Of a stretch of DNA of 64,000 nt, positions 1 through 64,000 are shown one piece after another. The notes beneath the pieces are model-generated. The model was not told where the DNA came from and searched no databases. It worked only from the letters and a program-made list of their open reading frames with translations. A program made the position numbers and the translations under genes. Each line of letters begins with the position of its first letter. Position 1 is the first letter of the stretch. Source of the DNA: Longispora fulva (GTDB lineage Bacteria; Actinomycetota; Actinomycetes; Mycobacteriales; Micromonosporaceae); the NCBI RefSeq assembly GCF_015751905.1, contig NZ_JADOUF010000001.1, positions 3,658,001 to 3,722,000 on the forward strand, written 5' to 3'.

Positions 1-1
1 C

Positions 2-1210
2 GCCCACCGGGTCAGCCCCCACCTGGACGCGTCCCGCCGGCACGGCGCGCGGTGGTGCGAGGACATGGGCATGTTCGCCCCGGTGCCGGGCGTCGTGGGC
101 GGCCGGCTGTGGGACGCCGCGCGCTTCGAGGCGTACGACCTCGCGTACTGCGCCGCGATGATCCACCAGCGCGCCGACCTCGACGCGCTGAACCTGTCCA
201 CGGACTGGCTGAGCTGGGGCACGTACGGCGACGACCTGTTCCCCGCCCAGTACGGCAACAGCCGCGACCTCGTCGGCGCCAAGGCGCAGAACGCCCGGCT
301 GACCCTGTTCATGCCGCTGGACCTCGGCCCGACCCCGGAGCCGGTCACCCCGGTGGAGCGCGGCCTGGCCGACCTGTGGCGACGCACCGCCGCCCCGATG
401 TCCATGCCGGCCCGCGCACAGTTCCTCGAGGCCGTGACCAGTATGACGGCCTCGTGGATCTGGGAGCTGGTCAACCAGGTCCAGAACCGGGTGCCCGACC
501 CGGTGGACTATGTGGAGATGCGCCGGGCCACGTTCGGCTCGGACCTCACCATGGGCCTGGCCCGGATCGGCCACGGCGACCTCGTGCCCCCGGAGATCTA
601 CCAGAACCGGGTGATGCGCCAGCTCGACAACTCCGCCCAGGACTACGCCTGCTTCCTCAACGACGTGTTCTCCTACCAGAAGGAGATCCAGTACGAGGGC
701 GAGATCCACAACATCGTGTACGTGATGGAGAACTTCCTCGGCGCCGACCGGCTCCGGGCCCGCGACGTCGTACACCGGCTGATGACGGAGCGGATGGAAC
801 AGTTCGAGCACATCGTCGCGGTGGAGCTGCCGGCGATGTGCACGGATCTCGACCTGTCCGGCGAGGTCAGGGGCGTGTTGACGAACTACGCGGAGGAACT
901 CAAGGACTGGATGTCCGGGATCCTGGAGTGGCACCGCAAGGTCGACCGGTACAAGCCGGAGTGGTTGGCGGCGGAGCACGGCGTGCCGGGGGCGGCCCCG
1001 GTGCCGGGGGGCGCGGCCGGGCCGGGGGTGTTCCGGCTTCCCGGGGTGCCTGCGGTGCCCGGCGTGCCGTCGCGGCCGGCGCCCGTGGCCGCGAGCGGGG
1101 AGCCGACCGGGCGTGGTGGCCCCTCGGTCTTCGTGCCGCCGGGCCCCGCCGGTCTGGGCACGTCGGCCGCGCGCCTCGCCGAGCACCTCGAGGTTCGCCG
1201 CCGGCCGTGA
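2..1210 (+). CDS. geoA: Geosmin synthase (germacradienol/geosmin cyclase), C-terminal half, 5' end cut by window edge
   Basis: The open frame runs in from the left edge with no start, so only the C-terminal cyclase domain is present. It resembles the second domain of bifunctional geosmin synthase, which converts germacradienol to geosmin. Visible motifs are the variant Mg-binding motif DDLFP, preceded by TYG, and the NSE motif NDVFSYQKE followed by the typical EGEIHN. Both sit in the order and spacing of that domain. After about position 955 the protein changes to a Pro/Gly/Ala-rich tail of roughly 80 residues, longer than I expect for the family. A stand-alone one-domain cyclase cannot be excluded because the N-terminal half is not in view. 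Confidence 0.88.
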   Translation, partial: AHRVSPHLDASRRHGARWCEDMGMFAPVPGVVGGRLWDAARFEAYDLAYCAAMIHQRADLDALNLSTDWLSWGTYGDDLFPAQYGNSRDLVGAKAQNARLTLFMPLDLGPTPEPVTPVERGLADLWRRTAAPMSMPARAQFLEAVTSMTASWIWELVNQVQNRVPDPVDYVEMRRATFGSDLTMGLARIGHGDLVPPEIYQNRVMRQLDNSAQDYACFLNDVFSYQKEIQYEGEIHNIVYVMENFLGADRLRARDVVHRLMTERMEQFEHIVAVELPAMCTDLDLSGEVRGVLTNYAEELKDWMSGILEWHRKVDRYKPEWLAAEHGVPGAAPVPGGAAGPGVFRLPGVPAVPGVPSRPAPVAASGEPTGRGGPSVFVPPGPAGLGTSAARLAEHLEVRRRP

Positions 1211-1284
1211 CCTGACGTCCGTGCGACCCGGCGGGTCAGTCCGTGACTGTCCGGAAAGGTGTGTCCCGCCGGTCGCGGGATACC

Positions 1285-1500
1285 ATGGTCGGCATGGAGA
1301 CGAAGGCTCTGGCCGGAACCCGCGCGCGGCGGCTGACGGGGCTCGGTTTCGCCGTCGGGCTGTTCCTTCTCCTCGTGCCGAAGTACACCTGGATGGATCC
1401 CGGGCTGCGCCCGGTCGCCGGTGGGGCCGTCCTGTGCGCGATGGTGGCGATCCTGGTGGTCAGCTTCCTGCGCGGCTACCGGGAGGAACCACGGCGCTGA
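1285..1500 (+). CDS. Small two-TM membrane protein, unknown function
   Basis: About 71 residues with two hydrophobic segments (FAVGLFLLLVP and VLCAMVAILVVSFL) joined by a short loop, ending in a basic tail. Starts at 1285 or 1294 (ATG), or GTG 1243, are all possible; a weak GCGGGA lies before 1285. It follows the terpene cyclase by 75 bases and shares its downstream hairpin, so the two may be co-transcribed. I do not recognise a family and the size leaves room for doubt. Confidence 0.5.
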   Translation: MVGMETKALAGTRARRLTGLGFAVGLFLLLVPKYTWMDPGLRPVAGGAVLCAMVAILVVSFLRGYREEPRR

Positions 1501-1678
1501 CGCCGGGCGACGGGGTCGATCCTTCGGTCCTCACCGAGCCGACCGCCTTCCTCGCCGGGTTACGGGCGTTGAGGGCTCGCGGACGGCCCCGGACGGACCC
1601 CGACAGCCCGGTGGGCCGCGCGGGTGGAGGAGCCACGACGAACAGAGCAGCCCCGACCCCCACGATCAGGGGCCGGGG

Positions 1679-1722
1679 CTTCGTGGCTCCCGGGCCCGCG
1701 CACCGGCCCGGGAGCCACGAAG
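1679..1722. terminator. Perfect 18-bp hairpin between convergent genes
   Basis: The arms 1679-1696 and 1705-1722 are exact reverse complements (CTTCGTGGCTCCCGGGCC) around an 8-base loop. It lies between the end of the small membrane protein on plus and the secreted protease on minus, so it probably ends transcription from both sides. There is no T-tract, as is usual for actinomycete terminators. Confidence 0.85.
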
Positions 1723-1762
1723 AGCGACCGGTCCGCTGTCCCTCGGACCGGTCACCACTCGA

Positions 1763-3877
1763 TCAGGTCGTGGTCAGCGTGACGCTGTCGAGGAGGAAGT
1801 CCGTGGTCAGGGACGAGTCCTCCGTGCTGACGAACCTCAGCGTCACCGTCCTGCCCCGGAAGGCGGAGAGACTGACGGTGCGGGCGACGTACCCGTTGCT
1901 GGCGTTGGTGTTGGAGAACGTGGCCAGGGTCGTGGTCGTGGAGCCGTCGATCACCTGGACCTTGAAGGTGTCGTACGCGGTGGAGCCGGACTCCTGGGTC
2001 GCGATCCGCAGGTAGTAACCCAGGGTCGCCGAGGTCGCCGTGGACGGGATGGTGATCTGCTGGGAGAGGGTGTCGGTGTTGACGACTCCGTTGCCGCCCA
2101 TCCACGCGTACCAGGATCCCTGCTGGGCCGGGTAGTCGGGCCAGTTGCCGACGACGCCACCGGTGATGGTCCAGTTGGCGGTGCCGCTCTCGAAGCCGCC
2201 GTTGGCGACGCCCGATCCGGGGGTACCCGTCCGGTAGTCGATCGTGTGGGTGTAGACCAGGTCGCGGGCGGTGGCGGACGTGTCCAGGCCGGTCAGCGGG
2301 CGGTCGTCGTTGAACCATTCGCGGAACGTGCTCGACTGGTACCGGCGCATCAGGTCGAACGTGGCCGCCGGCCCGTTGTCGGTCCTGCGCCACAGGTCGA
2401 TGATCGAGCCGGCCACCCGGCACTCGACCTGGTCGCCGTCCTCGATGTTCGTGTGGCTCGCCGGCTGGCGCGGGTCGAACGGGGCGGTGGTCATCAGGTC
2501 CACCGACTCGCCGTCGGGCCAGTAGAACATGCCGTCACCCTTGGCGTACCCGGCGATGGCGTTGGCGAAACCCTCGGTCCACGCGCAGGTCGGGCCGGAG
2601 CGCTTCTGCAGGTAGTGCGGGTCAGGGCAGTCGAAGACCGGCCACCAGCGGTTGTACAGCAGGTCCATGAAGTGGTGTCCGGACTCGTGCAGCACCAGGT
2701 GCTCGGAGTCGGGGTCGGCGTCCTCCATGGCCACGTACCGGCCGTCGGGGTCGAAGTACGTGCCGTCGGTGCTGCCGGGCTGCCAGTGCAGGGTGATCTT
2801 CGTGCAGTTGGCCGTCTCGCGGGCGGTCCAGCAGTTGGTGCCCGAGGCGCGGATGCCCCACAGGAGGTTGAGGGTGTCGAAGGCGTGCCAGCCGCGCATG
2901 TACGTGCTGGTGGGTGAGGTGGTGCCGAAGTCCACGGTGCCGGCCTGCACGTTGGTCCGCGCGGCGGTCGTCACGCTGTACGTGTTCGCCCCGGCGTTGT
3001 CGGTCACCCGCCACACGCTGGAGTCGGAGGTGAACTTGACCTGCACGGAGTACATCGTGGTCACCGGCGACGTGAAGCACACCGAGTAGCGTCCGTCGGT
3101 GGCGCCGGTCAGTCCGGTGGCGTAGGTCTGCGTGGCCGCCGAGGACGTGGTCCTGCCGAGGACGGCGACCGGGATGTTGCGGCCGGCCAGCCACGTACCC
3201 GTCTTGTCCGCGACCGTGAACTGGCCCGTGGCGCAGATCTGGCCGGCCGCCGTCGAACGCGGTGCCGCGGCGGTCAGCGGGGTGGTGCGTCCGTTGGCCG
3301 CCGGCCGGACAACTCCGGCGTCCACAGCCGGGCTGTCGGTGCCGGCCAGGCCCGCGTGTGAGCCGCCGGCCCTCTCCCCCACCGTGAACACCGTCGATCC
3401 GTGCGCCGAGCGGGACTGGTCCGGCACGCCGGCGTCGGTGACGTCGGCCTGGACCTGCGCCGGGCCGGCCTCGAGCGCCGTGACGCGCAGGGTGACGGTC
3501 CGGCCGCCGGTGGACAGGGCGAACGTCTGCTCGGCCGCCTGGTCGAGGCCCACGGCGCGCGGGGCGGACAGGCCGGTGCCGGCGGTGTCCAGGCGCAGGG
3601 ACCGCGGCAGCCGGACCGACAGCCGGGCCGCGTCGATCGACACCTGGGAGCGCAGCCGGATCTTCACCGTCGCCGACTCCCCCACGGCGGGCAGCCGGTC
3701 CAGGGTGACCTCGGCGGCGACGCAGGCCGGGCCGGCCTCGTCGTGGTGGGGGCCGTGGGTGGCGACGGAACAGGCGACCGCAGGGGCCTTCGACGTCGCC
3801 GCGGCCATCGTCACCGGGACGACGGCGGCTCCGATGGCGAGCACCGCGCCCACGGTGAACAGTCGGATGGGTTTCAT
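1763..3877 (-). CDS. Secreted HExxH zinc metallopeptidase with C-terminal beta-sandwich domain
   Basis: About 704 residues. The ATG at 3877 follows AAAGGA and gives a normal Sec signal peptide (MKPIRLFTV..., ending near MAAATSKA), so I prefer it to an upstream ATG at 3964. Residues 397-401 read HESGH followed by H and FMDLL, a gluzincin-like zinc-binding HExxH with Glu as catalytic base. The N-terminal third is Ig/CARDB-like beta structure with no clear family. The last 140 residues (starting ANGGFESG) look like a jelly-roll carbohydrate-binding or MAM-like domain. The protein would act outside the cell on protein or glycoprotein. The exact peptidase family is not resolved. Confidence 0.75.
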   Translation of the reverse strand: MKPIRLFTVGAVLAIGAAVVPVTMAAATSKAPAVACSVATHGPHHDEAGPACVAAEVTLDRLPAVGESATVKIRLRSQVSIDAARLSVRLPRSLRLDTAGTGLSAPRAVGLDQAAEQTFALSTGGRTVTLRVTALEAGPAQVQADVTDAGVPDQSRSAHGSTVFTVGERAGGSHAGLAGTDSPAVDAGVVRPAANGRTTPLTAAAPRSTAAGQICATGQFTVADKTGTWLAGRNIPVAVLGRTTSSAATQTYATGLTGATDGRYSVCFTSPVTTMYSVQVKFTSDSSVWRVTDNAGANTYSVTTAARTNVQAGTVDFGTTSPTSTYMRGWHAFDTLNLLWGIRASGTNCWTARETANCTKITLHWQPGSTDGTYFDPDGRYVAMEDADPDSEHLVLHESGHHFMDLLYNRWWPVFDCPDPHYLQKRSGPTCAWTEGFANAIAGYAKGDGMFYWPDGESVDLMTTAPFDPRQPASHTNIEDGDQVECRVAGSIIDLWRRTDNGPAATFDLMRRYQSSTFREWFNDDRPLTGLDTSATARDLVYTHTIDYRTGTPGSGVANGGFESGTANWTITGGVVGNWPDYPAQQGSWYAWMGGNGVVNTDTLSQQITIPSTATSATLGYYLRIATQESGSTAYDTFKVQVIDGSTTTTLATFSNTNASNGYVARTVSLSAFRGRTVTLRFVSTEDSSLTTDFLLDSVTLTTT

Positions 3878-4127
3878 GAGGGGGTCCTTTCGAGCCAGCC
3901 CGGACGAGGGGACCGGGTAGGGAGAGGCCAGCATGGATGGACGCCCGACCGAGTGCAATATCACACCTCACGGGTACCCTCGGGCCGTGCGACGTCGCCG
4001 ACCCGGCCCGACAGCCGGGCGCAGGGGCTCTGACCTGCGGCGATGCCGACCCGAAGGGTTGACGCCCCCGGGCGGGGCCGCCGATGATGCTGAATATCCA
4101 GAACCGTCGAGTAACAAGGAGGCCCCG

Positions 4128-5003
4128 ATCGACGAGTTCCACGACGTGCTCCAGACCGGGCCGTTCCACACCGCGCTGCGGTGGGCGATCGCCGCGCGGG
4201 GGCTCAGCCTCGACCGGCTCCGCGACCGGCTGGCCGTGCTCGGTTTGTCCGTCAGCGTGTCCACCCTGAGCAACTGGCAGCGCGGCGTCAGCCGACCCGA
4301 CCGTGCCGAGAGCCTGCGCGCCCTCGCCGAGCTGGAGACCGTGCTGCAGGTGCCGGCCAGGGCGCTGTGCCGGCTCCTGGACGAGCCGGCCCACCAGGGC
4401 CGCCGCCAGGCCCTGACCCCCGGCACGCCGATGGCGGTCGCCCACCGGCTCAAGGCCGCCCTCGACGCACCGGCCGACCCCGAGCTCGACGTCCTCGCGG
4501 TGCGCACCGACGTGACGGTCCTCGGCCCGCACGGCTGGCGGTCCACGGTGCGGGTCGTCGTCCGGGCCCGGCGGTCCGGGGTGCGCCGGCACGTCGTGCT
4601 CAGCCACGGCCAGGGCGAGGAGCCCGCCACGATCCGGTCCGGCCGGGACTGCGCGCTCAGCCGGACCCGGACCGACCCCGACGCCGGCCTGGTCGCCGCG
4701 GAGCTGGTGTTCCCGGCGTTGAGCCGCGGTGAGGCCTACGCGCTGGAATACCACGTGTCGGGGCCGGTGACCGAGACGTACCACGGAGTCTGGCTCCGGG
4801 CCGGCCAACAGCTCGAGTTGACCCTGCGGTTCGGGCCGGGGTCGGGGGCCGAGCGCGCGTACCGGATCTGGCGGCTGGACAGCAGGTCCCCGCACAAGGA
4901 CGTCGAACAGCTCCGGCTGATCGACTCCCGGCTGACCCATCTGGTCGACCACGACATCACCCCCGGTTTCCACGGGATCCGGTGGAACTGGCTCCCTCGA
5001 TGA
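4128..5003 (+). CDS. XRE-type helix-turn-helix regulator with C-terminal ligand-like domain; possible ATC start
   Basis: The frame carries an N-terminal helix-turn-helix (LSLDRLRDRLAVLG ... VSTLSNWQRGVSRP) in roughly residues 18-60, and a beta-rich C-terminal domain of about 170 residues found in actinomycete XRE-like proteins of unknown ligand. A perfect AAGGAGG at 4116-4122 lies five bases before the in-frame ATC at 4128, while the nearest ordinary start, GTG 4146, is 23 bases from it. The frame stays open further upstream to about 3933 but without a good ribosome site. It is divergent from the secreted protease and upstream of the capsule operon; either could be its target. Confidence 0.65.
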   Translation: MDEFHDVLQTGPFHTALRWAIAARGLSLDRLRDRLAVLGLSVSVSTLSNWQRGVSRPDRAESLRALAELETVLQVPARALCRLLDEPAHQGRRQALTPGTPMAVAHRLKAALDAPADPELDVLAVRTDVTVLGPHGWRSTVRVVVRARRSGVRRHVVLSHGQGEEPATIRSGRDCALSRTRTDPDAGLVAAELVFPALSRGEAYALEYHVSGPVTETYHGVWLRAGQQLELTLRFGPGSGAERAYRIWRLDSRSPHKDVEQLRLIDSRLTHLVDHDITPGFHGIRWNWLPR

Positions 5004-5059
5004 GACAGTCCTTTGTCGAGGGTGCGAATCGCCATGAGGTGCGCATCCGGCAACCGGGA

Positions 5060-5090
5060 TTGGTGCGCGGCCGGATCCGACGCCTATGGT
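5060..5090 (+). promoter_or_regulatory. Candidate promoter of the capsule operon
   Basis: TTGGTG (5060-5065) and TATGGT (5085-5090) are separated by 19 bases. Transcription starting near 5097 would exclude the ATG at 5086 and favours the GTG at 5113. The match is moderate only. Confidence 0.35.
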
Positions 5091-5112
5091 TGCTCCGACC
5101 GAAGGACCGGGG

Positions 5113-6333
5113 GTGGCTGGCGTGCGTCGGCGCATGGTGTGGATCGTGACGGGGGCCCTCGCGGCGGTGGCCGCCCTGGGCGGCGGCGGCTGGTACCTGA
5201 CGTCGGGTGGCGGCCCCGCGCCCGCGTCCGCCTCGGTCCCGGCGTTCGCGGGCACCCCGACCCCGCTGAACCCCGACCCGGCGGCCGTGACCCGCGACAC
5301 GGCCGGCCGGCGGACGCTGACCGTCCTGGGGGCCGGCGACGTGCTGCCGCACCCGGAGTTGTGGCAGCAGGCCAGCAAGGACGGCGGCGGCGCGATGGAC
5401 TTCCTGCCGGTGCTGTCCGGAGCCGCGCCGGCAGTCTCAGCCTCTGACCTGGCGATCTGTCACCTGGAGACGGCACTGGCCCCGGACGGCGGGCCGTTCG
5501 AGGGGTACCCGACGTTCAGCGTGCCGCCGACGGTGGTGGGCGGGATCCGGCGCTCCGGGTTCGACGCGTGCTCGACGGCGTCGACCCACGCCCTCGACCA
5601 CGGCGAGGAGGGGGCACAGCGGACGCTCACGGCCCTCGACCAGGCGGGCCTGGGACACACCGGCACCTTCTCCTCGGCCGCCGCCGCGGCGAAACCGACC
5701 ATCTACACCGTCAAGGGCGTCAAGGTGGGACACCTGTCCTACTCGAAACGCGGCACAGGCCCACAGCCGCCCGACGGCAAGGCGTGGCTCGTCAACCAGG
5801 TCGACGTGGCCGCGATTCTCGCCGCGGCCCACCGGACCCGCCAGGCCGGGGCCGAGATCGTCGTGCTCAGCATGACCTGGGGCACGGAGTACGAGAACGA
5901 GCCGGACGCCGACCAGCAACAGTGGGCGAAGAAGCTCATCGCGTCCCCGGACATCGACCTGATTCTCGGCCACCACGCGAACGTCGTGCAGCCCGTGGAG
6001 AAGATCTCCGGCAAATGGGTCGTCTACGGGATGGGCAACCTCCTCGCCCGGCACGCCGAACCCGTCAACGCCAATCGCGAGGGCGTGATGATGCGCTCCA
6101 CCTTCGTCGAGGTCTCCCCGCACAAGTGGCAGGTCTCTCACCTCGAGGCCATTCCGATATGGATGGATCTCAACCCCGACATCCGGTTGGTGGATCTGAC
6201 CAGGGCGCTGGCGGATCCGGCGGTCCCGGAGGGCAAAAAGGCCATTTACCACGCCGCAATGGGGCGAATTCGGGATCATCTGCTGTCCCACGGCGCGGAG
6301 GCCAACGGCCTCGTCGTGCCACAAGGCGGGTAA
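5113..6333 (+). CDS. capA: CapA/PgsA-type poly-gamma-glutamate capsule protein
   Basis: About 406 residues. I prefer GTG 5113 because GAAGGA lies six bases before it; ATG 5086 would add nine residues. A signal anchor (WIVTGALAAVAALGGGGW) is followed by a proline/threonine linker and a metallophosphatase-like CapA domain. Conserved points are GAGDVLPH near residue 75, CHLETALAP near 115, STASTHALDHG, WGTEYE, and LGHHANVVQPVE near 285. CapA is the extracytoplasmic subunit needed to make and export gamma-linked polyglutamate with CapB and CapC, both of which lie downstream. A spacer with a strong hairpin separates it from the next gene of the cluster. Confidence 0.88.
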   Translation: MAGVRRRMVWIVTGALAAVAALGGGGWYLTSGGGPAPASASVPAFAGTPTPLNPDPAAVTRDTAGRRTLTVLGAGDVLPHPELWQQASKDGGGAMDFLPVLSGAAPAVSASDLAICHLETALAPDGGPFEGYPTFSVPPTVVGGIRRSGFDACSTASTHALDHGEEGAQRTLTALDQAGLGHTGTFSSAAAAAKPTIYTVKGVKVGHLSYSKRGTGPQPPDGKAWLVNQVDVAAILAAAHRTRQAGAEIVVLSMTWGTEYENEPDADQQQWAKKLIASPDIDLILGHHANVVQPVEKISGKWVVYGMGNLLARHAEPVNANREGVMMRSTFVEVSPHKWQVSHLEAIPIWMDLNPDIRLVDLTRALADPAVPEGKKAIYHAAMGRIRDHLLSHGAEANGLVVPQGG

Positions 6334-6384
6334 AGCTGCCCTTTCAGGGGAGGGCGTGCCTTCGACGAAGGCTGATAGGTTCGG

Positions 6385-6435
6385 AATACGCCATTCCCGC
6401 TGACGACCCCGGTCGTCGGCACGGGATGGCGTATT
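6385..6435. other. Large nested hairpin between capA and the sensory gene
   Basis: AATACGCCATTCCCG (6385-6399) pairs with CGGGATGGCGTATT (6422-6435), with one bulged base. Inside it GACGACC (6402-6408) pairs with GGTCGTC (6411-6417). It lies 50 bases after the capA stop and 55 bases before the next start, all on the same strand. It could be a terminator, attenuator or processing site that sets CapA apart from the distal genes. Confidence 0.7.
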
Positions 6436-6489
6436 GCAAGCATCCGGTGGAGTTCGCCGCCGATGTCGTTTTCGGGAGGGCGAGACACC

Positions 6490-8709
6490 GTGCGGCTCCG
6501 TTCCAAAAAACGGCTGCGTGCTGCCCCCGAACGACCAGTCCCCGTCGCCGACGTCGTGACCTGGCGGGCCATCGCCCTCGAACAGCAGCTTCCCTCGCCC
6601 CGCTTCCCGGCCGGCGTCAACGCCCCCGCGCCCGTGATCTTCTGGGCCCTCACGCTCGTCGCCCTGCTGTGCGTGGGGCTGTTCGCGGCGCACGCCGGCG
6701 ACCCGACGCCCCGCGCGGTCGTCGACTCCCAGCGCGACCTCGTCGAACGGCTCGCCCGCACCGTCAGTACCAGCGTCGACGCCCAGGCCGATCAGCTGTC
6801 GTCGACCGTGCGGACCACGAAGTACGACACCGACCCGGCCCTCGACAAGCTGCTCACCACGGTCACGACCGGTGACCGGGCCTTCTCCGGCGCGGCGGTG
6901 GTCAACCCGGCCACCCGCGCGGTGCTGCGGTCGCAGGGCACGGCGGTCCCGGTACCGGAGAAGATCGAGACCGGGCGGCGGACCGTGACCGGCCATCTGG
7001 TCAAGGGTCAGCCGCAGATCCTCGTGACCCTGCCCATCGACGGCGACCGGGTCCTGGTCGCCTCGACCCTGCTGCGGGTGCGCTCCGTGCGCCTGAACCC
7101 CGACGCCCGGCACGGTGTCCTCGTCGGCGCGGCCCACGAGGCACCCGTCGTCGTGCAGGGCGTCGCCCCGGCGACGCCGCAGGGCGTGATCTGGGCCGGC
7201 GAGGGCGTGAAGGCCGCGGCCACCGGCCGGACCTACGGCACCAGCCACACCCTGCCCGGCACCTCCTCCCGCGCCCTCGTCGTGGCCGCCGCCCCGCTCG
7301 GCCGGACGGGGCTGGTCGTGACGTCGACCGTGGAGGCGCCCCTGCTGGCGGCCGGACGGCCCTGGGACGGCGTCCCGGGTGGCCTGTCCCTCATCGCCGT
7401 CGCGGCGCTCGGCTGGTGGATCACCTACCGGTTCCTTATCCGGCCGGTCCGACGGCTGCGGGCCCAGGCCAAGGCCGAGGCCACCGGCGACACCGCGCCG
7501 CGCGCCCGCAACCGGGGACCGCGCGAGGTGGCCCGGATCAGCATGGCCCTCGGCGCGCCGCACAGCCGATCGGCGAAGTCGCTGCGGCGGACCCTGCCCG
7601 CCGGGGTCGGCCTCGTCGCGGTCTTCCTGATCACGATGTCGTGGTCCGGGGGCATGATCCTGTGGTACGGCGACGAGTACGTGGCCACGCCCACCCAGAT
7701 CGTCCGCGACGAGGAGAGCCGGGTGGAGGTCGCGGCGCACACGCTGGCGACCAGTATGGACCGTGGGCTCGACCGGGTCTCCCGGGTCGTCGCTGATCAC
7801 CCGTCACTCAAGGCCGACGACGTCCGCCCGGCGCTGCGGTCCATGGTCAGCCGGGACAACCGGTTCCGGGGCGCGTACCTGGTCGACGCGCACGGCAAGG
7901 TCCTCGCCTCCGCCGGCCGCAGGTCGCTGCGGACCCCCGACCCGCTGCCCGGCGAGGTCGGCATCGCCCTGCAGCACGGCACCGGCCGGCTGCCCGTCGT
8001 GTTCGCCTACAAGGCCGGCCAGCACGGGACGGCCGTCATGGCCGAGTTCGACGTCGGCTACCTGACCGGCATCCTCAGCCAGATCGACGGCCGGGTCCGG
8101 GTCGTCGACTCCCAGATGCGCACCATCTTCGACACCGACGGCCACCTGGCGTTCGCGGAGCTGACCGGGGCCGACGAGCGGGCGGCGGCGGCACGGGCGC
8201 TGGCCGGCGCCACCAACAGCGACACCGTGACGGAGGGCTGGCCCAAGGCCGCCAGCCGCCGGCTGGTCACAGCCGCCGGCATGGTCGAGCCGACCACCGT
8301 GACCCAGCTGGAATGGGCCGTGCTCGCCGACCGGTCGGTGTCCGAGTTGTCCCTGCCGGCGGCGATGCGGTTCCGGGCAGCGGTGCTCGTCGCCGGGGTC
8401 GCGGCGGCGCTGGCCCTGTTCGGGCTCGGCTGGCAGTGGCTGGTGGTGCTGCGACCGCTGCGCGCCCTGGCGGTGGAGGCCGACCAGGTGTCCGCCGGCA
8501 CCCTGGAGGACCCGGTGTCGCTGCGCCGGCACGACGAGATCGGCGCGATCGGCGCGTGCCTGGAGATCTGCCGACAGGTCGACATGTACGGGGCGGCCCG
8601 GTTCGGCGGCGCGCTGCGGCTGCGGCGCGGCGAGGACGACTTCACGGCCGTCTTCCCCGTCATCCCCGGACCCCGCGACCGCCGGTCCTCGCTCACCGGA
8701 AGGCGCTGA
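6490..8709 (+). CDS. Four-TM protein with two extracytoplasmic sensor modules and HAMP-like linkers, no output domain
   Basis: About 739 residues from GTG 6490, which follows GGGAGGG by nine bases. The architecture is duplicated. TM1 (about 48-70), an extracytoplasmic region of about 225 residues and TM2 (about 298-318) end in a short HAMP-like RPVRRLRAQAKAEATGD. Then TM3 (about 372-394), a second extracytoplasmic region and TM4 (about 631-654) end in a better HAMP (LRPLRALAVEADQVSAGTLE). The outer parts resemble double-Cache sensors (RFRGAYLVDAHGKVLASAG). There is no kinase, GGDEF, receptor or phosphatase domain after either HAMP. It sits one base upstream of capB, so it is probably a partner or regulator of polymer synthesis rather than a classic sensor kinase. 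Confidence 0.75.
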   Translation: MRLRSKKRLRAAPERPVPVADVVTWRAIALEQQLPSPRFPAGVNAPAPVIFWALTLVALLCVGLFAAHAGDPTPRAVVDSQRDLVERLARTVSTSVDAQADQLSSTVRTTKYDTDPALDKLLTTVTTGDRAFSGAAVVNPATRAVLRSQGTAVPVPEKIETGRRTVTGHLVKGQPQILVTLPIDGDRVLVASTLLRVRSVRLNPDARHGVLVGAAHEAPVVVQGVAPATPQGVIWAGEGVKAAATGRTYGTSHTLPGTSSRALVVAAAPLGRTGLVVTSTVEAPLLAAGRPWDGVPGGLSLIAVAALGWWITYRFLIRPVRRLRAQAKAEATGDTAPRARNRGPREVARISMALGAPHSRSAKSLRRTLPAGVGLVAVFLITMSWSGGMILWYGDEYVATPTQIVRDEESRVEVAAHTLATSMDRGLDRVSRVVADHPSLKADDVRPALRSMVSRDNRFRGAYLVDAHGKVLASAGRRSLRTPDPLPGEVGIALQHGTGRLPVVFAYKAGQHGTAVMAEFDVGYLTGILSQIDGRVRVVDSQMRTIFDTDGHLAFAELTGADERAAAARALAGATNSDTVTEGWPKAASRRLVTAAGMVEPTTVTQLEWAVLADRSVSELSLPAAMRFRAAVLVAGVAAALALFGLGWQWLVVLRPLRALAVEADQVSAGTLEDPVSLRRHDEIGAIGACLEICRQVDMYGAARFGGALRLRRGEDDFTAVFPVIPGPRDRRSSLTGRR

Positions 8710-8710
8710 C

Positions 8711-9940
8711 ATGGTCTACCTGTACGTGGTCCTGCTCTGCGCGTGCCTGGTGCTGCTCGTCGCCGGCATCGTCGAGCAGCGCAACCACGGGCGCAGCCTG
8801 CACCTGATCCCGAACCGGGTGCTCGTCAACGGCATCCGGGGCAAGAGTTCCATCACCCGGCTGTGCGCGGGCGCGCTGCGCGGCGGCGGGCAGGTGGTGG
8901 TGGCCAAGACGACGGGTACCGCGGCCCGGTTCATCTTCCCCGACGCCACCGAGGAGCCGGTGTACCGCAAGTTCGGGATCGCCAACGTGGTGGAGCAGAT
9001 CGGCATCGTGCGCCGGGCCGCCGCGTACCACCCGGACACGCTCGTGATGGAGTGCATGGCCGTGATGCCGGCCCTGCAGGAGATCAACCAGTCGAAGTTG
9101 ATCCAGTCCACGATCGGCGTGCTGTGCAACGTGCGGGAGGACCACCTCGCCGAGATGGGGCCGACGCTCGACGACGTGGCCCGGTCGCTGAGCCGGTCCA
9201 TGCCGCACGGCGGGATCTGCGTCACGGCCGAACAGGACCGGCTGCACATCCTCCAGAAGGAGGCGGACCGCCGCGACTGCCAGCTGATCGCCGTCGACCC
9301 GGAGACCGTCGCCGACGCCGAGATGGCCGGGTTCGGCTGGATCACCTTCAAGGAGAACGTCGCCATCGCGCTCAAGGTCGCCGAGCTGCTCGGCGTGCCC
9401 CGCCGGGCGGCGCTGGACGGGATGTGGGACGCACCGCCGGACCCGGGCGTGCTCAGCGTGCACCGCTACGTCGCCGAGGGCAAGCGGATCCGGTTCGCCA
9501 ACGTGTTCGCCGCCAACGACCCCGCCTCGACGCTGATGAACGTCCGCCAGCTCCAGGACCAGAACCTGATCGGCACCCCGCTGTACGTGGTGATCAACTG
9601 CCGGCCGGACCGGGTGGAGCGCAACGGCCAGATGGGTTCGATCGTCGCCGACATGGACCCGGCCGGCGTGATCCTGATCGGCGAGCCGACCCGCAGCGCG
9701 CAGAGCAAGGTGCCCGACGCCTGGCAGGACCGGGTCGCCGACCTCGGCGGGCGCAACGACCCGGCCACCCTGCGCCGCCGGATGGTCGACGTCCTCGTCG
9801 ACGGCGCGTCCATCGTGGCCATCGGCAACATCCACGGCCAGGGCGAGGTGCTGCTGCACGAGCTGGCGGCGCTGCCGCACTGGAACCCCGAACGGGCGGC
9901 CGCGCTCGACGGTACCCCGGAAGGTCTGACGGTCTCATGA
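8711..9940 (+). CDS. capB: CapB/PgsB poly-gamma-glutamate synthase, Mur-ligase-like ATPase
   Basis: 409 residues. An N-terminal membrane anchor (residues 3-20) is followed by the CapB P-loop NGIRGKSSITR (residues 40-50), then TKTTGTAARF-like and ECMAVMPALQ segments typical of this Mur-ligase relative. CapB activates glutamate with ATP and polymerises it through the gamma-carboxyl together with CapC at the membrane. The start is one base after the previous stop, and the stop overlaps the capC start in ATGA, so translation is probably coupled. The length matches CapB proteins of about 390-410 residues. Confidence 0.92.
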   Translation: MVYLYVVLLCACLVLLVAGIVEQRNHGRSLHLIPNRVLVNGIRGKSSITRLCAGALRGGGQVVVAKTTGTAARFIFPDATEEPVYRKFGIANVVEQIGIVRRAAAYHPDTLVMECMAVMPALQEINQSKLIQSTIGVLCNVREDHLAEMGPTLDDVARSLSRSMPHGGICVTAEQDRLHILQKEADRRDCQLIAVDPETVADAEMAGFGWITFKENVAIALKVAELLGVPRRAALDGMWDAPPDPGVLSVHRYVAEGKRIRFANVFAANDPASTLMNVRQLQDQNLIGTPLYVVINCRPDRVERNGQMGSIVADMDPAGVILIGEPTRSAQSKVPDAWQDRVADLGGRNDPATLRRRMVDVLVDGASIVAIGNIHGQGEVLLHELAALPHWNPERAAALDGTPEGLTVS

Positions 9941-10422
9941 ACTTCGGCGGCGAGCTCAGCTCCCAGTTGGCGACGGCGTGCCTCGGCATCGGCCTCGTGT
10001 TCGCGCTGGTGTGCTACCTGACCACCAACCTGTCCCCCGGCGGCATGATCACCCCGGGTTGGATCGCCCTCGCCCTGGTCGAGGACTACCGGCAGGCCTG
10101 CGTCGTCTTCGTCATGACCGGGGTGACCTGGGGGCTGACGAAGATCCTGCAACGCGTCGTCATCCTGTACGGCAAGCGGCTGTTCGCCGCGATCGTGCTG
10201 CTCAGCGTCGTCCTGCAGCTCACGGTGTTCATGATCGTGCAGCAGGACCTGCCGCTGCTGTTCTCCCACCAGACCCTCGGCTTCGTCGCGCCCGGCCTGA
10301 TCGCCTACCAGCTCGTCCGCCAGCCGCCGCGCGCCACGCTGCTGGCCACGGGCGTCGTGACCGCCGGCACGTACGTCCTGACGGTCAGCGGGATCCTCGC
10401 CGGACTGGTGCCGGTCACGTGA
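9937..10422 (+). CDS. capC: CapC/PgsC poly-gamma-glutamate membrane subunit
   Basis: 161 residues with about five hydrophobic segments. The N-terminal part has the CapC pattern LTTNLSPGGMITPGWIALA, which is strongly conserved in PgsC/CapC. CapC forms the synthase/export membrane core with CapB. The ATG overlaps the capB stop (ATGA), and the stop overlaps the GTG of the next gene (GTGA). Length and position right after capB make the assignment firm. Confidence 0.92.
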   Translation: MNFGGELSSQLATACLGIGLVFALVCYLTTNLSPGGMITPGWIALALVEDYRQACVVFVMTGVTWGLTKILQRVVILYGKRLFAAIVLLSVVLQLTVFMIVQQDLPLLFSHQTLGFVAPGLIAYQLVRQPPRATLLATGVVTAGTYVLTVSGILAGLVPVT

Positions 10423-11453
10423 GCCGGGTACCCGTCCGACTCGTCGCGCTCGCCGCCGGGGCGCTCGCCGTCCTGGCGACCGGCGTGTTCCTCGTAGTCC
10501 GTTCCGACGGCGCCGCCCCCGTCCCGACCGAGGTCGCGTCGGGGGCCCCGTCGGCGACCGCGCGGGCCACGGCCGCCCTCCAGTTCCGCCGATTACAGGA
10601 CCCGCCCCGCACCGAAGTCCTCGGCGGCGACGGGAGCACGGTCGCCGTGTTCACCGACACCAGCAGGACCGTCCGGCTGACCGGCCCGGAACGGGTCTTC
10701 GCCGAGCCGAAGTACACCCCGGCGACCGTACGGACCGACCAGTGGATCCGGCTCGCCCCGCACCCGTGGTCCGCCGGCCAGGAGACCCAGCCGTGGTTCG
10801 CCCCATGGCTGAAGTCCGCCACCGCCGACCGCACCCCCGACGTGCTCGGCGTGGCCATGGAATACGGCTACGGCGCGCAACCGCTGACCGACCCGACCGG
10901 CCAGCAGATCGCCGGCGACGCCGCATTCGGCCCCCTGTCGGACGCCGACCCCGACGGCCGCGCCGAGAACTCCGACTTCTACGACTACCTCGGCGTGCCG
11001 TGGTCGTTCCCCGACGGGAAGAAGGAGCAGCCCGACCCCGAACGGATCCACAGCCTCGACTGCTCCGGCTTCATCCGGATGGTCTACGGGTACCGGCTCG
11101 GCCTCCCGCTCCGCGGCACGAACACCCCGGGCGAGGGGGCTCTCCCCCGGCGCGCGTACGCGATGGCGGAGTTCGGCCCCGGCCAGATCGTGATCCCCAA
11201 CTCCGGCACCCAGGCCCGGGACTTCGACAAACTCCAGCCCGGAGACCTGCTGTTCTTCCACACCGCGTCCGCGGAGGGCGCCTCCATCGAACACATGGGC
11301 ATCTACCTCGGCATCGACGACGCCGGGCACCAGCGGTTCATCTCCAGCCGGACGAAGGCCAACGGGCCGACGCTGGGCGACGCCGGTGGGGAGTCGATCC
11401 TCGACGGGACCGGGTACTGGGCGGTGCGGTTCCGGACGGCACGCCGGGTCTGA
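10419..11453 (+). CDS. Membrane-anchored NlpC/P60 hydrolase, probable polyglutamate or peptidoglycan endopeptidase
   Basis: 344 residues with an N-terminal signal anchor (LVALAAGALAVLATGVFLVV) and a C-terminal NlpC/P60 domain. The nucleophile is Cys215 in LDCSGFIRMVYG and the general base is His292 in EHMGIYLG. The family cleaves gamma-glutamyl bonds; the Bacillus polyglutamate hydrolase PgdS belongs to it. As the fourth translationally coupled gene after capC, a role in trimming or releasing polyglutamate is more likely than general cell-wall turnover, but this is inference. Codon 59 (10593-10595) is TTA, a codon that is rare in such genomes and often limits expression to late growth. Confidence 0.82.
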   Translation: MSRVPVRLVALAAGALAVLATGVFLVVRSDGAAPVPTEVASGAPSATARATAALQFRRLQDPPRTEVLGGDGSTVAVFTDTSRTVRLTGPERVFAEPKYTPATVRTDQWIRLAPHPWSAGQETQPWFAPWLKSATADRTPDVLGVAMEYGYGAQPLTDPTGQQIAGDAAFGPLSDADPDGRAENSDFYDYLGVPWSFPDGKKEQPDPERIHSLDCSGFIRMVYGYRLGLPLRGTNTPGEGALPRRAYAMAEFGPGQIVIPNSGTQARDFDKLQPGDLLFFHTASAEGASIEHMGIYLGIDDAGHQRFISSRTKANGPTLGDAGGESILDGTGYWAVRFRTARRV

Positions 11454-11466
11454 CCGCGCGCCGGGG

Positions 11467-12363
11467 TCACATCGCGTGCGCGAGGGCCTCGACGATCCTC
11501 GCCCGGGAGTCGGCGTCGCCGCGGTTGGAGTTGCTGATCTCCACGTGCACGAACACCTGCCCCAACTGGGCGGCGGCCCTGCCCTGCACGTTGTTGTTGC
11601 CCTCCAGCTTGCCGCACTGACGCTCCCAGGCCCGGCACACGTCGAACCCGGCGGTGGTCAACGCGTCGCTCACGGCTCTGGCCTGGGCCAGCACGCCCGC
11701 CGCGCCAACGGACACGACGACGTCCCAGTCCGGCAGGCTCTCGTCGGCGAAACCGTGCAGCTGGACCTGCGGCAACCCGCGCCCGGCGAGCGCGGTGGTC
11801 AGCGCGTGGAACAGGGACCGGTCGTTGTGCGCCACGTCGGCCAGCCCGCCCGCCGCGTTGCGGTGCGCCCCCGCGACCAGCAGAACAGCCCCCGGCCTGG
11901 CCCGGAACTCCGCCATCCCGATCACGTCGGTGTTGAGGTCGAACCCGGTGTGCGGCACCTCCACCACCAGGCTGACCGGCACCGACCGGTCCACGAGGAT
12001 CGCCCCCCACGACCGCTCGGTGCCCCGCTCGCCGAGCAGCAGCAGGTACGGCCGCGACGTCACCGGATCCGTGCCGGTGACCGTACGGAAGCCCAGCCCG
12101 GCGAACGCCGACTCGTACCCGGCCGGGGTGGCCGGGGCGTCGAGGAGCCGGAGCACGGCGTCCTTGGCGATCTGGGCCTCGCTGCCGGACGGGTCACGGT
12201 ACAGCTGGCCGGCGTCGACCTTGCGGGTCATGTCGCGGACCATCACCGCCGGGTCGGGCACGGTGCTCTCGGTGGGCGGGCGGCGGTTCGGGTCGGAGGT
12301 GCAGCCCGACAGCGCGAGCGCCCCGGCCAGTGCGACAGCGGCGGCCCAGCGTCGTCGGCTCAT
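11467..12363 (-). CDS. Lipoprotein of unknown function, possible polymer or amide hydrolase
   Basis: 298 residues with a clear lipobox (LALSGC, Cys21), so it is probably anchored outside the membrane. The C-terminal 170 residues carry a histidine-rich conserved-looking core: VEVPHTGFDLNTDVIG, LVAGAHRNAAG and DVAHNDRSLFHAL, then QLHGF. This His/Glu/Asp pattern recalls N-formylglutamate amidohydrolase-like and polyglutamate hydrolase-like zinc enzymes, but I cannot assign it. It is convergent with the NlpC/P60 gene, with only 13 bases between stops. That location next to a capsule operon is the main reason to suspect activity on the same polymer. Confidence 0.55.
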   Translation of the reverse strand: MSRRRWAAAVALAGALALSGCTSDPNRRPPTESTVPDPAVMVRDMTRKVDAGQLYRDPSGSEAQIAKDAVLRLLDAPATPAGYESAFAGLGFRTVTGTDPVTSRPYLLLLGERGTERSWGAILVDRSVPVSLVVEVPHTGFDLNTDVIGMAEFRARPGAVLLVAGAHRNAAGGLADVAHNDRSLFHALTTALAGRGLPQVQLHGFADESLPDWDVVVSVGAAGVLAQARAVSDALTTAGFDVCRAWERQCGKLEGNNNVQGRAAAQLGQVFVHVEISNSNRGDADSRARIVEALAHAM

Positions 12364-12499
12364 GACCGAAGGCTACCCGGCGCGCACCCGCCCCGACCGC
12401 ACAGGCCGCGGACCGCGAATCGACCGACCGGCGACGGGCCTCGGCGGGTGGTGGGCCGGGGCGGGCGGGCACAATGGCGTCAACGAGTGCGGAGGTGCC

Positions 12500-13006
12500 A
12501 TGGACGGCCAGCCCAGAACGGCCCTGGTGGCCCCGGTCCCGGCCGCCGACCGGATCCTCGCGGCCGTCGCCGTCGACCACCCGGCCGCCGTGCGCACCGG
12601 CCTGCCGGCGCACGTCACCCTGCTGTACCCGTTCGTGCCCGCCATCGACCTCGAGGACCACGGGCTGTCATGGCTGCGGGAGTTCGCCGCCGCCCAGCCG
12701 CCGGTCGAGCTGGAGTTCACCGAGGTCCACCACACCGCGGACTTCGTCTACCTGCCGGCGGCCCCACTCGGCCCGCTGGTGCGCGCGGCCCGGGACCGGT
12801 GGCCGGCGCTGGCCCCGTACGCCGGCCGGTTCGGGGCGGACCCGGAGCCGCACGTGACCGTGGGGATGCGCCATCCGGCGGCCGCGGAGATCGCGGAGAT
12901 CGTCGCCGGGCTGTTGCCGGTGCGGCAGGTGGTGGACGAGTTGTGGGTGGGCGTGCGCGACCAGGGCTGGACGATCACCGGCACGTTCGCCCTGACCGGC
13001 GACTGA
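12500..13006 (+). CDS. 2'-5' RNA ligase / cyclic phosphodiesterase-like protein (2H superfamily)
   Basis: 168 residues starting at ATG 12500, five bases after GGAGG. It has the two HxT motifs that define the 2H phosphoesterase fold: AHVTLLYPF (His38-Thr40) and PHVTVGM (His118-Thr120). Such enzymes hydrolyse or join 2',3'-cyclic phosphate and 2'-5' linkages in RNA or nucleotides; the natural substrate in bacteria is usually unknown. It is divergent from the lipoprotein gene and appears to stand alone, ending at a strong hairpin. Confidence 0.82.
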   Translation: MDGQPRTALVAPVPAADRILAAVAVDHPAAVRTGLPAHVTLLYPFVPAIDLEDHGLSWLREFAAAQPPVELEFTEVHHTADFVYLPAAPLGPLVRAARDRWPALAPYAGRFGADPEPHVTVGMRHPAAAEIAEIVAGLLPVRQVVDELWVGVRDQGWTITGTFALTGD

Positions 13007-13028
13007 CCTCGCAGGTCAGCCGGGACGG

Positions 13029-13060
13029 GAGGTGGGCGTCCCGACCGGGACGCCCACCTC
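13029..13060. terminator. Perfect 14-bp hairpin between convergent genes
   Basis: GAGGTGGGCGTCCC (13029-13042) and its exact reverse complement (13047-13060) flank a GACC tetraloop. It lies between the stops of the RNA ligase-like gene (plus) and the efflux gene (minus) and can serve both. Confidence 0.85.
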
Positions 13061-13096
13061 GACAGACCAGACCATTTTCCGGGTACCGGGACCGGG

Positions 13097-14542
13097 TCAG
13101 CCCACGAGCACCGGCTCGGCGACCCGCTCTGTGCCGACCGGCACCACGGCGGGCCGGAGCAGGAGGGCCGCGAGGACCGTGGCGACGGCCACGACGCCCA
13201 CCCCGATCCCGAACGCCAGGTGGTAGCCCCCGGTCAACGCCGCCGGCGCGCTCTCCCCCGCGGCGAGCAGCCCGTCCGTCCGGGACGTGGCCAGGGTGAG
13301 CAGCACCGCGAGCCCGAACGCCCCGCCGACCTGTTGGGTGGTGTTGACCAGACCGGACGCGATCCCGGAGTCCTCCGGCCGGGCCCCGGACATCGCGAGC
13401 GTGGCCACCGCCGGCAGTGCCAGGCCGACGCCGAGTCCGAGGAGCAGCATCGACGGGAGCAGGTCGGTGACGAACGAGCCGTGTACCGGCAGCCGGGCCA
13501 GCAGCGCGAAGCCCACCCCGATCAGCGGCAGCCCGGTCAGGGTCACGGCGCGCGGGCCGAACCGGGTGATCAGGCGGGCCGACAGCCCGAGGGCGACGAC
13601 GCCGATCGCGGCGGTGATGGGCAGGAACGACACCCCGGTCATGAGGGAGCTGTAGCCGAGGACCTGTTGGACGTACAGGGCGACGGGGATCTGGAAGCCG
13701 AACATGGCCGCGACCATCAGGGCCTGCACGACGTTGCCGGCGGACACCTGGCGGGAGCGGAGGACGCGCAGCGGCAGGAGCGGGGTGCGTGCCCGGGCCT
13801 GGCGGAGGACGAAGCCGGCGAGCAGCGCGGCGGACAGCGTGCCGAGGGCTGCCGTTGCGGGGGTGGACCGCTCGGCGGATCCGACGATGGTGTAGATCGC
13901 GAGCATCAGGCCGGAGGTGACCAGGGCCGCGCCGAGGATGTCCGCGCCGGCGGCGAGACCGGTGCCCCGGTCGCGGGCGACGAGGCGCGCGGCGAACAGG
14001 GTGCCGATGCCGATCGGGAGGTTGACGAGGAAGATCCAGTGCCAGGTGAGGGTCTGGGTGAGGACGCCGCCGCCCAGTACCCCGATGGAGGCGCCGGCCG
14101 CGCCCACGAAGCTGTAGAAGCCGATGGCCCGGGCGGTCTCCTTCGGCGTGCTGAACATGGTGACCACCATGCCGAGGATGACGGCGGAGGTCATCGCCCC
14201 GCCGACGCCCTGGACGAACCGGGCGGCGATCAGGAGTTCGCGGCTGTCGGCGAGGCCGCAGAGCAGGGACGCCGCGGTGAACACCGCGAGGCCGAGGACG
14301 AACATCCGGCGGCGGCCGATCAGGTCGCCGAGCCGGCCGGCGAGGAGCAGCAGGCCGCCGAAGGGGATCAGGTAGGCGTTGACGACCCAGCCGAGGCCCG
14401 ACTGGGTGAAGCCCAGGTCGCGTTGGATGGCCGGCAGTGCGACGTTCACGATGGTCGCGTCAAGAATGATCATGAGCTGGCCGACGCAGAGGACGAGAAC
14501 GGCGAGCCAGCGGGCACGGTGGGACGGGACGATCTGTGACAT
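13097..14542 (-). CDS. DHA2-family MFS drug exporter (14 TM)
   Basis: 481 residues with about 14 hydrophobic segments. The antiporter motifs are visible: LDATIVNVALPAIQRDLG in TM1, GRLGDLIGRRRMF after TM2, and ARFVQGVGGAM in the TM4 region. These mark the EmrB/QacA (DHA2) proton-drug antiporters of the inner membrane. The ATG at 14542 is preceded by CAGGAGG. It lies 77 bases downstream of a MarR gene on the same strand, a common pairing in which MarR represses the pump until a drug binds. The substrate cannot be read from sequence. Confidence 0.88.
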   Translation of the reverse strand: MSQIVPSHRARWLAVLVLCVGQLMIILDATIVNVALPAIQRDLGFTQSGLGWVVNAYLIPFGGLLLLAGRLGDLIGRRRMFVLGLAVFTAASLLCGLADSRELLIAARFVQGVGGAMTSAVILGMVVTMFSTPKETARAIGFYSFVGAAGASIGVLGGGVLTQTLTWHWIFLVNLPIGIGTLFAARLVARDRGTGLAAGADILGAALVTSGLMLAIYTIVGSAERSTPATAALGTLSAALLAGFVLRQARARTPLLPLRVLRSRQVSAGNVVQALMVAAMFGFQIPVALYVQQVLGYSSLMTGVSFLPITAAIGVVALGLSARLITRFGPRAVTLTGLPLIGVGFALLARLPVHGSFVTDLLPSMLLLGLGVGLALPAVATLAMSGARPEDSGIASGLVNTTQQVGGAFGLAVLLTLATSRTDGLLAAGESAPAALTGGYHLAFGIGVGVVAVATVLAALLLRPAVVPVGTERVAEPVLVG

Positions 14543-14586
14543 GGGGGTCGCCTCCTGGACGAAGAAGTCTCAGGAGTGACCGTAGC

Positions 14587-14610
14587 AGATAGTTTCGTTG
14601 TAGACGATCT
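14587..14610. promoter_or_regulatory. Candidate operator or promoter dyad upstream of the efflux gene
   Basis: An AT-richer imperfect dyad, AGATAGTTTCG ... ACGATCT (7 of 12 positions symmetrical), lies between the MarR stop and the efflux start. It would fit MarR binding at an internal promoter, but the symmetry is modest. Confidence 0.3.
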
Positions 14611-14619
14611 GTTCAGAGA

Positions 14620-15096
14620 TTATTTTTGGGTACGCCGGGCCCGGCGCACCACGGTCGCGGACTCCGCCGGCCGGGCCAGATGCCCCTCGACCAGCCGGGT
14701 CAGCGCGGCCACGAACGCCTCGCGCTCCCCCGCCGGCAGCGCGTCGAGCACGGCCTGGTGCACGCCCGACGACACCAGCCGGCCCCGCTCCACGACGACC
14801 CGACCCGCCTCGGTCACGTGCACGATCCGCGCTCGGCGGTCGGTCGCCGACGGCCGGCGCTCGGCGAGCCCCGCGCCCTCCAGGGCGTCGAGAGTGACGA
14901 CCATCGTGGTCTTGTCGAGGTCGGAGAGCTCCGCGAGCTGGTTCTGGGTCAGCTCGGCGCGGGTCGCGTGGTTGAGCACGCAGTAGCCGCGCGGTGAGAC
15001 GCCCAGCTCCTCGAAGGCCGCCGTCATCTGGGTGGACAGCACGTGCCCGGCGTGGGACAGCAGGAAGCTGACATCGGTGACGGTCGGTGCGCTCAT
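14620..15096 (-). CDS. MarR-family transcriptional regulator
   Basis: 158 residues with the MarR winged-helix core: LTQNQLAELSDLDKTTMVVTLDALEGAGL as recognition helices and RRPSATDRRARIVHVTEAG as the wing with its conserved DxRxR. It starts at ATG 15096. It precedes the DHA2 efflux gene on the same strand, so it most likely autoregulates and represses that pump. The Arg-rich C-terminal tail (RRARRTQK) is unremarkable. Confidence 0.88.
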   Translation of the reverse strand: MSAPTVTDVSFLLSHAGHVLSTQMTAAFEELGVSPRGYCVLNHATRAELTQNQLAELSDLDKTTMVVTLDALEGAGLAERRPSATDRRARIVHVTEAGRVVVERGRLVSSGVHQAVLDALPAGEREAFVAALTRLVEGHLARPAESATVVRRARRTQK

Positions 15097-15116
15097 GGCT
15101 CGAGGATAGCAAGAAC

Positions 15117-15147
15117 GGTCCGCTACGGGATTATCCCGCAGCGGACC
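15117..15147 (-). terminator. Hairpin after the FAD monooxygenase gene
   Basis: GGTCCGCTACGGGA (15117-15130) pairs with TCCCGCAGCGGACC (15134-15147) with one mismatch around a three-base loop. It begins eight bases after the monooxygenase stop and separates that gene from the MarR promoter. Confidence 0.8.
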
Positions 15148-15154
15148 TATCGGC

Positions 15155-16306
15155 TCAGTAGTCCTTCAGGACGAGCGCGTTGACGACCTCGCCGAAGTCC
15201 TGGAAGTCGACGGCCTCCCCCGACATCCGGGCCTCCACCCGGGCCTTGTTGGTGAGGGCGAGCCGCTGGTTGGCGGCGACGTACCCGCGCAGTTCCTTCT
15301 CGTAGTTCTCGAAGGCCGCCGTGTGGTCGCCGGCGGCCCGCAGCTCGCCGGCGAGGACGTACGCGCCGACCATCGCCATGCTCGTGCCCTGGCCGGACAG
15401 CGGGGAGCCGCAGTATCCGGCGTCGCCGAGCAGGACCACCCGGCCGCGCGACCAGCTGTCCATCCGGATCTGGCTCATCGAGTCGAAGTGGAAGTCGGGC
15501 GCGTCCCACATGTACGTCAGCGCCCGGGGGAACTCCCAACCTGCGTCGGCGTAGTGGTCGGCGAGCAGCCGCTTCTGGGCCCCGACGTCGCGGTGGTCGT
15601 AGTCGAGCGGCTCAGCGGACTCGAAGCCGACGAACACCCGGGCCTCGGCGTTGTCGCGGGCGCTCATGATGCCGCCGCCGTACCGGCCAGCTTGGCAGAA
15701 CACCTGCCAGTGGTCGAGGTCGAGGAAGTTGGGCGCCGTGAACACCGCCAGGTACGTGCCCAGGTGGTGGATGTGGTCGACCTCCGGCCCGAACGCGAGC
15801 CGCCGGACGGTGGAGTGCAGCCCGTCCGCGCCGACGACCAGGTCGAACGTGCGCGGCGGGGTCTTCTCGAACGTGACGTGCACGCCCGCGCCGTCCTCGT
15901 CGAGGGCGGCGATCGAGTCGTCGAACAGGTACTCGACCTCCTCCCCCGCCGCGTCGCACAGCAGTCGGGCCAGGTCGTCGCGCATGATCTCGACGTCCGG
16001 GCTGGCCAGCTCGCCGCCGGTCAGGGTGCGCTCCTCGCTGCGGTAGATCTCGTTGCCGTCGCCGTCGACCATGGTCATGCCGCGCATGGCGGTGCTGTGC
16101 GCGCGCAGGTCGGCCAGCAGGCCCATCCGCTCGGCCACCTCCAGAGCCGGGCCGCGCACGTCGATGGCCTGGCCGCCGGGGCGCAGGGCCGGGGCGCGCT
16201 CGACGATCGTGACGGAGAAGCCGTACCGGGTCAGCCAGTACGCGAGTGCCGGGCCGCCGACGCTGGCACCGGAGATCAGGACCGAGGTGTTCCGCGAGTT
16301 CGTCAT
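15155..16306 (-). CDS. Group A FAD-dependent aromatic monooxygenase (TetX/PHBH-like)
   Basis: 383 residues with all three fingerprints of single-component class A flavoprotein hydroxylases. These are the FAD-binding SGASVGGPALAYWLTRYG (residues 12-29), the DG motif LVVGADGLHSTVR, and the GD motif VLLGDAGYCGSP. The family hydroxylates aromatic or polyketide compounds with NAD(P)H and O2; TetX and Rox drug-inactivating enzymes belong to it. The divergent MarR gene suggests induction by a phenolic or drug-like ligand. Length is normal. The substrate is unknown, and a role in drug inactivation is inference from the surrounding efflux and ribosomal protection genes. Confidence 0.87.
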   Translation of the reverse strand: MTNSRNTSVLISGASVGGPALAYWLTRYGFSVTIVERAPALRPGGQAIDVRGPALEVAERMGLLADLRAHSTAMRGMTMVDGDGNEIYRSEERTLTGGELASPDVEIMRDDLARLLCDAAGEEVEYLFDDSIAALDEDGAGVHVTFEKTPPRTFDLVVGADGLHSTVRRLAFGPEVDHIHHLGTYLAVFTAPNFLDLDHWQVFCQAGRYGGGIMSARDNAEARVFVGFESAEPLDYDHRDVGAQKRLLADHYADAGWEFPRALTYMWDAPDFHFDSMSQIRMDSWSRGRVVLLGDAGYCGSPLSGQGTSMAMVGAYVLAGELRAAGDHTAAFENYEKELRGYVAANQRLALTNKARVEARMSGEAVDFQDFGEVVNALVLKDY

Positions 16307-16328
16307 GGGGAGAGGTTGTCCGCGGCGA

Positions 16329-16360
16329 CTGACCGGCCACTGACCGTGTGCTGACGGTCA
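16329..16360. promoter_or_regulatory. Triple 11-bp-spaced heptamers overlapping a perfect dyad, operator region
   Basis: CTGACCG (16329-16335), CTGACCG (16340-16346) and CTGACGG (16351-16357) recur at exactly 11-base steps. Overlapping them is the perfect inverted repeat TGACCG-N8-CGGTCA (16341-16360). They lie in the 93-base divergent spacer between the monooxygenase and MarR genes. The dyad fits MarR-type binding. The 11-bp direct repeat pattern resembles sites of SARP/OmpR-type regulators. Confidence 0.6.
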
Positions 16361-16366
16361 TACTAG

Positions 16367-16389
16367 CTATGTACTTAATATCTATGTAC
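16367..16389 (+). promoter_or_regulatory. AT-rich promoter zone with direct repeat CTATGTAC
   Basis: Two copies of CTATGTAC (16367-16374 and 16382-16389) lie in the most AT-rich part of the spacer, just before the MarR ATG at 16400. The zone probably holds -10 elements for one or both divergent promoters. Confidence 0.45.
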
Positions 16390-16399
16390 CATATCTGGT

Positions 16400-16852
16400 A
16401 TGAGCGACACGGAGGGGCCCACGCCCGGTTTCCTGGTCTGGCGGCTGTCCATGCGGTGGCGGGCGGCCGTCGACCGGGCGCTGGCACCGCTGGGCCTGAC
16501 CCACGCGCAGTACTCGCTGCTGGGGTCATTGCACGGCATGCACGCCGCCGGCCAGCGGCCCAGCCAGCGCCAGCTCGCCGACCACACCGGCCTCGAACCG
16601 CTCTACGTGTCCAAGCTCGCCCGGACCCTCGAGGCCGCAGGTCTCGTGGCCCGGACCCCCGACCCGGTCGACACCCGCGCGGTGCGGCTGGCGCTGACCG
16701 CCACCGGCGTGCGCGTCACCGGCGAGGCGGTCACCGTCGTCCGCGACGTCTTCGACCAGCTCCTGGCACCCCTGGGCGGCCTCGACGGCGCCCGCACCCG
16801 GGCCTTCGCCCGCGAACTGTCCACCCTGCTCGACGTACCCGTCAAGGAGTGA
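16400..16852 (+). CDS. MarR-family regulator, first of a tandem pair
   Basis: 150 residues with a MarR helix-turn-helix (PSQRQLADHTGLEPLYVSKLARTLEAAGL) and wing (DTRAVRLALTATG). It is divergent from the FAD monooxygenase over a repeat-rich spacer, which suggests it represses that gene and itself. The next gene starts three bases after its stop. The wing has DTRAVR in place of the usual DxRxR, a mild deviation. Confidence 0.88.
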   Translation: MSDTEGPTPGFLVWRLSMRWRAAVDRALAPLGLTHAQYSLLGSLHGMHAAGQRPSQRQLADHTGLEPLYVSKLARTLEAAGLVARTPDPVDTRAVRLALTATGVRVTGEAVTVVRDVFDQLLAPLGGLDGARTRAFARELSTLLDVPVKE

Positions 16853-16855
16853 GCC

Positions 16856-17290
16856 ATGTCCGTCACCCACACCCTCAACGGCCAGGTCATCGGCCGGACC
16901 GCCCTGGCCGTCTTCGCCGTCCGCGACCGGCTGCTCGGCCGGGCCGGGATCACCTTCCACCAGGCGACCGCGCTGTTCGCCGTCGCCACGGCCGGCGGGT
17001 CCACCGACCGCGCCGGGCTCCTCGCGCAGCTGACCGGCAGCCTGCAGATCGACGGGCCGACGGCGGAGACCGTCCTCGCCGAGCTGGCCGACGCCGGCCT
17101 GGTCGAACTCTCGGAGTCCCTGGTCACGAACACCGCGGCCGGCGGCACGCTCAACGCCGCGGTCCGGGCCGAACTCGACGAGCTCACCGAGAGCCTGTAC
17201 GGGGACCTGCCCGCCGAGGAACGCGCCACCGCCGGGCGACTGCTGGCCACCGTCACCGCCCGCGCGAACGCCGTCCTCGCGGCGGCCTGA
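16856..17290 (+). CDS. MarR-like winged-helix protein, coupled to the preceding regulator
   Basis: 144 residues, start three bases after the previous stop. It has the helical layout of MarR proteins (FHQATALFAVA ... LLAQLTGSLQIDGPTAETVLAELADAGLV) but lacks the DxRxR wing, so DNA binding is uncertain. A paired, degenerate relative right behind a MarR gene could form heterodimers or act as an anti-repressor. Such tandem arrangements exist in actinomycetes, but the role here is inference. Confidence 0.65.
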   Translation: MSVTHTLNGQVIGRTALAVFAVRDRLLGRAGITFHQATALFAVATAGGSTDRAGLLAQLTGSLQIDGPTAETVLAELADAGLVELSESLVTNTAAGGTLNAAVRAELDELTESLYGDLPAEERATAGRLLATVTARANAVLAAA

Positions 17291-17309
17291 CGGTGGCCGT
17301 CCACAGCGT

Positions 17310-17456
17310 CTAGTCGTAGGGCATGAAGTCGTCGGTCTGGGCCGTGCCGTCCGCCACCACCACCACCGGGTGGTCGGTGACGGCCACGGCCGTGGCGGCG
17401 GTCGCCGCGATACCCAGGGCCACCAGAACAGCGGCACACAGTCGCCTGATCCTCAT
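17310..17456 (-). CDS. 48-residue exported peptide, unknown function
   Basis: A short frame with a good ribosome site (GAGGTGG, four bases before ATG 17456). Residues 1-6 are basic (MRIRRL), then a hydrophobic stretch LCAAVLVALGIAATAATAVAV gives a signal-like segment. About 20 residues remain after it, ending acidic in DDFMPYD. It is divergent from the LAL-family regulator that starts 217 bases away and convergent with the MarR pair. The layout is that of a small secreted or signalling peptide; no family is recognised. Confidence 0.55.
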   Translation of the reverse strand: MRIRRLCAAVLVALGIAATAATAVAVTDHPVVVVADGTAQTDDFMPYD

Positions 17457-17672
17457 CGTCCACCTCTGTGGTCGTCGCGCGGGGAGTTGGACAAACACTC
17501 ACAGAGGACGAAGAACGGCAGATACCACTTCATGAATGGCGGACGGACGCCCGACGGCGGTTCCCCGCACGCGTGCCGAACTCCGCGCGGCCGGCGGGCG
17601 ACGCGTACCCGAAAAGGGGGTTGCCCGTGGGTTTCCTTGTCCGGCCCCGGACCGCCTTGTAGCGTCTGATCT

Positions 17673-20411
17673 ATGCCGAATGCCCCTGACCTGGTGCTGG
17701 GCCGCGATCCGGAGCTGTCCCGCCTGTCAGGCTGGGTGGATGACGTCGTGGCCGGACGCGGCCGGGCGGCCCTCGTGGAGGGAGAGCTGGGGATCGGCAA
17801 GTCCACCCTGGTCCGCGCCGCCGGCCGCGCCGCCGCCGACCGGGGCTGCCAGGTGTTCTGGGGCGCCGGCGACGAACTCGGCCAGGCACTGCCCCTGCTG
17901 CCGCTCCTGGAGGCGTTGCGGGTCCGCGAGTCCGACGACCCGCGCCGGGTGGCGATCGTGCGCACGCTGCGCGGGGAGTTCACCCACACCGGGCCGGTCT
18001 CCGCCGCGGCGGAGCAGCTCGTGGCCCTCGTCGACGAGCTGTGCGCCACGCCCGCCGTGCTGGTCATCGACGACCTGCAGTGGGCCGACGACACCAGCCT
18101 CGCGGTGTGGGAACGCCTCGCCCGCGCCGTCCGACAGCTCCCCCTGCTCCTGATCGGGGTGCTGCGGGCCGGCCCCCGGTCCGGACGGCTCGCCGCGCTC
18201 CGGCGCGCCGTCGGGCCCGGGTCGACCCTGCGGCTCGGCCGGCTCACCGAACCGTCGATCGTGGACCTGGTCAGCGCCCTCGCCGGCGGGCGGCCCGGCG
18301 GCGGGCTGCTCGGGCTGGCCGCCGGGGCCGCCGGCAATCCGTTGTATCTCACGGAGCTCGTCGGGGCGTTGGCGCGGGGCGGCGGGCTCGCCGTCGACGC
18401 GGCCGGGGACGTCGAGTCCACCGGCCAGCCTCCGACCTCGCTGTCCGCGGCGATCGCCGACCGGCTCGGTTTCCTGCCAGAACCCGTGCGACAGGTACTG
18501 CGGGCAGCCGCCCTCCTCGGCGGCGACTTCACCGTCCCCGACCTCGCCGTCGTGTCCGGCCGGCCGGTCGCGGAGCTGGCCGGCACCCTGGCCGAGGCCC
18601 GCGCCGCCGGGGTGCTCACCGGTTCCCTGGCTTTCCGGCACCCCCTGATCCGCACCGCCCTGTACGACGAACTGCCGGCCCCGGTCCGCGCCGCCTGGCA
18701 CCTCGACGCCGGCCGCGCGCTCGCCGACGCCGGCGCGTCCGTGGACCGGGTGGCCCGCCAGGTGCTGCCCGCCGTGGCCGGCACCCCCGACACCGAACCC
18801 GTCGACCCGTGGGTGGTGCGCTGGCTGCACTCCGCCGCCGCGGCGCTGGTCGGCCAGGCCCCGCAGGTCGCCGTGGAGCTGCTGCGCCGCGCGGTCCCCG
18901 GCCGGTCCGACGGGGTGCTCGCCAGCCGGCTCGCCGACGCCCTCTACCGGGTCGGCGACCCGGCCGCGGCCGAGAAGGTCGCCAGCCGCGCCCTCCTCCT
19001 CGCCTCGGACCCCGACGTCGTCGTGGACCTGCACTGGACCCTCACCCAGTGCCGGACGCTGACCGGCACGTCGTCGGACTTCCTGCCCGAGGCACTCGCC
19101 GCTGCGGAGCCCGGCTCCCGGCATCGGGCCCGGCTGCTCGTCCTCACCGCCCGCACGCACTGGGGCACCGGGCACGTCGACACCGCCGCCCGGGTCGCCG
19201 CCGAGGCCCTCGACCTCGGCACGGCGGTCGGCGACCGGTGGGCGACCAGCTGGGCGCTGCACGTCCTGACCATCGTGGCCATGACCCGCGGCGCGGTCGC
19301 CGACGCGTTGCCCCTGTTCGAACGGGCCCTCGCCGAGGCCGACGCCGAACCGGGGCTCACGGACCTGCGGCTGCTGCTGCAGATCAACCAGGCCGGCGCG
19401 TTCGGGGAACTCGACCGGCAGGCCGAGGCCCTGGCCGCCGTGCAGCAGGTCGGCCAGCTCGCCGACCGGACCGGCAACGTCGTCCGGCTCGCCCAGGCGC
19501 ACAGCGCCCTCGGACAGCTGTCCCTGGACGCCGGCCGGTGGGACGACGCGCTCGCCGAGGTCGACGTGCTGCCCGCCGAGCTGAAGGACCCGGCCGTCGC
19601 GTGCTGCGACCACGGGGTGGCGGCCGTGATCGGCTTCCACCGGTCCCAACCGGAACTGGCCCGCGGCCACCTCGCGGCGGCCGGGCCGTACGCCGACCGG
19701 ATCGGCGACCGGCTCGTCGGACCGCTCGCCCTGGCCCGCAGCCTCGACCACGAGCTGGCCGGCGAACCGGCGGCGGCCCTCGCCGTCCTGGGCGAGGCGC
19801 GCGACCTGCTCCCCGAGGCAGTCCGGCTCGCCGTGGCCCTCGGCGACCGGGACCGCGCCGGCGAACTGACCCTGCTCGCCGAGCGGTTGGCCTGCGACCA
19901 GCCCGTGCCGCACCGGCTGGCCGTGGCGCTGCACTGCCGGGGTCAGCTCGACGGCGACCCGGCGGCCCTGCTGCTCGCCGCCGACCGGTACCAGGACTCC
20001 GGGCGGGCCCTGCCCCGGGCGGTGGCGCTGGAGGCCGGCGCGGCGGCGTTCGCGGAACACGGGGACAAGACGTCTGCCCGGGCGGCGTACGCGCGGGCGT
20101 TCGACGCGTACACCGCACTCGGCGCGACCTGGGACCTCGCCCGGCTCGGGGCCCGGCTGCGCACGCACGGCATCCGCCGGGGGCCGCAGGGCAGCCACCG
20201 GCGGACGTACACGGGCTGGGACAGCCTCACCCCGACCGAGGTGAGGATCGCCGCGCTGGTCGTGGAGGGGCTGTCCAACCCGCAGATCGGGGCCCGGCTA
20301 TTCCTGTCGCCACGGACGGTCGGCACCCATGTCTCGCACATCCTGGCGAAGCTCGGGGTGCACTCGCGGATCGACATCGCCCGGGAGTCCGGGCTGCGGG
20401 CGTCCAGCTGA
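17673..20411 (+). CDS. LAL-family LuxR regulator (AAA ATPase, TPR-like helices, C-terminal HTH)
   Basis: 912 residues. The N-terminal ATPase has Walker A GELGIGKST (residues 37-45) and Walker B VLVIDDLQWADD (near 130). The middle 600 residues are helical repeats of TPR type. The C-terminal LuxR helix-turn-helix reads LTPTEVRIAALVVEGLSNPQIG ... SPRTVGTHVSHILAKLGVHSR. Large ATP-binding LuxR regulators of this build activate secondary metabolism or catabolic genes in actinomycetes. The divergent small exported peptide gene is a possible target or ligand source. The last 114 bases overlap the end of a convergent gene. Confidence 0.9.
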   Translation: MPNAPDLVLGRDPELSRLSGWVDDVVAGRGRAALVEGELGIGKSTLVRAAGRAAADRGCQVFWGAGDELGQALPLLPLLEALRVRESDDPRRVAIVRTLRGEFTHTGPVSAAAEQLVALVDELCATPAVLVIDDLQWADDTSLAVWERLARAVRQLPLLLIGVLRAGPRSGRLAALRRAVGPGSTLRLGRLTEPSIVDLVSALAGGRPGGGLLGLAAGAAGNPLYLTELVGALARGGGLAVDAAGDVESTGQPPTSLSAAIADRLGFLPEPVRQVLRAAALLGGDFTVPDLAVVSGRPVAELAGTLAEARAAGVLTGSLAFRHPLIRTALYDELPAPVRAAWHLDAGRALADAGASVDRVARQVLPAVAGTPDTEPVDPWVVRWLHSAAAALVGQAPQVAVELLRRAVPGRSDGVLASRLADALYRVGDPAAAEKVASRALLLASDPDVVVDLHWTLTQCRTLTGTSSDFLPEALAAAEPGSRHRARLLVLTARTHWGTGHVDTAARVAAEALDLGTAVGDRWATSWALHVLTIVAMTRGAVADALPLFERALAEADAEPGLTDLRLLLQINQAGAFGELDRQAEALAAVQQVGQLADRTGNVVRLAQAHSALGQLSLDAGRWDDALAEVDVLPAELKDPAVACCDHGVAAVIGFHRSQPELARGHLAAAGPYADRIGDRLVGPLALARSLDHELAGEPAAALAVLGEARDLLPEAVRLAVALGDRDRAGELTLLAERLACDQPVPHRLAVALHCRGQLDGDPAALLLAADRYQDSGRALPRAVALEAGAAAFAEHGDKTSARAAYARAFDAYTALGATWDLARLGARLRTHGIRRGPQGSHRRTYTGWDSLTPTEVRIAALVVEGLSNPQIGARLFLSPRTVGTHVSHILAKLGVHSRIDIARESGLRASS

Positions 20412-21002
20412 ACCGGGCTCGCGGCCGTGTCGGGCGCGGCTCCACAGCGGGACGGCGTACCACCACAGGCAGAACCAGGCCAGGGTGCCGGCGGTGATCC
20501 ACGCGGCCGGGCCGGTGCCGAGGACCACGTCGAGGATCAGCAGCATCGAGGCACTCAGCGACAGCATCAGCAGCGCCAGTCCGAACTGGACGAACAGCGC
20601 GCACGCCCGGACCAGCTGCTCCTTGAGCCGGCGCTGGAAGAGCAGCCGGTGGAACGGGGCCGGGGCGATCAGGAGGGCGGTGGCCGCCGCGCCGAGGATC
20701 AGGCTCGCGACGTACAGGGAACGCTCGAAGTCCGTCAGCGCGCCGAACCTCGGCGTGAACGCCAGGGCCAGCAGGAACGCCAGCAGCAGTTGCACCCCGG
20801 TCTGCGCGACCCTGACCTCCTGGAGGATCTCGCTGTAGTTGCGGTCCAGCCGCTGGGTGGGCGTCTCGCCCCGGGCCCGGAGGTTCCACTGGTCGTGCTG
20901 CTCGGACTGCGGCCCGGCCGGGAGCTCTGACGGGTGCCCCGTCAGATGGTCGGACGGGTCCTCGCGGCGGGGTGCCGGATGGTGGGTCAGCCAGTGGTTC
21001 AC
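20298..21002 (-). CDS. DUF6328-like four-TM membrane protein
   Basis: About 234 residues from GTG 21002. A polar N-terminus leads into the family core ETPTQRLDRNYSEILQEVR, followed by QTGVQLLLAFLLALAF and three further membrane helices, ending in a basic tail. This matches a widespread actinobacterial protein of unknown function. The C-terminal tail runs 114 bases into the convergent LAL gene on the other strand. The tail lacks obvious structure, so the overlap may be tolerated rather than selected. Confidence 0.7.
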   Translation of the reverse strand: MNHWLTHHPAPRREDPSDHLTGHPSELPAGPQSEQHDQWNLRARGETPTQRLDRNYSEILQEVRVAQTGVQLLLAFLLALAFTPRFGALTDFERSLYVASLILGAAATALLIAPAPFHRLLFQRRLKEQLVRACALFVQFGLALLMLSLSASMLLILDVVLGTGPAAWITAGTLAWFCLWWYAVPLWSRARHGREPGSAGRPQPGLPGDVDPRVHPELRQDVRDMGADRPWRQE

Positions 21003-21135
21003 GGTGCGCTCCCGGGGTGCTCGACGCGGCGATCTTTCCGTTCCCAGAATCCCGGGTGTCCGGAAGGGAAACATCCGTTGACTGACGGATGTTGAACGCC
21101 CGACAGGGTGGCCGCCTATCCGACACACTGGGGAC

Positions 21136-21633
21136 GTGACCAGGTGGCGGAGACCCCATCCCCCGGATCCGGGCACCGTCGCCGCCACGACGGCCGCCGG
21201 CGTCTTCGGGTGCTGCGCCGTCCTCCTCACCTGGAGCGTCGTCACCGGCCAGGGTCCGTCCGACTGGGCCTCGGCCACCGTCCCGATCGTCATGACGGGT
21301 TCCGTCGCCGTCCTGGTCTGGCGGGCACAGCGCCTCGGCGTGTTCTACGGCGACCGGGGCCTGAAGGTCTGCCACCTGTGGCGGACCCGGGTGCTGCCAT
21401 GGCCGGCGGTCGCCTCCGTCGTCAGCCGGCGCGGGGAGACCGTCGGGGTCGGCGAGGGGCCGGCGATCTGGGTCGTGCCGTGCACCGGCGAGGAGATCGA
21501 GACCCCGTTGTACCGGCGGCGCGGCTCCTGGTTCGGCCAGCGCTCCACCACGGGCAAGCACCTGTCGCCGGAGGCGTACGACCGGGCGGTCCGGGTGCTC
21601 CGGCAGGCCATCGCCGCGCACCGGGCGGGCTGA
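21136..21633 (+). CDS. Membrane protein with PH-like domain
   Basis: 165 residues from GTG 21136. Two membrane helices (VAATTAAGVFGCCAVLLTW and VPIVMTGSVAVLVW) are followed by a bacterial PH-type beta domain with FYGDRGLKVCHLWRTRVLPWPAVASV, typical of small actinobacterial PH-domain membrane proteins. Function unknown. A similar build is seen in the protein at 52867-53373, suggesting distant paralogues. Confidence 0.7.
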   Translation: MTRWRRPHPPDPGTVAATTAAGVFGCCAVLLTWSVVTGQGPSDWASATVPIVMTGSVAVLVWRAQRLGVFYGDRGLKVCHLWRTRVLPWPAVASVVSRRGETVGVGEGPAIWVVPCTGEEIETPLYRRRGSWFGQRSTTGKHLSPEAYDRAVRVLRQAIAAHRAG

Positions 21634-21684
21634 GCGCGGGCTCCCGGGCCCCCGCCCAGGTCACTCGACCCGAGGACAATTCGG

Positions 21685-21713
21685 TTGCCCGGCGGGCCGG
21701 CGCCTGTTGTACT
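21685..21713 (+). promoter_or_regulatory. Candidate promoter of the ribosomal protection gene and its leader
   Basis: TTGCCC (21685-21690) and TGTACT (21708-21713) have a 17-base spacing. A start near 21720 leaves a leader of about 90 bases that contains the upstream reading frame at 21750. Confidence 0.5.
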
Positions 21714-21749
21714 CCGGGAATACCGACCGCCGATCCGAGGAGCAGACCC

Positions 21750-21857
21750 GTGCGCCGATCCATGCCCATCCAGAAGGTCATCACCGCCTATCTCGAGGAC
21801 ATGGAACTAGTTGCGGACACTGAACCTGGGAATTCTGGCGCATGTCGACGCCGGTAA
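21750..21857 (+). CDS. Leader ORF (35 aa) overlapping the start of the ribosomal protection gene
   Basis: GTG 21750 follows GAGGAG by seven bases, a much better ribosome site than the main gene has; an ATG occurs at 21762. The frame ends with TAA at 21855-21857, so it covers the TTG start at 21811 by 47 bases in another frame. It carries MPIQKVITAYLEDMELVADT and ends in CRRR. Leader peptides that sense a drug-stalled ribosome are known upstream of tet(M) and macrolide resistance genes. Here the overlap would let leader translation control or couple initiation of the resistance gene. Confidence 0.6.
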   Translation: MRRSMPIQKVITAYLEDMELVADTEPGNSGACRRR

Positions 21858-23862
21858 GACGAGCCTGACCGAACGGCTGCTGCACGCGGCCGGCGTCATC
21901 GACGAGATCGGCAGCGTCGACGACGGCAACACCCAGACCGACTCCCTCGCGCTGGAGCGCCAGCGCGGCATCACCATCAAGTCGGCCGTCGTGTCGTTCG
22001 TCGTCGACGGCGTCACAGTCAACCTGATCGACACCCCCGGGCACCCGGACTTCATCGCCGAGGTGGAACGGGTGCTCAGCGTGCTCGACGGCGCCGTGCT
22101 CGTCGTGTCGGCCGTCGAGGGGGTGCAGGCCCAGACCATCGTGCTGATGCGGGCCCTGCGCCGGCTGCGGATCCCCACCCTGATCTTCGTGAACAAGATC
22201 GACCGGGGCGGCGCACGCTACGCGGAGACACTCGCGGCGTTGGCCGCCCGGCTGTCCCCGACCACGGTCGCGATGGGCACCGCCAGCGGGCTGGGCGCCC
22301 CGGGCGCGCGGTGGGCCCCGTTCACCGACCGGGACCCGGAGTTCACCGCCCGGCTCACCGACGTGCTCGCCGACCACGACGACGCGCTGCTGGCCGCGTA
22401 CGTGGCCGATCCGGCGACGGTGTCCTACCGTCGGCTGCGCTCGGGGCTCGCCGCGCGCACCGGGGAGTCGCTCGCGCACCCGGTGTACTTCGGGTCGGCG
22501 GTCACCGGCGAGGGGGTGGACTCCCTGGTCGCCGGGATCACGGAGCTGCTGCCCACGGCGGACGGCGACGCCGACGGGCCGGTGTCGGGCACGGTGTTCA
22601 AGGTGGAGCGCGGGCCGGCCGGCGAGAAGGTCGCGTACGTGCGGATGTTCTCCGGTACGGTCCGGGTCCGCGACCGGGTGCGCTACGGCGCGGCGGGCGG
22701 GGCCGACACGCCGGGCCGGACCGGGGCCGCCGGCGAGGCCGAAGCGCTCGGCCAGGTCGGGGCCGCCGGGGCGGTAGGTCCGGCCCCCGGCCGCGAGGGG
22801 AAGGTCACCGCGGTCGCCGTGTTCGACCGGGGGCCGGCCGTGCGGAGCGGGTCCGTGGTCGCGGGGCAGATCGGCACCCTGTGCGGGCTGGGGGACGTGC
22901 GGATCGGGGACGCGGTCGGCGTACCCCCGAATGGCTCTCCGGGGTGGCACTTCGCGCCGCCGACGCTGGAGACCGTCGTCGTCGCGGTCCGGCCGGCCGA
23001 CCGGCGCGCGCTGCACGTCGCGCTCACCCAGCTCGCCGAGCAGGACCCGCTGATCAACCTGCGCCAGGACGAGGCGCGCCAGGAGATCTCCGTATCGCTG
23101 TACGGCGAGGTGCAGAAGGAGGTCATCGGGGCCACCCTGGCCGCGGAGCACGGCATCGACGTCACGTTCCGGGAGACCACGACGATCTGCGTCGAACGCC
23201 CCGTGGGCACGGGCGCCGCCTTCGAGATCATCCGCACGGCGCCGAACCCGTTCCTCGCCACGGTCGGCCTGCGGATCGAGCCGGCATCCGTGGGCAGCGG
23301 GGTCGAGCTGCGGCGGGACGTCGAGTTGGGCTCGATGCCGTACGCGTTCTTCGCGGCCGTCGAGGCGACCGTGCGCGAGACCCTCGAGCAGGGCCTGCGG
23401 GGCTGGCGGGTCACCGACTGCGTCGTCACCGTGACCCACTCGGGCTACTGCTCCATCACGAGCACCGCCGGGGACTTCCGCAACCTGACCCCGCTGGTCC
23501 TGATGGCGGCCCTGCGCCGGGCCGGCACCGCGGTGTTCGAGCCGGCCCACCGCTTCCGGCTCGACCTGCCGGCGGACACCCTCGGCCCGGTGCTGCCCGT
23601 CCTGGGCCGGCTCGGCGCCGTGCCGTCCGCGCCGGTCGTCCAGGGGTCCTCGTGCGTCCTGGAGGGCACGATCCCGGCGGCGCGGGTGCACGAACTCGAG
23701 CGGCGGCTGCCCGGGCTGACCCGGGGCGAGGGGGTGCTGGAGTACGCCTTCGACCGCTACCGGCCGGTCGGCGCCCCGGTGCCGGAGCGGCCGAGGACGG
23801 ACCACAATCCGCTGCGCCGCGAGGAGTACCTGCTGCACGTGGTCCGCCGGGTCGGCCGGTGA
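21811..23862 (+). CDS. OtrA/TetM-like ribosomal protection GTPase (EF-G family)
   Basis: 683 residues from TTG 21811, which gives the exact family N-terminus LNLGILAHVDAGKTSLTERL. GTPase motifs are AHVDAGKT, the ERQRGIT switch, DTPGHPDF and NKID. The protein has EF-G-like domains and the size of OtrA/TetM proteins, which bind the ribosome and eject tetracycline. About residues 291-330 form a Gly/Ala-rich low-complexity insertion in domain II. The gene has no proper Shine-Dalgarno site; GAGGA is 12 bases away. That fits control by the overlapping leader frame. Whether the drug is tetracycline cannot be told from sequence. Confidence 0.87.
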   Translation: MRTLNLGILAHVDAGKTSLTERLLHAAGVIDEIGSVDDGNTQTDSLALERQRGITIKSAVVSFVVDGVTVNLIDTPGHPDFIAEVERVLSVLDGAVLVVSAVEGVQAQTIVLMRALRRLRIPTLIFVNKIDRGGARYAETLAALAARLSPTTVAMGTASGLGAPGARWAPFTDRDPEFTARLTDVLADHDDALLAAYVADPATVSYRRLRSGLAARTGESLAHPVYFGSAVTGEGVDSLVAGITELLPTADGDADGPVSGTVFKVERGPAGEKVAYVRMFSGTVRVRDRVRYGAAGGADTPGRTGAAGEAEALGQVGAAGAVGPAPGREGKVTAVAVFDRGPAVRSGSVVAGQIGTLCGLGDVRIGDAVGVPPNGSPGWHFAPPTLETVVVAVRPADRRALHVALTQLAEQDPLINLRQDEARQEISVSLYGEVQKEVIGATLAAEHGIDVTFRETTTICVERPVGTGAAFEIIRTAPNPFLATVGLRIEPASVGSGVELRRDVELGSMPYAFFAAVEATVRETLEQGLRGWRVTDCVVTVTHSGYCSITSTAGDFRNLTPLVLMAALRRAGTAVFEPAHRFRLDLPADTLGPVLPVLGRLGAVPSAPVVQGSSCVLEGTIPAARVHELERRLPGLTRGEGVLEYAFDRYRPVGAPVPERPRTDHNPLRREEYLLHVVRRVGR

Positions 23863-23920
23863 ATCGACCGCCGGCACCGCACCTGCGCTGTTTGTCCGAA
23901 TCTCAAACGGCCGCCTGGCG

Positions 23921-23946
23921 AAGTTTTTGCAAACATTATGTTGACA
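23921..23946 (+). promoter_or_regulatory. AT-rich dyad upstream of the secreted lectin gene
   Basis: The patch holds a partial dyad CAAACATTATGTTG and a TTGACA box (23941-23946) in otherwise very GC-rich DNA. It may hold the promoter and a LacI- or GntR-type operator of the gene at 24041, but no good -10 follows at standard spacing. Confidence 0.3.
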
Positions 23947-24040
23947 GTTGTCGTTACTGGCGAGAAGCTGAGCCTGTTCGAGCATGAAACAACAAGAACA
24001 AACACCCGCAGTACCCGTCCCGTTCCGAGGAGGAACCCCG

Positions 24041-26236
24041 ATGAGACAGCCCCGACTCGCCGCCGCAGGCGCGGCAGCGGCTCTAGTGATCGCGGGCGCG
24101 CTGGCGTCCACGACGGCCTCGGCCGCCGCACCGGCGGGCACCTTCACGGTCTCGGTCGACTCGACGGGTTCCTGGACCCACCCCACGGACACCCCGGCCA
24201 ACGTCTACATCGACAAGGACGGCACGTTCTACTACCAGCAGTCCGCGGCGCTCTACGGCGCGACCGAGGGCCGGCACTGGGACTTCTACTCCGGCACGAA
24301 CCTGGAGACGGCCACCAAGAACTCCACGATCAGCGGCTACGTGAACCCGAACAACGCCAACGACAAGAACGGCGACACCACCTGGCGGTGCAACAACAGC
24401 CCCACCGGCGTGGAGGCGACGGATCCGCCGGCGGGCTCCGGCTACTCGCAGAAGAACTTCTGCGACCTGTCGAGCGTGTGGGTGGACCCTGACACCGGCG
24501 ACTGGTACGGCCTGGTGCACAACGAGTTCACCCCGGAGCCGTTCGGCTCGGCCGGGTTCTCGCACTACGACTCCATCGACGTCGCGGTGTCGACCAACCA
24601 GGGCAAGGTGTGGTCGATCACGGGCCACGCGATCACCTCGCCGTACAGCACCCAGCGCGGCGACGCGGCGGCGTTCCCGAACTCCACCTGGTACTACGGC
24701 GACGGCGACCAGCGGCTGTTCGTGGACCCGGCCTCCGGCTACTTCTACGTCTACTACGGCTCGCGGGTCAACCCGAAGGCCGGCGCGGGCGGCAGCGTGG
24801 GCGGCCTGGCACACGTGGCCCGGGCCCCGATCTCGTCGAAGATGGCGACCGGCTCGTGGCAGAAGTGGTACAACGGCGCCTGGACCGAGGCCGGCATCGG
24901 GGGCAGGGAAAGCAACATGGTCCCGGCGACCACGGCCCAGCCGAGCGGGTACACCCCCGTCGCCGACGACTACGACCCGGCCAACACCGGCAACGTCGAC
25001 GCGCAGATCGCGGCCGGCCAACTGCCCGCCAAGGCTGACCTGTTCGTCATGAACATCACCTACGACGCCTACCTCGGCCTGTACATCGGCGAACCCGAGG
25101 TCGTCTCCGGGGTGCAGTCGCAGCGGTTCTACGCCACCGACGACCTGAGCACCCAGAAGTGGTACCTGCTCGGCGACACCGGCAGCTACAAGTCCGCCTC
25201 CTGGTACCGGTGGTTCCTGGACGGGGCGAACACGACCAGCTCCACGATCGTCGGCAAGTCGTTCCGGTCGTACTGCTCCTTCGGGTGCTCCAACGACACC
25301 AGCGGCGAGTACACCAACGTCACCATCACCTCGACCGTCGCGGCTCCGTCCCCGGTGGACACCACCCGGTCCTACACGATCGGCAACGGCGACAACCGGC
25401 TCCTCGCCCAGGTGTCCGGCGGCTCCGCGACCACGTCGGTGGCCTCCGGGACCGGCTCGAACCTGGAGAAGTGGAACTTCACCAGCAACAACGACGGCTC
25501 GTTCCGGATCACGAACGCCTCGACCGGACAGGCGCTCGGCGTCGACTCGGGCGTGACGACCACCCGCGCATGGGGCGCCAAGCCCACCGTCACCTCGGCC
25601 GTCACGGTCGGCCAGCAGTGGTTCGTCGTGAAGATCGCCGGCACGTCGACGTTCCGGATCGTCAACCGGTACAGCGGCCTGGTCCTGGGCATGTCCTCGG
25701 ACACCGCCCGACTCGCGGAGACCTCACCGCAGCGGTCCTGGACCGCGCCGGCGACCACCGTCGGCGCGTCGCGCACGGCGGCTGAGCAGACCCTGACCCT
25801 GACCGCGTCCGGCACGGCGCCCGGGAACCTGAACGGCATACACACCCTGGTGACCGGGGGCAGGGCGCTGGACGACCCGGGGCACTCCACCGCCACCGGT
25901 ACCCAGATGGTCACGTGGACGGCCAACGGCGGCCCGAACCAGAACTGGACCTTCACCCAGCAGACCGACGGCTCCTACCAGCTGGTCAACGGCGAGTCCA
26001 ACCTGTGCCTGGACGTCAACGGCGGCTCGTCCGCCGCCGGAGCGACGATCATCCAGTGGACGTGCACCGGCGGCACGAACCAGCACTGGGTGGTGGCGGC
26101 CCTGTCCGGCGGCGGCTACACCCTCGCCTCGAAGAGCAGCGGACTGCTGCTGACCACGGCGTCCACCGCGAACGGCGCGCTGGTCACCCAGCAGGCGGAC
26201 ACCAACTCCGCACTGCAGCACTGGACGATCAGCTGA
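24041..26236 (+). CDS. Secreted beta-propeller-like glycosidase/lectin with C-terminal ricin-type repeats
   Basis: 731 residues from ATG 24041, after GAGGAGG; an upstream ATG would spoil the signal peptide. A Sec signal (MRQPRLAAAGAAAALVIAG ... ASA) precedes a domain of about 400 residues with repeated aromatic beta-strand motifs like a glycoside hydrolase propeller (YYGDGDQRLFVDPASGYFYV). From about residue 440 come two lectin-like modules. The second is a ricin B lectin with QxW motifs (NQNWTF, NQHWVV, LQHWTI). It probably binds or cleaves polysaccharide outside the cell. The catalytic family is not assigned. A strong terminator follows. Confidence 0.7.
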   Translation: MRQPRLAAAGAAAALVIAGALASTTASAAAPAGTFTVSVDSTGSWTHPTDTPANVYIDKDGTFYYQQSAALYGATEGRHWDFYSGTNLETATKNSTISGYVNPNNANDKNGDTTWRCNNSPTGVEATDPPAGSGYSQKNFCDLSSVWVDPDTGDWYGLVHNEFTPEPFGSAGFSHYDSIDVAVSTNQGKVWSITGHAITSPYSTQRGDAAAFPNSTWYYGDGDQRLFVDPASGYFYVYYGSRVNPKAGAGGSVGGLAHVARAPISSKMATGSWQKWYNGAWTEAGIGGRESNMVPATTAQPSGYTPVADDYDPANTGNVDAQIAAGQLPAKADLFVMNITYDAYLGLYIGEPEVVSGVQSQRFYATDDLSTQKWYLLGDTGSYKSASWYRWFLDGANTTSSTIVGKSFRSYCSFGCSNDTSGEYTNVTITSTVAAPSPVDTTRSYTIGNGDNRLLAQVSGGSATTSVASGTGSNLEKWNFTSNNDGSFRITNASTGQALGVDSGVTTTRAWGAKPTVTSAVTVGQQWFVVKIAGTSTFRIVNRYSGLVLGMSSDTARLAETSPQRSWTAPATTVGASRTAAEQTLTLTASGTAPGNLNGIHTLVTGGRALDDPGHSTATGTQMVTWTANGGPNQNWTFTQQTDGSYQLVNGESNLCLDVNGGSSAAGATIIQWTCTGGTNQHWVVAALSGGGYTLASKSSGLLLTTASTANGALVTQQADTNSALQHWTIS

Positions 26237-26251
26237 CGGCGGGGCACTGAC

Positions 26252-26294
26252 AGCGGTCGCCGGCACGCCCCGTCCGGGTGTGCCGGCGACCGCT
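26252..26294. terminator. Long perfect hairpin after the secreted lectin gene
   Basis: AGCGGTCGCCGGCAC (26252-26266) pairs exactly with 26280-26294, and the loop continues pairing with one G-T wobble. It starts 15 bases after the stop and faces the convergent MMPL gene. Confidence 0.85.
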
Positions 26295-26347
26295 CCGTCA
26301 CGGCCATCGCCGCGCACAGAGCCGGGGACGGCGGCCCGGGGACGCGG

Positions 26348-28459
26348 CTAACCGGCCAGGGCACCGCGCCGCGCCGCGTCCTCCGCCAACCCCTCCGGGC
26401 GGGACAGCGGATGCGGCCACCACACGTGCCGGCCCACGTCCAGAGTCAGGGCCGTGACCAGCACCGACCGGACCACGATCGTGTCGAGCAGGACCCCGAA
26501 CGCCACCGCGAACCCGATCTCGGCGAACGCGGTCAGCGGCAGCGTCGCCAGTACGGCGAACGTACCGGCGAGCACCAGCCCCGCCGAGGTGATCACCGCC
26601 CCGGTGGCCGCGAGCCCGACCAGCGCGCCGCGCCGGGTGCCGACCCGGGTGGCCTCCTCGCGGACCCGGGTCATCAGGAAGATGTTGTAGTCGATGCCCA
26701 GCGCGACCAGGAACACGAACACGAACAACGGGAACGAGGTGTCCGCCCCGCCGAACCCGAACAGGTGCCGGAACACCAACGCGCTGACCCCCATAGCCGC
26801 CCCGAAAGACAGCACCACGGTCGCGATCAGCAGCAGCGGCGCGACCACGGCGCGCAGCAGCAGGGCGAGGATGACGAAGACGACGGCGAGCACGATCGGG
26901 ATGATCAGGTCGCGGTCGTGCCGGGCGGCGCGCTGCAGGTCCAGGTTGATCGCCGAGTTGCCGCCGACGAGGGCCCGCGCGCCGGGCACGGCGTGCACCC
27001 GGTCGCGGACCCGGTCCACGGTGTCGAACGCCGCCTGGCTGTCGGGCGGATCGACGAGCGTGCCGACGAGGTACGCCGTGTCGCCCCGGACCTCCGGCGG
27101 CGGCACGTCCCCGCCGACCAGCCCCGGGGTGCCGGCCAGCGCCGCCCGGACGGCCGCGGCCTGACCGGCGGCGCTGACCACGACGACCGGGCTGCCGGCC
27201 CCGGCGGCGAAGTGCCGGGCGAGGATCCGCTCGCCGGTCACGGAGTCCGGCGTACCCCGGAAGGCCTCGGCGTTGGTCAGGCCGGTGGCGTCGAGCTGAA
27301 CGACGCCGAGGGCCATCGCGGCGAGCGCGGCGGTGGTGACCGCCCAGACCAGGCGCGGATGCCGGGCGATGCCCCGCCCGATCCGGGACCACAGGCCCGT
27401 GGTGGTGGGGTCGGTGGCGTCCACGTGCGGCCGGGCCGGCCAGAAGATCCACCGGCCGAACGTGACCAGCAGCGCCGGCAGCAGGGTGAGCATCACGCCC
27501 AGGCCGACGGCGATCCCGATCGCGGCCACCGGGCCGAGGCCCTTGGTGGCGTTGGTCCGGGCGAGGACCAGGCAGAGCATGCCGACCACGACCGTGGCGG
27601 CGCTGGCGACGATCGCCGGGGCCGCCCGGTGCAGGGCGACCGCCATCGCGCGGTGCCGGTCGGCGTGCCGGTGCAGTTCCTCCCGGTACCGGGCGACCAG
27701 GAGCAGCGCGTAGTCCGTGCCCGCGCCGAAGACGAGCACGGTGAGAATGCCGGCGCTCTGCGCGTTGACGGTGAGTCCCGCGTGCCGGGCGAGCAGGTAG
27801 ATCACCATCTGGGCGCAGGTCAGGGCCACGGCGGCGGACACCACCGGCAGCAGCCAGAGAACCGGGCTGCGGTAGGTGAGCAGCAGGATCGCGACCACGA
27901 CGCCGACCGTGCCGAACAGCAGAGTGCTGTCGATGCCCTCGAATGCCTTGCTCGAGTCGGCCGCGACGCCGCCCGGGCCGGTGACGTGCGCGGACAGCCC
28001 GTCGGCCCCGGCGTCCGCCGTGCGCTTGAGGTCGGCGACGACGTCCCCGGCGCGGGCCCAGCCGTCCGCGCCGAGGTTCAGCGGGACGATGGTCTGCGCC
28101 GCCCTGCCGTCGGCGGACGGCACGGGCCCGGTGACCGCGCCGTCGAGGTCGCCGAGCGCGCTGAAGACCCGCGCGTCGGCGGTGGCCTTCGCCAGGTCGG
28201 CCGGGGTGAGCCCGGTGCCGCGTTCGTACACGACGACGGCCGGGATGGTGTTGGGGGAGGCGAACGCCGCCTGGGCCTCGAGGACCCTGGTCGACTCGGC
28301 GGCGGCCGGCAGCCAGGACTTCGACTCGTTCTGCTCGACCCCGGTGAGCTTGCCGGCGAGGGGACCGGCGACGGCGAGGACCGCCAACCAGAACACGATC
28401 ACCAGATACTTGGACCTGCGGCCGGTGACGATCGCCATCCGGCCGGGTTCTGCGGCCAT
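26348..28459 (-). CDS. MMPL/RND-family transporter
   Basis: About 703 residues from ATG 28459 (GGGGGCGG upstream). The frame stays open another 82 codons but the N-terminal sequence there is low-complexity. It has the MMPL plan: a first TM (KYLVIVFWLAVLAVAG), an extracytoplasmic domain, five TMs including FGAGTDYALLLVARYREEL, then the same order again with VALGIDYNIFLMTRVREE. The two GxDY motifs are the proton-relay signatures. These proteins export lipids, polyketides or drugs from actinomycete inner membranes. It is convergent with the lectin gene and appears single. Confidence 0.88.
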   Translation of the reverse strand: MAAEPGRMAIVTGRRSKYLVIVFWLAVLAVAGPLAGKLTGVEQNESKSWLPAAAESTRVLEAQAAFASPNTIPAVVVYERGTGLTPADLAKATADARVFSALGDLDGAVTGPVPSADGRAAQTIVPLNLGADGWARAGDVVADLKRTADAGADGLSAHVTGPGGVAADSSKAFEGIDSTLLFGTVGVVVAILLLTYRSPVLWLLPVVSAAVALTCAQMVIYLLARHAGLTVNAQSAGILTVLVFGAGTDYALLLVARYREELHRHADRHRAMAVALHRAAPAIVASAATVVVGMLCLVLARTNATKGLGPVAAIGIAVGLGVMLTLLPALLVTFGRWIFWPARPHVDATDPTTTGLWSRIGRGIARHPRLVWAVTTAALAAMALGVVQLDATGLTNAEAFRGTPDSVTGERILARHFAAGAGSPVVVVSAAGQAAAVRAALAGTPGLVGGDVPPPEVRGDTAYLVGTLVDPPDSQAAFDTVDRVRDRVHAVPGARALVGGNSAINLDLQRAARHDRDLIIPIVLAVVFVILALLLRAVVAPLLLIATVVLSFGAAMGVSALVFRHLFGFGGADTSFPLFVFVFLVALGIDYNIFLMTRVREEATRVGTRRGALVGLAATGAVITSAGLVLAGTFAVLATLPLTAFAEIGFAVAFGVLLDTIVVRSVLVTALTLDVGRHVWWPHPLSRPEGLAEDAARRGALAG

Positions 28460-28587
28460 GACCGCCCCCAGATGCGCTCGCGCTTGCCGCTGACCTGGCC
28501 CATTGTCCTCCGGCCGGGAGCCGGTCGTCGCGGCGATGCCCGAAATATGTGTGCCGTGCCGTCGGGCCACGGGGCAGGATGGTGGGC

Positions 28588-29091
28588 ATGACGATGCCGG
28601 GCCGCTCCGAGGTCCTCGCCCTGTTGCGCCAGTTCGACGACCCGGACCTGCTGGAGCACCCGGCCGGATTCGACTACCGGGCCGAGCAGGACAGGTTTCG
28701 GGCACTGGCGTCCAGCCTGGGACGCCGTCTCGACTGCGTGTGTGACGTCGACGCCGGTATGAACGTGCAGGACGCCAGCTACCTGGGCCAACTCGTCGTC
28801 CCCGCCGCCGCGACCGTCGGCGGGACGGCGATCTTCGTCCGGGTCAGCAACTTCGGCGGACTCGCCCTGTTCGGCGCCGAACGCCCGGGGATCTACGACG
28901 ACGAGGAGACGCTGATCCTGATCGGCGAGCGGGATCTGCGCGCGGTGCTCGAGGCGCTCGCCGAGTTCGGCTACGTGCCCCTGTTGGAGGACGTCCTGGC
29001 CCGGGAGTACGACGGCACGAGCGACGCGCTCCGCGAGGCGTACACCAGATATCCGGCCAGCTGGTTCATCAGGTACTTCGACTATCTGTGA
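28588..29091 (+). CDS. Hypothetical protein, soluble, 167 aa
   Basis: Starts at ATG 28588 after AGGATGG. A soluble alpha/beta protein with strands around VAAAATVGGTAIFVRVSNFGG and a helix ERDLRAVLEALAEFGYVPL, ending in aromatic WFIRYFDYL. It recalls small immunity- or SUKH-like proteins in size, but no toxin gene is nearby and I do not assign a family. It is divergent from the MMPL gene and ends at a hairpin. Confidence 0.6.
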   Translation: MTMPGRSEVLALLRQFDDPDLLEHPAGFDYRAEQDRFRALASSLGRRLDCVCDVDAGMNVQDASYLGQLVVPAAATVGGTAIFVRVSNFGGLALFGAERPGIYDDEETLILIGERDLRAVLEALAEFGYVPLLEDVLAREYDGTSDALREAYTRYPASWFIRYFDYL

Positions 29092-29099
29092 CCGCACGG

Positions 29100-29133
29100 C
29101 CCGACGACCCCCGGGTGGGCGGGGGTCGTCGGG
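29100..29133. terminator. Hairpin between convergent genes
   Basis: CCCGACGACCCCC (29100-29112) pairs exactly with 29121-29133 across an eight-base loop. It lies between the stops of the hypothetical gene and the ABC permease. Confidence 0.8.
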
Positions 29134-29143
29134 GCGGGCGGGG

Positions 29144-31528
29144 CTACTCCCGCACCCCGACCGCGCGCTGGCGCAGCGCCCACCGGGCCGGCAGCACGCT
29201 CGCGGCCAGGCCGAGGAGCACGCACGCCCCGATCACGCCGCCGACCTGGTCCCACGGGATCAGCAGGTCCACCGGCGCCTTCAACGCCTGCGAGATGCCG
29301 CTTCGCACCCCGATCAGCGCGGCGACCGACACCCCCAGCCCGAGGGCCGCGCCGATCCCGACCACCATGAGCGACTCGGCGGCCACCACCCGCAGCACCT
29401 GGCCGGCGGTGCCGCCGGACAGCCGCAGGACGGCGAAGTCGCGCCGCCGACCCGCCGTGGCCATGACCAGGGTGTTCGCGATCGCGATGCCGGTGTAGCC
29501 GACGGACAGGCCGATCAGGGTGAGCACGAAGATCCGGACCAGGACGTCGTCGCGGGCGGAACTGTCCGACTCGTAGTCCTTGCCGGCCACCGCGGTGGCG
29601 CCCAGGCCGGACACCGCGGCGCGCAGGTCGGCGAGGCCGACGCCGTCCACGTAGGCCAGTTCGGTCAGGGCCGCCGGGTCGTGGGCGCGGACCGTCGAGC
29701 GGGGCAGGAGGAGTTCCACCTCGGCGAGCGGGTCGATGACGGCGACGACGCGCAGGGTCGCGGTCCGGCCGTCGGCGAAGGTGACCGGCATCAGGTCGCC
29801 GACCGCCGCGGGCCGGCCGTCGGTCGCGGGTTCCGCGGCCACCACGACCGTGTCGTCCGCGCCGAGGTCGGCCAGGGAACCGGCGCGCACCACCGCGCGC
29901 ACCGCGGCCGGGTCCACCCCGCCGGCCAGCCGGGTGCGCCCGCCGACGTACAGGTCGGTGGCCGTGTACGCGACCGTCCGCCCGGCGGGCAGCGCCGCCA
30001 GCACGGCGTCGGACAGGCCGGGCGTGCCGTCCGGGCGGACCACCGCCTGGTGTTCGACCGCCGTAGTGCCCCGGCTCCGGTAGGCGGCCGATACTGTCGC
30101 GACCTGGCCCAGGATCAGCGCGGCGAATCCGACCGTGACGATCACGGGGGCGGCGATCGACGCGGTGCGGCGCACGGCCGTCAGGCTGCTCTCCCTGGCC
30201 AGGATCCCGGTCGCGCCGGCCAGCCGGCCCAGGGGCCAGGTGACCAGGCGGACCACCGGCGGGATGACCACCGGCGCGAGCAGGGTCATCGAGACCATCA
30301 GCGCCATCGCGGCGAGCATCGACAGGACCATCATGTCCGTGTCCCCGGCCGCCGGGGTGGCCAGCGCGAACACGATCCCGACCGCGGCGCACAGGCCACC
30401 GCAGATCCACCGGGCCCGGGTCATCGGCCTGGTGTCCACCGCGGCCTCCCGCAGCGCCTCGACCGGACCGACCGCGCCGGCCCGCCGGGACGCCGAACCG
30501 GAGCCGAGCACCGCGACGAGCAGCCCGGCGCAGTACGCCGCCGCCACCGGCCACAGTGGTGTCCGGGTCACGAAACCGGGGGGCTCGAAGCCGACCTCGA
30601 CCAGCACCCCGCCGAGGGCCGGGGCGACCAGGGCGCCCAGGGCCGCGCCGACCGCGCCGGCGAGCGCGCCGATCCCGAGCGCCTCGCCGTACACGGTGCG
30701 GCGGATCTGACGCGGGGTGGCCCCGATCGCGCGGAGCAGCCCGAACTCGCGACGCCGCTGGTTGGCCGCGAACGCGAACGTGGAGGCGACCACGAAGACC
30801 GTGCAGAACGCGGCGAGGCCGACCATCCCCGTCAGAACCTGGGAACCGATCTCCCGGGTACCGCTGACACTGTGCTCCTCCAACGCCGACCGCCCGTCCC
30901 CGGACAGCACGGTGCCCGCGCCACCGACCGCTGCGGTGATCGCCGCGACGCCTCCCGTGCCGCGCACCCCGAGGAGCCGGGTGCCGCCGGACAGGCCGGC
31001 CGCGACGTCGTCGGCCACGTACAGGCCGGGCCCGTCGACCGTGCCCGTCACCGTGTACGGCGCGGGCCCGGTCGCCGTGAGCACCGTGACCCTCGCGCCC
31101 GGGGCCAGGCCCGCCGACCGGCCGACGACGACCTCGCCGGGGGCCGTCGGCGCACGCCCGTCCCGGACCGGGTACGGCGCGAGTCCGGCCACCGACCAGG
31201 CGTGCCCCTGCGGGTCGCGGGCGTCGGGCCGGCCGAAGGGGCGGCCGTCGATCAGGAGTTGGGCGTAGAAGGCGCGCTCGGCGACCACTGCGGTCACGCC
31301 CGGGACGGCCCCGATCCTGTCGGACAGGGCGCGGACCGTATCCGGCGACCAGGGGGTGCCGGTCGACCGGACGTAGACGGGGGTGCCGGCGAAGCGTTCC
31401 GGGATCGTCGGCTTCGCCGACAGGTGGACGAGCAGGGTGCTGGCGATCAGGGCGACGCCCAGGGCGAGGGTGACGAACGTGCCGACGAAGCTGACCCAGC
31501 GCTGGCGGACGGTGGCGAGGGACAACAT
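29144..31528 (-). CDS. FtsX/MacB-type ABC transporter permease
   Basis: 794 residues from ATG 31528, one base after the ATPase stop (TGAGATG), so translation is coupled. It has two FtsX-like halves, each with an extracytoplasmic domain and three to four TMs. The FtsX core signatures are NQRRREFGLLRAIGATPRQIRRTVYGEAL in the first half and AGRRRDFAVLRLSGGTAGQVLRVVAAESL in the second. With the adjacent ATPase it forms an exporter of the type used for peptides, antibiotics or mechanotransmission. The divergent kinase/regulator pair suggests sensing-controlled detoxification. Confidence 0.88.
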   Translation of the reverse strand: MLSLATVRQRWVSFVGTFVTLALGVALIASTLLVHLSAKPTIPERFAGTPVYVRSTGTPWSPDTVRALSDRIGAVPGVTAVVAERAFYAQLLIDGRPFGRPDARDPQGHAWSVAGLAPYPVRDGRAPTAPGEVVVGRSAGLAPGARVTVLTATGPAPYTVTGTVDGPGLYVADDVAAGLSGGTRLLGVRGTGGVAAITAAVGGAGTVLSGDGRSALEEHSVSGTREIGSQVLTGMVGLAAFCTVFVVASTFAFAANQRRREFGLLRAIGATPRQIRRTVYGEALGIGALAGAVGAALGALVAPALGGVLVEVGFEPPGFVTRTPLWPVAAAYCAGLLVAVLGSGSASRRAGAVGPVEALREAAVDTRPMTRARWICGGLCAAVGIVFALATPAAGDTDMMVLSMLAAMALMVSMTLLAPVVIPPVVRLVTWPLGRLAGATGILARESSLTAVRRTASIAAPVIVTVGFAALILGQVATVSAAYRSRGTTAVEHQAVVRPDGTPGLSDAVLAALPAGRTVAYTATDLYVGGRTRLAGGVDPAAVRAVVRAGSLADLGADDTVVVAAEPATDGRPAAVGDLMPVTFADGRTATLRVVAVIDPLAEVELLLPRSTVRAHDPAALTELAYVDGVGLADLRAAVSGLGATAVAGKDYESDSSARDDVLVRIFVLTLIGLSVGYTGIAIANTLVMATAGRRRDFAVLRLSGGTAGQVLRVVAAESLMVVGIGAALGLGVSVAALIGVRSGISQALKAPVDLLIPWDQVGGVIGACVLLGLAASVLPARWALRQRAVGVRE

Positions 31529-31529
31529 C

Positions 31530-32393
31530 TCAGGCCTCCCGACGGGCGTCGACCGGGGCTGCCGGGCCGGAGCCATCGGCGGGGGCCGACCCGCCGGGAC
31601 CATCGGGCCGCCGGCGCGGTGCCCCGGTGCCGGCGGGCGACGGCCGGGCGGCGGTCGCCTCCAGGCGGGCCATCCGGGTGGCGACGGCCTCCGCGTCCAA
31701 CCCGGACACCACGTCCACGACCCGGCCGTCGGCGAGGAACACGACCCGGTCGGCGTACCCGGCGGCGGCCGGGTCGTGGGTCACCATGATCACGGTCTGG
31801 CCGTGCCGGTCGACGGTGCCCCGCAGCAGCGCCAGCACCTCGTGCGAGGTGACCGTGTCCAGTGCGCCGGTCGGCTCGTCGGCGAACAGCACCGCCGGTC
31901 GGGTGACCAGCGCCCGGGCGATCGCGACCCGCTGCTGCTGGCCGCCGGACAGCTCGCTCGGCCGGTGCCCGGCCCGGTCGGCCAGCCCCACCTCCGCGAG
32001 CCCCGCGAGCACCCGGGCCCGGTCCGGGCGGCGGCCGGCGAGCCGGAGCGGCAGGGCGACGTTCTGCTCGGCGGTGAGCGCGGAGACCAGGTTGAACGAC
32101 TGGAACACGAAGCCGACGCCGTCGCGGCGCAGCAGGGTCAGCGCGTGCTCGGACAGCGGGCCGAGGTCGGTGCCGGCCACGACGACCGTGCCGTCGGTCG
32201 GCCGGTCCAAGCCCGCCGCGCAGTGCAGCAGGGTCGACTTGCCGGAGCCCGACGGGCCCATCACGGCGGTGAACGTCCCGGTCGGGAAGGCCAGCGTGAC
32301 TCCGTCGAGGGCGGTCACGGCGTTGTCGCCGGAGCCGTAGGTGCGCCGGACCGACCACAGTTGCACGGCCTCGGGGGTTGCGGAGTTCGTCAT
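31530..32393 (-). CDS. ABC transporter ATP-binding protein (MacB/LolD type)
   Basis: 287 residues. Walker A GPSGSGKST, Q-loop FQSFNLVSALTAEQNV, signature LSGGQQQR, Walker B VLFADEPTGALD and the H-loop VTHDP are all intact. The order and the LVSALTAEQNV pattern place it with the MacB/LolD group that works with FtsX-like permeases. The last 50 residues are a Pro/Gly/Ala tail. It begins the operon with the permease and is divergent from the kinase gene. Confidence 0.92.
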   Translation of the reverse strand: MTNSATPEAVQLWSVRRTYGSGDNAVTALDGVTLAFPTGTFTAVMGPSGSGKSTLLHCAAGLDRPTDGTVVVAGTDLGPLSEHALTLLRRDGVGFVFQSFNLVSALTAEQNVALPLRLAGRRPDRARVLAGLAEVGLADRAGHRPSELSGGQQQRVAIARALVTRPAVLFADEPTGALDTVTSHEVLALLRGTVDRHGQTVIMVTHDPAAAGYADRVVFLADGRVVDVVSGLDAEAVATRMARLEATAARPSPAGTGAPRRRPDGPGGSAPADGSGPAAPVDARREA

Positions 32394-32502
32394 GCCGTCG
32401 ATACTTCAGGGAACCGGCCGGCCGATCACTGGCGCGCGGTGGAGTCCCGGAGGTAACGCCAGCACTACCGCCCGGGCCCGACACGATGGGTACCGTCATG
32501 GC

Positions 32503-33744
32503 GTGACCGTCCGCACCGCCTGGCAGGCCCTGACCCGGAACCCGGTCAGGTTCCTCGCCTCGTCCTGGCCGCTGCGGTCCCTGGCCTACCTGCTCTCCGG
32601 CGTCCTCGTCGGGGCCGCGACCGCCGCGACGCTGATCGCCCTGCTGGTCGGCGGCGTCGCGTTCGCCCCGGCCGTCGTCGGCCTGGTGCTGCTGTTCGCG
32701 ATCCTGCTGTCCGGCCTGGTCGTGGGCCGGTTCGAGCGGTGGCGGATGCTCCTCGTCGACCTCGACCGGGCGCCCGACCCGCACGCGGCGCCCGACCGCC
32801 CCGGCGTGCGGGCCTGGCTGACCACCCGGCTCCGCGAGCGGCAGACCTGGCAGGAGCTCGGGTACGTCGCGGTGTCCGTCCTCGGCCTGTGGTGGCTCGA
32901 CTTCGGCGTGCTGGTCGTCTCGTTCTTCCTCCCGGGGCTGTGCGTGGCCTCCCTGTTCCTCGACCACTCGCTGCCGTGGTACGGCTTCGTCTTCGAGGTG
33001 GCGGCGGCCCCGGTGCTGATGGTGGTGGCCGCGTACCCGGTCACGGTGTGGGCCGGTGCCCGCGCCGCGCTGACCCGGGCCGTCCTGTCGCCCCGCGAGT
33101 CGGAGCTGGGCAGGCGGCTCGGCGAGGTGTCGCGGTCCCGCGCCCGGCTCGTCGACGCGTACGAGGTGGAACGCCGCCGGATCGAGCGTGACCTGCACGA
33201 CGGCGCCCAGCAGCGCCTCGTCGCCCTGACCGTCCAGCTCGGCCTGGCCCGCCTGGACCTGCCCGCTGACTCCCCTGCGGCGATCCAGGTCGGCAACGCG
33301 CACGAGCAGGCGAAACTGGCCCTCGCCGAGTTGCGCGAACTCATCAGGGGCGTGCACCCGCAGATCCTGACCGACCGGGGACTGCCGGCGGCGGCCGCCG
33401 ATGTGGCGGGCCGGTCCCCGGTGCCCGTCAGCCTGGATCTCGTCCTCGACGACCGGCTGCCGGCGTCGGTGGAGGCCGCGGCGTACTTCGTGGTCACCGA
33501 GGCCCTCACCAATGTCGCCAAGCACAGCGGGGCCAGCCGCGCGGCTGTCCGGGGCCGGGTGGTCGGGGACCGGCTCGTGCTGGAGATCCGCGACGACGGG
33601 GTGGGCGGCGCGGACCCGGCGGCCGGCAGCGGACTCGCGGGCCTGGCCGACCGGGCCGCCGCGGCGAACGGCACACTGGCCGTGTCGAGCCCGGCCGGCG
33701 GGCCGACCCTGGTCAGAGTGGAGCTGTCGTGCCTGGTGGAGTAG
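32503..33744 (+). CDS. NarL/DesK-type sensor histidine kinase with membrane sensor
   Basis: 413 residues from GTG 32503. The N-terminal 190 residues hold about four membrane helices (YLLSGVLVGAATAATLIALLVGG and others), as in actinobacterial sensor domains of this family. The HisKA_3 phosphoacceptor is RRRIERDLHDGAQQRLVAL, followed by a HATPase with EALTNVAKHSGA and EIRDDGVGG. It overlaps its regulator gene by 16 bases. The ABC exporter genes run divergently from a 109-base spacer, so the pair probably controls them. Confidence 0.9.
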   Translation: MTVRTAWQALTRNPVRFLASSWPLRSLAYLLSGVLVGAATAATLIALLVGGVAFAPAVVGLVLLFAILLSGLVVGRFERWRMLLVDLDRAPDPHAAPDRPGVRAWLTTRLRERQTWQELGYVAVSVLGLWWLDFGVLVVSFFLPGLCVASLFLDHSLPWYGFVFEVAAAPVLMVVAAYPVTVWAGARAALTRAVLSPRESELGRRLGEVSRSRARLVDAYEVERRRIERDLHDGAQQRLVALTVQLGLARLDLPADSPAAIQVGNAHEQAKLALAELRELIRGVHPQILTDRGLPAAAADVAGRSPVPVSLDLVLDDRLPASVEAAAYFVVTEALTNVAKHSGASRAAVRGRVVGDRLVLEIRDDGVGGADPAAGSGLAGLADRAAAANGTLAVSSPAGGPTLVRVELSCLVE

Positions 33745-34394
33745 GCGGGCAGCTGCGGGTCGTCGTCGCGGAGGACTCCGTCCTGCTGCGGGCGGGGCTC
33801 GTCGGACTCCTCGAACGGTTCGGGCACACCGTGCTCGCCGCCGTCGGGGACGCCGGGGCCCTCGTCGCCGCCGTCGACGAGCACGGACCGGACATCGTCG
33901 TCACCGACGTGCGGATGCCGCCCGGCTTCACCGACGAGGGGCTGCGCGCGGCCGTCGCCCTCCGCGCCCGCCGGCCGGACCTGGCGGTGCTGGTGCTCAG
34001 CCAGTACGTGGAACAGACCTACGCCACCGAGCTGCTCGACTCCGGGCGGGGCGTCGGCGTCGGCTACCTGCTCAAGGACCGGATCGGGGACGTCACGGAC
34101 TTCGCGGACGCCGTCGGCCGGGTCGCCGCCGGCGGCACCGTGGTCGACCCCGAGGTGGTCCTCCAACTGCTCAGCCTCCGCCGGGACCCGCTGCGCCGGC
34201 TCACCGCCCGGGAGCGCGAGGTGCTCGCCCTGATCGCCGAGGGCCGGTCCAACGCGGCGGTCGCCCGCGCGCTCGTCGTCAGCGACGCGGCGGTCGCCAA
34301 GCACATCAACAACATCCTGACCAAGCTGGACCTGCCCCAGGCCGAGGACGACCATCGACGGGTACTGGCGGTGCTGGCCTACCTCCGGGGCTGA
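33729..34394 (+). CDS. NarL-type response regulator
   Basis: 221 residues from GTG 33729, inside the end of the kinase gene. The receiver has acidic AED at the N-terminus, the phosphoacceptor Asp60 in IVVTDVRMP, and Lys in LLKDR. A LuxR helix-turn-helix follows (LTAREREVLALIAEGRSNAAVARALVVSDAAVAKHINNILTKL). Partner of the preceding kinase; likely target is the divergent ABC exporter. Confidence 0.92.
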   Translation: MPGGVGGQLRVVVAEDSVLLRAGLVGLLERFGHTVLAAVGDAGALVAAVDEHGPDIVVTDVRMPPGFTDEGLRAAVALRARRPDLAVLVLSQYVEQTYATELLDSGRGVGVGYLLKDRIGDVTDFADAVGRVAAGGTVVDPEVVLQLLSLRRDPLRRLTAREREVLALIAEGRSNAAVARALVVSDAAVAKHINNILTKLDLPQAEDDHRRVLAVLAYLRG

Positions 34395-34466
34395 CGCCCC
34401 CTCCCCTTACCCGATGTTGACCTTGCTCTCAGTGTGTGCCCAGTTTCGGCGGGCACGGTGCACCGT

Positions 34467-35501
34467 ATGCGTTCGGGATATTTCGACCTGTTGCGCGCGG
34501 CAGCGATCGCCCGCGTGGTGCTGTACCACAGCATGGGCTGGGCGTGGATCACCGTCGCGTTCCCGGCCATGGGGCTGATGTTCGCCCTGGCCGGCGCGCT
34601 GACGGCCGCCTCGCTGGACCGCGCCCCGACCGGGACGGTGCTCGGCCGGCGGCTGCGCCGGCTGCTGCCCCCGGTGTGGGCCCTGGCGGCCATGGCGGTG
34701 CCGGTGATGCTGCTGGCCGGCGAGTCCGCCTGGTCGCTCGGGTGGTGGCTGCTGCCCCTGCGCGACCCGCACCTCGCCGGCAGGCTCGCCCCGGCGCTGA
34801 GCATGATCTGGTACATCCGGGTGTACCTGTGGTTCATGCTGTGCTCCCCGCTGCTGCTCCGGGTGTTCCGCCGGTACCCGGTGGCGACGCTGCTGACCCC
34901 GTTCACGCTGCTCGTGGCGTTCACGGTGATCGGCTCCCGGGGCGGTTCGGTCCCCCAGGAACTGTGGGACCTGTCGCTGTACGGCACCTGCTGGCTGCTC
35001 GGCTTCGCCCACCACGACGGCCAGCTCCGCGCCGTACGGCCCCGGGTGTTCGCCGCCCTCACCGGGGTACTCGCCGTCGCCGGCCTCGCCTGGATCGCCA
35101 CCCACCCGGGGCCCCGGGGCTTCGACCTCAACGACGACCCGATCGGCAACGCGCTGTGGTCGGCCGCCCTGGTCCTGCTGATGTTCCGCCTCGCCCCGCG
35201 CCGCGACCCGCTGCACCGGGCCCCCCGCCTGGCCGGGGTCGTCGCGTTCCTCAACCGCCGGGCGATGACGATCTACCTGTGGCACCAGATGGCCATCCTG
35301 TGCGCGGTGGCGCTCGCCGCGGCGGTGGGCGCGGTCCTCGACCGGGCGGAGTTCCTCGCGCTGGTGGTCGCCCTGCTGGCGGTGGCGGTGGCCGTCGTCG
35401 GCTGGGTCGAGGACCTGGCGGCCCGCCGCCCGGTCCGCGCGCCCCGGCTGCTCCGCGCGGCCGTGAACGGCGGCCGGCTCCGCGCCACGGCCCAGATCTA
35501 G
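34467..35501 (+). CDS. Acyltransferase-3-like integral membrane protein
   Basis: About 344 residues from ATG 34467; GTG 34434 or 34458 are alternatives. It has ten or so TMs and the acyltransferase-3 layout: N-terminal YFDLLRAAAIARVVLYHSMGW with the essential His, then RRLRRLLPPVWAL and IWYIRVYLWFML. The C-terminal NRRAMTIYLWHQMAIL matches family members that O-acylate sugars or lipids at the outer face. It is separated from the regulator gene by a short spacer with TTGACC. The acceptor is unknown; the exopolysaccharide made nearby is one candidate. Confidence 0.82.
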   Translation: MRSGYFDLLRAAAIARVVLYHSMGWAWITVAFPAMGLMFALAGALTAASLDRAPTGTVLGRRLRRLLPPVWALAAMAVPVMLLAGESAWSLGWWLLPLRDPHLAGRLAPALSMIWYIRVYLWFMLCSPLLLRVFRRYPVATLLTPFTLLVAFTVIGSRGGSVPQELWDLSLYGTCWLLGFAHHDGQLRAVRPRVFAALTGVLAVAGLAWIATHPGPRGFDLNDDPIGNALWSAALVLLMFRLAPRRDPLHRAPRLAGVVAFLNRRAMTIYLWHQMAILCAVALAAAVGAVLDRAEFLALVVALLAVAVAVVGWVEDLAARRPVRAPRLLRAAVNGGRLRATAQI

Positions 35502-35558
35502 CCACGGCCGCCGCCGGGCCGATCGCGCCACGGGTCCGCGGAACATGCCGGCGACGGT

Positions 35559-36521
35559 TCAGACGGTGATGACGACCTTGCCGCGTGCGTGGCCGCCCTC
35601 CAGGTACCGCACGGCGGCCGGGACCTCGGCCAGCGGGAACGTCCGGTCGACCACCGGCGTGACCTGGCCGGCCTCGACGAGCTCCCGGACGACCTCCAGG
35701 TCCCCGTGCCCCGGCCGCGCGAACAGCCCCTTGAGACTGTGCCCGACGAACGGCGACAGCAGCAGCGCCCGCAGCGTGCGTCCCACGGCCGCGCCGAACC
35801 AGCGCCCTCCGCCCTCACCGCCGACGAGCACGAGCGTGCCCCGCGCGGTCAGGGCCCGTCGGAGGACGGACAGCGGCCGGTTGCCGGCGGTGTCGACGAT
35901 GAGGTCGTACCCGTCCGACAGGTCCTCGCGGGTGTAGTCGAGGACGTGGTCCGCGCCGAGTGACCGGACCAGGTCGGTCTTCGTCGGGCCGCACACGCCC
36001 GTGACGTGCGCGCCGAACGCCTTGGCCAGTTGGACCGCGAACGATCCCACCCCGCCGGCCGCGCCGATCACCAGGACCCGCTGTCCGGGTTGGACGCCGC
36101 CGGTGTCGCGGAGCGCCTGTAGGGCCGTGACGGCGGAGACGGGGACGGCGGCCGCCTGTTCGAACGTGAGGTTCGCCGGCATCGGGGCGATCCGGCTCTG
36201 CGGGGCCGCGGCGTACTCGGCGAAGGTGGCGTCGCAGTTGCCGTACACCGCGTCGCCAGGCCGGTAGTCGGTCACCTTCGTGCCGACCGACTCGACCGTG
36301 CCGGCGAAGTCCGTGCCCCGGACGGACACCTTCGGCCCGCGCAGGCCGTAACCGGTGCGCACCAGGTACGGCAGGCCGGTCATCAGGTGCCAGACGCCAG
36401 GGTCGACGGAGGCGGCGCGGATCCGGACGAGCACGTCGTCTGGGCCGACGGCCGGTCGGTCGATGTCGCGGAGTTCGAGCACGTCGGCGGTGCCGTAGCT
36501 GTCCTGGACGATGGCCTTCAC
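35559..36521 (-). CDS. MDR-superfamily NAD(P)-dependent oxidoreductase (quinone reductase-like)
   Basis: 320 residues with a GroES-like N-terminal domain and a Rossmann domain carrying VLVIGAAGGVGSFAVQLAKAFGA. The catalytic-zinc cysteines of alcohol dehydrogenases are missing, which places it with the zinc-independent quinone-oxidoreductase/enoyl-reductase branch. It probably reduces electrophilic enones or quinones. It is the last gene of a minus-strand group after the XRE regulator; its ATG (36521) overlaps the regulator's stop (36518-36520) in ATGA. Confidence 0.85.
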   Translation of the reverse strand: MKAIVQDSYGTADVLELRDIDRPAVGPDDVLVRIRAASVDPGVWHLMTGLPYLVRTGYGLRGPKVSVRGTDFAGTVESVGTKVTDYRPGDAVYGNCDATFAEYAAAPQSRIAPMPANLTFEQAAAVPVSAVTALQALRDTGGVQPGQRVLVIGAAGGVGSFAVQLAKAFGAHVTGVCGPTKTDLVRSLGADHVLDYTREDLSDGYDLIVDTAGNRPLSVLRRALTARGTLVLVGGEGGGRWFGAAVGRTLRALLLSPFVGHSLKGLFARPGHGDLEVVRELVEAGQVTPVVDRTFPLAEVPAAVRYLEGGHARGKVVITV

Positions 36522-36751
36522 GGGGTGTCCTCCTCCTCGGGCGGGTACTGGAACACGTCGTCGAGCCCGACCTGGAACACCCGGGCGATCTGGAACGCCA
36601 TCTCCAGTGACGGCGAGTAGCGGCCCGCCTCGATGGCGATCACGGTTTGGCGGGTGACGCCGATCCGGTCGGCGAGGTCCGCCTGGGTCATCTCGCCGTG
36701 CGCGAACCGCAGCGCCCGGATCGTGTTCGTGACGCGGGTCGGCTTCACCAT
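36518..36751 (-). CDS. Small XRE/HipB-type DNA-binding regulator
   Basis: 77 residues, essentially one helix-turn-helix: MTQADLADRIGVTRQTVIAIEAGRYSPSLEMAFQIARVF, followed by VFQYP. This is the YozG/PenP-like class that is usually encoded with a DUF2178-like membrane protein, as here. Its ATG lies seven bases inside the upstream gene. It probably autoregulates from the dyad at 37189-37199. Confidence 0.9.
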   Translation of the reverse strand: MVKPTRVTNTIRALRFAHGEMTQADLADRIGVTRQTVIAIEAGRYSPSLEMAFQIARVFQVGLDDVFQYPPEEEDTP

Positions 36752-37173
36752 GACTGGAAGCCCCGCCGGTAGGCGACGATCTTCGCGGTGGAGCCCAGCA
36801 GGGAGGACAGCACGAAGGCCAGGTAGATGACGTTGGCGATCCAGAAGTGGTCCCATTTGAGCATCGCCATACCCATGGCGGTCACGCCGCCGAGGATGAC
36901 GAAGGACGAGCCGATGTGCTCGCCGAGCCGGTTGATCTCCTTGTCCCGCTCGTCGGTGCGCCGCGCGCCCTTGGGCACGACGCCGCCGAACAGGATGTGC
37001 AGCACGATCGACGCCACGATCGCGCCGCCGATGGTCCACAGCAGGGTCGCGGCGTAGGGCGTGTCGGCGAGGGGCGCGTCGCCGGCGCGGCGCAGGATGA
37101 GGGTGGCGTAGATCGCGTACGCGCAGGTCGTGACCAGGACCATGATCCAGGCGCGTCGTTCTTCGGAGGACAT
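36745..37173 (-). CDS. Four-TM membrane protein paired with a small XRE regulator
   Basis: 142 residues from ATG 37173, after AGGAG with five-base spacing. It has four predicted TMs: WIMVLVTTCAYAIYATLIL, LWTIGGAIVASIVLHILFG, VILGGVTAMGMAML and WIANVIYLAFVLSSLLG. A cytoplasmic ARRTDERDKEINRLGE loop joins TM2 and TM3. The DERD loop is typical of DUF2178-like proteins found next to YozG-type regulators. Function unknown, perhaps sensing membrane state for the regulator. Confidence 0.85.
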   Translation of the reverse strand: MSSEERRAWIMVLVTTCAYAIYATLILRRAGDAPLADTPYAATLLWTIGGAIVASIVLHILFGGVVPKGARRTDERDKEINRLGEHIGSSFVILGGVTAMGMAMLKWDHFWIANVIYLAFVLSSLLGSTAKIVAYRRGFQSW

Positions 37174-37188
37174 CTCGACTCCTATGTA

Positions 37189-37236
37189 CAACATTGTTGA
37201 CACAGGAAATGTAAAGCAGCCCGGACATGATGTCAA
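37189..37236 (-). promoter_or_regulatory. Strong promoter with dyad operator for the membrane protein/XRE/oxidoreductase operon
   Basis: On the minus strand TTGACA (37236-37231) and TACATT (37213-37208) are 17 bases apart, close to the housekeeping consensus. The 11-base palindrome CAACAATGTTG (37199-37189) lies just downstream at the expected transcription start, 15 bases before the start codon. A repressor there, most simply the encoded XRE protein, would block transcription. Confidence 0.75.
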
Positions 37237-37257
37237 GTTTTCTTAACACGACGGGTA

Positions 37258-37890
37258 CTAGCGCATGCCGTGCCGGCGAGCCAGGGACACCGCCTCCAGC
37301 ACCGAGTGGCAGTGCAGTTTCGTCAGGATGTTCTGGGTGTGGGTGCGGGCGGTGTTGGTCGACACGTACAGCTTCGCGGCGATCTCGGCCCGCGACAGCC
37401 CGTCGACCATGCACCGCAGCACCTCGCGCTCCCGGTCGGTGAGCACCGCCAGGGGGTCGCGGTCGAAGTCCGGGGGCCGGGTCAGCCGGTCGAGCACCAG
37501 GGCGAGGAGCCGGGGCGGCATCCAGGCCTCGCCGCGCACCACACCGCGCAGGACCCGGACCAGCTCCTCGGCGCCCACGGACTTGGGCAGCCACGCGGCG
37601 GCCCCGCCCCGGACGGCCGCCACGGTCTGGTCGGGGTCCTCGACGGCGGTCACCATGACGACCTTGATCGCGGGGTACCGCGCGCGGATCCGCTCGAGCA
37701 CTGTCAACCCGCTGTCCTCGCCGAGGACGAGGTCGAGGAGGACGACGTCGGGCTGTTCGCGCGCGATCGCCGCGAGCGCGCCCGCACTGTCGGAGACCAC
37801 CGGCAGGACCTCGATGTCGGGTTCCGCCGCCAGCCTGGTCGCGAGCGCCTCGGCGAAGACCGGGTGGTCGTCGACGAGGAGGACCAGCAT
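37258..37890 (-). CDS. NarL-type response regulator, no adjacent kinase
   Basis: About 210 residues from ATG 37890; ATG 37935 would add 15. The receiver starts MLVLLVDDHPVFAEAL, with phosphoacceptor Asp53 in VLLDLVLGEDSG and Lys in WLPKS. The LuxR domain is LTDREREVLRCMVDGLSRAEIAAKLYVSTNTARTHTQNILTKL. No kinase gene is adjacent. It lies 13 bases beyond the last exopolysaccharide gene on the same strand, so it could be co-transcribed with that operon or use the AT-rich patch at 37935-37995. Confidence 0.88.
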   Translation of the reverse strand: MLVLLVDDHPVFAEALATRLAAEPDIEVLPVVSDSAGALAAIAREQPDVVLLDLVLGEDSGLTVLERIRARYPAIKVVMVTAVEDPDQTVAAVRGGAAAWLPKSVGAEELVRVLRGVVRGEAWMPPRLLALVLDRLTRPPDFDRDPLAVLTDREREVLRCMVDGLSRAEIAAKLYVSTNTARTHTQNILTKLHCHSVLEAVSLARRHGMR

Positions 37891-37903
37891 GCTGTCCACG
37901 TCC

Positions 37904-39385
37904 TCAAGGATGGGCCCTTCCGGCCCACGATTCATCCCGCAAATGCTGTATGTCTTGCCTTGAAATAATGTGATTTGGTAAAATAGTTGGCCGTGTCGCG
38001 AGCGCCGGGGCTTCCGCGAGGGCGTAGACGACCCGACCGGAGTCCGCGGCCGGGCCGGTGACGGTCCAGCCGCCCTCGACCTGTTCGACCGTCGAGGCCG
38101 CCCGCTGCCGCCACCACGCGCTCACCTCCCCCGGGTTCGCCCACCACGCCCCCTCGTCGTCACGCACCGTGTCCAGCAGTCGGCGGTAGCCGGCGGCGGC
38201 CCTCGGGTCGGTCGCATAGTCGGGGTGGGTCAGGACCAGCATCATCCCGCCCCTGGCCCGGATCGCCGCCGCCTTGTCCAGCCACACCGACTCGTCCGGG
38301 TGGCCGAGAATCGTGAACAGGGTGTGATCCTGGGGCAGGGTGATCGGCAGCTCGACCAGGTCGCCGTTCGGGTACGGCAGCCAGCTGCACCCGCCGCCCG
38401 GCGTCGGCTCGTACGGGGCGGTGTCGTGGTAGGACATGTCGTAGTCGAAGCCGAGGAGGGGCATCCAGGCCCAGGTGCGCTGGGTGGCCGGGGAGCGGAA
38501 ACCGACGGCGCCCCACCGGGCGGCGTACTCGCGCATCACCGGCAACCGGCGGCGCAGCGTCCGGCGCGAGCCCAGGTCGCGGCCGTCGTGCCGGACGCCG
38601 TGCACCCCGATCTCGCAGCCCTCCGCGCGCAGGCCGGCCAGGACGTCGTCAGCCACCGGGTAGCGCAGCGGGACGAAGTTCCACTCGGACGGGCGGCCGT
38701 GCTCGCGTTCGATGTCGCGCAACAGGTGCAGGTCGCGGCAGCCGGCGGCGGTCTCCACGTCGTGGGTGAGCACGACGGCCCAGGTGTGCCCGGCCGGCCA
38801 CAGGTCCAGCCACGGCACCGGTTGGCCGGCGACATCCACGAGCAGCGCGAACAGCCGGTCCTGCAGGTCGTGCAACGCGGTCTCCACGGGCCAGGCCGGG
38901 AACGCCGGCACGCGGTGCAGCCGGGCGAACAACCTGCGGGCGGCGAGCTGGGCGCGGCGGGGCAGGGCAGGGCGTACCAGATAATAGGTTCTCACCAGCA
39001 GAGGGCGCAGTCGGCCGGCGCTCCGGTAGCCCTCGCTCCAGAACTGGTGCATCACCTCCCCCGGGTCGAACGGCAGGAACACGTCGCCGTCCCCGTCGCG
39101 CCACACCGAGGCGACGTGCCTGCCGCGGGCGTCCAGGATCGGCACGTCGACCCGCCAGTCGCCCGGACCGAGGAGCCGACGGGCGGTCCGGTCGGGCAGC
39201 ACGTGCCCGAACAGCGGGGTGCCGTCGAGGTCGTGGCGGCCGGCGACGCCCCCGGACAGCGGCCAGCGCAGACTGCCGCCGCCGGGGCCGCGCACCGTGC
39301 CCACGTTCCGCTCAGAGCTGTCGATCATCCGGTACGGCACCCGGAAGTACTCGAAGAAGGCGAACCGGTGCGTGCTCGTGAACAT
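37904..39385 (-). CDS. Polysaccharide deacetylase-like (NodB-fold) protein, last gene of the exopolysaccharide operon
   Basis: 493 residues. The first 200 residues have no clear family. The C-terminal half is a CE4/NodB-like domain: VVLTHDVETAAG supplies the catalytic Asp, EIGVHGVRHDGRDL the metal-binding HxxxH, and GFRSPATQRTWAW a later motif. Such enzymes remove N- or O-acetyl groups from polysaccharide. Its ATG overlaps the stop of the ATP-grasp gene in TGATG. The last 30 residues are coded by unusually AT-rich DNA that includes a TTA codon (37981-37979), unlike the rest of the gene. A cytoplasmic location is likely since no signal peptide is seen. Confidence 0.75.
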   Translation of the reverse strand: MFTSTHRFAFFEYFRVPYRMIDSSERNVGTVRGPGGGSLRWPLSGGVAGRHDLDGTPLFGHVLPDRTARRLLGPGDWRVDVPILDARGRHVASVWRDGDGDVFLPFDPGEVMHQFWSEGYRSAGRLRPLLVRTYYLVRPALPRRAQLAARRLFARLHRVPAFPAWPVETALHDLQDRLFALLVDVAGQPVPWLDLWPAGHTWAVVLTHDVETAAGCRDLHLLRDIEREHGRPSEWNFVPLRYPVADDVLAGLRAEGCEIGVHGVRHDGRDLGSRRTLRRRLPVMREYAARWGAVGFRSPATQRTWAWMPLLGFDYDMSYHDTAPYEPTPGGGCSWLPYPNGDLVELPITLPQDHTLFTILGHPDESVWLDKAAAIRARGGMMLVLTHPDYATDPRAAAGYRRLLDTVRDDEGAWWANPGEVSAWWRQRAASTVEQVEGGWTVTGPAADSGRVVYALAEAPALATRPTILPNHIISRQDIQHLRDESWAGRAHP

Positions 39386-40548
39386 CACAGCCTCCGGCTG
39401 GTGGCCAGATAGGGGCCCAGCGCGATCTCGTAGAGCGCCGGCAACGGGTCCGCCCAGGAGAAGACGGCCTCGGTGTGCACGTGCAGCAGGGAGGAGAGGT
39501 AGGCCCCGGTCCGCAGCCGGCCGGCCCGCCAGTCGACCACGGCGGTGGGCAGGTCGGTGGCGAGCCGGATCCACCGCACCCCGGTGCGGGCCCGCGTCGG
39601 CGGCAGAGGCCGGCCCAGCTGGTCGAGGAACAGCAGGTGGGCGAAGTCGACGCCGGCCGCCCGGCCCAGAGTGTGGTAACCCCAGGTGCGGGCGTTGACG
39701 TCGAGCAGCTTCGGCTCGCCGTCGCGCGGGTCCACCTTGTACTCGACCTCGACGAGGCCGTGGTACCCGATCGCGGCCAGGAACCGGGTCGAGGGCCCGT
39801 CGAGTTCCGGAGCCGACACGGTCTCCACGAAGGTGCTGGCACGGCCGAACTCCGACGGGTGCTGGCGCAGCCGGCGCGCGGCCATGCTGGCGGCCGGCCG
39901 GCCGTCGCGGAACAGCCCGCACCAGGCCAGCTGCGCCTCGCCGCCGCCAGGAATCAGCTCCTGCACGATCACCTCGCCCGCCGGCACGATCGCCGCGGCC
40001 CGGCGGAACGCCGCGACCAGGTCGGCCCGGCTGTCGGCCCGCCACGCCTTGACCCCGGTCGCGTAGAAGAAGTGTTCCTTGATCGCCGGCTTCACCGCGA
40101 ACGGCCCGTCGACGTCGACCTGGGCCAGGTCCGCCTCGTCCATCGGGAACCAGGACCGGGGCGCGGCGATCCCGAGCTTCTGGGCCAGCCGGTAGGTCTC
40201 CCGCTTGTCCCAGGCGCACCGCACGCAGTCCCAGTCCGGTGTCGGCACCCGCCAGTGGCGGGCCAGGTCCGCGCGGTGCCGGGACAGTGCGGCGACGGTC
40301 TCCTCCCGGGTCGCGTACAGCACCCAGCCTTCCAGCCCGAACCGCCGCCGCAGCCCGGCCAGCGCGGCCAGGGTTCCCTCGTCGTCGCGCAGGCTGGCTA
40401 CCCGCACCGCCCGCGACGTGTACCGCGACGCCGTCGAGATGGACCGCTCGTCGTCGAGCAGCACCACGGGCACGCCGTGCCGGCCGAGGCTGCGCACGAT
40501 GCCCAGGCCCTGGTAGTCCCCGCCGATCACGACGGCCCCGGTCCTCAC
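39385..40548 (-). CDS. ATP-grasp carboxylate-amine ligase-like protein
   Basis: 387 residues from GTG 40548. It has an N-terminal Rossmann-like segment GAVVIGGDYQGLGIVRSLG, then ATP-grasp elements: FAVKPAIKEHFFYATGVKAW, GEVIVQELIPGGG, and the Mg-binding VEVEYKVDPRDGEPKLLDVN. The family joins a carboxylate to an amine or thiol through an acyl-phosphate. Here it lies between a flavoprotein monooxygenase and a deacetylase in a polysaccharide operon. A role in amidating a uronic acid, or in making an amino-acid or peptide substituent, is plausible but unproven. Start and stop both overlap the neighbours. Confidence 0.82.
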   Translation of the reverse strand: MRTGAVVIGGDYQGLGIVRSLGRHGVPVVLLDDERSISTASRYTSRAVRVASLRDDEGTLAALAGLRRRFGLEGWVLYATREETVAALSRHRADLARHWRVPTPDWDCVRCAWDKRETYRLAQKLGIAAPRSWFPMDEADLAQVDVDGPFAVKPAIKEHFFYATGVKAWRADSRADLVAAFRRAAAIVPAGEVIVQELIPGGGEAQLAWCGLFRDGRPAASMAARRLRQHPSEFGRASTFVETVSAPELDGPSTRFLAAIGYHGLVEVEYKVDPRDGEPKLLDVNARTWGYHTLGRAAGVDFAHLLFLDQLGRPLPPTRARTGVRWIRLATDLPTAVVDWRAGRLRTGAYLSSLLHVHTEAVFSWADPLPALYEIALGPYLATSRRL

Positions 40549-41702
40549 GGGACGACCACCCTGGTCAGCGCCCGGCTGGCGTACCAGGTGCCCGACACGA
40601 AACGCATGACCGGGCCGAAGGAGTACGCGGCAGGCGCGCCGAGGAAGTGCAGGCCCGCGACGCTGGACTCCAACCCTGGGCCCAGCACCGGATAGCCGTC
40701 GACCTGCCGCACCGCGCGGACCAGGTCGGCGGACAGGAACCCGTACTTCGCGATGTCCACCTGGAACCCCGTGCCGTAGATCAGGTGGTCGACGCGCGTC
40801 GTGCCGCCGTCGTCGAACTCCACCGCCAGACCGCCGCCCGCAGGCGCCGCCCGGCGCACGGCGCACGCCAGCCGGATCGGCACGTCGGCCAGCCGGTCGA
40901 CGAGCCACCGCGCCCCCGCGGGTCGGATGGACCGCCGCGCCAGCCTGTCCCGCACGCCGCGGGGCAGCCGGCGGAACAGGTCCGGCACGGCCACCACGCG
41001 CGACAGGCCCATCGGTCCGACATCGGTCGGCGCGTAGACCAGCGGGGCCCACCGGCCCAGCATCCTGTGGTACCTGCCGCCGTGCAGCCAGATCAGACGG
41101 TCCCGGCGCACCACCAGCTCCGGCTCGGCTCCGGCCTCGCGCAGCAACGCCGCGGACTCCAACGCGCTCTGCCCACCACCGACGACCAGCACCCGGCGGC
41201 CGGCGAACCGGGACAGGTCCTGGTGCTCGCTGGTGTGCGAGACCAGCTCGCCGGACAGGTCCGCGAACTGGGCCGGCCGGCGCGCGAACGGCCCGATCCC
41301 CGCCGCGACGACCAGCCGCCGGGCACGCACCGTCTCCCCGTCCTCGAGGGTGAGCCGGAACCCGCCGGGTGCGCGGTCGACCCGGTCGACGGACCTGCGG
41401 TCCACGTCCGGGGCGACCCGGGCCTGCACCCACATCCCGTAATCGACGAACTCGTCCACCGGCACCGGCCGGTCGAGCCGCCGACCGGTGGCCGCCTGGT
41501 AGGAGTCCAGGGACAGCGGGCCGCGGTACTCCGCGATGCACGTCGCCGTCCAGTTCGACCGCAGCACCATCCCCTTCGGCATCGCCCGCCACAGCGCCAT
41601 CGGGTCGCCGAGGACCCGCACGTCCGCGCCGGCCCGGCGCAGGTGCGCGGTCGCGGACAGCCCGTAGGGGCCAGCACCGAGCACGACCACATCCACGTTC
41701 AC
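40545..41702 (-). CDS. Flavoprotein monooxygenase-like oxidoreductase (FAD/NADPH, two Rossmann folds)
   Basis: 385 residues from GTG 41702 (GTGA overlap with the glycosyltransferase stop). FAD fold VVVLGAGPYGLSATAHLRRAG at residues 5-25, a second NADPH fold VLVVGGGQSALESAALLREAG near 172, and the C-terminal LIYGTGFQVDIAKYGFL resembling the ATG motif of class B monooxygenases and N-hydroxylases. Partners in nature range from ornithine N-hydroxylases to thioredoxin-like reductases. In this operon it may oxidise an amino group on the sugar or its substituent. That function is inference. Confidence 0.78.
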   Translation of the reverse strand: MNVDVVVLGAGPYGLSATAHLRRAGADVRVLGDPMALWRAMPKGMVLRSNWTATCIAEYRGPLSLDSYQAATGRRLDRPVPVDEFVDYGMWVQARVAPDVDRRSVDRVDRAPGGFRLTLEDGETVRARRLVVAAGIGPFARRPAQFADLSGELVSHTSEHQDLSRFAGRRVLVVGGGQSALESAALLREAGAEPELVVRRDRLIWLHGGRYHRMLGRWAPLVYAPTDVGPMGLSRVVAVPDLFRRLPRGVRDRLARRSIRPAGARWLVDRLADVPIRLACAVRRAAPAGGGLAVEFDDGGTTRVDHLIYGTGFQVDIAKYGFLSADLVRAVRQVDGYPVLGPGLESSVAGLHFLGAPAAYSFGPVMRFVSGTWYASRALTRVVVP

Positions 41703-42928
41703 GTCGACCTCCCGGCCAGCAGCCCGCGGACGACCCGCAGGTACGACTCCTGTTGCCGCTCCCATGCGAACGACACCTCGATCCGCAACCGCCCGGTCCG
41801 CCCCATGTCCGCCCGGCGGTCCGGGTCGTCGAGCAGGTCCCCGATCAACCGGGCCATGTCCCCGGCGTCACCGGAGTGGGCGTACACCGCCGACGGGCCG
41901 GCCGCCGACCGGGTCTCGCGCGCGTCGAACGCCACGAACGGCAGCCCGAAGGCCATGTACTCCATGCCCTTCACCGGGGACACGATGTCCTCCAGATTCG
42001 AGTCGAACCCGAGGTCGGCGGTCGCCAGGTGGTCGAACACCTCCTCCTGGCCGACCCAGCCGGTGAAGGTCACCCAGTCGTCGACGCCCAGCGTCCCGGC
42101 CAGCCGCTCCGCCCCCGCGCGCGCGTCCCCGTCGCCCAGGAACACGAACTGGCAGTCGGTGCGCCCGTCGACCCGCACCACGTGGTGCACGACCCGCACC
42201 GCGAGGTCCAACTGGTCCTGCGGGCCCATCGCCCCGTGCCAGCAGCACAGGTACCGCCGGCCCCGCAGCTCGGGCCGGACCGCGCGCGGCCCGGTGCTGG
42301 CCAGGGCCGGGCCGTTGCCGACCACGGTCACGCGGTGCCGGCCGATCCCGCCGCGCTCGACGGCGAGGTCCACAGCCGTCCGGTTGACGGCCAGCACCTG
42401 GTCCGCGGACCGGTAGCTGGCCCGCTCCAGCCACAGCAGCAGCCGGTGCACGGGGCCGCGCCGGCCGAACCGCAGCTCGTACAGCTCGGGCGACTGGTCG
42501 CGCTGGTCGAGTAGCACGGGCGTGCCGGTGAACGTCCGCAGCGGCGCGGTCACCGTGAAAAAGATGTCCGGCGTGCTGGTGATCTGGACGACATCGAACC
42601 GGTCGGTGACCAGCAGCTTCCCGATCAGCCATGCCGTGGCCAGCCACGCCTTCGCGTACTCCCGGACGAAGCCCAGGGTGCTGCCGTTGTCCGGCGCGGG
42701 CCGGTAGTCCAGCACCCGGACGCCGTTTACCGACGCGTTGCCCGGGTCGCGGGGGCAGATCACCGTCACCCGGTAGCCGGCGGCCAGGAGCGCGCGGGCC
42801 TGTCGCCGCAGCCGGGCGTCCCTGGCGAGTGGCACGTTCTCCACGACCAGCAGGACGTGCGGGCGGGTCGCGCGGGCGGCACGCATTCCGGCGGCGACAG
42901 CGGGAACCACGCCCGGTCCGGTGGTCAC
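41699..42928 (-). CDS. GT4-type (GT-B) glycosyltransferase
   Basis: 409 residues from GTG 42928, which overlaps the stop of the chain-length gene in GTGA. N-terminal VLLVVENVPLARDARLRRQARALLAAG is the usual GT4 acceptor-domain start. The donor domain has VTVVGNGP, FLGDGDARAGAERLAGTLG and the E(x7)E-like region SNLEDIVSPVKGMEYMAFGLPFVAFD. It transfers a sugar to the growing repeat unit on the inner face of the membrane. It is the only classical glycosyltransferase in the operon besides the initiating one. Confidence 0.87.
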   Translation of the reverse strand: MTTGPGVVPAVAAGMRAARATRPHVLLVVENVPLARDARLRRQARALLAAGYRVTVICPRDPGNASVNGVRVLDYRPAPDNGSTLGFVREYAKAWLATAWLIGKLLVTDRFDVVQITSTPDIFFTVTAPLRTFTGTPVLLDQRDQSPELYELRFGRRGPVHRLLLWLERASYRSADQVLAVNRTAVDLAVERGGIGRHRVTVVGNGPALASTGPRAVRPELRGRRYLCCWHGAMGPQDQLDLAVRVVHHVVRVDGRTDCQFVFLGDGDARAGAERLAGTLGVDDWVTFTGWVGQEEVFDHLATADLGFDSNLEDIVSPVKGMEYMAFGLPFVAFDARETRSAAGPSAVYAHSGDAGDMARLIGDLLDDPDRRADMGRTGRLRIEVSFAWERQQESYLRVVRGLLAGRST

Positions 42929-44502
42929 CGCCGGCTCCAGGGAGCCCAGTGCCGGGGCAGGTCGATCTCGTGGTTGTCGACGCCGGTCGCCGTCGTGCCG
43001 GCGTGCCGGCGTGCCGCTTCCGACTCGCGACCGCCGGCCCGGACCGCGGCACCGGCACGGGCCGGGTCGCCGGTGCGGGCCGGGTCGCCGGTGCGGGCCG
43101 GGCCGGGGACTGTGCCGGGAACCGCGTCGGGTACGGCGCCTCGGGCCGGGTCAGGGTCCGTGGCGGTCGGCTCCCGCAGCCGGAACCGGAACAGCTCCAC
43201 ATCGGACGGTGTCCGCGACGCGTGCAGCCGTCGCCGCCGGCCGACGTTGTCCAGCACACAGCCGACCACCAGGCCCTGGTTCTCGTGCAGGGCCCGCACG
43301 GCGCGCTGGACCTGGCTCCGGGTGGTCCGCCGCGCGTCGGCGACCAGCACCAGCCCGTCGGCGGCGTCGGCGAGCACCTCGACATCGGGGCCGTCGAGAA
43401 CCGCCGGGGCCTCGATGAGCACGACGTCGGCCTGGTGCCGCAGCGCGTTCAGCAGCCGGTGCACAGCCGGTGACTGCAACAGGGCGCCGACGTCGTGTCC
43501 GACCCGCCCGCCGGGCAGCAGCCGCAGCCCGGGCACGTCCGTGGCCCGCAGCGTCTCGTCGAGTTCGGCGTCCCCGTCGATCATGTCGCTGAGGCCGATC
43601 CCATTGTCGACCCCGAGCATGTCGGGGGTACGGGGCCCGGCCGGGTCCGCGCACACGAGGATCACCCGCCGGCCGCCGAGCGCCAGCGCGGCGGCGAGGT
43701 TCGCGGCGACGGTGCCCCGGTCCTCGTCCCCCGGGCTGGTGACCAGCACTGTCGTTCCGGTCCGGTTGCGGACGTGCGGCACGGCGCGCAGCAGCCGGGT
43801 GCGCAGTTCCCGGTAGGTGTCGGCGGGGCCGGAGAAGGGACTGTGCACGATGGCCAGTCGACCGGCGGGGTCGCGCCCGGTGCCCCGGAACGCCGGGATC
43901 CGGGCCAGTACGGGCACGCCGGCGTACCGTTCCAGGTCGGCCGCGCCGCGCAGCCGGTCGTCGAACCGGTGCCGGAGCAGCGCGACCCCGACCGCGAGGC
44001 TCAGCCCGACGAGCAGCGCCACGGACAGGTCCACGGCGTGGTTGGGGCTCGCCGGGGTACGGGGCGCCAGCGCGGGGGTGATGATCCGTGCCGTCTGCGC
44101 GGACCGGTATGCCACGTACGCGTCCGCGACCGCCTGCGCCCGCCGTTGCGCGTCGAGCGGGGCAGCCCGCGTGGAGGCGATCCGCAGCACGTGGGTGTCC
44201 ACGGGCACCGTGACCGACAGCCCGCCGCCCAGGTCCTCGGCGGTCAGGCCGAGCGTCGCCGCGGCCCGGTCGAGCACCGCCAGGGACGAGGCGACGGTGC
44301 GCTCGGTGCCCATGTCGGGCGCCAGGTTCGAGGCCGCGGGCGCGGTGACCAGCACGTCGGCCGTCGCCCGGTACACCGGGGACCGCGACCAGGACATGGC
44401 CGCCGCCCCGGCCAGTACTGCGAGGGTGATGGCCACCATCCAGGCCAGGTGCCCCAGCACCCGGCGGGCGGGCAGTCCGGCGTCGTGCGCTGCGTGTGCC
44501 AT
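42925..44502 (-). CDS. Wzz/BY-kinase-like chain-length protein with degenerate nucleotide site
   Basis: 525 residues. TM1 (about 16-36) and TM2 (about 159-177) flank a periplasmic Wzz domain. A cytoplasmic CpsD/BY-kinase-like domain follows (TYRELRTRLLRAVPHV, then TTVLVTSPGDEDRGTVAANL). Where active kinases have a GK(S/T) P-loop, residues 256-264 read SPGDEDRGT with no lysine. The Walker A' DxD reads CAD at 284-286. The C-terminal tail has no tyrosine cluster, but a Pro/Ala-rich repeat (PARTGD twice). It probably still sets chain length with Wzy and Wzx, without tyrosine kinase activity. Confidence 0.82.
   Translation of the reverse strand: MAHAAHDAGLPARRVLGHLAWMVAITLAVLAGAAAMSWSRSPVYRATADVLVTAPAASNLAPDMGTERTVASSLAVLDRAAATLGLTAEDLGGGLSVTVPVDTHVLRIASTRAAPLDAQRRAQAVADAYVAYRSAQTARIITPALAPRTPASPNHAVDLSVALLVGLSLAVGVALLRHRFDDRLRGAADLERYAGVPVLARIPAFRGTGRDPAGRLAIVHSPFSGPADTYRELRTRLLRAVPHVRNRTGTTVLVTSPGDEDRGTVAANLAAALALGGRRVILVCADPAGPRTPDMLGVDNGIGLSDMIDGDAELDETLRATDVPGLRLLPGGRVGHDVGALLQSPAVHRLLNALRHQADVVLIEAPAVLDGPDVEVLADAADGLVLVADARRTTRSQVQRAVRALHENQGLVVGCVLDNVGRRRRLHASRTPSDVELFRFRLREPTATDPDPARGAVPDAVPGTVPGPARTGDPARTGDPARAGAAVRAGGRESEAARRHAGTTATGVDNHEIDLPRHWAPWSRR
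43061..43096. repeat. 18-bp tandem repeat, two copies, in the chain-length gene
   Basis: GCCGGGTCGCCGGTGCGG occurs twice end to end (43061-43078, 43079-43096), with a partial third copy. It encodes the PARTGD repeat in the C-terminal tail, and copy number could vary by slippage without shifting the frame. Confidence 0.7.
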
Positions 44503-45923
44503 CAGGCACCCCCTTGGTCGTCGCGGGCGGCCCCGCCGAGACCGGCGAGGGCGAGGAGTCCGAAGAACGCGTCGGCGGATCCCCGGTAGGTCAGGTGCGG
44601 GTCGAACGCCATCAGCACGACGATGACGGCGATCCCTGCGAACGCGCCGGTCGCCGCCGCGCCCCGGGCGGACGTCAGGTCCCTGGCTGCCCGCCAACCC
44701 GCCCTGGCGACGACGTTCGCGAACCACAGGAAGCTGCACAGCAGCGGGATCCCGCCGCCCCACAACAGCCAGGTGTACCCGCTCTCGATCCACACGTACC
44801 CGGTGATCTGGCTGGACACCGGTACCCTGGCCGAGGGCCGGACGCCGAGCACGAAGTTCCACCGGGAGAAGAGTTCCGGCCAGAAGTAGGTGCGCAGGTT
44901 GTTCAGCCGGCCGACCCAGCTCGCGGGTACCCCCGAAGCGGACTGGAAGCCGGACAACCGGCGCTCGATGACCGGGCGCAGGATCGGGTAGGCCAGCAGC
45001 GACCCCGGGATCGCCAGCAGGGTCAGGCCCGGCGCGCCGGACACGAACGCCACCGCGACGATTCCCACGAACAGGCCGATCGTGCTGGAGAACTCCCCTG
45101 CCGCCAGCGCGCCGAACACGAACACCAGGAAGGCGGCGGCCAGGAGCATCCGCTGGCGCGCGGCCGAGGTGCGCACCCACAGCCCACGGGCCACGGCCAG
45201 GTTGAGGATCATCAGGTCGGCCGTGGCGCCGGGCAGGCTGAGCGTGGAGCTGGCCTGGTTGGCGCGGAGTTCCCGGTCGCTGGCACCGAACAGGTCGTAG
45301 AAGCGCACAAGCATGCCCTGCACGCCGAAAATGCCGAGCGCTTCCAGGACGCCGATCAGCCCGACCACGCCGGCGGCCGCCAGGGACAGCCACAGGCACC
45401 GGCGCACCTGGGCCTCGGTGCCCACGCCGTAGCGGACGATCGCGTACACGAACAGGTACTTCCACAGCACCAGGGCGTGCAGGATGTCGTCCCGGGAGAT
45501 CTCGCGCTGGATGAGACCCATCCAGGCCAGCGGCAGGATCGAGCTGGTCACGGCGAGCAGCAGGATGGCCACCTCGACCCGGTTCGGCCGGGGCAGCCGG
45601 ACCGCGCCTCGCCAGCGCACGACGGCCCGGAGCGCGAGCGTGCCACCGAACAGCAGCAGCAGGACCTCGCTGGGGCGCAGCACCGGGATCAGGCCGCCCC
45701 GGTCGATGCCCGCGACGAGCGGGGTCACGCCGATCAGCCCGTAGGCGGCGACCACCGGACGCCACCACACCACGGCGGCGAGAGCCAGCACCACGACGCA
45801 CAGGAGCACCGGAACCGGCAGCAGAACCACCGCCGCGCCCAGGAGCACCGCCGCCGGCAGCGCCGCGAACGGCACCACGCGGGCTAGCCCCGGGGCGAAC
45901 AGCGCGGTCCCGGGGCTAGCCAC
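44502..45923 (-). CDS. O-antigen ligase/polymerase-like membrane protein (Wzy type)
   Basis: 473 residues from GTG 45923, eight bases inside the flippase gene. About eleven TMs, with a large outer loop between FQSASGVPASWVGRLNNLRTYFW and ITGYVWIESGYTWLLWGGG, the place and style of the Wzy/WaaL-type loop. The protein likely polymerises repeat units in the Wzx/Wzy pathway, consistent with a flippase before it and a chain-length protein after it. Confidence 0.82.
   Translation of the reverse strand: MASPGTALFAPGLARVVPFAALPAAVLLGAAVVLLPVPVLLCVVVLALAAVVWWRPVVAAYGLIGVTPLVAGIDRGGLIPVLRPSEVLLLLFGGTLALRAVVRWRGAVRLPRPNRVEVAILLLAVTSSILPLAWMGLIQREISRDDILHALVLWKYLFVYAIVRYGVGTEAQVRRCLWLSLAAAGVVGLIGVLEALGIFGVQGMLVRFYDLFGASDRELRANQASSTLSLPGATADLMILNLAVARGLWVRTSAARQRMLLAAAFLVFVFGALAAGEFSSTIGLFVGIVAVAFVSGAPGLTLLAIPGSLLAYPILRPVIERRLSGFQSASGVPASWVGRLNNLRTYFWPELFSRWNFVLGVRPSARVPVSSQITGYVWIESGYTWLLWGGGIPLLCSFLWFANVVARAGWRAARDLTSARGAAATGAFAGIAVIVVLMAFDPHLTYRGSADAFFGLLALAGLGGAARDDQGGA
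45882..45921. repeat. Inverted repeat at the flippase/polymerase junction
   Basis: GGCTAGCCCCGGG (45882-45894) and its exact reverse complement (45909-45921) are 14 bases apart. They cover the end of the flippase gene and the first codons of the polymerase gene. A hairpin in the mRNA could modulate coupling between the two. Confidence 0.6.
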
Positions 45924-47529
45924 CGCGCACCCCCGCGACGGGCCGCGACGTCCTGCCCAGCAGATGTGACATGCCACCCGCGACCTCGGCCAGTTCCGGG
46001 GACCGCAGCAGGCTCTGCGTGCCGACGAACACGGCGACCGCGACGGCCAACGCGGCGACCAGGCCGACGGCGCGACCGGCCGGCCCGAGCGGTCCACGCA
46101 GGAGTACGGCCGTCAACCACGCCGGCCCCGCCATCACGACCGCACCGGCCACGGTCCGACCCAGTCCCGGGGCGAGGCGTGTCCCGGCCGTTCCCGGGGT
46201 GAGGATGTCGCCGGGCCGGGCCGCCGTCACCCGCCGGACGTGCCGGGCCAGGTGCGTGCCGCCGGCCGCCGCGCCGGCCGAATAGGCCAGGCCGAGCACC
46301 ACGAGCAGCGCCGGCCCGGGCACCAGGAACCCGACGCAGGCCACGGCCAGGCTTGTCCCCACCTGCACCACCGTGGACCGCAGCGGCGCACCGGTGTCGC
46401 CCCGGGCGTAGCAGGCGTAGGTGTTGATCCAGAACACGGTCTCGCCGACCACGGCGGCGGCCAACGCGGCGAGCGCCAGCGCGACCATGGTCACGCCGGC
46501 CGCCGTGCCCATCCGGCCGAGTGCGACGACCCGGGCCAACGGTGCGGCCAGTACCAGGTAGAAGGCTGCGGTGGGCACCGTGACGAACAGCCCCAGGCCC
46601 AGCCCGCGCGCCAGGGTGGCGGCGAACCGCCCCGCGTCGCCGTCGAGGTGCATCCGGGCGAGCCGGGGCAGCATGGACAGTGCGACGGGCGCGGCGCCGA
46701 GGGCGTTGGCGACGTACACGAAACTCAACGCGAGTTGGAAGGCGACCACGCCGCCGGGGATCCGGTTGGCCAGTACCAGCAGGATCAGCAGTTCGCCGGC
46801 GGCGAGGCCGGCCTGGGCCACGGACGGCAACGCCCGGCGAAGCAGCTTCCGGGCCTCGGGGTCGCGCCAGCCGGCCCGGGGCACCAGGGTGACGCCGACC
46901 CGCCCGGCGCCCCACCACTGCACGGCGGCGTGCAGCCCGACGGCGCCGGTCGTGCCGAGGCCGAGGAACAGCACGCCTCCGACCCCCGACGCGTAGCCGG
47001 CGAGCACGGCCAGGATGCCGGCGTTCTCCAGCGCCGGGGCCGCCGCGGCCAGCGCGAACCTGCGGTGCGCGTTCATCACGGCGACGGAGGTGGCGATCAG
47101 GCCGTAGCAGAAGATCTGGGGCACGAACAGCGCCACGAGCAGGCGACCGGTGGCCTCCTGCCCGCCGCGCAGTGCCAGGGGTCCGAGTGCGACGGCCAGC
47201 GGCGCGAGCGCGGCCAGACCGAGCAGCGCCATGCCGAGGAAGCCGCCGGCCAGCCGGCGCGACGCCGGGCCGTCCCCCAGGTCGATGTGCCGGACCAGGG
47301 CCGGCACCAGCAGCGACGAGAACAGCGAGCCGCCGAGGAAGCCGTAGAACACCAGATTGGGCAGGGAGTTGGTGAACTGGTAGGTGTTGCCGAAGTACGT
47401 CGGGCCGAGCACCGCACCCACCATCGCGAACCGCAGCACGCCCGTGGCCCGGCTGACCGCTGTCCAGCAGGCGACGCTGATCGAGTCGCCGGTCACCGCC
47501 GCCGCCGAGTCGGCCGGGCCGGCCCTCAT
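45916..47529 (-). CDS. MurJ/Wzx-like polysaccharide flippase (MOP superfamily)
   Basis: 537 residues with about 14 TMs. The N-terminal SVACWTAVSRATGVLRFAMVGAVLGPTYFGNTYQFTNSLPN is a MurJ/MviN-type signature. In an exopolysaccharide operon it most likely acts as the Wzx that flips lipid-linked repeat units outward; a true MurJ is usually elsewhere. The ATG at 47529 overlaps the sugar transferase stop (ATGA). Confidence 0.85.
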   Translation of the reverse strand: MRAGPADSAAAVTGDSISVACWTAVSRATGVLRFAMVGAVLGPTYFGNTYQFTNSLPNLVFYGFLGGSLFSSLLVPALVRHIDLGDGPASRRLAGGFLGMALLGLAALAPLAVALGPLALRGGQEATGRLLVALFVPQIFCYGLIATSVAVMNAHRRFALAAAAPALENAGILAVLAGYASGVGGVLFLGLGTTGAVGLHAAVQWWGAGRVGVTLVPRAGWRDPEARKLLRRALPSVAQAGLAAGELLILLVLANRIPGGVVAFQLALSFVYVANALGAAPVALSMLPRLARMHLDGDAGRFAATLARGLGLGLFVTVPTAAFYLVLAAPLARVVALGRMGTAAGVTMVALALAALAAAVVGETVFWINTYACYARGDTGAPLRSTVVQVGTSLAVACVGFLVPGPALLVVLGLAYSAGAAAGGTHLARHVRRVTAARPGDILTPGTAGTRLAPGLGRTVAGAVVMAGPAWLTAVLLRGPLGPAGRAVGLVAALAVAVAVFVGTQSLLRSPELAEVAGGMSHLLGRTSRPVAGVRGG

Positions 47530-48176
47530 GTCGCGCCACCGGCCGAGAGCACCACGATCACGGTGCGCGCCAGGATGCGCAGGTCCATCCCGAAGGTGTG
47601 CTCGTCGACGTAGCGCAGGTCGAGTGCCATCCGCTGGGTCAGGGTGAGCCGGTTGCGACCGCTGACCTGCCACAGGCCGGTGATGCCGGGCCGCACGGCC
47701 AGCCGCCGTCGGTAGCCGGGGTCGAGCAGCTCGAGTTCCCAGTCCAGCATCGGGCGCGGACCCACCAGGGACATCTCGCCGCGCAACACGTTGAACAGCT
47801 GGGGAAGTTCGTCGATGCTGGCGCGCCGCAGCACCCGGCCCACGCGGGTCACCCTCGGGTCCGTGATCGGCCGGACCGCGCCGTCGCGGAGTTCGGTGGT
47901 GACGAGGTCACGCAGGATCGCGTCGTCGCAGTTCGCGACCATGGTGCGGAACTTGTACATGACGAAGGGTTCTCCGTCCCGGCCGAGCCGGGACTGCCGG
48001 AAGATCACGTCACCCGGCGAGCTGAGCCGGACGAGCAGCGCCGCGACCAGCAGCAGCGGGAGGAAGACCAGCACGCACACCGCGCCGGCGAGGACGTCGA
48101 AGACCCGTTTCGCCGAGGGCGGCGCGGGGCGGTGCCGCACGGCGGGTGCGGAGCGCGGCAGGCGGTGCGTCGTCAC
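47526..48176 (-). CDS. Initiating sugar-1-phosphate transferase (bacterial sugar transferase family)
   Basis: 216 residues from GTG 48176. One hydrophobic hairpin (FDVLAGAVCVLVFLPLLLVAALLV) precedes the catalytic domain with VMYKFRTMV, DELPQLFNVLRGEMSLVGPRP and PGITGLWQVSGR. This short form, without the N-terminal CoA-binding-like part, is like PglC/WecP. It moves the first sugar-1-phosphate onto undecaprenyl phosphate. Given the upstream diacetamido-uronate enzymes, the first sugar could be a di-amino sugar. Confidence 0.9.
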   Translation of the reverse strand: MTTHRLPRSAPAVRHRPAPPSAKRVFDVLAGAVCVLVFLPLLLVAALLVRLSSPGDVIFRQSRLGRDGEPFVMYKFRTMVANCDDAILRDLVTTELRDGAVRPITDPRVTRVGRVLRRASIDELPQLFNVLRGEMSLVGPRPMLDWELELLDPGYRRRLAVRPGITGLWQVSGRNRLTLTQRMALDLRYVDEHTFGMDLRILARTVIVVLSAGGAT

Positions 48177-48805
48177 GCCGACACCTCCCTGAGCCGGTAT
48201 CGGCCGGTCGACGTCGGCTCGGGTCGCACCCGGTGCCCGATCGCGGTCAGGTCGGCCACCTCGCCCCGCACGACGGCCGGGTTACCGAACGCGACCACAT
48301 GGGCGGGGACGTCCCGGGACACCACGGCCCCCGCGCCGATCAGGGCGCCGGGGCCGATCCGCACGTACGGCAGGATCGTGGCGTTGACGCCGATCTGCGC
48401 GCCGGCCCCGATCCACGGACCCGACATCAGTCGCGCGGAGGCCGGCTGGCCGGGGTAGAGGTCGTTGGCGATCGTGACGCCGGGGGCGAGGAACGCGTCG
48501 TCCTCGATCTCCGTGAACTGGGCGACGTAGCAGTTCGCGTGGATCTTCACCCGGTGTCCGATCCGGCAGCCGTAGTCGATCACGGTGTTGCTCCACACGG
48601 ACACGTCGTCGCCCAGGACGCAGTCCTCCCGGACCACCACGTTGTGCCCGGACTCGAAGCGGTCCCCGATCCGGGCGCCCGCGTAGAGCACGGTGCCGCT
48701 GCGCACCCGGGCCCTCGCGCCGAGCACCAGGTCCCCCGCCGCGCCGCGCGCCGGCGGATAGCCGAGGAGCACCCCGTCATCGGCCAGCAGTTCCCGCTCA
48801 GCCAT
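48173..48805 (-). CDS. Left-handed beta-helix sugar N-acyltransferase (WbpD-like)
   Basis: 210 residues from ATG 48805, after GGAGGTC. It is almost entirely hexapeptide repeats ([LIV]GxxxxI pattern, as in VLGARARVRSG, VIDYGCRIGHRVKIHANCYVA and IGAGAQIGVNATIL). It fits WbpD/WlbB, which acetylates the 3-amino group of UDP-2-acetamido-3-amino-uronate. The preceding aminotransferase and dehydrogenase are the matching earlier steps. Start lies eight bases inside the aminotransferase gene. Confidence 0.85.
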   Translation of the reverse strand: MAERELLADDGVLLGYPPARGAAGDLVLGARARVRSGTVLYAGARIGDRFESGHNVVVREDCVLGDDVSVWSNTVIDYGCRIGHRVKIHANCYVAQFTEIEDDAFLAPGVTIANDLYPGQPASARLMSGPWIGAGAQIGVNATILPYVRIGPGALIGAGAVVSRDVPAHVVAFGNPAVVRGEVADLTAIGHRVRPEPTSTGRYRLREVSA

Positions 48806-49925
48806 CGTCGGGACCTCCGGAGCCAAGCACCTCCGCGAGCGCCTTGCACACCCGCAGCACGTGTTCCTCGCCCATGTGCGGAAACACCGGCAGCGACAGC
48901 ACCTCGCGGGCGGCGAGCTCGGCGACCGGGAGGGGGCGCGTCGCGTACCGCCGCATGCCCTCCTGCTCGTGGCACGGCACCGGGTAGTGCACCCCCGTCT
49001 GCACCCCCAGGGCCGCCATCCGCCGCTGGACGAGGTCGCGGTGCGGCACCCGGACGACGGCTAGGTGGTAGACGCCCCGGGTGCCGGGGGTCTCCTCGAC
49101 GAGGCGGACCGGTCCGTACTCGAACGCCTCCGCGTACCGGGCGGCGACGGCCCGGCGCGCCTCGTTCCAGGCGTCCAACCGGGCCAGCTTCGCCGACAGG
49201 ACCACGGCCTGCACGGCGTCCAGCCGGCTGTTCATGCCGACCGCCACGTGTTCGTGGTGCGAGCCGGTCGCCCGACCGTGGTCGCGCAGGCACAGCAGCC
49301 GGTCGGCGAGGTCGGGGTCCGAGGTCACGACCGCGCCGGCGTCGCCGAACGCGCCGAGGTTCTTGCCCGGGTAAAAGCTGAAGCACCCGGCCGCGCCGAT
49401 CGAGCCGGCGCGCCGGCCGCGCCAGGTGGCCCCGTGCGCCTGGGCGGCGTCCTCGACGACCGTGAGGCCCGCGCCGTCGGCGAACCGGCAGATCCGGTCC
49501 ATGTCCGCCGTCTGCCCGTAGAGGTGCACGACGATCACGGCCCTGGTCCGGGGCGTGACGGCGGCCTCCACCGTCTCCGGGGTGAGCTGCAGGGTGTAGG
49601 GGCTGACGTCCGCGAACCGGGGCCGGGCCCCCGCGAGGACGACGGCCTCCGCCGTGGCCACGAACGTGTTGGTGGGCACGACGACCTCGTCGCCGGGCCC
49701 GACGCCCAGGGCCATCAGGGTCAGTTGCAGCGCGTCCGTGCCGTTGGCGACGCCCACGGCGTGGGACGTGCCGCAGTACTGCGCCCAGGACCGCTCGAAC
49801 TGTTCCACCGCCCTGCCGCCGATGAACTGGCCCTCGTCGAGGAGCCGGTCCCAGGCGGCCCGGACGGCGGGGCGGATCTCCGCGGTCATGGCGTTCAGGT
49901 CGGTGAACGGCACCTGCTGGTTCAT
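48798..49925 (-). CDS. DegT/DnrJ/EryC1-family sugar aminotransferase (WbpE-like)
   Basis: 375 residues. PLP-binding Lys188 lies in SFYPGKNLGAFGDAG, and the domain has VVPTNTFVATAEAV and VEDAAQAHGA upstream, as in nucleotide-sugar aminotransferases. In this order (oxidoreductase, aminotransferase, acetyltransferase) it matches WbpE/WlbC, which installs a 3-amino group on a 3-keto uronate nucleotide using glutamate. Confidence 0.9.
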   Translation of the reverse strand: MNQQVPFTDLNAMTAEIRPAVRAAWDRLLDEGQFIGGRAVEQFERSWAQYCGTSHAVGVANGTDALQLTLMALGVGPGDEVVVPTNTFVATAEAVVLAGARPRFADVSPYTLQLTPETVEAAVTPRTRAVIVVHLYGQTADMDRICRFADGAGLTVVEDAAQAHGATWRGRRAGSIGAAGCFSFYPGKNLGAFGDAGAVVTSDPDLADRLLCLRDHGRATGSHHEHVAVGMNSRLDAVQAVVLSAKLARLDAWNEARRAVAARYAEAFEYGPVRLVEETPGTRGVYHLAVVRVPHRDLVQRRMAALGVQTGVHYPVPCHEQEGMRRYATRPLPVAELAAREVLSLPVFPHMGEEHVLRVCKALAEVLGSGGPDDG

Positions 49926-49944
49926 GGCTGGTTCCGATCTCTCG

Positions 49945-50982
49945 TCAGGCGGCGACCCGCGCGGGGCCCTCCGCCATGGCCTCCTCGATCCGCACCGGCC
50001 GGCCGCGGTCGAGCGAGATCTGGGCGGCCTCCAGTACCGCGACGACGGCCAGGCCGCTGGCGCCGTCGGTCAGCGGGACCGCGCCGGTGGCGACGCACTC
50101 CACGAAGTGCCGGTCCTGCACCCCCAACGGCTCGTCGGGGGCCACGAAGGGGGCCACGATGTCGCCGTACCGGTAGGACATCGGCGGCTGGGTGCGGCTG
50201 TCGTCCTCCGAAGGGAGGGTGATGCCCTTGTCGAGGACGCGGATGCGCTCCTCGGCGATGTCGTCGTAGACGGCCATCTTCGCGCTGCCGACCGCGACGA
50301 CCCGGCGGACCTTGGCCGGGTCGAGCCAGCTCACGTGGATGTTCGCGGACAGGTCCCGGTCGGCGTAGAACAGCCGCAGGTAGGCGACGTCCTCGAACTG
50401 GTGGTGCGCGTGGTGTGACGCCCAGGCCTGCACGGCCACCGGTGCGACGCCGAGCACGTAGTTGACGATCGACACGTCGTGCGGGGCCAGGTCGTAGATG
50501 ACGTTGACGTCGCGCTGGTACAGCCCGAGGTTGAGGCGGGCACTGTCCAGGTAGTACACCTCGCCCAGTTCGCCCCCGCGCACCAGGTCCCGCAGCTTCC
50601 ACACCGCCGGGTTGTACTCGAACGTGTGCCCCACCATCAGCGTCACGCCCGCGTCGGCGGCGGCCCGGTCCAGCCGGTCCGCGTCGGCCACCGTCGTCGC
50701 GAGCGGCTTCTCGACCAGGACGTGTCTGCCCGCACGGATCGCCTCCAACGCGACGGCGACGTGCGTCGTCGGCGGTGTGGCGACCACGAGCGCGTCCACG
50801 TGCTCCAGCGCCTCGCCGACGGACCCGAACCGCAGGTCCGCCGGGTAGCTGCGCGCCAGGCTCCGCAGCCGGTCCTCCACGGGGTCGATCATGACCACCG
50901 CGTCCACGCCCTCGGTCGCGTGCAGGACCCGGACGTGCTTGGAGCCCCAGTACCCGCAGCCGACCACCCCGACCCGCACCAT
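49945..50982 (-). CDS. Gfo/Idh/MocA-family nucleotide-sugar dehydrogenase (WbpB/WlbA-like), first gene of the exopolysaccharide operon
   Basis: 345 residues from ATG 50982, after GGAGGGAG. Rossmann motif VGVVGCGYWGSKHVRVL, the family EKPLATT near residue 93, GHTFEYNPAVW, and DLAPHDVSIVNYVLG with the catalytic His. WbpB/WlbA oxidises C3 of UDP-GlcNAc uronate before transamination. The UDP-GlcNAc 6-dehydrogenase (WbpA) needed to make the substrate is not in view, so it must be elsewhere. The next gene begins 20 bases after the stop. Confidence 0.87.
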   Translation of the reverse strand: MVRVGVVGCGYWGSKHVRVLHATEGVDAVVMIDPVEDRLRSLARSYPADLRFGSVGEALEHVDALVVATPPTTHVAVALEAIRAGRHVLVEKPLATTVADADRLDRAAADAGVTLMVGHTFEYNPAVWKLRDLVRGGELGEVYYLDSARLNLGLYQRDVNVIYDLAPHDVSIVNYVLGVAPVAVQAWASHHAHHQFEDVAYLRLFYADRDLSANIHVSWLDPAKVRRVVAVGSAKMAVYDDIAEERIRVLDKGITLPSEDDSRTQPPMSYRYGDIVAPFVAPDEPLGVQDRHFVECVATGAVPLTDGASGLAVVAVLEAAQISLDRGRPVRIEEAMAEGPARVAA

Positions 50983-51268
50983 GGCGACGCTCCCTCCGGT
51001 CCGAGCCGACGCCTCCGCGCGACTCGATCACCAAAGTGACGCTAATACCGCTTAAGGGAGAATTCCTCCGCCAGCTGACGTAGCCGCTCTCATGCGAACG
51101 CGGGAGAGCCCGGGGTGGTTACCGACCAGATTGGAAGTTTACGGAGCAGGTTAGAGGTCGGGTCGGGTCTGGTGTGACCGGCGGCCCGGCCCCGCCGCCG
51201 GGGGCTACGTTGAACCAGGAACACCAGGTCACACGCCGCCACTGCACATGCACTCCTCGGAGGACACT

Positions 51269-51991
51269 GTGGAGCTCGAGAGCACGGACACCACGTTTCG
51301 CCGGTTGGCGAACCTGACCCGGGTCAGGCCCCGGGTCGACGCCGCCCGCCGGCGCGAGCTACGCCACGACATCCGGCACGAGCTCGCGACGATCGGACTC
51401 CTCGCGAGCCTGCTGACCGACGCGGAGGACATTGGCGACACGAACCGCAGCCGGGTCAAGCAGCTCCAGCTGGAGACGGCGTGGCTCGACGAGCTGTTGC
51501 AGGCCTACGACCGCGAGCACGCCGACCCCGAGGACCTCTGGTCCCCGCCCGTCGAGCGGGTCCGGGTCGACGTCCTGGCCGCCGAGGCGGTCACGGCGCT
51601 CCGGCTGACCAGCCCCGCGCGGTTCCGGTTCGAGGCCGACCCCGCCGTCGCGTACGCCAACCGGCTCCGGCTGTGGCGGGCCCTGCGCAACCTCATCGAC
51701 AACGCGTCCAGCGCCGCCGGTCCGAGCGGAACCGTCAGCGTGCGGGTCGGCACCGAGGACACCTGGACCCTCGCCCAGGTCGACGACGACGGCCCCGGCT
51801 TCGGCCGGGAACCGACCGGACTCGCCTCGACCGGGCTCGGCGTGGTGCGCGCCTTCGCCACCGACATGGGCGGCCGCCTGGAACTGCGGACCAGTCGGCT
51901 GGGCGGCGGCTGCGCCCGGATCCTGCTCCCCGGGGTGGACGACCCGGGCGGGCTGTACAGAGCGGACGCCGATGCGGGTACTCATCTGTGA
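51269..51991 (+). CDS. Soluble histidine-kinase-like ATPase
   Basis: 240 residues from GTG 51269, five bases after GGAGGA; ATG 51248 is an alternative. No membrane segment or sensor domain. A dimerisation helix with LRHDIRHELATIGLLASLL (His33 or His37 as phosphoacceptor) precedes a HATPase with RALRNLIDNASSA, VDDDGPGF and STGLGVVRAFATDMGGRLEL. It overlaps its regulator gene by 20 bases. It probably takes its input from a partner protein. It is divergent from the exopolysaccharide operon. Confidence 0.82.
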   Translation: MELESTDTTFRRLANLTRVRPRVDAARRRELRHDIRHELATIGLLASLLTDAEDIGDTNRSRVKQLQLETAWLDELLQAYDREHADPEDLWSPPVERVRVDVLAAEAVTALRLTSPARFRFEADPAVAYANRLRLWRALRNLIDNASSAAGPSGTVSVRVGTEDTWTLAQVDDDGPGFGREPTGLASTGLGVVRAFATDMGGRLELRTSRLGGGCARILLPGVDDPGGLYRADADAGTHL

Positions 51992-52646
51992 CGACCACGC
52001 CGTGTTCGCCGAATCCCTCGCCCTGGTCCTCCATGAGCGCGGCTACGACATCGTCGCGGTCACGCACACCCCCGACGAGGCCATCGCCGCGCTGCCGACG
52101 GCCGCGGTGGACCTGTGCGTGCTCGACGTCGGCTTCGGCCCGGCGAGCATCCTGCCCCGGCTCGCCGAACTGCGGGCCGCGGCGCCCGACGCCGGCATCG
52201 TGCTGCTCTCGGCGGGACTCGACTCCCGGGTGGTCGACGCCGGACTCGCAGCGGGGGTACGCGGCTTCGCGCACAAGAGCGGCCACATCGCCGACATCGT
52301 GGTCACCATGGGCCGGGTGGCGGCCGGCGAGCTCGTCTTCGACCCGGCCATCCCCCGCCACCCCGCCCACGGCGGCCCGGTGGCCCTGCGGCTCGCCGAC
52401 GCGCTCACCGCGCGCGAACGCCAGGTGCTCGGCCGGCTCGTCCGGGGCGAGGACACCAGGGCGCTCGCCGGCACGCTGGGCGTGAGCTGGGCGACCGCCC
52501 GCAGCCACGTGCAGAACATCCTCACCAAGCTCGGCGTCAACTCCCGGCTGGAGGCCGTGACCCTGGCCATCCGGTGCGGCCTGGTCGACCCGGACACCGG
52601 CGCGTGGCTCCCGGGCGGCGGGTCCGGCCCCTCCCAGGCGTCGTAG
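51972..52646 (+). CDS. NarL-type response regulator paired with the soluble kinase
   Basis: 224 residues. Receiver MRVLICDDHAVFAESL with Asp52 in LCVLDVGFG, and Lys in FAHKSGH. LuxR-type helix-turn-helix LTARERQVLGRLVRGEDTRALAGTLGVSWATARSHVQNILTKLGVNSR. The domain and N-terminus resemble the orphan regulator at 37258-37890, which ends the exopolysaccharide operon. Its stop lies in the first copy of a 26-bp-period repeat, and a terminator follows. Confidence 0.9.
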   Translation: MRVLICDDHAVFAESLALVLHERGYDIVAVTHTPDEAIAALPTAAVDLCVLDVGFGPASILPRLAELRAAAPDAGIVLLSAGLDSRVVDAGLAAGVRGFAHKSGHIADIVVTMGRVAAGELVFDPAIPRHPAHGGPVALRLADALTARERQVLGRLVRGEDTRALAGTLGVSWATARSHVQNILTKLGVNSRLEAVTLAIRCGLVDPDTGAWLPGGGSGPSQAS

Positions 52647-52707
52647 TCGCTCCCCTGACATCCCTGGCGTAGTCGCTCCCCTGACATCTCTGGTCAGGGG
52701 AGTCTTT
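52642..52707 (+). terminator. Terminator with duplicated left arm (26-bp period direct repeat)
   Basis: CTCCCCTGAC (52676-52685) pairs with GTCAGGGGAG (52693-52702), followed by TCTTT, a good intrinsic terminator. A 21-base direct repeat (52642-52662 and 52668-52688) supplies a second copy of the left arm further upstream that could pair with the same right arm. Confidence 0.85.
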
Positions 52708-52866
52708 CCGTGTCCGGTTTCACGTCGGAGTTGTCGGGTTCGCCCTGGTCGGGTGCCGACAGGTGTAACACCTCAGCACGCGGGTACCGATGTCCCAACG
52801 CCGACCCAGTGCGCCGACCAGAAAGGACGGCCGTCCCACCCGTCCCGTCGCCCGGAGGAGACTGCC

Positions 52867-53373
52867 ATGGTCCGGACTCCCCCGGCACCGGTCCCGGAGG
52901 TGGTCGCCAGGCCGTGGTTCCTGCGTCTCGTCAGCCGGACCGTGGCGGCCTGCGCGTTCGGCGCCGCCGTCCTGGGCGCGATCGGCTGGGACGCCGACGG
53001 GCGGCCTACGTGGTCGCTCGGGCACCTGGCCTGGTCCGGAACCGGGGTGGCGATCGCGCTGGTGGTCGGCTACCTGGGCGGGCGGCCCCGGGTGGAGGCT
53101 CACCCGACAGGGGTCCTCGTGGTCAACCTCGTCGGCGGGCTGCACGTGCCCTGGTCGGCGATCGCCGGCGTCCGGCTCGACGGCGCCCGGTGCGCCCGGC
53201 TGGACACGGTCACCGGCGGGGAGATCAGGATGGACGCGGTGCGGGTGGTCGACCGCGAGTACGCGGTGGACGCCGTGACCCGGCTGCGCGAACTGCTGGC
53301 CGCGCACCGGGCACGCGGGACCGGACGGGCACACGGGGACGACGACGGTGCCGGACGGGCGTCGGCGTCGTAG
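52867..53373 (+). CDS. Membrane-anchored PH-domain protein
   Basis: 168 residues from ATG 52867 (GGAGGAG upstream). Two membrane helices (RTVAACAFGAAVLGAIGW and WSGTGVAIALVVGYLGG) lead into a PH-like beta domain (VEAHPTGVLVVNLVGGLHVPWSAIAGVRL). Same build as the protein at 21136-21633. Function unknown. A short gap separates it from the next small gene. Confidence 0.75.
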   Translation: MVRTPPAPVPEVVARPWFLRLVSRTVAACAFGAAVLGAIGWDADGRPTWSLGHLAWSGTGVAIALVVGYLGGRPRVEAHPTGVLVVNLVGGLHVPWSAIAGVRLDGARCARLDTVTGGEIRMDAVRVVDREYAVDAVTRLRELLAAHRARGTGRAHGDDDGAGRASAS

Positions 53374-53424
53374 AGTGCGACTGCGGGCGCCGCCGGGCAC
53401 CCGCGGGGTGGGGAGGGTGACGCC

Positions 53425-53769
53425 GTGACCGACGAGTCCGGGCCGACTGGCCGTGACCTGCTCGAACAGTGGCTGCGGGCGCTGACGATCCTCGGCGACT
53501 CCTCGCTGACCCCGCAGGAGCGGCTCGACCTGATCACCGAGGTCAACCCGCCGGAGCAGTTGGACCTGCGGATCAGTACGCCGCTGCCGCAGGTGGACGT
53601 CGAGGCGATCCAGAACGCCTTCGCCCGCGCGGCGTCCCTGCACAGCCGCAAGACGAGCGTGCACATCCTCGTGGAGAACCAGCTGATCGCCTGGCTGGGC
53701 GAGGCCACCGACTCCAGCCGCGAGCAGGTGCTCCAGCGCCTGGCCCTGAGCCTGGACCAGGCGCTGTGA
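53425..53769 (+). CDS. Hypothetical protein, 114 aa
   Basis: GTG 53425 follows GGGAGGG. A soluble alpha-helical protein with GRDLLEQWLRALTILGD and REQVLQRLALSLDQAL helices at the two ends and a short beta segment VHILVENQLIAWLG between. No family recognised. Same strand and near the PH-domain gene, so possibly one transcript. Confidence 0.6.
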   Translation: MTDESGPTGRDLLEQWLRALTILGDSSLTPQERLDLITEVNPPEQLDLRISTPLPQVDVEAIQNAFARAASLHSRKTSVHILVENQLIAWLGEATDSSREQVLQRLALSLDQAL

Positions 53770-53817
53770 CCAACGCGCCACGGCCGGGACGCGTCGCCCG
53801 CGACGCCGGCCGGGCCG

Positions 53818-55380
53818 CTACGCCGGGCAGCTGACCTTCTCGGCGGGCCACGAGTGCTCCTTCGCCGGCGCCCGGCCGGTCAGGAGGAATTCGTTGACGA
53901 TCCGGTCCACGCACGCGCCGTTCCCGTAGGCGATGTGCCCGTCGGCGTCGGCGACCACGAGCCGCGCGTCCTCGAGCGCCTCCGCCACCGCCTCGGCCCC
54001 GGAGAGCGGCGTCGCAGCGTCCCGGGTGTTGTTGAGCAGCAGGATCGTCGGGGTGCCCGGGGCGTTGATCGCGTGCGGCGCGACGGTCGGCCGCACGGGC
54101 CAGTACGCGCAGTACTGGGTGCCGTAGAACAGCCACGCGCCGAAGTGCGGGGACGTCCCCGCGGAGCCGGCCGCGTCGGCGTCCATCCGCGCGGCGATCG
54201 CGTCGGGCGGCTCGGGGACGGACCGCGGGTCACCGATCAGGCAGTTGACGGCCGCGAACGCCGCGGTGGAGTTGGCGTAGTGGCCGTGTTCGTCGCGGTG
54301 GTAGTACGCGTCGGACAACGCCAGCAGGCCGTCGCCGGTGCCGTTGACGGCCTGGCGGAGCCCCTCGCGCAGTCCCTCCCAGTTGTCGCGCGAGTACGTC
54401 GCGTGGAACAGCGCGGCCCGGGCCAGCGACTCGGTCAGCCGTCGCCCGCCGGCCGCCGGCAGTGGTCGGATCCGCAGGTTCGCGAGCAGGTCGTCGACGG
54501 CGCGGACCGCCCCGTTCTCGTCCCGGCCGACCGGGCAGTCCGCGCGGCCGACGCAGTCGCGGAGAATGTCGCGCAGCGCGGACTCGGCCTCGTCGGGCTC
54601 GGCGGCGGCCGGCGCGGGCGTCAGGCCGGTGCCCGCCATGGGCGTCGGGCCGGTCGCGTCACCGGGGGTCTCGGACTCGGCTGGGTTGTCCACCGAGTCG
54701 AGCACCATCCGGCCGACCTTGCCCGGGAACTGCTCGGCGTAGACCTGGCCGAGGCGGGTGCCGTAGGAGAAGCCGAAGTAGTTCAGCCGCTCCTCGCCCA
54801 GCCCGGCCCGGATCAGCTCCAGGTCCCGGGCGACGTTCTCGGTACCGGTGAAGGGCAGCAGGTCGCCGGAGTGCGCCGCGCAGGCGTCGGCGAACCCCTT
54901 GACGACCTCGCGGGTCCTGTCGCGTTCGGCGGCCGTGGCCGGCGTGAGGTCCGCCGCCGTGAACTCGTCCATCCCCCGGTCGTCGAGGCACCGGACGGCC
55001 TCGCTGGCCCCGACGCCGCGCGGGTCGAAGCCCACGATGTCGTAGCGCTCGACCAGGGTCCCGAACTGCTCGCGGCCCTCGAACACCGTGTCCAGGCCGG
55101 ACTCGCCGGGCCCGCCGGGGTTGACCACGAGCGCCCCGAGCCGGGCGCCGGTCGCCGGCAGCCGGTTCAGCGCGATGCCGATGGTCCGGCCGTCGGGCCG
55201 GGCGTGGTCGAGGGGGACCCGCAAGGTCGCGCACTCGAAGCCGTCGCGGCCCTCGCAGGGGGCCCAGGCGATAGTCCCCCCGTCCCTCGCGCGCGGCCAC
55301 GCCAGGACGGCGACGACCGCCACCCCGGCCACGAGCGCGGCCGCGAGGACGCCGGCGATCAGCAGTTTCCTGGAGAGCAT
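53818..55380 (-). CDS. Exported TAP-like alpha/beta hydrolase (tripeptidyl aminopeptidase-type)
   Basis: 520 residues from ATG 55380 (AGGAA six bases upstream). Signal/anchor KLLIAGVLAAALVAGVAVVAVLAW. The catalytic domain has oxyanion-region LVVNPGGPGESGLD and the nucleophile Ser205 in FGFSYGTRLG. The C-terminal TAP-like part has LNNTRDAATPLSGA with the acid and ADADGHIAYG with the base His. These enzymes release N-terminal tripeptides or hydrolyse esters outside the cell. Length matches Streptomyces Tap-type proteins. Confidence 0.87.
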   Translation of the reverse strand: MLSRKLLIAGVLAAALVAGVAVVAVLAWPRARDGGTIAWAPCEGRDGFECATLRVPLDHARPDGRTIGIALNRLPATGARLGALVVNPGGPGESGLDTVFEGREQFGTLVERYDIVGFDPRGVGASEAVRCLDDRGMDEFTAADLTPATAAERDRTREVVKGFADACAAHSGDLLPFTGTENVARDLELIRAGLGEERLNYFGFSYGTRLGQVYAEQFPGKVGRMVLDSVDNPAESETPGDATGPTPMAGTGLTPAPAAAEPDEAESALRDILRDCVGRADCPVGRDENGAVRAVDDLLANLRIRPLPAAGGRRLTESLARAALFHATYSRDNWEGLREGLRQAVNGTGDGLLALSDAYYHRDEHGHYANSTAAFAAVNCLIGDPRSVPEPPDAIAARMDADAAGSAGTSPHFGAWLFYGTQYCAYWPVRPTVAPHAINAPGTPTILLLNNTRDAATPLSGAEAVAEALEDARLVVADADGHIAYGNGACVDRIVNEFLLTGRAPAKEHSWPAEKVSCPA

Positions 55381-55624
55381 GGGTGATTCCTGTCCGTCGG
55401 CCGGCACCGGCCGGGCGACCCGGCTGGTCCGAAATTACCGTATCGGCCTGATTGGCATTGCTTGCCAGCATCCGGGACGGGCGACCGGGCGGACAGTGCC
55501 GATCGACCACATCCGGCGGACGAAAGTCTCGACGGCCGAAGCGATGTACCCAAATAGCCTTCTTCATACCGAAATGTAATCAATGATGATGCTGTTTGTC
55601 CTGATCACCTGCGAAGGAGTTCTG

Positions 55625-58270
55625 ATGGCGCACGTTCCCTGGAGACGGCTGTTGGCCGCCGGCGCGTTGACCACCACCCTGGTGACCCTGACCGGCACCG
55701 CGGCCGTCGCCAAGCCCGACCCGAACCTGCCCCGGCCGTGGGCGTACGGGCACCAGGCCCAGGTGGGCCGGCACCACGCCGACCGGGTGCTCGCCGGGCG
55801 GGTCCGCGCGGAGGAGGACCCCTCCGACGAGACGGAGAACGCTGCGGAGTCCGCCGCCCAGTACGCCGAGGCGCGCACGTCCCCCGGAGTGGTGGCCCCC
55901 GGCGCGTACTCGGCGGCGTGGGCGCAGCTCGGCTCCCTGCCGAGGGTCGGCGGAGCGTGGGACCACGTGACCGACCTGCCGTACGACGCCGACGACCCGC
56001 GCTACCGCGACATAGGCTCGAACTCCTCCGGCGGCGCTGGGCGGGTCACCGGCCGGATCACCGGCCTGGCCGCCGACGACGCCGGCTTCGTCTACGCCGG
56101 CGGAGCGAACGGCGGGGTGTTCCGGTCCCGGACCGGCGGCGGACAGTGGACGCCGATCGCCGACAAGCTGCCGTCGCTGTCCACCGGGGACCTGCAGCTC
56201 GACGGGCGCGGCCGGCTCTGGTACGCCACGGGCGAGGCCAACACCGGGGCGACCTCCTTCGTCGGCACCGGCGTGTACGTGCTCGCCGACCCGCGCAACG
56301 GCCAGTTCCAGCCGGGCGGCCGGGTCGGCGGCGCGGAACTGGAGAGCACCACCATCAACGCGCTGCGGTTCGCCGGGGACCTGGTCTGGGCGGCGACCGG
56401 GCGCGGCGTGTGGACGCACAGCACCACCACCCTCGCCGGCCCGTGGCGGATGGAGTTCGCACCGAACCCGGACTTCCTGCCGGGGGGCGCGCAGGACGCG
56501 GATCCGAGCGCGCCGTACAAGAACATCGCCAACGACGTCGCGATCGACCCCGCGGACCCGACGAAGGTCATGCTGGCCGTCGGCTGGCGCGGCGGCGACA
56601 CATACAACGGCTTCTACACCAGGCAGGGCGGGGTGTGGACCCGCCAGACCGGGCTCGGTGACCTGCCGAGCGGCTCCGACGACGTCGGCAACGTGACGTT
56701 CGCGAAGGCGAAGGACGGCTCGCGGTACTACGCCATCGACCAGTCGCCTCTGCAACTGGCCACCAATCCGGACAGCGCCCTGCAGGGCATCTACGTGTCC
56801 AGGTCCGGCTCGCCGACCGGCCCGTGGACGCTGATCGCCGACCACGTGAAGCTGCGCGACTCCGGGTCGGCGTTGCAGGATCCGGGGTACCAGCCGGGCA
56901 TCCAGTCCTGGTACAACCAGTTCCTCCAGGTGGACCCGGCCGACCCCGAGCACGTGTTCGCCGGGCTGGAGGAGGTGTTCGAGTCCAAGGACGGCGGGGC
57001 GCACTGGATCACCCCCGGCCCGTACTGGAACTTCTCCTTCCCCTGCTGGGACATCAACCCGGCCCAGCAGACCGGCGACTGCTTCGCGACCACCCACCCC
57101 GACCAGCACTCCGCCGCGATCGGCAAGGGCAAGCTGTTCGTCGGCAACGACGGCGGCGTCTACCGCCGCCCGGTGCGCGGCGCCGTCGACTCCGGCGGGC
57201 ACGCCAAGGACTGGACCTCGCTCAACGACGGCACGATCGACACCCTGCAGTACTACTCCGTCGGCGTCGGGAAGGACCTGAAGACCGGCGGGATGGCGGT
57301 CAGCGGCGGCCTACAGGACAACGGTCAGTCCATCCGGCGCGGCAAGGACATGGTGATGGGCTCCAACTTCGGCGGCGACGGCGGCGACACCCTCGTCGAC
57401 CCGAACAACGGCTGCAACATCGCCGCCGAGTACGTCTACCTGGCGATCTCGGTGACCCAGAACTGTGCGGTGAACAACGGCTCCTGGACCGTGGACCCGA
57501 CTAAGGCCACGTCGTTCGGCGTCGCCCCGCCGGACAACGCGCTCGGCGGCGCCGGGGCCCGGTTCATCGCCCCGTTCGGCGCGGACGCGAAGAACATCCG
57601 GAACTGGGTGGCCGGCGGCCGGCACGTCTGGACGCAGAACAAGGGCTTCACGATCCGCGACCCGAAGGAGTGGAAGAGCGTCTACGACCTCGGCGAGGGC
57701 CACGTGGCCACGGCCGTGGTCGCCTCGGGCGGCACGATCTACGCCGGCTGGTGCGGCCCGTGCAACAACCAGGGCTTCACCCGGGGCATCGCCACCGGCA
57801 AGGCCGACGGCACCGGCTGGCACCAGCTCAACCTGCCGGTCGACGGGACGCTGCCGAACCGGTACGTGTCCGGGTTCGACGTCGACCCGGCCAACGCGAA
57901 GCACGTGTTCGTGGCCATCAACGGCTTCTCCCGCAAGTGGACCGAGGGTCCCGGCGCGGGCGTCGGGCACCTGTTCGAGTCCACGGACGGCGGGGCGCAC
58001 TGGAGCGACCGGTCGGCGAACCTGCCCGACGTGCCCGCCAACGCCGTGAAGTTCCTGCCGGGCGGCGGCCTCGTCCTCGGCACCGACCTGGCGGTGTTCT
58101 ACCGCGCGCCGGGCGCGCACGGCTGGGCGGTGCTCGGCACCAACCTGCCGACGACGGCGGTCCTGCAGGTCCGCACGGACGCCGACGGCCGGCTGTACGC
58201 CGCCACCCACGGCCGGGGCATCTGGTCGACCGTGATCCGCACCAGGCCGGAGGACGCCGAGGGCCTGTAG
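55625..58270 (+). CDS. Secreted BNR/sortilin-like beta-propeller protein
   Basis: About 881 residues from ATG 55625 (AAGGAG upstream); an upstream ATG at 55583 would spoil the signal peptide. Signal MAHVPWRRLLAAGALTTTLV with cleavage near AVAK. The rest holds repeated BNR-type motifs: GGVFRSRTGGGQWTPIADK, VFESKDGGAHW and LFESTDGGAHWSDRSANLP, typical of multi-bladed propellers such as GH74 enzymes and VPS10-like proteins. Catalytic acids cannot be assigned. It likely binds or processes polysaccharide outside the cell. Confidence 0.75.
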   Translation: MAHVPWRRLLAAGALTTTLVTLTGTAAVAKPDPNLPRPWAYGHQAQVGRHHADRVLAGRVRAEEDPSDETENAAESAAQYAEARTSPGVVAPGAYSAAWAQLGSLPRVGGAWDHVTDLPYDADDPRYRDIGSNSSGGAGRVTGRITGLAADDAGFVYAGGANGGVFRSRTGGGQWTPIADKLPSLSTGDLQLDGRGRLWYATGEANTGATSFVGTGVYVLADPRNGQFQPGGRVGGAELESTTINALRFAGDLVWAATGRGVWTHSTTTLAGPWRMEFAPNPDFLPGGAQDADPSAPYKNIANDVAIDPADPTKVMLAVGWRGGDTYNGFYTRQGGVWTRQTGLGDLPSGSDDVGNVTFAKAKDGSRYYAIDQSPLQLATNPDSALQGIYVSRSGSPTGPWTLIADHVKLRDSGSALQDPGYQPGIQSWYNQFLQVDPADPEHVFAGLEEVFESKDGGAHWITPGPYWNFSFPCWDINPAQQTGDCFATTHPDQHSAAIGKGKLFVGNDGGVYRRPVRGAVDSGGHAKDWTSLNDGTIDTLQYYSVGVGKDLKTGGMAVSGGLQDNGQSIRRGKDMVMGSNFGGDGGDTLVDPNNGCNIAAEYVYLAISVTQNCAVNNGSWTVDPTKATSFGVAPPDNALGGAGARFIAPFGADAKNIRNWVAGGRHVWTQNKGFTIRDPKEWKSVYDLGEGHVATAVVASGGTIYAGWCGPCNNQGFTRGIATGKADGTGWHQLNLPVDGTLPNRYVSGFDVDPANAKHVFVAINGFSRKWTEGPGAGVGHLFESTDGGAHWSDRSANLPDVPANAVKFLPGGGLVLGTDLAVFYRAPGAHGWAVLGTNLPTTAVLQVRTDADGRLYAATHGRGIWSTVIRTRPEDAEGL

Positions 58271-58278
58271 TGCCGGCC

Positions 58279-58309
58279 GGCCCCTGGCGCCCTCAGGGTG
58301 CCAGGGGCC
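58279..58309. terminator. Hairpin between convergent genes
   Basis: GGCCCCTGGCGCCCT (58279-58293) pairs with AGGGTGCCAGGGGCC (58295-58309) with one G-T wobble; the innermost pairs must open to form a loop. It covers the stop of the TetR gene and lies just after the propeller gene. Confidence 0.7.
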
Positions 58310-58874
58310 GGGGCCTCGGCCGGTACCCGTCGGCGACCAGCCCCAGGACGAACGCCCGGGCCCGCTCAGCCGTCCAGCCGTACTCGGCGTGCCGCACCCG
58401 GACGTGCACGTACGGCAGGGTGACCGAGGTGAAGAGCACCACGGCGTACGGCCACGGCTCGGCGACCGGCCCGAGACTGCCGTCGGCCGTCCCGTCCTCG
58501 AGGATCCGCACGAACGGGGCCAGCAGGTTGACCTCCGCCCCGGCGTCGTCGACCAGCGGGGCGTCGTGCAGGAACATCTCGGAGTGGGCCAGCAACGCCA
58601 GGTGCCGGTCGCACACCGCGCACAGGGCGTCGAGTGCGGCGGCGAGCCGGTCGGCCCCGGTACCCGGCATCGTCAGCACCGGCCAGAGCAGCGTGCGGTA
58701 GTCCTCCGCCAGTTGGCGGCGCAGTTCCCCCTCCACGGAGGTCCGGGTGACACCGTGTCGCCACACCGTCGCCCGGGACACCCCGGCCGCCTCGGCGATC
58801 CGGTCGAGGTTGAGCGCCTCCCAGCCGTGTTTCTCCAGCAGCGTGACGGCCACGTCGAACAGGGCCCGGTTCAT
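58293..58874 (-). CDS. TetR-family regulator
   Basis: About 193 residues from ATG 58874 (AGGGAG upstream); ATG 58910 is possible. N-terminal helix-turn-helix: ALFDVAVTLLEKHGWEALNLDRIAEAAGVSRATVWRHG. The ligand domain is all helical, with a WTAERARAFVLGLVADGY end. It is divergent from the HIT-domain gene over a 77-base spacer holding TGAAAC and GTTTCA 27 bases apart, a possible operator. It probably represses itself and perhaps that gene. Confidence 0.85.
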   Translation of the reverse strand: MNRALFDVAVTLLEKHGWEALNLDRIAEAAGVSRATVWRHGVTRTSVEGELRRQLAEDYRTLLWPVLTMPGTGADRLAAALDALCAVCDRHLALLAHSEMFLHDAPLVDDAGAEVNLLAPFVRILEDGTADGSLGPVAEPWPYAVVLFTSVTLPYVHVRVRHAEYGWTAERARAFVLGLVADGYRPRPRPLAP

Positions 58875-58891
58875 CGGTGGGCACTCCCTTG

Positions 58892-58931
58892 TTGAAACTG
58901 GCTGTCTCATGTTGCGATGAAGTTCGTTTCA
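58892..58931 (+). promoter_or_regulatory. Promoter/operator zone between TetR and HIT genes
   Basis: TTGAAA (58892-58897) and CGATGA (58915-58920) have 17-base spacing toward the HIT gene. TGAAAC (58893-58898) and GTTTCA (58926-58931) form widely spaced dyad arms. Weak evidence only. Confidence 0.3.
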
Positions 58932-58951
58932 CCCATTCTGTGGAGGACGTC

Positions 58952-59398
58952 ATGGCGAACACAAGCGGGGACGACTGCTGGTTCTGCGCGGACGACCGGG
59001 GCGCGGACGCACCCCCGGGCGGCTGGCTGTACGAGGACGAGCACTGGCGGGCCGGGCACGCGCCGCCGCAGTTCGGTCCGGCCGGTCTCGTGGTGCTCGA
59101 GTCCCGGCGGCACGTCCTGGACGTGTCCGAGCTCGACCCGGCCGAGGCCGCCGGCTACGGACCGGTCCTCGGTCGGCTGACCGGCGCGGTCAAGGGGGTC
59201 ACCGGCGCACCGCGGGTCTACACCTGGGCGTCGGCCGCGCACACCCCGCACCTGCACGTGTGGGTGCTGCCGTGGACGCCGGACCAGCCGGTCGGGCCGG
59301 CGTTCCTGGCCAGGACGCACCGGTACGCGTGCACGGCGCGGGAGGCGGAGGAGACCGCCGCCGCGGTGCGCGCGGTACTCGACGGCGGGCCGGCGTAG
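58952..59398 (+). CDS. HIT-like nucleotide-binding protein
   Basis: 148 residues from ATG 58952, after GGAGGAC. N-terminal CWFC (Cys9, Cys12) recalls the zinc-binding start of HIT hydrolases. The C-terminal motif reads TPHLHVWVLP: His100 and His102 are present but the third histidine of HxHxH is Trp104. The middle histidine, the nucleophile in the family, is kept, so activity on nucleoside phosphates is possible. Divergent TetR may control it. Confidence 0.75.
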   Translation: MANTSGDDCWFCADDRGADAPPGGWLYEDEHWRAGHAPPQFGPAGLVVLESRRHVLDVSELDPAEAAGYGPVLGRLTGAVKGVTGAPRVYTWASAAHTPHLHVWVLPWTPDQPVGPAFLARTHRYACTAREAEETAAAVRAVLDGGPA

Positions 59399-59454
59399 GC
59401 TCTGAGGTGCGGCGGATCCGCCGCCGACGGGGGCGTCACGACTGGGGGGCCGGC

Positions 59455-59673
59455 ATGGCCGCCTTTCCGATCAACTCCGCCCCGCTCGCGCCGGCCCGTG
59501 ACCGGCGGCATCTCTTCGACCCGTACGACGTCGAGGAGTTCACCGACCAGCGGTGGCTTCCCGACGACGGAACGGACACCGAGGCAGACGAGGGACGGCT
59601 CCTCGCCGGGCCGCCGGAATGGCACCGGCACCTCGTCGTCGAGGCCTCGGGCGGCCACCGCCGCCACGGCTGA
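59455..59673 (+). CDS. Small hypothetical protein, 72 aa
   Basis: ATG 59455 after GGGGGGC. Hydrophilic, acidic in the middle (DPYDVEEFTDQRWLPDDGTDTEADEG) and basic/histidine-rich at the end (HRRHG). No signal peptide, membrane helix or known motif. It is convergent with the Cys-rich peptide gene, with a hairpin between. The coding potential is reasonable but not certain. Confidence 0.5.
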   Translation: MAAFPINSAPLAPARDRRHLFDPYDVEEFTDQRWLPDDGTDTEADEGRLLAGPPEWHRHLVVEASGGHRRHG

Positions 59674-59678
59674 ACGGC

Positions 59679-59711
59679 GAAGGGGCCCGGCGCGTCGCGT
59701 CGGACCCCTTC
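59679..59711. terminator. Hairpin between convergent small genes
   Basis: GAAGGGGCCCG (59679-59689) pairs with CGGACCCCTTC (59701-59711), one mismatch, 11-base loop. It lies nine bases past the Cys-rich peptide stop on minus and five past the hypothetical gene on plus. Confidence 0.75.
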
Positions 59712-59719
59712 TCAGCGCA

Positions 59720-59866
59720 CTAGCAGCAGGGGCGCTTGCCGGAGTTGTGCGTGGCCCAGTAGATGCCGTCGCCACCGCAGCCGGGGACGCAGCGGCCCTT
59801 GGCCAGGGTCGCCTTCGCCGTGGCGGTGGGCAGGACCAACGCGAGCACTCTATCGATGATCTTCAT
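59720..59866 (-). CDS. 48-residue Cys-rich precursor peptide, product of the MauE/thioredoxin/ABC/S26 locus
   Basis: A short frame with an excellent ribosome site (AAAGGAGG, six bases before ATG 59866). The N-terminal half, MKIIDRVLALVLPTATAKA, is basic and hydrophobic like a leader. The C-terminal half holds four cysteines: CVPGC (Cys26, Cys30) and a final KRPCC (Cys47, Cys48), with GIYWATHNSG between. It lies on the same strand just below an S26 peptidase, an ABC exporter and two thiol-redox proteins. That fits a secreted, disulfide-linked peptide. Leader cleavage near TAKA or AKG is a guess. No family is recognised with certainty. Confidence 0.75.
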   Translation of the reverse strand: MKIIDRVLALVLPTATAKATLAKGRCVPGCGGDGIYWATHNSGKRPCC

Positions 59867-59904
59867 CGGAAACCTCCTTTGTGGATCTCTGTGCGTGTCA
59901 GGAG

Positions 59905-59934
59905 AGTGTCACCCGAACATTGATATCAGTCAAT
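59905..59934 (-). promoter_or_regulatory. Candidate promoter and dyad before the Cys-rich peptide gene
   Basis: On minus, TTGACT (59933-59928) and GACACT (59910-59905) are 17 bases apart. The box lies inside the dyad ATTGATATCAGTCAAT (59919-59934), in a small AT-rich island 53 bases upstream of the peptide start. It would let the peptide be made in excess over the processing genes. Confidence 0.5.
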
Positions 59935-59943
59935 ACGTAGGCC

Positions 59944-60483
59944 TCACAGCTTCCGCAGGACGACGCCACGGATCCGGTCGACAGCGACAAACCCCTCCTG
60001 CCGCGAGTCGTGACTGCGCCCCGGGTTGTCGCCCAGGATCACCATCCGACCCGCCGGGACCGGGGTGCCCGCGGCCGCGGTCAGCGCCGGCCCGAGGCCC
60101 CCGGGCACCGGGTCGCCCGGCCCCGCCACGAGACGCTTGACGAACCACAGCCGGCCAGCCGCCCGGACCCGGCCGCGCCGACGCCCCACGAAGGCGTCGG
60201 GATCGGCCGGCGGCGCGAGCACGACCACCGGCCCGACCAGGCACCCACCGGACCGGGGCCGGCCGGTCGGATCGGGCCGGACCCGGCCGGCCGACTCCCC
60301 GGCGGGCCGGCCCGGGAGGCGCGGCACCCCGCGGACCCGCCGGACCAGCACCCGGTCCCCGTCCCCGTACGTCGGGGACATGCTGTCCCCCTCCACCGTC
60401 ACCACGACCAGCTCCCGGCGCGCCCACACCGCCCCGCCGACGGCCACGGCCAGCACCGCGCCCAGCACCCACCACACGGTCAC
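59944..60483 (-). CDS. S26-family signal peptidase
   Basis: 179 residues from GTG 60483, overlapping the ABC gene stop (GTGA). One N-terminal TM (WWVLGAVLAVAVGGAVW). Box B EGDSMSPTYGDGDRVLV gives catalytic Ser34. Box D WFVKRLVAGPGD gives general base Lys116. Box E is ILGDNPGRSHDSRQEGFV. All key residues of type I signal peptidase are present, in a compact form. Encoded between an exporter and a small peptide gene, it is probably dedicated to cleaving that peptide's leader at the outer face. Confidence 0.9.
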   Translation of the reverse strand: MTVWWVLGAVLAVAVGGAVWARRELVVVTVEGDSMSPTYGDGDRVLVRRVRGVPRLPGRPAGESAGRVRPDPTGRPRSGGCLVGPVVVLAPPADPDAFVGRRRGRVRAAGRLWFVKRLVAGPGDPVPGGLGPALTAAAGTPVPAGRMVILGDNPGRSHDSRQEGFVAVDRIRGVVLRKL

Positions 60484-62315
60484 ACCCCCTGGTTCCGGTA
60501 TCCGGCGGCCTGCAGACCGAACAGGCGGGCGTACACCCCGCCGGCGGCCACCAGCGCGTCGTGGTCGCCCTGCTCGGCGACGACGCCGCCGGACAGCACG
60601 ACGATCAGGCCGGCGTCGCGGACCGCGCCCAGCCGGTGCGAGATGAGCAGGCTGGTCAGGCCGGCGCGCTGGGCCCGCAGCCGGGTGTGGATCTCGTGTT
60701 CGGCCTCGGCGTCGAGCCCCGCGCTGGGCTCGTCGAGGATCACCAGGTCGCGGTCCTCGCGCAGGAACGCCCGGGCGATGGCGATCCGCTGCCGCTGGCC
60801 GCCGGACGGGTTGACGCCGGCCGCCGGGGCCGCGGTGGACGGGTCGTTGTGGTAGCGGCGGCTGAGCATGGTGTCGTAGCCGTCCGGCAGTCCCGCCAGG
60901 GTCTCGTGCACGCCCGCCCGGTGGGCGGCGGCCTCGATCCGCGCCGGATCGCCCAGCGCGGTCAGGTCGCCGACGCCGATGTTCTCCGCCGCCGTCATCT
61001 CGTAGTTGACGTAGTCCTGGAAAACAGCGCTGATCCGGGTACGCAACACCGCCGGCTCCACCTCGCGGATGTCCACCCCGTCCCAGAGCACCGCGCCCCG
61101 GGTGGGGTCGTAGAGCCGGCAGAGCAGCTTCACGACCGTGGACTTGCCCGCGCCGTTGAGCCCGGCGAGTGCCACGGTGCGGCCGTGCGGGACGGTGAGG
61201 TTCACCCCGCGCAGTACCCATGGATGGGCGTCGGTGTAGCGGAACCACACGTCCCGGAACTCGATGCCGGACCGCAACGCCGGCAGGGCGGCCGGGGTCG
61301 GGGCCACCGGCAGGTCCGGCGCGGCGCGCAGCACCGTCACGTAGTGCTCGAAGAGCAGCAGGGCCTGGTGCCCGGTGGCGACCTGCTGGGCGACGGCGGC
61401 CATCGCGCCCTGCACGCCGACGATCCCGGCGATGAACAGCGCGATGTCGCCGACCGTGTGCTGGCCGCCCTGGGCCGCGCGGGCCACCCAGATCAGACCG
61501 GCCCCGGCGACCACGGCGGAGAACAGCCCGAGGCCGGCCTGGGTGGCCAGTTCGCGGCGGTCCATCCGGTGCTGGGCGGCGTTGGCGGCGCGGCGTTCCC
61601 GGAGCATCCGGCCGCGCAGGAACGCGCCGAGCCCGAACAGCCGGACCTCCTTGGCCGCCTGTTCGGTGGCGAGCATGTCGCGGTAGAACAGCTCCCGGCG
61701 TTCGGCCGGGGTGATCTCCCAGTTGGTCCACGCCCGCCGCCGGCTCAGCACCAGCTCGGCGGCCAGCACCGGCAGCCCGGAGGCGAGCACGAGGACGCCC
61801 ATCACCGGGCTGACCACCCACAGCGAGCCGAGGAACCCGGACACGGTGAGCAGCCCGCCGAGGACGCCGAACGCGCCGTCCACCACCCGGTTGGGCCCCC
61901 GGCCGCCGGACTCGTCGGCGAGTTCGAGCCGATCGAGGAACGCCGGGTCCTCGAACCGGGCCAGGCCGATGATCCGGTCCACTGCCGTGAAAAGCCGCTC
62001 CTTGGCGACCAGCGCGACGGCCCGCTCCATCTCGTTGTGCAGGTAGCGCAGTGCCGCCGGGACCGCCGCCGCGAACAGGCCGACGACGGCGAGGGCCACG
62101 ACCTGCGCCGTCCACCGCGGAGTGACCCCGCTGACCAGCCCGTCGACGACGGACCGGGTCAGCCAGGCCGTGGCGACCGGCAGGCCGGCGGCGAGCAGGG
62201 TGCCGGCGACGTACCCGGCGAGGGAGCCGGGGGCCGCGCGCAGGGTGAGCCCCACGGCGCTCCCGATCCGGGAACAGACCTCCGCGGGCGACAGGCCGAT
62301 CCGGCGGTCGGTCAT
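60480..62315 (-). CDS. ABC exporter with fused membrane and ATPase domains
   Basis: 611 residues from ATG 62315 (ATGA overlap with the thioredoxin-like gene). About six TMs in the first 330 residues, then an ATPase with Walker A GLNGAGKST (Lys391), variant signature NPSGGQRQR, Walker B DLVILDEPSAGLD and the SHR of the H-loop. There is no C39 peptidase domain, so cleavage must come from another protein; the S26 gene follows directly. A half-transporter of this kind would dimerise to export a peptide. An insertion (RRYHNDPSTAAPAAGVNP) sits just before the signature motif. Confidence 0.9.
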   Translation of the reverse strand: MTDRRIGLSPAEVCSRIGSAVGLTLRAAPGSLAGYVAGTLLAAGLPVATAWLTRSVVDGLVSGVTPRWTAQVVALAVVGLFAAAVPAALRYLHNEMERAVALVAKERLFTAVDRIIGLARFEDPAFLDRLELADESGGRGPNRVVDGAFGVLGGLLTVSGFLGSLWVVSPVMGVLVLASGLPVLAAELVLSRRRAWTNWEITPAERRELFYRDMLATEQAAKEVRLFGLGAFLRGRMLRERRAANAAQHRMDRRELATQAGLGLFSAVVAGAGLIWVARAAQGGQHTVGDIALFIAGIVGVQGAMAAVAQQVATGHQALLLFEHYVTVLRAAPDLPVAPTPAALPALRSGIEFRDVWFRYTDAHPWVLRGVNLTVPHGRTVALAGLNGAGKSTVVKLLCRLYDPTRGAVLWDGVDIREVEPAVLRTRISAVFQDYVNYEMTAAENIGVGDLTALGDPARIEAAAHRAGVHETLAGLPDGYDTMLSRRYHNDPSTAAPAAGVNPSGGQRQRIAIARAFLREDRDLVILDEPSAGLDAEAEHEIHTRLRAQRAGLTSLLISHRLGAVRDAGLIVVLSGGVVAEQGDHDALVAAGGVYARLFGLQAAGYRNQGV

Positions 62316-62833
62316 GCCGGGGCCGCGACCTCGTGCCCGTACCCGTGGGCGGCCACCGTCTGGTCGGCGCCCAGCCGGCAGAACGCCGGGGTGGCCTCGA
62401 CGTGGAACGCCCGGGCGACCGGTCCCCTGCGGCGTTCGACGACGACCCGGGCGGCCGGGGCGAGGACCGCGACCATCTCGTGGGACTCGTCGTCCTCGCG
62501 GACCACGCCCAGCGCCAGGTCCCGGCCGCGCCGGGCGGCCTCGGCGGCGAACAGCGGTAGGTGCGAGTGGCAGGTCTCGCACTGCGGGTCGAAGAAGCCG
62601 ACCATGGTGCCGGCGGCCAGCGTCTCGCGGGTCAGCTCCTCGCCGTCGACCGTGGTGGCCTCAAACGCGTCGATCCGCTCGCCGAGGGGCAGCATCGGCT
62701 CGGGAGCGCCCTGTTCGAGGGTCGCGAGCCGCTGGTCGTGGTCGCGGAGCCGGCGGACCAGGGCGACCGTCAGCGTCAGGGTGAGCAGGACCAGCACCGC
62801 GAGCAGGACGACCAGGGAGATCAGGAACGGCAT
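62312..62833 (-). CDS. Membrane-tethered thioredoxin-fold protein (TlpA/MauD-like)
   Basis: 173 residues. N-terminal TM (residues 3-25) and a short coiled region lead to a thioredoxin fold with DPQCETCHSH (Cys85, Cys88) and cis-Pro149 in EATPAFC. This matches MauD/TlpA-type thiol oxidoreductases acting outside the membrane. With the MauE-like protein one gene upstream it probably forms a disulfide-forming or -reducing pair. The target is likely the Cys-rich peptide made by this locus. Confidence 0.87.
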   Translation of the reverse strand: MPFLISLVVLLAVLVLLTLTLTVALVRRLRDHDQRLATLEQGAPEPMLPLGERIDAFEATTVDGEELTRETLAAGTMVGFFDPQCETCHSHLPLFAAEAARRGRDLALGVVREDDESHEMVAVLAPAARVVVERRRGPVARAFHVEATPAFCRLGADQTVAAHGYGHEVAAPA

Positions 62834-62867
62834 GGACTTCCTCCAGGGTGGTGGGCCGGCGTCGGGG

Positions 62868-63410
62868 TCAGTGCCGGCGGGACGCCGGGGTGGGGTGGAA
62901 CAGTGCGCGGATGTCGTCCATCACGGTCACCAGGCCGCCGAGGACCAGGCCGGCGACCGCGGCGACCAGGGACTCGCCGAGCCTGAGGGATCCGCCGGTC
63001 GGCGCGGCGACGCCTCCGGCGACCGCGACGGCCACGAGCAGGAGGTTGCGCAGCACGTGTGCCGGCCCGAGGGGCACAGTGGACGCTCCGAAACACCGGC
63101 AGGTGGTACGCGTCCCGCGCCGCACCGTCACCGTGATCGCCCCGGCGAAGGCGAGCAGCAGCCCGGTGGCCACCGCGAACCCGGCGACCGCGGTGGCACG
63201 CGTCGGGACCGCCAGGAGGACCACGATGGCCGCCTCGGCCGCGACCACGACGCCGGCGACCGGCTTGACCAGGCCGGACGGCACGAGCAGCATCCGGCGG
63301 ACCGAACGGACGAACGCCGCGAACGCCGCCGGTCCGGCCACCTTCGTCGACACCGAGGCGAGGAACACCACGCCGATCAGGCAGCGGCTCGCCAGCACGA
63401 GGTACTGCAT
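62868..63410 (-). CDS. MauE/DoxX-like four-TM redox membrane protein, first gene of the peptide locus
   Basis: 180 residues from ATG 63410, after GGAGGTGACG. Four TMs with the MauE-like N-terminus LASRCLIGVVFLASVSTKVAG and the conserved cysteine pair CRC (Cys104, Cys106) in TTCRCFGAS. MauE and MauD work together in disulfide formation of methylamine dehydrogenase; here no such dehydrogenase exists. The gene leads an operon of thiol oxidoreductase, ABC exporter and signal peptidase, so its role is probably electron transfer for peptide disulfides. Confidence 0.87.
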   Translation of the reverse strand: MQYLVLASRCLIGVVFLASVSTKVAGPAAFAAFVRSVRRMLLVPSGLVKPVAGVVVAAEAAIVVLLAVPTRATAVAGFAVATGLLLAFAGAITVTVRRGTRTTCRCFGASTVPLGPAHVLRNLLLVAVAVAGGVAAPTGGSLRLGESLVAAVAGLVLGGLVTVMDDIRALFHPTPASRRH

Positions 63411-63460
63411 CGTCACCTCCCGAGACCGCGGTCGGCCGGGCGGGCCCACGCGGTGACGGG

Positions 63461-63489
63461 AGTATAAGCACAAAGGACGATCATGATCG
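63461..63489 (-). promoter_or_regulatory. Promoter and 12-bp palindrome upstream of the MauE-led operon
   Basis: On minus, TATACT (63466-63461) is a good -10 box about 50 bases before the ATG. The perfect palindrome CGATCATGATCG (63478-63489) covers the -35 position, where an operator would block RNA polymerase. Confidence 0.6.
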
Positions 63490-63522
63490 ATAGGTTGAGC
63501 CATCGATGTGCGTCGACCATGC

Positions 63523-63999
63523 TCAGGCGGTCAGCACCGCCAGCTCCCCCGCCAGGTTGGCCCGCGCGGCCGACTCCCACCGCGCGTGGCCGGTCGGCGT
63601 GCGAAACAGCGTCGGCAGGTCGAGCAGGTCGCGGAGCACGGCGGCCCGGCCGGCCCGGAACACGTCGTCGGGCACGAAGGCGTACTCGGCGCGCACCGCC
63701 GCGGCGTACGCCGCGTAGTCCGCCGCCGGGCCGGCCAGCACGGCCAGGTCCGCGTCGCACAGCACCTCGCCGTCGGCGTCGCCCGGCTCCGGGTCGTGGG
63801 TGACCGTGAGCCGGACGAGCCGGGCGACCTCGGCGGTGAGCGCGCCGGACACCCCGGCCTCCGGCAGCGCGAACTCGGCGAGCCGGGCACTGCGCTCCTC
63901 GTTGCCGGACAGGTCCGGCCGGTACACCGCGTCGTGGAACCAGGCGGCGAGCCGCACCGCGTCGAGGTCCGCCGCGTGCCCGGCCAGCTCCTCGACCCG
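63523..63999 (-). CDS. HD-domain metal-dependent phosphohydrolase, 5' end beyond the window
   Basis: The frame enters from the right edge (159 codons visible) with VEELAGHAADLDAVRLAAWFHDAVYRP. The HD metal ligands are in WFHDAVY, and the later region is VRLTVTHDPEPGDADGEVLCDADLAVLAG, typical of small predicted metal-dependent HD hydrolases. The start is not in view. It is transcribed toward the MauE operon with 112 bases between, including that operon's promoter. Likely acts on nucleotides; no link to the peptide locus is evident. Confidence 0.82.
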   Translation of the reverse strand, partial: RVEELAGHAADLDAVRLAAWFHDAVYRPDLSGNEERSARLAEFALPEAGVSGALTAEVARLVRLTVTHDPEPGDADGEVLCDADLAVLAGPAADYAAYAAAVRAEYAFVPDDVFRAGRAAVLRDLLDLPTLFRTPTGHARWESAARANLAGELAVLTA

Positions 64000-64000
64000 G

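What the first reader, a model, noticed from the sequence alone, without database searches (positions are those of the whole stretch)
59720..63410. Compact peptide-maturation locus: MauE-like, MauD-like thioredoxin, ABC exporter, S26 peptidase and a 48-aa Cys-rich peptide
Four overlapping or closely spaced genes encode a membrane redox pair, a peptide-type exporter without its own peptidase, and a full-site signal peptidase. Just downstream on the same strand is a short frame with AAAGGAGG, a leader-like N-terminus and a tail with CVPGC and a final CC. No methylamine dehydrogenase gene is present to explain MauE/MauD. The simplest reading is a disulfide-linked secreted peptide, bacteriocin-like or a signal, made without any classical RiPP enzyme. 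The individual families are known; the combined function is inferred.
Basis: partly seen in the sequence, partly recalled or inferred. Interest (0 to 1): 0.85.

Follow-up and report, generated by a model that had tools for sequence, protein, structure and literature searches.

The report
Secreted disulfide-rich peptide cassette in actinomycetes
A four-gene machine found across many actinomycetes appears to export, trim and disulfide-bond small cysteine-rich peptides that share one leader but have widely different mature parts; the short gene seen in this window is one real member of that largely undescribed peptide family.

Summary
MauE, a MauD-like thioredoxin, an ABC protein and an S26 peptidase lie head to tail, followed 77 nt later by a 48-aa ORF. 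That ORF is not chance: homologues sit beside the same genes in other families, with the same leader and a C...C...CC core. Of 110 distinct MauD loci, 102 have a small Cys-rich ORF with this leader, an amphipathic helix with D-R, then P-x-x-x-A-x-A (exact in 107 of 120 precursors). Cores are hypervariable (4-12 Cys), but the Cys count is even in 113 of 120, as expected if all are paired. S26 went undetected in 5 of the 8 loci without such a precursor, and in 2 of 102 with one. Best model: the ABC protein exports, S26 cuts after A-x-A, MauD/MauE make the disulfides. None of 11 precursors scanned passed a Pfam or NCBIfam cut-off. In the papers I could search, one 2020 paper flagged mauE-containing Streptomyces candidates. 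Redox direction and bioactivity are untested.

The parts
62868..63410 (-). MauE-like membrane protein with C-x-C-F-G motif; putative redox partner of MauD
   Evidence: PF07291 81.7 bits; AlphaFold six helices, pLDDT 87.3, best PDB match only E 0.67; C-x-C-F-G in 99 of 100 cassette MauE
62312..62833 (-). MauD-like membrane-anchored thioredoxin-fold protein with C-E-T-C
   Evidence: AlphaFold plus Foldseek match ResA and 1lu4; CxxC in 110 of 110 homologues; TIGR02661 cut-off not met
60480..62315 (-). ABC protein, probable exporter, no C39 peptidase
   Evidence: PF00005 96.6 bits, no peptidase domain; MsbA-type models align but below cut-off; overlaps MauD and S26 genes by 4 nt
59944..60483 (-). 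S26 signal peptidase with Ser/Lys boxes; putative leader peptidase
   Evidence: TIGR02227 58.2 bits over cut-off 47; in cassette S26, Ser box 101 of 103, Lys box 102 of 103, GDN/GDS box 88 of 103
59720..59866 (-). 48-aa precursor gene
   Evidence: Conserved in four related loci; leader HMM E 3.8e-6
59810..59866 (-). Leader, residues 1-19, ending P-T-A-T-A-K-A
   Evidence: Family P-x-x-x-A-x-A motif, exact in 107 of 120 precursors
59723..59809 (-). Predicted mature peptide, residues 20-48, four Cys; calculated 3002.35 Da with two disulfides
   Evidence: Inferred from the A-x-A site; masses
59873..59880 (-). Ribosome-binding site AAAGGAGG of the precursor
   Evidence: Sequence

Best explanation
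This is a dedicated secretion and oxidative-folding cassette for a small leader-peptide precursor. The ABC protein recognises the conserved amphipathic leader (...D-R-h-h...P) and moves the precursor across the membrane. The dedicated S26 peptidase cuts after the A-x-A site (after Ala19 here), releasing a 29-residue peptide. The membrane-anchored thioredoxin MauD oxidises the cysteines outside the cell and is re-oxidised by MauE. The window's product would have two disulfides. Shown: gene content, conservation, and the coupling of leader, peptidase and Cys-rich core. Inferred: direction of export, cleavage, redox direction and release. Most likely use, by analogy only: an antibiotic-like or signalling peptide.
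For: 102 of 110 distinct MauD loci carry a leader-type Cys-rich precursor; 112 of the 118 found by the model lie within 500 bp of a matched cassette gene. P-x-x-x-A-x-A exact in 107 of 120. Core Cys count even in 113 of 120, and in 74 of 81 at 60% non-redundancy, against 1052 of 1557 other small ORFs with four or more Cys (Fisher p 1e-6) and 211 of 330 with six or more. S26 and leader-type precursor go together (both 100, S26 only 3, precursor only 2, neither 5; p 9e-6; optimistic, since rows share ancestry). Four of the five loci with neither are graspetide-like or class III lanthipeptide clusters. Nine orthologues: leader pN/pS 0.08, core 0.46, all 10 Cys invariant. MauD of the four 4-Cys loci with the window's core type forms one clade (99/94, bootstrap not settled) across three families. 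Leaders are amphipathic: moment above own shuffles' mean in 65 of 66.
Against: Seven of 120 cores have an odd Cys count. The cassette of one close relative, G064, has no ABC gene within the 16 kb read. Eight of 110 loci lack a leader-type precursor. MauE has no PDB match, so a DsbB-like role is untested. MauD's nearest folds include ResA and CcmG, known as reductants (recalled). Five of 120 leaders have no A-x-A before the first Cys. In class I lasso peptides, single knock-outs of the DoxX or thioredoxin gene did not abolish the product (PMC9266682, passages). Export by the ABC protein is inferred from its family only. No expression or mass data exist here.
Confidence: 0.8

Rival explanations
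1. The precursor goes out through Sec and the cassette S26 acts as its signal peptidase; the ABC protein does another job such as immunity.
For: A-x-A is the type I signal peptidase rule (established); leaders mostly carry K/R near the start; 2 of 110 loci, G064's among them, have no ABC gene detected.
Against: D-R sits inside the helix, and 71 of 74 leaders have at most 6 consecutive residues free of charged and strongly polar ones before the P, short for a Sec h-region; the leader is under strong constraint in nine orthologues (pN/pS 0.08).
Confidence: 0.15
2. The cysteines bind metal (or stay reduced), and MauE/MauD work as a reducing pair.
For: ResA and CcmG are among the closest folds of MauD; Cys-rich short peptides can bind Cu or Zn (recalled).
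Against: Even Cys parity; His is 1.2% of core residues in the 63 precursors counted; I saw no metal gene among the neighbour families listed (those in 6 or more loci, read by eye).
Confidence: 0.1
3. The peptide carries further enzymatic modification (thioether, ester) by an enzyme encoded elsewhere, and disulfides are minor.
For: MauE-MauD also sit in graspetide-like and class III lanthipeptide clusters.
Against: In those clusters the modifying enzyme is encoded beside the cassette; apart from a SARP-type regulator (64 loci) no neighbour family reaches more than 13 of 110 loci (ORFs of 90 aa or more).
Confidence: 0.07
4. The 48-aa frame is a chance ORF and the cassette serves something else (for example a methylamine-dehydrogenase-like enzyme).
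For: No Pfam or NCBIfam model matches the peptide.
Against: Homologues in the same cassette in three families; only leader hit in the window; no PF02975 in the own genome (though its control was silent).
Confidence: 0.02

Closest known systems
decRiPPter mauE/mauD candidate families in Streptomyces (PMC7794033; section 7 read in both parts plus passages)
   Same: mauE (and in one family mauD) beside a Cys-rich predicted precursor, in clusters selected for a peptidase, transporter and regulator; no other mau genes
   Different: Streptomyces only; precursors of at least 8 Cys; no leader, cleavage site or S26 pairing described in the text read. The window peptide has 4 Cys. Identity with these families was not tested.
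Class I lasso peptides (sviceucin, MS-271, humidimycin; PMC9266682 and PMC7168211, passages)
   Same: DoxX-family membrane protein plus CXXC thioredoxin encoded in a peptide cluster; two disulfides in the product
   Different: No lasso B/C enzymes among the nine window proteins scanned; leader apparently cut by S26 at A-x-A
TMcin (staphylococcal; PMC13252029, passages)
   Same: Leader peptidase, DsbA-like protein, ABC exporter and a disulfide-bonded peptide; roles tested there by mutation
   Different: S2P-clan protease, single disulfide, transmembrane-helix peptide
Methylamine dehydrogenase maturation (MauE/MauD)
   Same: MauE family membership; thioredoxin-fold partner
   Different: MauD equivalog cut-off missed; no dehydrogenase light chain found (control silent)
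Conotoxins and plant NCR peptides (recalled)
   Same: Conserved leader, hypervariable Cys-framework core
   Different: Bacterial, with its own exporter and peptidase; no homology claimed

Membership tests
Leader-peptide (RiPP-type) peptide system | Conserved leader with variable core, encoded beside processing genes | tested here: met
Leader-peptide (RiPP-type) peptide system | Enzyme-made post-translational modification of the core | not testable with these tools
   Disulfides inferred from Cys parity only
decRiPPter mauE candidate families | mauE/mauD homologues beside precursor | tested here: met
   MauE by Pfam; MauD by fold only
decRiPPter mauE candidate families | Precursor with at least 8 Cys | tested here: not met
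   Window peptide has 4; the wider set 4 to 12
Class I lasso peptides | B1/B2 protease and C macrolactam synthetase | tested here: not met
   No such match among the nine proteins scanned from 58293-63957; genes further off not scanned
Double-glycine bacteriocins with C39 exporters | C39 domain on the ABC protein and GG leader site | tested here: not met
   No C39 domain; leader ends A-x-A (sequence)
Lanthipeptides / graspetides | Lanthionine synthetase or ATP-grasp ligase in the cluster | tested here: not met
   Absent among the nine window proteins scanned; found in L129 and L134
Type I signal peptidase (S26) | TIGR02227 over cut-off, Ser-Lys dyad boxes | tested here: met
   58.2 against 47 bits; boxes in sequence
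MauE (PF07291) | Score over gathering cut-off | tested here: met
   81.7 against 27 bits
MauD (TIGR02661) | Score over equivalog cut-off | tested here: not met
   13.4 against 188.6 bits
Methylamine dehydrogenase pathway | MADH light chain in the genome | tested here: inconclusive
   No PF02975 in G000, but the control genomes were silent too
Antimicrobial peptide or signal | Activity | not testable with these tools
   No assay

The most novel reading that the evidence does not exclude
A bacterial counterpart of conotoxin or NCR peptide systems: one export, cleavage and oxidative-folding machine that accepts very different Cys frameworks behind a fixed leader, diversified by duplication and horizontal spread in actinomycetes (up to six MauD matches per genome), forming an unnamed class of disulfide-rich secreted peptides.
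Probability: 0.55. Interest if true: 0.88.

Novelty: new variant of a known kind. Interest (0 to 1): 0.8.

Why it matters
If the model holds, actinomycetes carry a large set of secreted disulfide-rich peptides behind one leader and the same four proteins, and the 11 members scanned here are unrecognised by Pfam and NCBIfam. Such peptides can be found from the leader motif given here, so the class can be mined at once. The cassette could also serve as a portable tool for secreting and folding Cys-rich peptides in Streptomyces, and it gives MauE/MauD homologues outside methylamine metabolism a testable substrate.

Tried and rejected
Chance ORF: rejected by conservation. Methylamine dehydrogenase maturation: no PF02975 in G000, but the control was silent, so this is weak alone. 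MauE as a DsbB/VKOR fold: best Foldseek E 0.67, so the claim is not made. Solved relatives of two precursors: one weak match (ribosomal L37Ae, E 0.14) and none. Ten further precursors: NCBIfam none at E 0.1, Pfam one sub-threshold hit (mussel Myticin-prepro, 15.4 bits, cut-off 28.5); the other 109 of 120 were not scanned. Plasmids: one record, 77% of the query, 41% identity. Phylum-wide draw: only 2 of 296 genomes at E 1e-15, G000 and one of its class, so the system is uncommon in the phylum at large.

Dropped or flawed: alignments hold misframed MauE rows and were not used. One search left out opposite-strand precursors and was superseded. The column counts use the 63 precursors that passed inclusion; the motif count is from all 120. 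The 110 loci are the stronger MauD matches, picked by score. By my hand check three matches over 67 bits were never fetched (one at 168.5 bits at a contig edge, two at 87-88). Twenty further regions of 67 to 112 bits are kept apart from the 110: 15 of 20 have a leader-type precursor at E<1; L207 has two with a divergent leader (E 3.8); L212, L216, L217 and L218 have a Cys-rich ORF without leader match. The control loci gave one hit (E 0.071), which is the second system of the own genome (L201).
Full report
Observation. Two junctions overlap by 4 nt. MauE and S26 pass curated cut-offs, the ABC protein has no C39 domain, and the MauD name rests on fold rather than on its equivalog model.

Is the short frame real? 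Searching 101 genomes (own plus relatives) with the peptide gave matches at E 0.1 in 24; apart from the window's own, two were convincing, G055 (E 3.6e-9) and G064 (E 5.5e-4), both beside homologues of the cassette genes. Nine of the other matches were read and showed no such frame; the rest were not read. G055's contig has the length of a Virgisporangium ochraceum contig returned later. In G064 the peptide again follows S26, but no ABC gene lies between MauD and S26 or elsewhere in the 16 kb read.

Wider family. A MauD alignment fetched ten loci, nine usable (the tenth, Lachnospiraceae, was weak and left out). A larger alignment had matches at E 1e-8 in 84 of 397 order genomes and 37 of 394 class genomes; many of the weakest are probably other thioredoxins. 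By hand count, 50 of 397 reach 67 bits and 26 of 394 reach 78 bits (G000 in both). Regions for the stronger matches with the earlier loci give 111 loci, 110 distinct. All four genes are detected in 91 of 110.

Precursors. A leader model from 12 seeds, the window peptide among them, rebuilt once, was run over 37,526 start-to-stop readings, nested starts counted. With two manual additions (L161, L180) 102 of 110 loci have a leader-type Cys-rich precursor, 15 of them more than one. Controls: reversed readings gave 4 and shuffled 2 hits at E<1, none below 0.01; the 64-kb window gave one, the peptide itself; unrelated loci gave one (E 0.071), which is the own genome's second system. The leader reads M-x-[RK]...[GA]-D-R-L-L-x-x-h-[VL]-P-x-x-x-A-x-A in the 63 precursors aligned. 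P-x-x-x-A-x-A is exact in 107 of 120, A-x-A lies elsewhere before the first Cys in 8 and is absent in 5. The leader is amphipathic and lacks a long apolar stretch, so it does not look like a Sec signal, although A-x-A is what S26 peptidases cut (established knowledge).

Cores. In those 63 the part after the leader has a median of 37 residues with 19% Cys, 11% Gly and 9% Tyr. Cys number is even in 113 of 120, and in 74 of 81 after removing sequences over 60% alike, against 1052 of 1557 other small ORFs with four or more Cys. In nine orthologues from the window's own family all 10 Cys are invariant, the leader is 96% and the core 78% identical, and pN/pS is 0.08 in the leader and 0.46 in the core. 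This is the pattern of a translated frame whose core evolves faster under Cys constraint.

Exceptions. Eight of 110 loci lack a leader-type precursor. L134, L192 and L168 form one clade without detected S26; they share a small Cys-containing frame and an ATP-grasp reading. The one ligase scanned (L134) gives 310.9 bits to TIGR04187, whose cut-off is 350. L129 lacks S26 and has a class III lanthionine synthetase (633 bits, cut-off 575) with a SapB/AmfS-like precursor just under its cut-off. L044 has a Cys-rich frame without leader and no S26 detected. L200 has a leader whose frame breaks and an ABC gene in pieces. L122 and L195 remain unexplained. S26 follows the leader-type precursor (both 100, S26 only 3, precursor only 2, neither 5; p 9e-6; rows share ancestry, so p is optimistic).

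Motifs and tree. CxxC in 110 of 110 MauD, C-x-C-F-G in 99 of 100 MauE, Ser box in 101, Lys box in 102 and GDN/GDS in 88 of 103 S26, Walker A in 105 and an SGGQ signature in 98 of 105 ABC proteins. The MauD tree groups the four loci with the window's core type (99/94; the bootstrap had not settled) though they belong to three families, so machine and core type seem to travel together; a fifth 4-Cys precursor (L172), with an unrelated core, lies elsewhere. A SARP/BTAD-type regulator lies within 2 kb at 60 of 110 loci, none at the window; two were confirmed by Pfam.

Mechanism. The best reading is export by the ABC protein, cleavage by S26 after A-x-A, and oxidation by MauD with MauE as electron acceptor. 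Only the genetic coupling is shown. Redox direction is not: MauD's matches include ResA and CcmG, reductants, and a secreted M. tuberculosis oxidoreductase (roles recalled), and in lasso peptides such genes were dispensable one at a time.

Known work. One paper in the searchable library was found to name this association: three Streptomyces candidate families with mauE, one with mauD, each with a precursor of at least 8 Cys (PMC7794033, section 7 read). My searches were made, in open-access papers only, so other work could be missed. I did not read its supplement and could not test identity. What is added here is the leader, cleavage site, S26 pairing, Cys parity, spread beyond Streptomyces and the window member.

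Noticed in passing
L134:4287-5603, L192, L168:8216-8500: MauE-MauD-ABC without detected S26 beside an ATP-grasp ligase (scanned in L134 only) and Cys-containing graspetide-like precursors; a disulfide plus ester peptide would be unusual.
   Followed up: partly
L129:1-6555: Class III lanthipeptide synthetase and SapB-like precursor followed by two ABC genes and MauE-MauD.
   Followed up: partly
L201 (G000:C1:188400-201000) and L216 (G000:C1:2503900-2516500): Two further MauE-MauD-ABC loci in the window's own genome with other Cys-rich frames (a 7-Cys leader-type; one without leader match).
   Followed up: partly
L107, L108 (G064, G091): Three 7-Cys cores in related loci: an odd number, possibly a dimer or a free thiol.
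   Followed up: no
L146:6653-6730 / L044:7691-7768: 25-aa Cys-rich frame with no leader between ABC and MauD in Streptosporangium pseudovulgare, whose genome also carries a system with the window's core type (L161).
   Followed up: no
L200:6727-6837: Leader whose frame breaks before the core, beside an ABC gene in pieces: a cassette that looks decayed; L202 is its nearest relative in the tree.
   Followed up: no
window 58293-58910: TetR-type regulator (TetR_N 33.3 bits) beyond the peptide; no SARP regulator at this cassette, unlike 60 of 110 others within 2 kb.
   Followed up: no
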